Below are positions 1 through 10,000 of a stretch of DNA of 10,000 nucleotides, in pieces. The notes beneath the pieces are model-generated. The model ran no database searches, was not told where the DNA came from, and saw nothing but the letters and a program-made list of their open reading frames with translations. The stretch spans positions 1-10,000 of the forward strand of contig JAIWNN010000104.1 of assembly GCA_020216805.1 (NCBI GenBank). Reading direction: 5' to 3'. The stretch comes from Desulfarculus sp. (lineage in GTDB: Bacteria; Desulfobacterota; Desulfarculia; Desulfarculales; Desulfarculaceae). Both the position numbers and the translations under genes were made by a program. The first letter of the stretch is position 1. Every line of letters starts with the position of its first letter.

Positions 1-2
1 CC

Positions 3-716
3 CCCTCGGCGGCTGCCCCCGCCGCGGCCCCGTCTCGGGCGGGAGAGCCCCAACCGGCCCCGCGCCCTGGCTCCACTTCGGCCGCCCCGGCCGAGACTGC
101 GCGCCCCCACCCGACGGCCACGCCGCCCTCGACCCTGGTCGAGGAGGAGGCCGCGGCCCTGGAGCTGGAGTTGGAGCCCGAGATCGAGCTGGAGGCGGGC
201 GAGGCCCTCGACCTGGCCGACGAGGACGATGATGACGAGGGCGGCGACCTGCGCCTGGAACTGGATCCAGCCGTGATCGAGCAGGCGCGGCAGGTCCTGG
301 CCCGGCTGGTGGAGCCCCTGGACCCCGGGGCCCGGGTGGAGGCCCAGGGCGGGCCCCAGGGCATCGAGCTGTCGGTGCAGGGTCAGGAGGCGGGCATGCT
401 CATCGGCCGGCGCGGCTCCACCCTGGAGGCCCTGCAATACCTGGTGGTGCGCATCGTCAGCCACCAGCACGGCCGGCCGGTGCGCATCGTGGTGGATGCC
501 GGCGACTACCGCCGCCGCCGCCGCGAGGCCCTGGAGGAGACCGCCCGGCGCATGGCCCAGAAGGTCAAGAGCAGCGGCCGTTCGGCGGCCATGGGCCCCC
601 TGGCCGCCCAGGAGCGCCGCCTGATCCACCTGGCCCTCAAGGCCGATCCCGAGGTGGTCACCCTGAGTCGGGGCCGGGGCGAATTGAAGAAGGTCATCAT
701 CAGCCCCAAGGTCTAG
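3..716 (+). CDS. jag: Jag/KhpB RNA-binding protein, C-terminal part (5' end outside window)
   Basis: The reading frame is open from the left edge to the TAG at 714-716, so the gene begins upstream and the usual N-terminal Jag-N domain is not visible. What is seen, in order: an Ala/Pro-rich stretch (about 3-130), a strongly acidic segment (about 130-250, with a run of Asp/Glu), a type II KH domain (about 267-500) with its GxxG loop as GRRG at 405-416, then an Arg-rich start and an R3H domain (about 507-713) whose R-x3-H pair is encoded at 615-629. The family (KhpB, SpoIIIJ-associated) binds RNA in the cytoplasm, often with KhpA, and is usually encoded next to yidC and rnpA near the origin; here it is followed by mnmE, as is common. 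The Ala/Pro and acidic linker is probably a flexible spacer. A TTG at 171 is an in-frame start candidate, but it would discard nothing but linker, and I think the longer frame is the real one. Confidence 0.93.
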   Translation, partial: PSAAAPAAAPSRAGEPQPAPRPGSTSAAPAETARPHPTATPPSTLVEEEAAALELELEPEIELEAGEALDLADEDDDDEGGDLRLELDPAVIEQARQVLARLVEPLDPGARVEAQGGPQGIELSVQGQEAGMLIGRRGSTLEALQYLVVRIVSHQHGRPVRIVVDAGDYRRRRREALEETARRMAQKVKSSGRSAAMGPLAAQERRLIHLALKADPEVVTLSRGRGELKKVIISPKV

Positions 717-743
717 TCTCTCGGCTGGCCCAACCGACCCCAC

Positions 744-775
744 GCCCGGCGCGGCCCAACCCGCCGGGCTTTTTT
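744..775 (+). terminator. Rho-independent terminator after jag
   Basis: An 8-bp GC stem, GCCCGGCG (744-751) with CGCCGGGC (762-769), extended by two pairs across a one-base bulge, is followed directly by six T residues (770-775). It lies 27 bases after the jag stop codon and separates jag from the mnmE-rsmG unit. Confidence 0.85.
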
Positions 776-829
776 ACGCCCGCTCGCTTGCACCCGCCCG
801 GCGCCCCCTCCCGCGTCGCCCCCGCGACC

Positions 830-845
830 CGTTTCACGTGAAACA
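830..845. other. parS: parS-type ParB binding site 1
   Basis: The perfect palindrome GTTTCACGTGAAAC occupies 831-844. With its flanks it matches 15 of 16 bases of the well-known bacterial parS sequence TGTTTCACGTGAAACA (only the first base differs). It is in the non-coding gap between jag and mnmE. In known systems ParB loads here, spreads along DNA and directs origin segregation with ParA. That it functions here is inferred from the match and from a second copy at 3010-3025. Confidence 0.85.
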
Positions 846-897
846 GGACCAGCGCGGTCAACCCCGTCCGCTGGCGGGCGAGGGCCGCCCCAGGCGG

Positions 898-903
898 TAT
901 AAT
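898..903 (+). promoter_or_regulatory. Candidate -10 element of the mnmE promoter
   Basis: A perfect TATAAT stands out in otherwise extremely GC-rich DNA. It ends seven bases before the ATG at 911, so transcription from it would begin at about 910-911. No good -35 hexamer is visible at 16-18 bases upstream. If it is active it would rule out the other in-frame ATG at 902, which lies inside the element, and would give a leaderless mnmE message. Confidence 0.5.
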
Positions 904-910
904 GCCCCCC

Positions 911-2338
911 ATGACCTGCGTTCAGCTCCCCGACGCCCGCGACACCATCGCCGCCCCGGCCACCCCGGCCGGTCCGGGCGGCATCGCCATCCTGCGGGTG
1001 AGCGGACCCCGGGCCTGGGAGGTCGGCCGCGCCCTCTTCCAACCCCGCCGGCCCTGGCCGCCCGGCGGCCCCCGGCCCTGGCGCTTCCACCTGGGCTCGC
1101 TGCTTGACGCCGACGGCCAGGCCATCGACGAGGCCCTGGCGGTCTTCTTCCGCGCCCCCCGCTCCTACACCACCCAGGACCTGGTGGAGCTGCACTGCCA
1201 CGGCGGCCCGGCCGTCCTGCGCCAGGCGCTCGATTCCGCCTTGGCCCGGGGCTGCCGCCTGGCCCGGCCGGGCGAATTCACCCTGCGCGCCTTCCTGGGC
1301 GGCCGTCTGGACCTGGGCCAGGCCGAGGCGGTGGCCGGGCTGATCGCCGCCCGCTGCCAGGGCGAGGCCCGCCTGGCCCTGGCCAACCTGACCGGCGGCC
1401 TGGCCCGGGGTCTGGCCCCGGTGCGCCAGGTTTTGCTGACCGCCGCCGCCCGGGTGGAGGCGGCCATCGACTTTGCCGAGGACCTGGCCCCGGAGGAAAC
1501 CGCCGGCCTGGAGGCCCTGGCCGCCGAGCTGGCCGCTGGCGTCCAGGAGCCCTTGGCGGAGCTGATCCGGCGCAGCCAGCGCCGCCGGGTGTTCCGGGAG
1601 GGGGCCGTGGTGGTGCTCTGCGGCCGGCCCAACGTGGGCAAGTCCAGCCTGTTCAACGCCCTCCTGGGACGGCAACGCGCCCTGGTCAGCCGCCTGGCCG
1701 GCACCACCCGCGACACCCTGGAAGAGCCCCTGGTGTTGGGTGGGGTGGCCGTGCGCCTGGTGGACACCGCCGGTCTGGGCTGGGGAGGGGAGGCTTGCCC
1801 CAGCCCGGCGGCCGAACTGGACGAATTGGGCCGGCAAGCGGCCGGCCAGGCGGTGGCCGCGGCCGACCTGCTGCTGGTGGTCATGGATGGCGGCCAGCCC
1901 CTGACCCCGGCCGACCGGGAGGTCATGGTGGCCAGCGCCGGCCGGCCGCGCCTGGTGGCGGTCAACAAGGCCGACCTGGCCCCGGCCTGGGACCTGGCGG
2001 AGCTGGGATCACCGATGGAGAATGAGCCCGTGTTGCGGGTCAGCGCCGCCCGGGGGACCGGGCTGGAGGAGCTGGCCCAGCGCCTGGGCGATGCCCTGAC
2101 CGGGGGCCAGGCCGAGCCCCAACCGGGGGAGGTTCTGGCCGGGACCCGCCAGGTGGAGGCCCTGGAGCGCTGCCGGGCGGCGGCGGAACGGGCCGGGGAG
2201 CAACTCCGGGCCGGGGCCTGGGAGCTGGTTTCGCTGGAACTGGGCGAGGCCCTGGCCGCCCTGGGCGAGGTGGACGGCCTGGGCGCGTCGGACCAGGTGA
2301 TCGAGGCGGTTTTCAGTCAATTCTGCGTGGGCAAGTGA
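911..2338 (+). CDS. mnmE: tRNA uridine-5-carboxymethylaminomethyl(34) synthesis GTPase MnmE
   Basis: MnmE works with MnmG to install the carboxymethylaminomethyl group on wobble U34 of certain tRNAs; it dimerises in a K+-dependent, GTP-driven cycle. With the start at 911 the protein has 475 residues, a normal length. The N-terminal folate-binding domain begins with the family hallmark DTIAA...GPGGIAILRVSG. The G domain has G1 GRPNVGKSS (238-246), switch I GTTRDT (264-269), G3 DTAG (285-288) and G4 NKAD (352-355). The C-terminus ends FCVGK, with the conserved cysteine near the end. ATG 902 would add only three residues; 911 suits family N-termini and the TATAAT at 898-903 better. Oddities: the switch II segment after DTAG is about seven residues longer than usual, and the residue matching catalytic Glu282 of E. 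coli appears to be Asp304. The stop is one base from the rsmG ATG, suggesting coupled translation. Confidence 0.96.
   Translation: MTCVQLPDARDTIAAPATPAGPGGIAILRVSGPRAWEVGRALFQPRRPWPPGGPRPWRFHLGSLLDADGQAIDEALAVFFRAPRSYTTQDLVELHCHGGPAVLRQALDSALARGCRLARPGEFTLRAFLGGRLDLGQAEAVAGLIAARCQGEARLALANLTGGLARGLAPVRQVLLTAAARVEAAIDFAEDLAPEETAGLEALAAELAAGVQEPLAELIRRSQRRRVFREGAVVVLCGRPNVGKSSLFNALLGRQRALVSRLAGTTRDTLEEPLVLGGVAVRLVDTAGLGWGGEACPSPAAELDELGRQAAGQAVAAADLLLVVMDGGQPLTPADREVMVASAGRPRLVAVNKADLAPAWDLAELGSPMENEPVLRVSAARGTGLEELAQRLGDALTGGQAEPQPGEVLAGTRQVEALERCRAAAERAGEQLRAGAWELVSLELGEALAALGEVDGLGASDQVIEAVFSQFCVGK
1777..1806. repeat. Inverted repeat inside mnmE switch II coding region
   Basis: GGGCTGGGG (1777-1785) and CCCCAGCCC (1798-1806) form perfect 9-bp arms around a 12-base purine-rich loop. 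The repeat encodes the extra residues after the DTAG motif of MnmE. It may be only a by-product of G/C-rich codons, or the footprint of a small palindromic insertion. Confidence 0.6.
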
Positions 2339-2339
2339 G

Positions 2340-2930
2340 ATGGCCAACGCCTCCCTCCCCCCCGCCCGGCCTCCGGAGCTGGCCCCCGCCCTGGAGCGCC
2401 TGGCCGCCGAGCTCTTGCGCTGGAACCAGCGCATCAACCTGACCGGCTACCGCGACCCGGAGGAGGTGCGGGTGGGGCTCTTCCTGGACGCCCTGGCCCT
2501 GGTGCCCCATCTGGCCGGGGATAGCCTGTTGGACATCGGCTCCGGGGCCGGGTTTCCGGGGTTGGTGCTGGCCCTGGCCCGGCCGGACCTGGCGGTGACC
2601 CTGTTGGAGCCCCGGGCCAAGCGGGTCAGCTTCCAGAAGCACGCCATCCGAACCTTGGGCCTGGGCAACGTCCGGGCGGTGCAGGGCCGGGCCGGAAACG
2701 GTCCCGACGCCGCCCTGCCGGGCGAGGTCTTCTCCACGGTGACGGTCAAGGCGGTGGGGAGCCTGGCCGACTCCCTGGCCCTGGCCCGGCCCTACCTGGC
2801 CCCCGGGGGCCGGATCCTGCTGCCCCGCGGCCGGGGGGACCGGGCGGCGGCCCTGGACGCCGGCCTGGCGGTGGTGGACTACGAGCTGCCGCCCCCGGGC
2901 GGGCGGCGGATCATCGTCCTGGCCGGCTAG
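2340..2930 (+). CDS. rsmG: 16S rRNA (guanine(527)-N(7))-methyltransferase RsmG (GidB)
   Basis: RsmG uses S-adenosylmethionine to methylate N7 of G527 in the 530 loop of 16S rRNA; its loss is linked to low-level streptomycin resistance in other bacteria. The protein has 196 residues, slightly short for the family (about 205-240). Seen: an N-terminal helix with the WNQRINLT motif (28-35), the SAM-binding motif I DIGSGAGFPG (65-74), and LLEPRAKRVSF (88-98), a family signature. The ATG begins one base after the mnmE stop, with no separate promoter, so the two are almost certainly co-transcribed. The residues before the Asp of the usual HxxDSL motif differ here (GLFLDALAL). Downstream, the common partners parA and parB are missing; the next gene is a histidine kinase on the opposite strand. 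Confidence 0.95.
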   Translation: MANASLPPARPPELAPALERLAAELLRWNQRINLTGYRDPEEVRVGLFLDALALVPHLAGDSLLDIGSGAGFPGLVLALARPDLAVTLLEPRAKRVSFQKHAIRTLGLGNVRAVQGRAGNGPDAALPGEVFSTVTVKAVGSLADSLALARPYLAPGGRILLPRGRGDRAAALDAGLAVVDYELPPPGGRRIIVLAG

Positions 2931-2946
2931 TCCAGCGCCCGGCCGC

Positions 2947-2980
2947 GGCTGGGTCACCCTCGGCCCAACCGCTTCTTTTC
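2947..2980 (+). terminator. Possible weak terminator after rsmG
   Basis: GGCTGGG (2947-2953) and CCCAACC (2964-2970) can pair with one mismatch around a 10-base loop, followed by the T-rich GCTTCTTTTC. The stem is imperfect and the T-tract interrupted, so efficiency is doubtful, but the position between convergent genes fits. Confidence 0.35.
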
Positions 2981-3009
2981 CCATGGCAAGACACCTGTCC
3001 CGCCGGTCA

Positions 3010-3025
3010 CGTTTCACGTGAAACG
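3010..3025. other. parS: parS-type ParB binding site 2
   Basis: A second exact copy of GTTTCACGTGAAAC lies at 3011-3024, matching 14 of 16 bases of the parS consensus (the two outermost bases differ). It sits between rsmG and the convergent histidine kinase gene, 16 bases beyond the kinase stop, and 2,180 bases centre to centre from the first copy. Confidence 0.83.
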
Positions 3026-3040
3026 GGAACGACCCGCCGG

Positions 3041-5452
<2,412 letters not shown>

Positions 5453-5561
5453 GCCTCACCCCCGTAAGGATAAGCAGCTGGATTTCAGACGCCTTTTCAC
5501 GCTAGCACGAATGGACGGACCAGGCAAGCTCCATGTGATCTTGCATCGATTACTATTACCA

Positions 5562-6215
5562 TCAAGCAAGGGGGGTTAAGCGCCCGCCGGACAGCTCCAG
5601 GACTTGGTGGCAAAGGCGACGCAGAAAGCCATGGTCGTGGGAGATAACAGCCCATGGCAACTGGCTTTTTTGCAAAACAGACTCGAAGCGCGCCTGGGTC
5701 TGGGGGTCCAGGCCGGCGGTGGGTTCGTCCAACAGCAAGGCCTGGGGCCGCAGGGCCAGGACCGTGGCCAGGGTCACCAGGCGCTTCTCGCCGCCGCTGA
5801 GCTGATACGTCACCCGCTCCGCGAACCCATCCAGCCCCAGCTCCGCCAGGGCCCGGTGGGCCCTTTCCAGGGCCTGGCCCCGCTCCAGCCCCTGGTTCAG
5901 GGGCCCGAAGGCCACGTCCTCCAAAACCGTGGGGCAAAAGAGCTGGTCGTCGGGGTCTTGAAAACAATAGCCCAACCGGGTGCGCAGGGGCGCGAAGTCC
6001 GCCTCCCGGCGCATGGCTTGACCAAACAGCTCCACCGCGCCGGCCTGGGCTGACAGCAGCCCCATGGCCAGCAGGAACAGGGTGGATTTGCCGGCCCCGT
6101 TGGGGCCCAGGATGCCCACCCGCTGCCCCTCCTCCAGGCTGAAATCCAGACCCGCGAAGACCGGCGGCCGACCGGGGTAGGCGAAGTGGATTCCCGTCAT
6201 TCGAATCAGGCTCAT
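5562..6215 (-). CDS. nikO: ECF nickel/cobalt transporter ATPase NikO (CbiO family)
   Basis: The 217-residue ABC ATPase powers the group I ECF transporter together with NikQ and NikM at the inner membrane. Seen: Walker A GPNGAGKST (37-45), Q-loop Gln86 in FQDPDDQLF (typical of ECF ATPases), signature LSGGE (139-143), Walker B LLLDEP (160-165), D-loop AGLD (167-170) and switch His193. The length is short for CbiO (often 250-280) because the protein stops soon after the H-switch, with a brief tail and no extended C-terminal domain. The ATG overlaps the nikQ stop as ATGA (6215-6212), a sign of translational coupling and strong support for this start; the frame remains open upstream through nikQ but only as a shadow. 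No clear terminator follows it. Confidence 0.94.
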   Translation of the reverse strand: MSLIRMTGIHFAYPGRPPVFAGLDFSLEEGQRVGILGPNGAGKSTLFLLAMGLLSAQAGAVELFGQAMRREADFAPLRTRLGYCFQDPDDQLFCPTVLEDVAFGPLNQGLERGQALERAHRALAELGLDGFAERVTYQLSGGEKRLVTLATVLALRPQALLLDEPTAGLDPQTQARFESVLQKSQLPWAVISHDHGFLRRLCHQVLELSGGRLTPLA

Positions 6216-6961
6216 GCCGCCAGCTCCAGCACCAGGAGCAGCGCCACCAGGAGCCCACCCCAAAGCAGGAAGTAATCGTCGCGCCGCTGCCATTGAAAAT
6301 GGTCCAGCAGCCAGTAAGTGCCCTGGAACCCCCGGCAGAGCATGGCCTGGTAGACCCGCTGGGCCCGGTCGTAGGAGCGGACCAGCAGCCCGCCGGTCAG
6401 ATAGGCGTAGGTGCGGTAGGTGTGCCAGCTGGTGCGGGGCTGGAATCCCCGCGCCCTGGCCGCCTGGTGCATGCGGTGCCACTCCCGGTGCAGAACGTGC
6501 AAGTAGCGGTAAAAGAAAAAGAAAACCTGCAGCAGCCGCGGTGAGATCCGCCAGTGGGCCAGGGCGTGGAAGACCTGGTTGACGGTGCTGGTGGCCAGGA
6601 GCAGGGTCAGCCCCAGCACGATGGCGTTGGCCTTCAGGGTGATCATCCCGGCCAGGAAGATGCCCGGGGGGTGGTGGCGCAGGCCCAGCCAGCCATCCCC
6701 GGCCGGATAGACCTGCCAGGGCAGCATCACCCACAACAGGGCGGTGAAGGCGTTGACCGCCGCCAGGCGCTTGAGCAGCTCCCGTCCCGGGAGCCTCGCC
6801 GCCAGACAGCCCGCCAGGCAAAGGCCCAGACCCGCCCCTCCCGCCCAGGCGCTCTGCCCGGTGGCCATCACCAGGCTGTAGGCCAGGGCCACCGCCAGCT
6901 TGCCGCGCGGGTCCAGACGGTGGAAGAGCGAATGGCCGTGGGCCAGCGTTTCCAGGTGCAT
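6212..6961 (-). CDS. nikQ: ECF nickel/cobalt transporter T component NikQ (CbiQ family)
   Basis: NikQ is the transmembrane coupling subunit that links the ATPase to the substrate-binding subunit NikM. The 249-residue protein has an N-terminal DPRGKL motif (17-22), several hydrophobic helices (about 22-58, 66-86, 100-125, 143-156, 230-248), and the two cytoplasmic coupling motifs of EcfT proteins, AARARGF (167-173) and AMLCRGF (206-212), in which the A-R-G type pattern contacts the ATPase groove. The ATG at 6961 has a modest GAGG about six bases upstream. It lies 26 bases beyond the large hairpin at 6988-7029, so its expression depends on read-through or on a promoter before that hairpin. The stop overlaps the nikO start. 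Confidence 0.93.
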   Translation of the reverse strand: MHLETLAHGHSLFHRLDPRGKLAVALAYSLVMATGQSAWAGGAGLGLCLAGCLAARLPGRELLKRLAAVNAFTALLWVMLPWQVYPAGDGWLGLRHHPPGIFLAGMITLKANAIVLGLTLLLATSTVNQVFHALAHWRISPRLLQVFFFFYRYLHVLHREWHRMHQAARARGFQPRTSWHTYRTYAYLTGGLLVRSYDRAQRVYQAMLCRGFQGTYWLLDHFQWQRRDDYFLLWGGLLVALLLVLELAA

Positions 6962-6982
6962 TCAGGGCCTCGCTAAGGAGGG

Positions 6983-7029
6983 AAAAACCGGGGGAAAACC
7001 CTTTTGTGGACAAAAGGGTTTTCCCCCGG
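6983..7029 (-). terminator. Perfect long hairpin with U-tract between nikL and nikQ (terminator or attenuator)
   Basis: CCGGGGGAAAACCCTTTTGT (6988-7007) is exactly repeated in inverted orientation at 7010-7029, with two bases between. On the - strand the stem is followed at once by TTTTT (6987-6983), the form of an intrinsic terminator; on the + strand no T-run follows directly. Because nikQ starts only 26 bases beyond and no promoter fits in that space, it may be a partial terminator that sets the ratio of nikKML to nikQO messages. A dispersed palindromic repeat is the alternative. Confidence 0.75.
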
Positions 7030-7048
7030 ACCCCCTTTCCGAAAAAAC

Positions 7049-7081
7049 TTTATAGGTGTTTCCCTGCGAACAAGGTTGTTC
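7049..7081 (-). promoter_or_regulatory. Candidate -10 and palindrome upstream of nikQ
   Basis: Directly after the nikL stop lies GAACAAGGTTGTTC (7068-7081), a palindrome with 6-bp arms. On the - strand a TATAAA (7054-7049) follows at 14 bases, but no acceptable -35 sits 16-18 bases before it. This AT-rich gap could carry a weak secondary promoter for nikQO with an operator; support is positional only. Confidence 0.3.
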
Positions 7082-7708
7082 TCAATTATTTTTGCGGCGC
7101 GACAGGAACCAGGCCGCCAGCCCCATCAGGCCGATAATGTAGCCGATGCCGGCCGCGATGTCATGCACCGAGACCTCCCTCTCTCCGGCCAGCTTGGCCA
7201 CCTGGGCGGTCAGGGGGGCCAGTTGGGCCTTGAGGGCCTGATCCACCACCTGGCGCAGCTCCTCCGGGCCGAGGCCGGCCCCACTCCCCCCCGGCACGGC
7301 CAGGGGGGCGGGGTTGGCCGGCGGGGTGGGCGCCGCCGGCGCCCCCGGTTGGACCGCCGCCGAGCCCAGGTCCAATTCCTCGGCGCTCATCTCGTAGCTG
7401 GCCTGGTGACCCTGGCTGGCCTTGAGCACCAGCTTCAGTGGCGGTTTCACCCCCGCCGGCAGGGGAAAGCTGAAATTCCCCTCGCCGTCGGTGTTGTATT
7501 CTCCCAGCACCTTGCCGCTGCCGTCGCTGACTTCGATGGGGCTGCTCACCGCCTTGCCGCCTCCGGCGAAATAGGCCTGGCCCCGCACCTGGCCCCCCTC
7601 CAGATAGGCGTAGAGGCCCACCTTGTGGGCCGTGGCGGCCGGCGGGACCAGCAACATCCCCAGGGTGATGGCCAGCGTCAGGCTCATCATTGCGCGGTAT
7701 CGATTCAT
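7082..7708 (-). CDS. nikL: NikL-type accessory component of nickel ECF transporter
   Basis: This 208-residue protein fits NikL, an accessory component of nickel ECF systems that replaces NikN. Seen: a signal peptide (1-27) ending PAATA, so that the mature chain would begin with His28 (HKVGLYAY); a beta-rich Ig/carboxypeptidase-regulatory-like domain (about 28-108) with the pattern of a G-x-V-L strand then TDGEGNFSF (73-81); a Pro/Ala-rich linker (about 118-147); a short helical segment (148-176); and a C-terminal membrane helix (about 184-203) followed by RRKNN on the cytoplasmic side. It should therefore present a periplasmic domain anchored in the inner membrane next to NikM. The start has a GGAG about ten bases upstream. 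The role in metal capture is inferred from family and context; the exact mechanism is unknown to me. Confidence 0.82.
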   Translation of the reverse strand: MNRYRAMMSLTLAITLGMLLVPPAATAHKVGLYAYLEGGQVRGQAYFAGGGKAVSSPIEVSDGSGKVLGEYNTDGEGNFSFPLPAGVKPPLKLVLKASQGHQASYEMSAEELDLGSAAVQPGAPAAPTPPANPAPLAVPGGSGAGLGPEELRQVVDQALKAQLAPLTAQVAKLAGEREVSVHDIAAGIGYIIGLMGLAAWFLSRRKNN

Positions 7709-7731
7709 GCCTTGTCGCTCTCCAGGGGCCG

Positions 7732-7764
7732 GCGCCCCGGAGACCGTGACGGCCCCCGGGGCGC
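7732..7764. repeat. Hairpin in the nikM-nikL gap
   Basis: GCGCCCCGG (7732-7740) and CCGGGGCGC (7756-7764) are perfect 9-bp arms around a 15-base loop in the 101-base gap between nikM and nikL. No U-tract follows on either strand, so it is not an ordinary terminator. It may protect the upstream message or mark a processing point. Confidence 0.5.
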
Positions 7765-7809
7765 TGGCCGGGTTTTGACCAGGACGATTGAGCGTGGCTG
7801 GGGCCCGGC

Positions 7810-8415
7810 CTAGCGGTCCCAGGCCAGCATCGCCGGACGCACCCGGCGCAGGAAAGCCACCGCCGCCGCCGTGACCAGGCCCTCCACCAGCATCACCGGC
7901 AGATGGGCCGCCAGGATCAGATGGGCCGCGCCCAGGAAGTCCTCCCCGGCGGTCAGAAGGCTCAGGGCCACCAGGAGGGCCGACAGGGCCACCCCCAGAA
8001 ACCCCGCCCCGAAGCCGGCCACCAGGGCCAGCTGGCTGTTGCCGCCCCGGGCCCAGGGTCCGCAGAGCCAGTGCGCCACCACGGCCGGGAAGGCCATGTT
8101 GAAGGTCGAGATCCCCAGGGTGGTCAGGCCGCCGAAGGAAAAGAGCAGGGCTTGCAGGGCCAGGGCCACGAAGATGGCCGGAAAGGCCGACCAGCCCAGC
8201 AGCAGGCCCAGCAGGCCATTCAACACCAGGTGGACCCGGGCCGGCCCGGCCGGCAGGTTGACCAGCGAGGCCACGAAAAAGGCAGCCGCCATCAGCGCCA
8301 CCTGGGGCAACCGTTCCTGATCCAGCTTGCGCAGGCCCAGGCTGATTCCGCCCACGGCCAGGGCCGCGCCGGCGACCAGGGTGGCGGCGGGCAGCACGCC
8401 CTCGGATATATGCAT
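7810..8415 (-). CDS. nikM: ECF nickel transporter substrate-specific membrane component NikM (CbiM family)
   Basis: NikM binds Ni2+ (cobalt in CbiM homologues) and carries it through the inner membrane. The 201-residue protein begins MHISEGVLP; in the known NikM structure the N-terminal amine, His2 and a second histidine coordinate the metal, so the unprocessed start at 8415 is functionally fixed. Candidate second ligand: His62 in VHLVLNG. Other family features are the Gln-containing segment LALQALLFSFGGLTTLG (85-101) and HLPVMLVEG (171-179). Hydrophobic helices run through most of the chain. An AGGTGA lies about five bases before the ATG. It follows nikK by 18 bases and is clearly in the same operon. 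The neighbours nikK and nikL favour nickel over cobalt, but the sequence alone does not settle the metal. Confidence 0.94.
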   Translation of the reverse strand: MHISEGVLPAATLVAGAALAVGGISLGLRKLDQERLPQVALMAAAFFVASLVNLPAGPARVHLVLNGLLGLLLGWSAFPAIFVALALQALLFSFGGLTTLGISTFNMAFPAVVAHWLCGPWARGGNSQLALVAGFGAGFLGVALSALLVALSLLTAGEDFLGAAHLILAAHLPVMLVEGLVTAAAVAFLRRVRPAMLAWDR

Positions 8416-8433
8416 GTTTTCACCTAGTTCCGG

Positions 8434-9207
8434 CTATTTGACCGGGTGGGCGTAGATCCAGATCACGCCGCCCACCTCCACCGCCTTGTCCTGACCGTCT
8501 TTCTGCAGCTTCTGGTCGTCTTCGGTGAGGGCCGCGAACCCCCACCAGCCCGGCCAGGGCATGGTCCAGCTGAACTGCCCATTGGCGTCGGTCTTGACCA
8601 CCTGGGCCACGTAAGCCTCGCCCGGGGCCTTGCGCTTGCCGTCGGGATTGTAGAATTCCACCTCCACGTCGGCGTTGGCCAGGGGCTGACCCTTGAAGAT
8701 CACCCGTCCGCTGAAGCTGTTGCCGGCCCAGAGCCCATAGGGACGGGTCAGGGGCATGATCTCGATCTTCTGCCCCACCGGCTGATCCCAGCCTTCCATC
8801 AGGCCCAGGGCGCTGACCACGGTCTTGGTGTAGTGGATGATGAACTTGTCCTCGGCCGGCTCCCAATAGGGGGCGGGATTCATGTAGACAATGTAGTCGC
8901 CCGGCTGCTTGATGGCCAGGCTGCCGGACCAGGTCTGGCGCTGGCCTTTTTTCTGGGCCTTGAGGCTGGGCAGCAGGTCGGTCTTCTTGCCCGCCAGCAT
9001 CACCCCGGCCTCGGCCGGCTGGGCCAGGTCCATGCCCTGGTTCTCCATGGGGTGCCAGAACAGGAAGCTCAGCCCCACGGCCTTGGGATCCTTGGCCTCC
9101 ACGGTGTTGCGCTCGGGGATGATCATGCCGAAGTGGGCCGCGGCCGGGGAAGCGGCCCAGAGCAGGGCCAGCGAAAGCACGGCGAGAGCCAACATAGCGC
9201 GACGCAT
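8434..9207 (-). CDS. nikK: NikK-type periplasmic accessory protein of nickel ECF transporter (DUF4198)
   Basis: This 257-residue protein belongs to the DUF4198 family, called NikK when linked to nickel ECF transporters. Seen: a signal peptide (1-24) ending SPAAA, with the mature protein starting at His25 (HFGMIIPERN); the family motifs FWHPMENQGMD (50-60), KFIIHYTK (about 121-128), EIMPLTRPYGL (about 149-159) and a C-terminal Ig-like half with KTDANGQFSW and WWGFAAL. No membrane anchor follows, so it should be free in the periplasm. The ATG has an excellent AGGAGG seven bases upstream. It is first in the operon, behind a promoter at 9421-9393 and a long leader. It may capture or deliver Ni2+ to NikM; this is inference from operon position and the N-terminal histidine. 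The exact biochemical role is not known to me. Confidence 0.88.
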   Translation of the reverse strand: MRRAMLALAVLSLALLWAASPAAAHFGMIIPERNTVEAKDPKAVGLSFLFWHPMENQGMDLAQPAEAGVMLAGKKTDLLPSLKAQKKGQRQTWSGSLAIKQPGDYIVYMNPAPYWEPAEDKFIIHYTKTVVSALGLMEGWDQPVGQKIEIMPLTRPYGLWAGNSFSGRVIFKGQPLANADVEVEFYNPDGKRKAPGEAYVAQVVKTDANGQFSWTMPWPGWWGFAALTEDDQKLQKDGQDKAVEVGGVIWIYAHPVK

Positions 9208-9212
9208 AAAGA

Positions 9213-9386
9213 ATCCTCCTAGTTTGCCGCTCTTGAGGGACAGCGCGCACCGCCTCCTCGGGGGTGGGTCTGGTCCCCGTGGCGGTCTTCCTGACCGGAG
9301 TTGGCTATTTTTTCCGCGGTAGGGAGGTGATGGACCCGGGCGGGCCCGGCCTTCCGGCCTCAGGAGGATCTTCGTGATCCCGGATG
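9213..9386 (-). promoter_or_regulatory. Long structured 5' leader of the nik operon
   Basis: Between the predicted transcription start (about 9386) and the nikK ATG lie about 179 bases. ATCCTCCT near the 5' end of the RNA (9369-9362) is the exact complement of AGGAGGAT at the nikK ribosome binding site (9220-9213). The same ATCC can instead pair in a local hairpin GGATC/GATCC (9380-9376 with 9370-9366). A further two-tier hairpin spans 9286-9249 (ACCGCC/GGCGGT outside, CGGGG/CCCCG inside) and competes with a smaller hairpin CGGTC/GACCG (9297-9293 with 9287-9283). This resembles a translational switch, but I do not recognise a known riboswitch class. Confidence 0.4.
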
Positions 9387-9392
9387 GAATCT

Positions 9393-9421
9393 ACTATCGG
9401 CGCAATATGGTCTGCTGTCAA
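9393..9421 (-). promoter_or_regulatory. Sigma70-type promoter of the nik operon
   Basis: On the - strand a perfect TTGACA (9421-9416) is followed after 17 bases by GATAGT (9398-9393), four of six matches to TATAAT. It lies 24 bases beyond the hicA stop and points at nikK. No NikR-type operator (GTATGA with TCATAC) is seen around it. Confidence 0.65.
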
Positions 9422-9444
9422 GCCTGGGCCGGGCGCGTTTTGGT

Positions 9445-9657
9445 TCAGTCCAACAACCTGCGCAGCTGGTCGCGGTCGATGCCGGGCGCCCGCATGATCG
9501 CGGCCAGGGTGCCGGTTTGGATTGGGTCGTGGTCCGGAGAGGTGAGGCGTCGGTGGGGAGGCGCTCCCTGGCGCGGGATCATGTGGCTGCCCTGGTGGTG
9601 GTCGTAGTCCCAGCCCAGGCGGGCCAGGGCCTTGGCCAATCTCCGCCCGCTGACCAC
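9445..9657 (-). CDS. hicA: HicA-family mRNA interferase toxin, start codon abnormal
   Basis: HicA toxins are small double-stranded-RNA-binding-fold ribonucleases that cut mRNA and are held in check by HicB. The frame contains the family pattern almost complete: LPVVSGRRLAKALARLGW, then GSHMI with the catalytic histidine, PDHDPIQTGTLAAIM and GIDRDQLRRLLD to the TGA at 9447-9445. The typical start would be an ATG just before SRLPVVSG, overlapping the hicB stop, but that codon is ACT (9672-9670). The nearest usable in-frame start is GTG at 9657, giving 70 residues and losing only a few N-terminal residues; no good ribosome binding site precedes it. The gene may be expressed poorly or be newly inactivated. 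The downstream part lies beyond the hicB frame; 9579-9657 overlaps it. Confidence 0.65.
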   Translation of the reverse strand: MVSGRRLAKALARLGWDYDHHQGSHMIPRQGAPPHRRLTSPDHDPIQTGTLAAIMRAPGIDRDQLRRLLD

Positions 9658-9896
9658 CGGCAGACGGCTAGTTTGACCGGAATGGCCTCTCCGGGTTTGC
9701 GCAGGCTCTCCAGGTAGCCCACGATGGCCTCCTGGAGGTTGGCCTGGGCCTCCTCCAGGCTCTCGCCTTCGGAGACGCAACCCGGCAGGGACGGACAGGT
9801 GACGACGTAGCCGCCTTCCGGGTCGGGTTCGAAAACCACCCGGAACTTGATGGCGGCGCTGACGTCCTCGCTGAAGGCTTGGCGCGGCTCGGTCAC
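9579..9896 (-). CDS. hicB: HicB-family antitoxin with run-on C-terminus
   Basis: HicB binds and blocks HicA. From GTG 9896 (with GGAGGA five bases before it) the frame gives 105 residues. The core FRVVFEPDPEGGYVVTCP, then LPGCVSEGESLEEAQANLQEAI and GYLESL is a textbook short HicB fold, lacking a DNA-binding domain. Short HicB proteins usually end a few residues after the GEAIP region; here no stop appears there and the frame continues for about 27 residues of Trp/Thr-rich sequence that is simply hicA read in another frame, ending at TGA 9581-9579. This suggests the natural stop was lost. An ATG at 9926 would add ten residues, but the GTG has the much better ribosome binding site. It precedes hicA, the usual order for this subtype. 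Confidence 0.82.
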   Translation of the reverse strand: MTEPRQAFSEDVSAAIKFRVVFEPDPEGGYVVTCPSLPGCVSEGESLEEAQANLQEAIVGYLESLRKPGEAIPVKLAVCRWSAGGDWPRPWPAWAGTTTTTRAAT

Positions 9897-9925
9897 GTTT
9901 TCCTCCGTGGAGCATCTTCTTATCA

Positions 9926-9954
9926 TCTATGCTGCTTGCCTCCGATCATGACAA
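9926..9954 (-). promoter_or_regulatory. Possible hicBA promoter
   Basis: On the - strand TTGTCA (9954-9949, five of six matches) is followed after 17 bases by CATAGA (9931-9926, three of six). A start near 9919 would leave a short leader before GTG 9896 and would exclude the ATG at 9926. The -10 is poor, so this is a weak call. Confidence 0.25.
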
Positions 9955-10000
9955 GCCCCGCCTGGCGCGGCATCCCCCGCCATGCTACCATCCCGCCATG

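Follow-up and report, generated by a model that had tools for sequence, protein, structure and literature searches.

Putative origin-side parS sites and a separate parAB locus in Desulfarculaceae

Two copies of one 14-bp palindrome, GTTTCACGTGAAAC, lie on either side of the mnmE-rsmG gene pair of a Desulfarculus sp., and a convergent kinase gene occupies the place where parA-parB would come after rsmG. Are these palindromes parS sites, the sequences to which ParB binds, and if they are, where do the parA and parB genes reside and which part of the chromosome do the sites mark? The window studied here (10,000 bp) is the whole of contig C44 of a 1.83-Mb draft genome, 55% complete and divided into 171 contigs; its features around the two palindromes are collected in Table 1.

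Table 1. Positions of the two palindromes and of the genes around them in the window.
Feature	Position	Strand	Basis and remarks
jag/khpB-like gene (KH + R3H domains), flanks site 1	171..716	+	Pfam; real start possibly upstream
Putative parS site 1, exact GTTTCACGTGAAAC	831..844	.	185-bp jag-mnmE gap (jag stop 716, mnmE ATG 902)
mnmE	902..2338	+	TIGR00450, 280 bits (cut-off 252.6); Pfam
rsmG (gidB)	2340..2930	+	TIGR00138, 125 bits (cut-off 99.5); Pfam GidB
Putative parS site 2, exact GTTTCACGTGAAAC	3011..3024	.	110-bp convergent gap (rsmG stop 2930, kinase 3' end 3041)
Sensor histidine kinase gene (PAS, HisKA, HATPase_c), convergent to rsmG	3041..5452	-	Pfam

The palindromes and their setting

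The two palindromes agree in every letter and lie 2,180 bases apart in two non-coding gaps, exactly as the original prediction had placed them. When up to 3 mismatches to the 14-mer are allowed, 2 matches are found in the window; 200 dinucleotide-shuffled versions averaged 0.04, and none of them (0/200) reached 2; the number of exact copies expected from base composition in the entire draft is 0.0009. At ≤2 mismatches the two window sites are also the sole matches in the whole draft, which thus shows no sign of the scattered copies that had been named as evidence against the original prediction. Since a reversed control pattern likewise gives 2 matches in the draft at ≤2 mismatches (and 0 at ≤1 mismatch), it is the exactness of the sites that carries the weight. 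Judged by sequence and conservation, both palindromes are parS sites: the view that the 14-mer is the core of the ParB-binding site is supported by its match to the parS core and by its retention across the family, described below.

The jag/khpB-like gene scores 131 bits with the NCBIfam model Jag_EloR, under the cut-off of 145. Pfam identifies the gene convergent to rsmG as a kinase gene, and neither parA nor parB occurs in the window (all of contig C44, 10,000 bp), which bears out the earlier statement that such a gene, rather than parAB, stands behind rsmG. Elsewhere in the window the minus strand carries a nickel/cobalt ECF transporter cluster (5562-9207), consisting of a CbiO-like protein (recognized by eye), CbiQ, NikL, CbiM and a DUF4198 protein, and overlapping ORFs at 9445-9926 resemble, by eye, a HicB/HicA toxin-antitoxin pair.

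A parS-type ParB encoded on another contig

A single match to the ParB model TIGR00180 (178 bits, cut-off 58) is present in the draft, on contig C43, and parA adjoins it; the absence of any ParB gene would have told against the original prediction. The order of genes in this region is queA-like, tgt-like, secD, secF, parA, parB, a YacP-like NYN gene and plsY-like, where parA, parB and NYN are named by Pfam and the remaining genes by eye.

Three domains of this ParB exceed the Pfam cut-offs (PF02195, PF17762 and PF23552, that is, ParB_N, HTH and C-terminal dimerisation), and its GERR sequence, an instance of the CTP-binding GxRR motif, is shared with 17 other ParBs of the family. Among solved structures matched by sequence, ParB/Spo0J chains come out best and Noc chains next. 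In an alignment with Caulobacter ParB, whose numbering we use, the residues at positions 173, 179, 184 and 201 are R, T, K and G, and R173 and G201 are found in 18/18 family ParBs. Because R and G at positions 173 and 201 are the residues defining parS preference in the rule set out by Jalal et al. (PMC7383237), we classify this protein, from its sequence, as a parS-type ParB.

Some likeness to the Noc/NBS system of nucleoid occlusion is nonetheless evident: the proteins are homologous, lysine 184 is shared, and the Noc model TIGR04285 gives this ParB 231 bits, more than the 178 bits obtained with TIGR00180, yet only the TIGR00180 cut-off is passed. Lysine at two positions, 184 among them, is described as permissive for a switch to NBS in the same paper (PMC7383237). 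In our comparison lysine 184 is present in 18/18 family ParBs and in 6/18 of the other ParBs compared, and it is absent from the ParBs of G053, G031, G021 and G020. Under the rule as given in that source, however, Noc has Q173, K179, K184 and R201, unlike the R, T, K and G of the present protein (PMC7383237). A Noc/NBS identity was rejected on both counts, as 231 bits is below the TIGR04285 cut-off of 315 and the residues are R/G instead of Q/R.

The neighbouring ParA passes the Pfam cut-off for AAA_31 and no NCBIfam equivalog cut-off. The deviant Walker A sequence KGGVGKT is found in 17/18 family ParAs, a contig end truncating the remaining one (G005), and parA adjoins parB in the family loci as it does in our genome. 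A match to SMC was obtained in 19/19 genomes searched, above the cut-off in 17.

Positions of parS and parAB among relatives

The family set consisted of 20 genomes (G000-G019), including our own. An exact parS lies ≤2 kb from rsmG in 17/17 of the family genomes where rsmG was found, our own among them; the pieces of sequence read were centred on parS, and in the 3 family assemblies that yielded no such piece rsmG was not matched anywhere. G001 and G013, in which there is no parS, are not counter-examples, because rsmG too is missing from their assemblies. With ≤1 mismatch, parS was recovered in 18/18 genomes (17 family members besides our own, and G020), a set picked because an earlier scan already had a parS match in each; the sole site of G019 has 1 mismatch and lies beside the kinase gene. 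The kinase gene adjoins rsmG in 15/17 family genomes, the exceptions being G011, with an aldehyde-dehydrogenase-like ORF (by eye) at this position, and G006, with no kinase match. Measured between the aligned ends of the two genes, the rsmG-kinase gaps contain the exact 14-mer in 15/15 cases, with two copies in 8 of these, and no 10-mer outside parS is common to more than 3/15. Site 1, for its part, looks lineage-specific, as no parS was seen in the jag-mnmE gap in the other family pieces read.

Past the kinase gene, on the side away from rsmG, one-mismatch parS sites were noted in G014, G015 and G019 (L087, position 6817; L088, 10774; L092, 2356), read as GTGTCACGTGAAAC in two of the three; in G014 and G015 the kinase gene is bracketed by parS sites. 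An exact parS at G004:C203:1264 (L078), in a piece without mnmE, rsmG or parAB matches, stays unexplained.

A ParB above the TIGR00180 cut-off was found in 18/19 family genomes searched, G001 being the one without (the search set comprised 20 genomes, G000-G012 and G014-G020, 19 of them positive), and additional ParB-family genes exceed the cut-off in G002, G004 and G020. The order parA-parB-NYN is kept in 18/18 family loci and secF precedes parA in 17/18, the G005 locus being cut by the contig end within parA. At these 18 loci no parS with ≤2 mismatches was found in pieces of 3.1 to 18.7 kb (mostly 14 kb); a single parS-like word with 3 mismatches occurs in one parAB piece (L104). As judged from these gene orders, parS on the rsmG side with a separate parAB is a trait of the family Desulfarculaceae.

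Distances along the chromosome can be read in the two single-contig relatives, G007 and G014. In G007 a fit to 34 stretches of 20 kb, sampled more closely around the origin, places the GC-skew switch at ~260 kb (R2 = 0.49, permutation p = 0.001), and 36 stretches place it there too. Next come dnaA at 273 kb and parS at 305 kb; parB lies at 1,203 kb and the terminus at ~2.04-2.18 Mb. This puts 0.90 Mb between parS and parB, with parB at about the middle of that arm. In G014 the switch falls between 4.42 Mb and 0 (46 stretches, R2 = 0.43, p = 0.0005; the fit with the first 26 stretches was weak, p = 0.077, and 20 more were added), dnaA starts at 26 bp, the parS sites are at 36-39 kb (one exact, two with 1 mismatch), and parB, at 2,859 kb, lies about two thirds of the way down its arm, 1.66 Mb from parS when measured the shorter way round. 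Overall, parS is 31-37 kb from dnaA in both genomes, and the skew origin, dnaA and parS coincide within ~50 kb. In the draft genome G009, parS and parB fall on separate contigs (1.54 and 0.51 Mb); provided that these are correctly assembled, at least ~0.8 Mb separates the two. The origin was placed by GC skew and dnaA. Consensus DnaA boxes (TTATNCACA) lent no support, as none occurred in any stretch that was scanned around the G007 and G014 origins. The skew and dnaA comparison in these two relatives, with parS at the skew switch and parB far away, argues for the segregation centre near the origin that the original prediction had proposed, our own sites being probably origin-proximal as well.

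In 10 of 11 genomes searched, two full-length DnaA genes pass the TIGR00362 cut-off, with three in G002 and one in G003; examples are the pairs G007:C1:351 and 273075, and G014:C1:26 and 4106135. The G007 record begins at the second dnaA, and skew and parS favour the dnaA at 273 kb.

Relatives of the same class have parS before parA: G053 has rsmG-parS-parA-parB-NYN (parS with 1 mismatch), G021 parS-parA-parB-NYN (2 mismatches) and G031 parS-parA-parB (exact). Among the matches listed, parS (≤1 mismatch) is 1-4 kb from a ParB in G041, G023, G028, G026, G048 and G027, and parS and ParB are on separate contigs in G039 and G058. In G020, the one genome that shares the order but not the family, parS sites occur where mnmE begins and parAB is on a different contig; the secDF and NYN neighbours of the family are not in the G020 parAB piece that was read. 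In a tree of ParA+ParB from 34 genomes the family forms one clade (support 100) that joins G020 (support 95), and several deep splits are weak (support 25-43). Because the parA-parB-NYN block of the family keeps the class order and parS is left at rsmG, the break point probably lies between parS and parA, and that parAB have moved is a fair reading of the contrast between secD-secF-parA-parB-NYN without parS in the family and parS before parA in the class relatives. Given the low deep support (25-43), the ancestral layout is read from how the genes are arranged in a few relatives.

A second, divergent ParB of G020 (L113, G020:C334) has A, R, E and G at the recognition positions, with a two-mismatch parS-like word 0.3 kb upstream. 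Arrays of parS were noticed in family f4 of the same class: a tandem array of 22.6 copies of a 43-bp unit in G022:C187 (L016), 5.5 copies of a 40-bp unit reaching the contig end in G032:C132 (L249), and ~20 sites (≤2 mismatches) within 2.8 kb in G027:C6 (L250). The G027 array sits between rsmG/parA-parB-parB2 and an aminotransferase-ilvD-like pair, and a like pair adjoins the G032 array; a unit length of 43 bp is also that of sopC, the tandem-array centromere of the F plasmid.

We have also searched 65 other genomes of the phylum (≥95% complete) for rsmG, ParB and exact parS. Contig breaks and variant forms of parS leave some of the following counts unsure. The distance from rsmG to the best ParB is ≤10 kb in 28/55 genomes having both, exact parS is ≤10 kb from the best ParB in 24/40 having both, and the 27 genomes with rsmG and parB apart have parS beside parB (14), beside rsmG only (1, G077), beside neither (5) or no exact parS (7). 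When parAB is away from rsmG in this phylum, parS is most often with parAB, and the clear exceptions found are Desulfarculaceae and G077.

A probable centromere served in trans, its alternatives and its known counterparts

These results lead us to assign a probability of roughly 0.88 to the reading that the window holds the chromosome's ParB-loading centromere near the origin, within a standard ParABS system whose parAB lies elsewhere, behind secDF. It draws on the sites and their conservation, the ParB and ParA motifs, the SMC gene and, in the two single-contig relatives, a parS near the origin combined with a far-off parAB, which together support the interpretation first offered. The mechanism would be a known one, ParABS acting in trans, with the layout alone unusual: ParB from the distant locus would load on parS with CTP, slide into the flanking DNA and help SMC loading, and ParA would move the ParB-parS complex, separating the sister origins; contig C44 would lie close to the origin, as its counterparts do in the relatives. 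ParB and ParA diffuse, and their genes therefore need not be near parS. The array rsmG-parS-parA-parB-NYN would be ancestral, the parA-parB-NYN block having left it while parS stayed.

Other explanations of the palindromes can be considered in this light. If they were remnants, with parAB gone and ParB loading elsewhere, the loss of adjacency between parAB and the sites in the family would be accounted for; retention of the exact 14-mer in 15/15 rsmG-kinase gaps that have no other 10-mer common to more than 3 genomes, and the lack of an alternative exact cluster in our draft, make this highly improbable. An operator for a transcription factor, or a terminator stem between convergent genes, would suit the location of site 2 in a convergent gap, where RNA could form a 6-bp stem, and CACGTG is a common operator core. 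We find this barely credible, given that the letters of the loop vary no more than those of the stem across 15/15 gaps, that the palindrome matches the parS core and that a ParB with fitting recognition residues is encoded in the genome; the terminator or hairpin version was rejected, since there is no terminator-like element at either site, the sole one (753-770) following jag.

The remaining alternatives concern parAB. The two contigs are short (10.0 and 18.7 kb) and the spacing between sites and parB could be as little as 7 kb, so that in this species parAB might be near parS and be hidden by a contig break; against this, G005, whose ParB is 98% identical, and other family members keep rsmG-parS-kinase, the neighbours are secF-parA-parB-NYN wherever the contig reaches, and the distance is 0.90 and 1.66 Mb in the two single-contig relatives, and we give the idea very little credence. 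It is also conceivable that parAB was replaced instead of moved, the original pair being lost and a foreign one elsewhere using the same parS. The weak deep nodes of the ParA+ParB tree leave room for such an event, as does lysine 184, universal in the family and missing from G053, G031, G021 and G020, but the parA-parB-NYN order is that of G053 and G021, the family ParAB groups with that of G020 from the same order (support 95), and the same lysine recurs in 6/18 other ParBs, which renders replacement unlikely.

Returning to the preferred reading of an origin-side centromere served in trans, a likely reason for the layout would be that trans-acting proteins leave their genes free to relocate, while an additional cluster of parS in the middle of an arm would do harm. 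Caulobacter tolerates a second cluster of parS sites as long as it stays within ~500 kb around ori, and one at mid-arm is strongly disfavoured (PMC5815017); parAB of G007 and G014, at or beyond mid-arm and without parS, would be as this rule predicts. It is possible, and we propose it only tentatively, that the split between cis and trans elements is stable, parAB having moved towards mid-arm while selection held parS at the origin and kept parS from the new parAB site. If so, a whole family would serve as nature's own test of the rule that it is parS, and not parAB, that has to lie near the origin; the supply of ParA and ParB would then be linked to the secDF locus and no longer to origin copy number. 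In this family parS and parAB, which normally occur side by side, come apart, with parS at the origin and parAB about half (G007) or two thirds (G014) of the way to the terminus; parAB is a poor origin marker in draft genomes, and parS a good one in G007 and G014. In the titles and abstract openings of the literature on this group, mostly openly readable papers, chromosomal parAB far from parS is not described, which leaves its absence unproven, and a search for Desulfarculus with parB returned nothing.

Among the genomes compared, G053 is alike in having parS behind rsmG and the parA-parB-NYN block, and differs in that the block directly follows parS (core with 1 mismatch). G077, of the same phylum and another class, has two exact parS between mnmE and rsmG; its parAB is encoded on a different contig, where the 12 kb read contain no parS at ≤2 mismatches. 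Unlike the family it has 47% GC, and its layout probably arose separately, because its ParAB clusters with that of G105, apart from Desulfarculaceae (support 100).

Compared with the chromosomal ParABS systems of Caulobacter crescentus, Bacillus subtilis and Myxococcus xanthus, the parS core, the ParB N-terminal (GERR), HTH and dimerisation domains, the KGGVGKT of ParA, SMC and the origin-side parS (here from two relatives) are alike. The features of ParABS that can be read from sequence are present, namely the parS core, ParB domains with GxRR, R173/G201 and ParA beside ParB, together with origin proximity from G007 and G014. Chromosomal parAB loci are usually origin-proximal, that of M. xanthus lying ~35 kb from oriC (PMC3899335). 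This usual, non-defining feature, parAB near parS and oriC, is absent in G007 and G014, and it is here that the family parts from the three systems: its parAB has no parS beside it, and in G007 and G014 parAB lies 0.90-1.66 Mb from parS.
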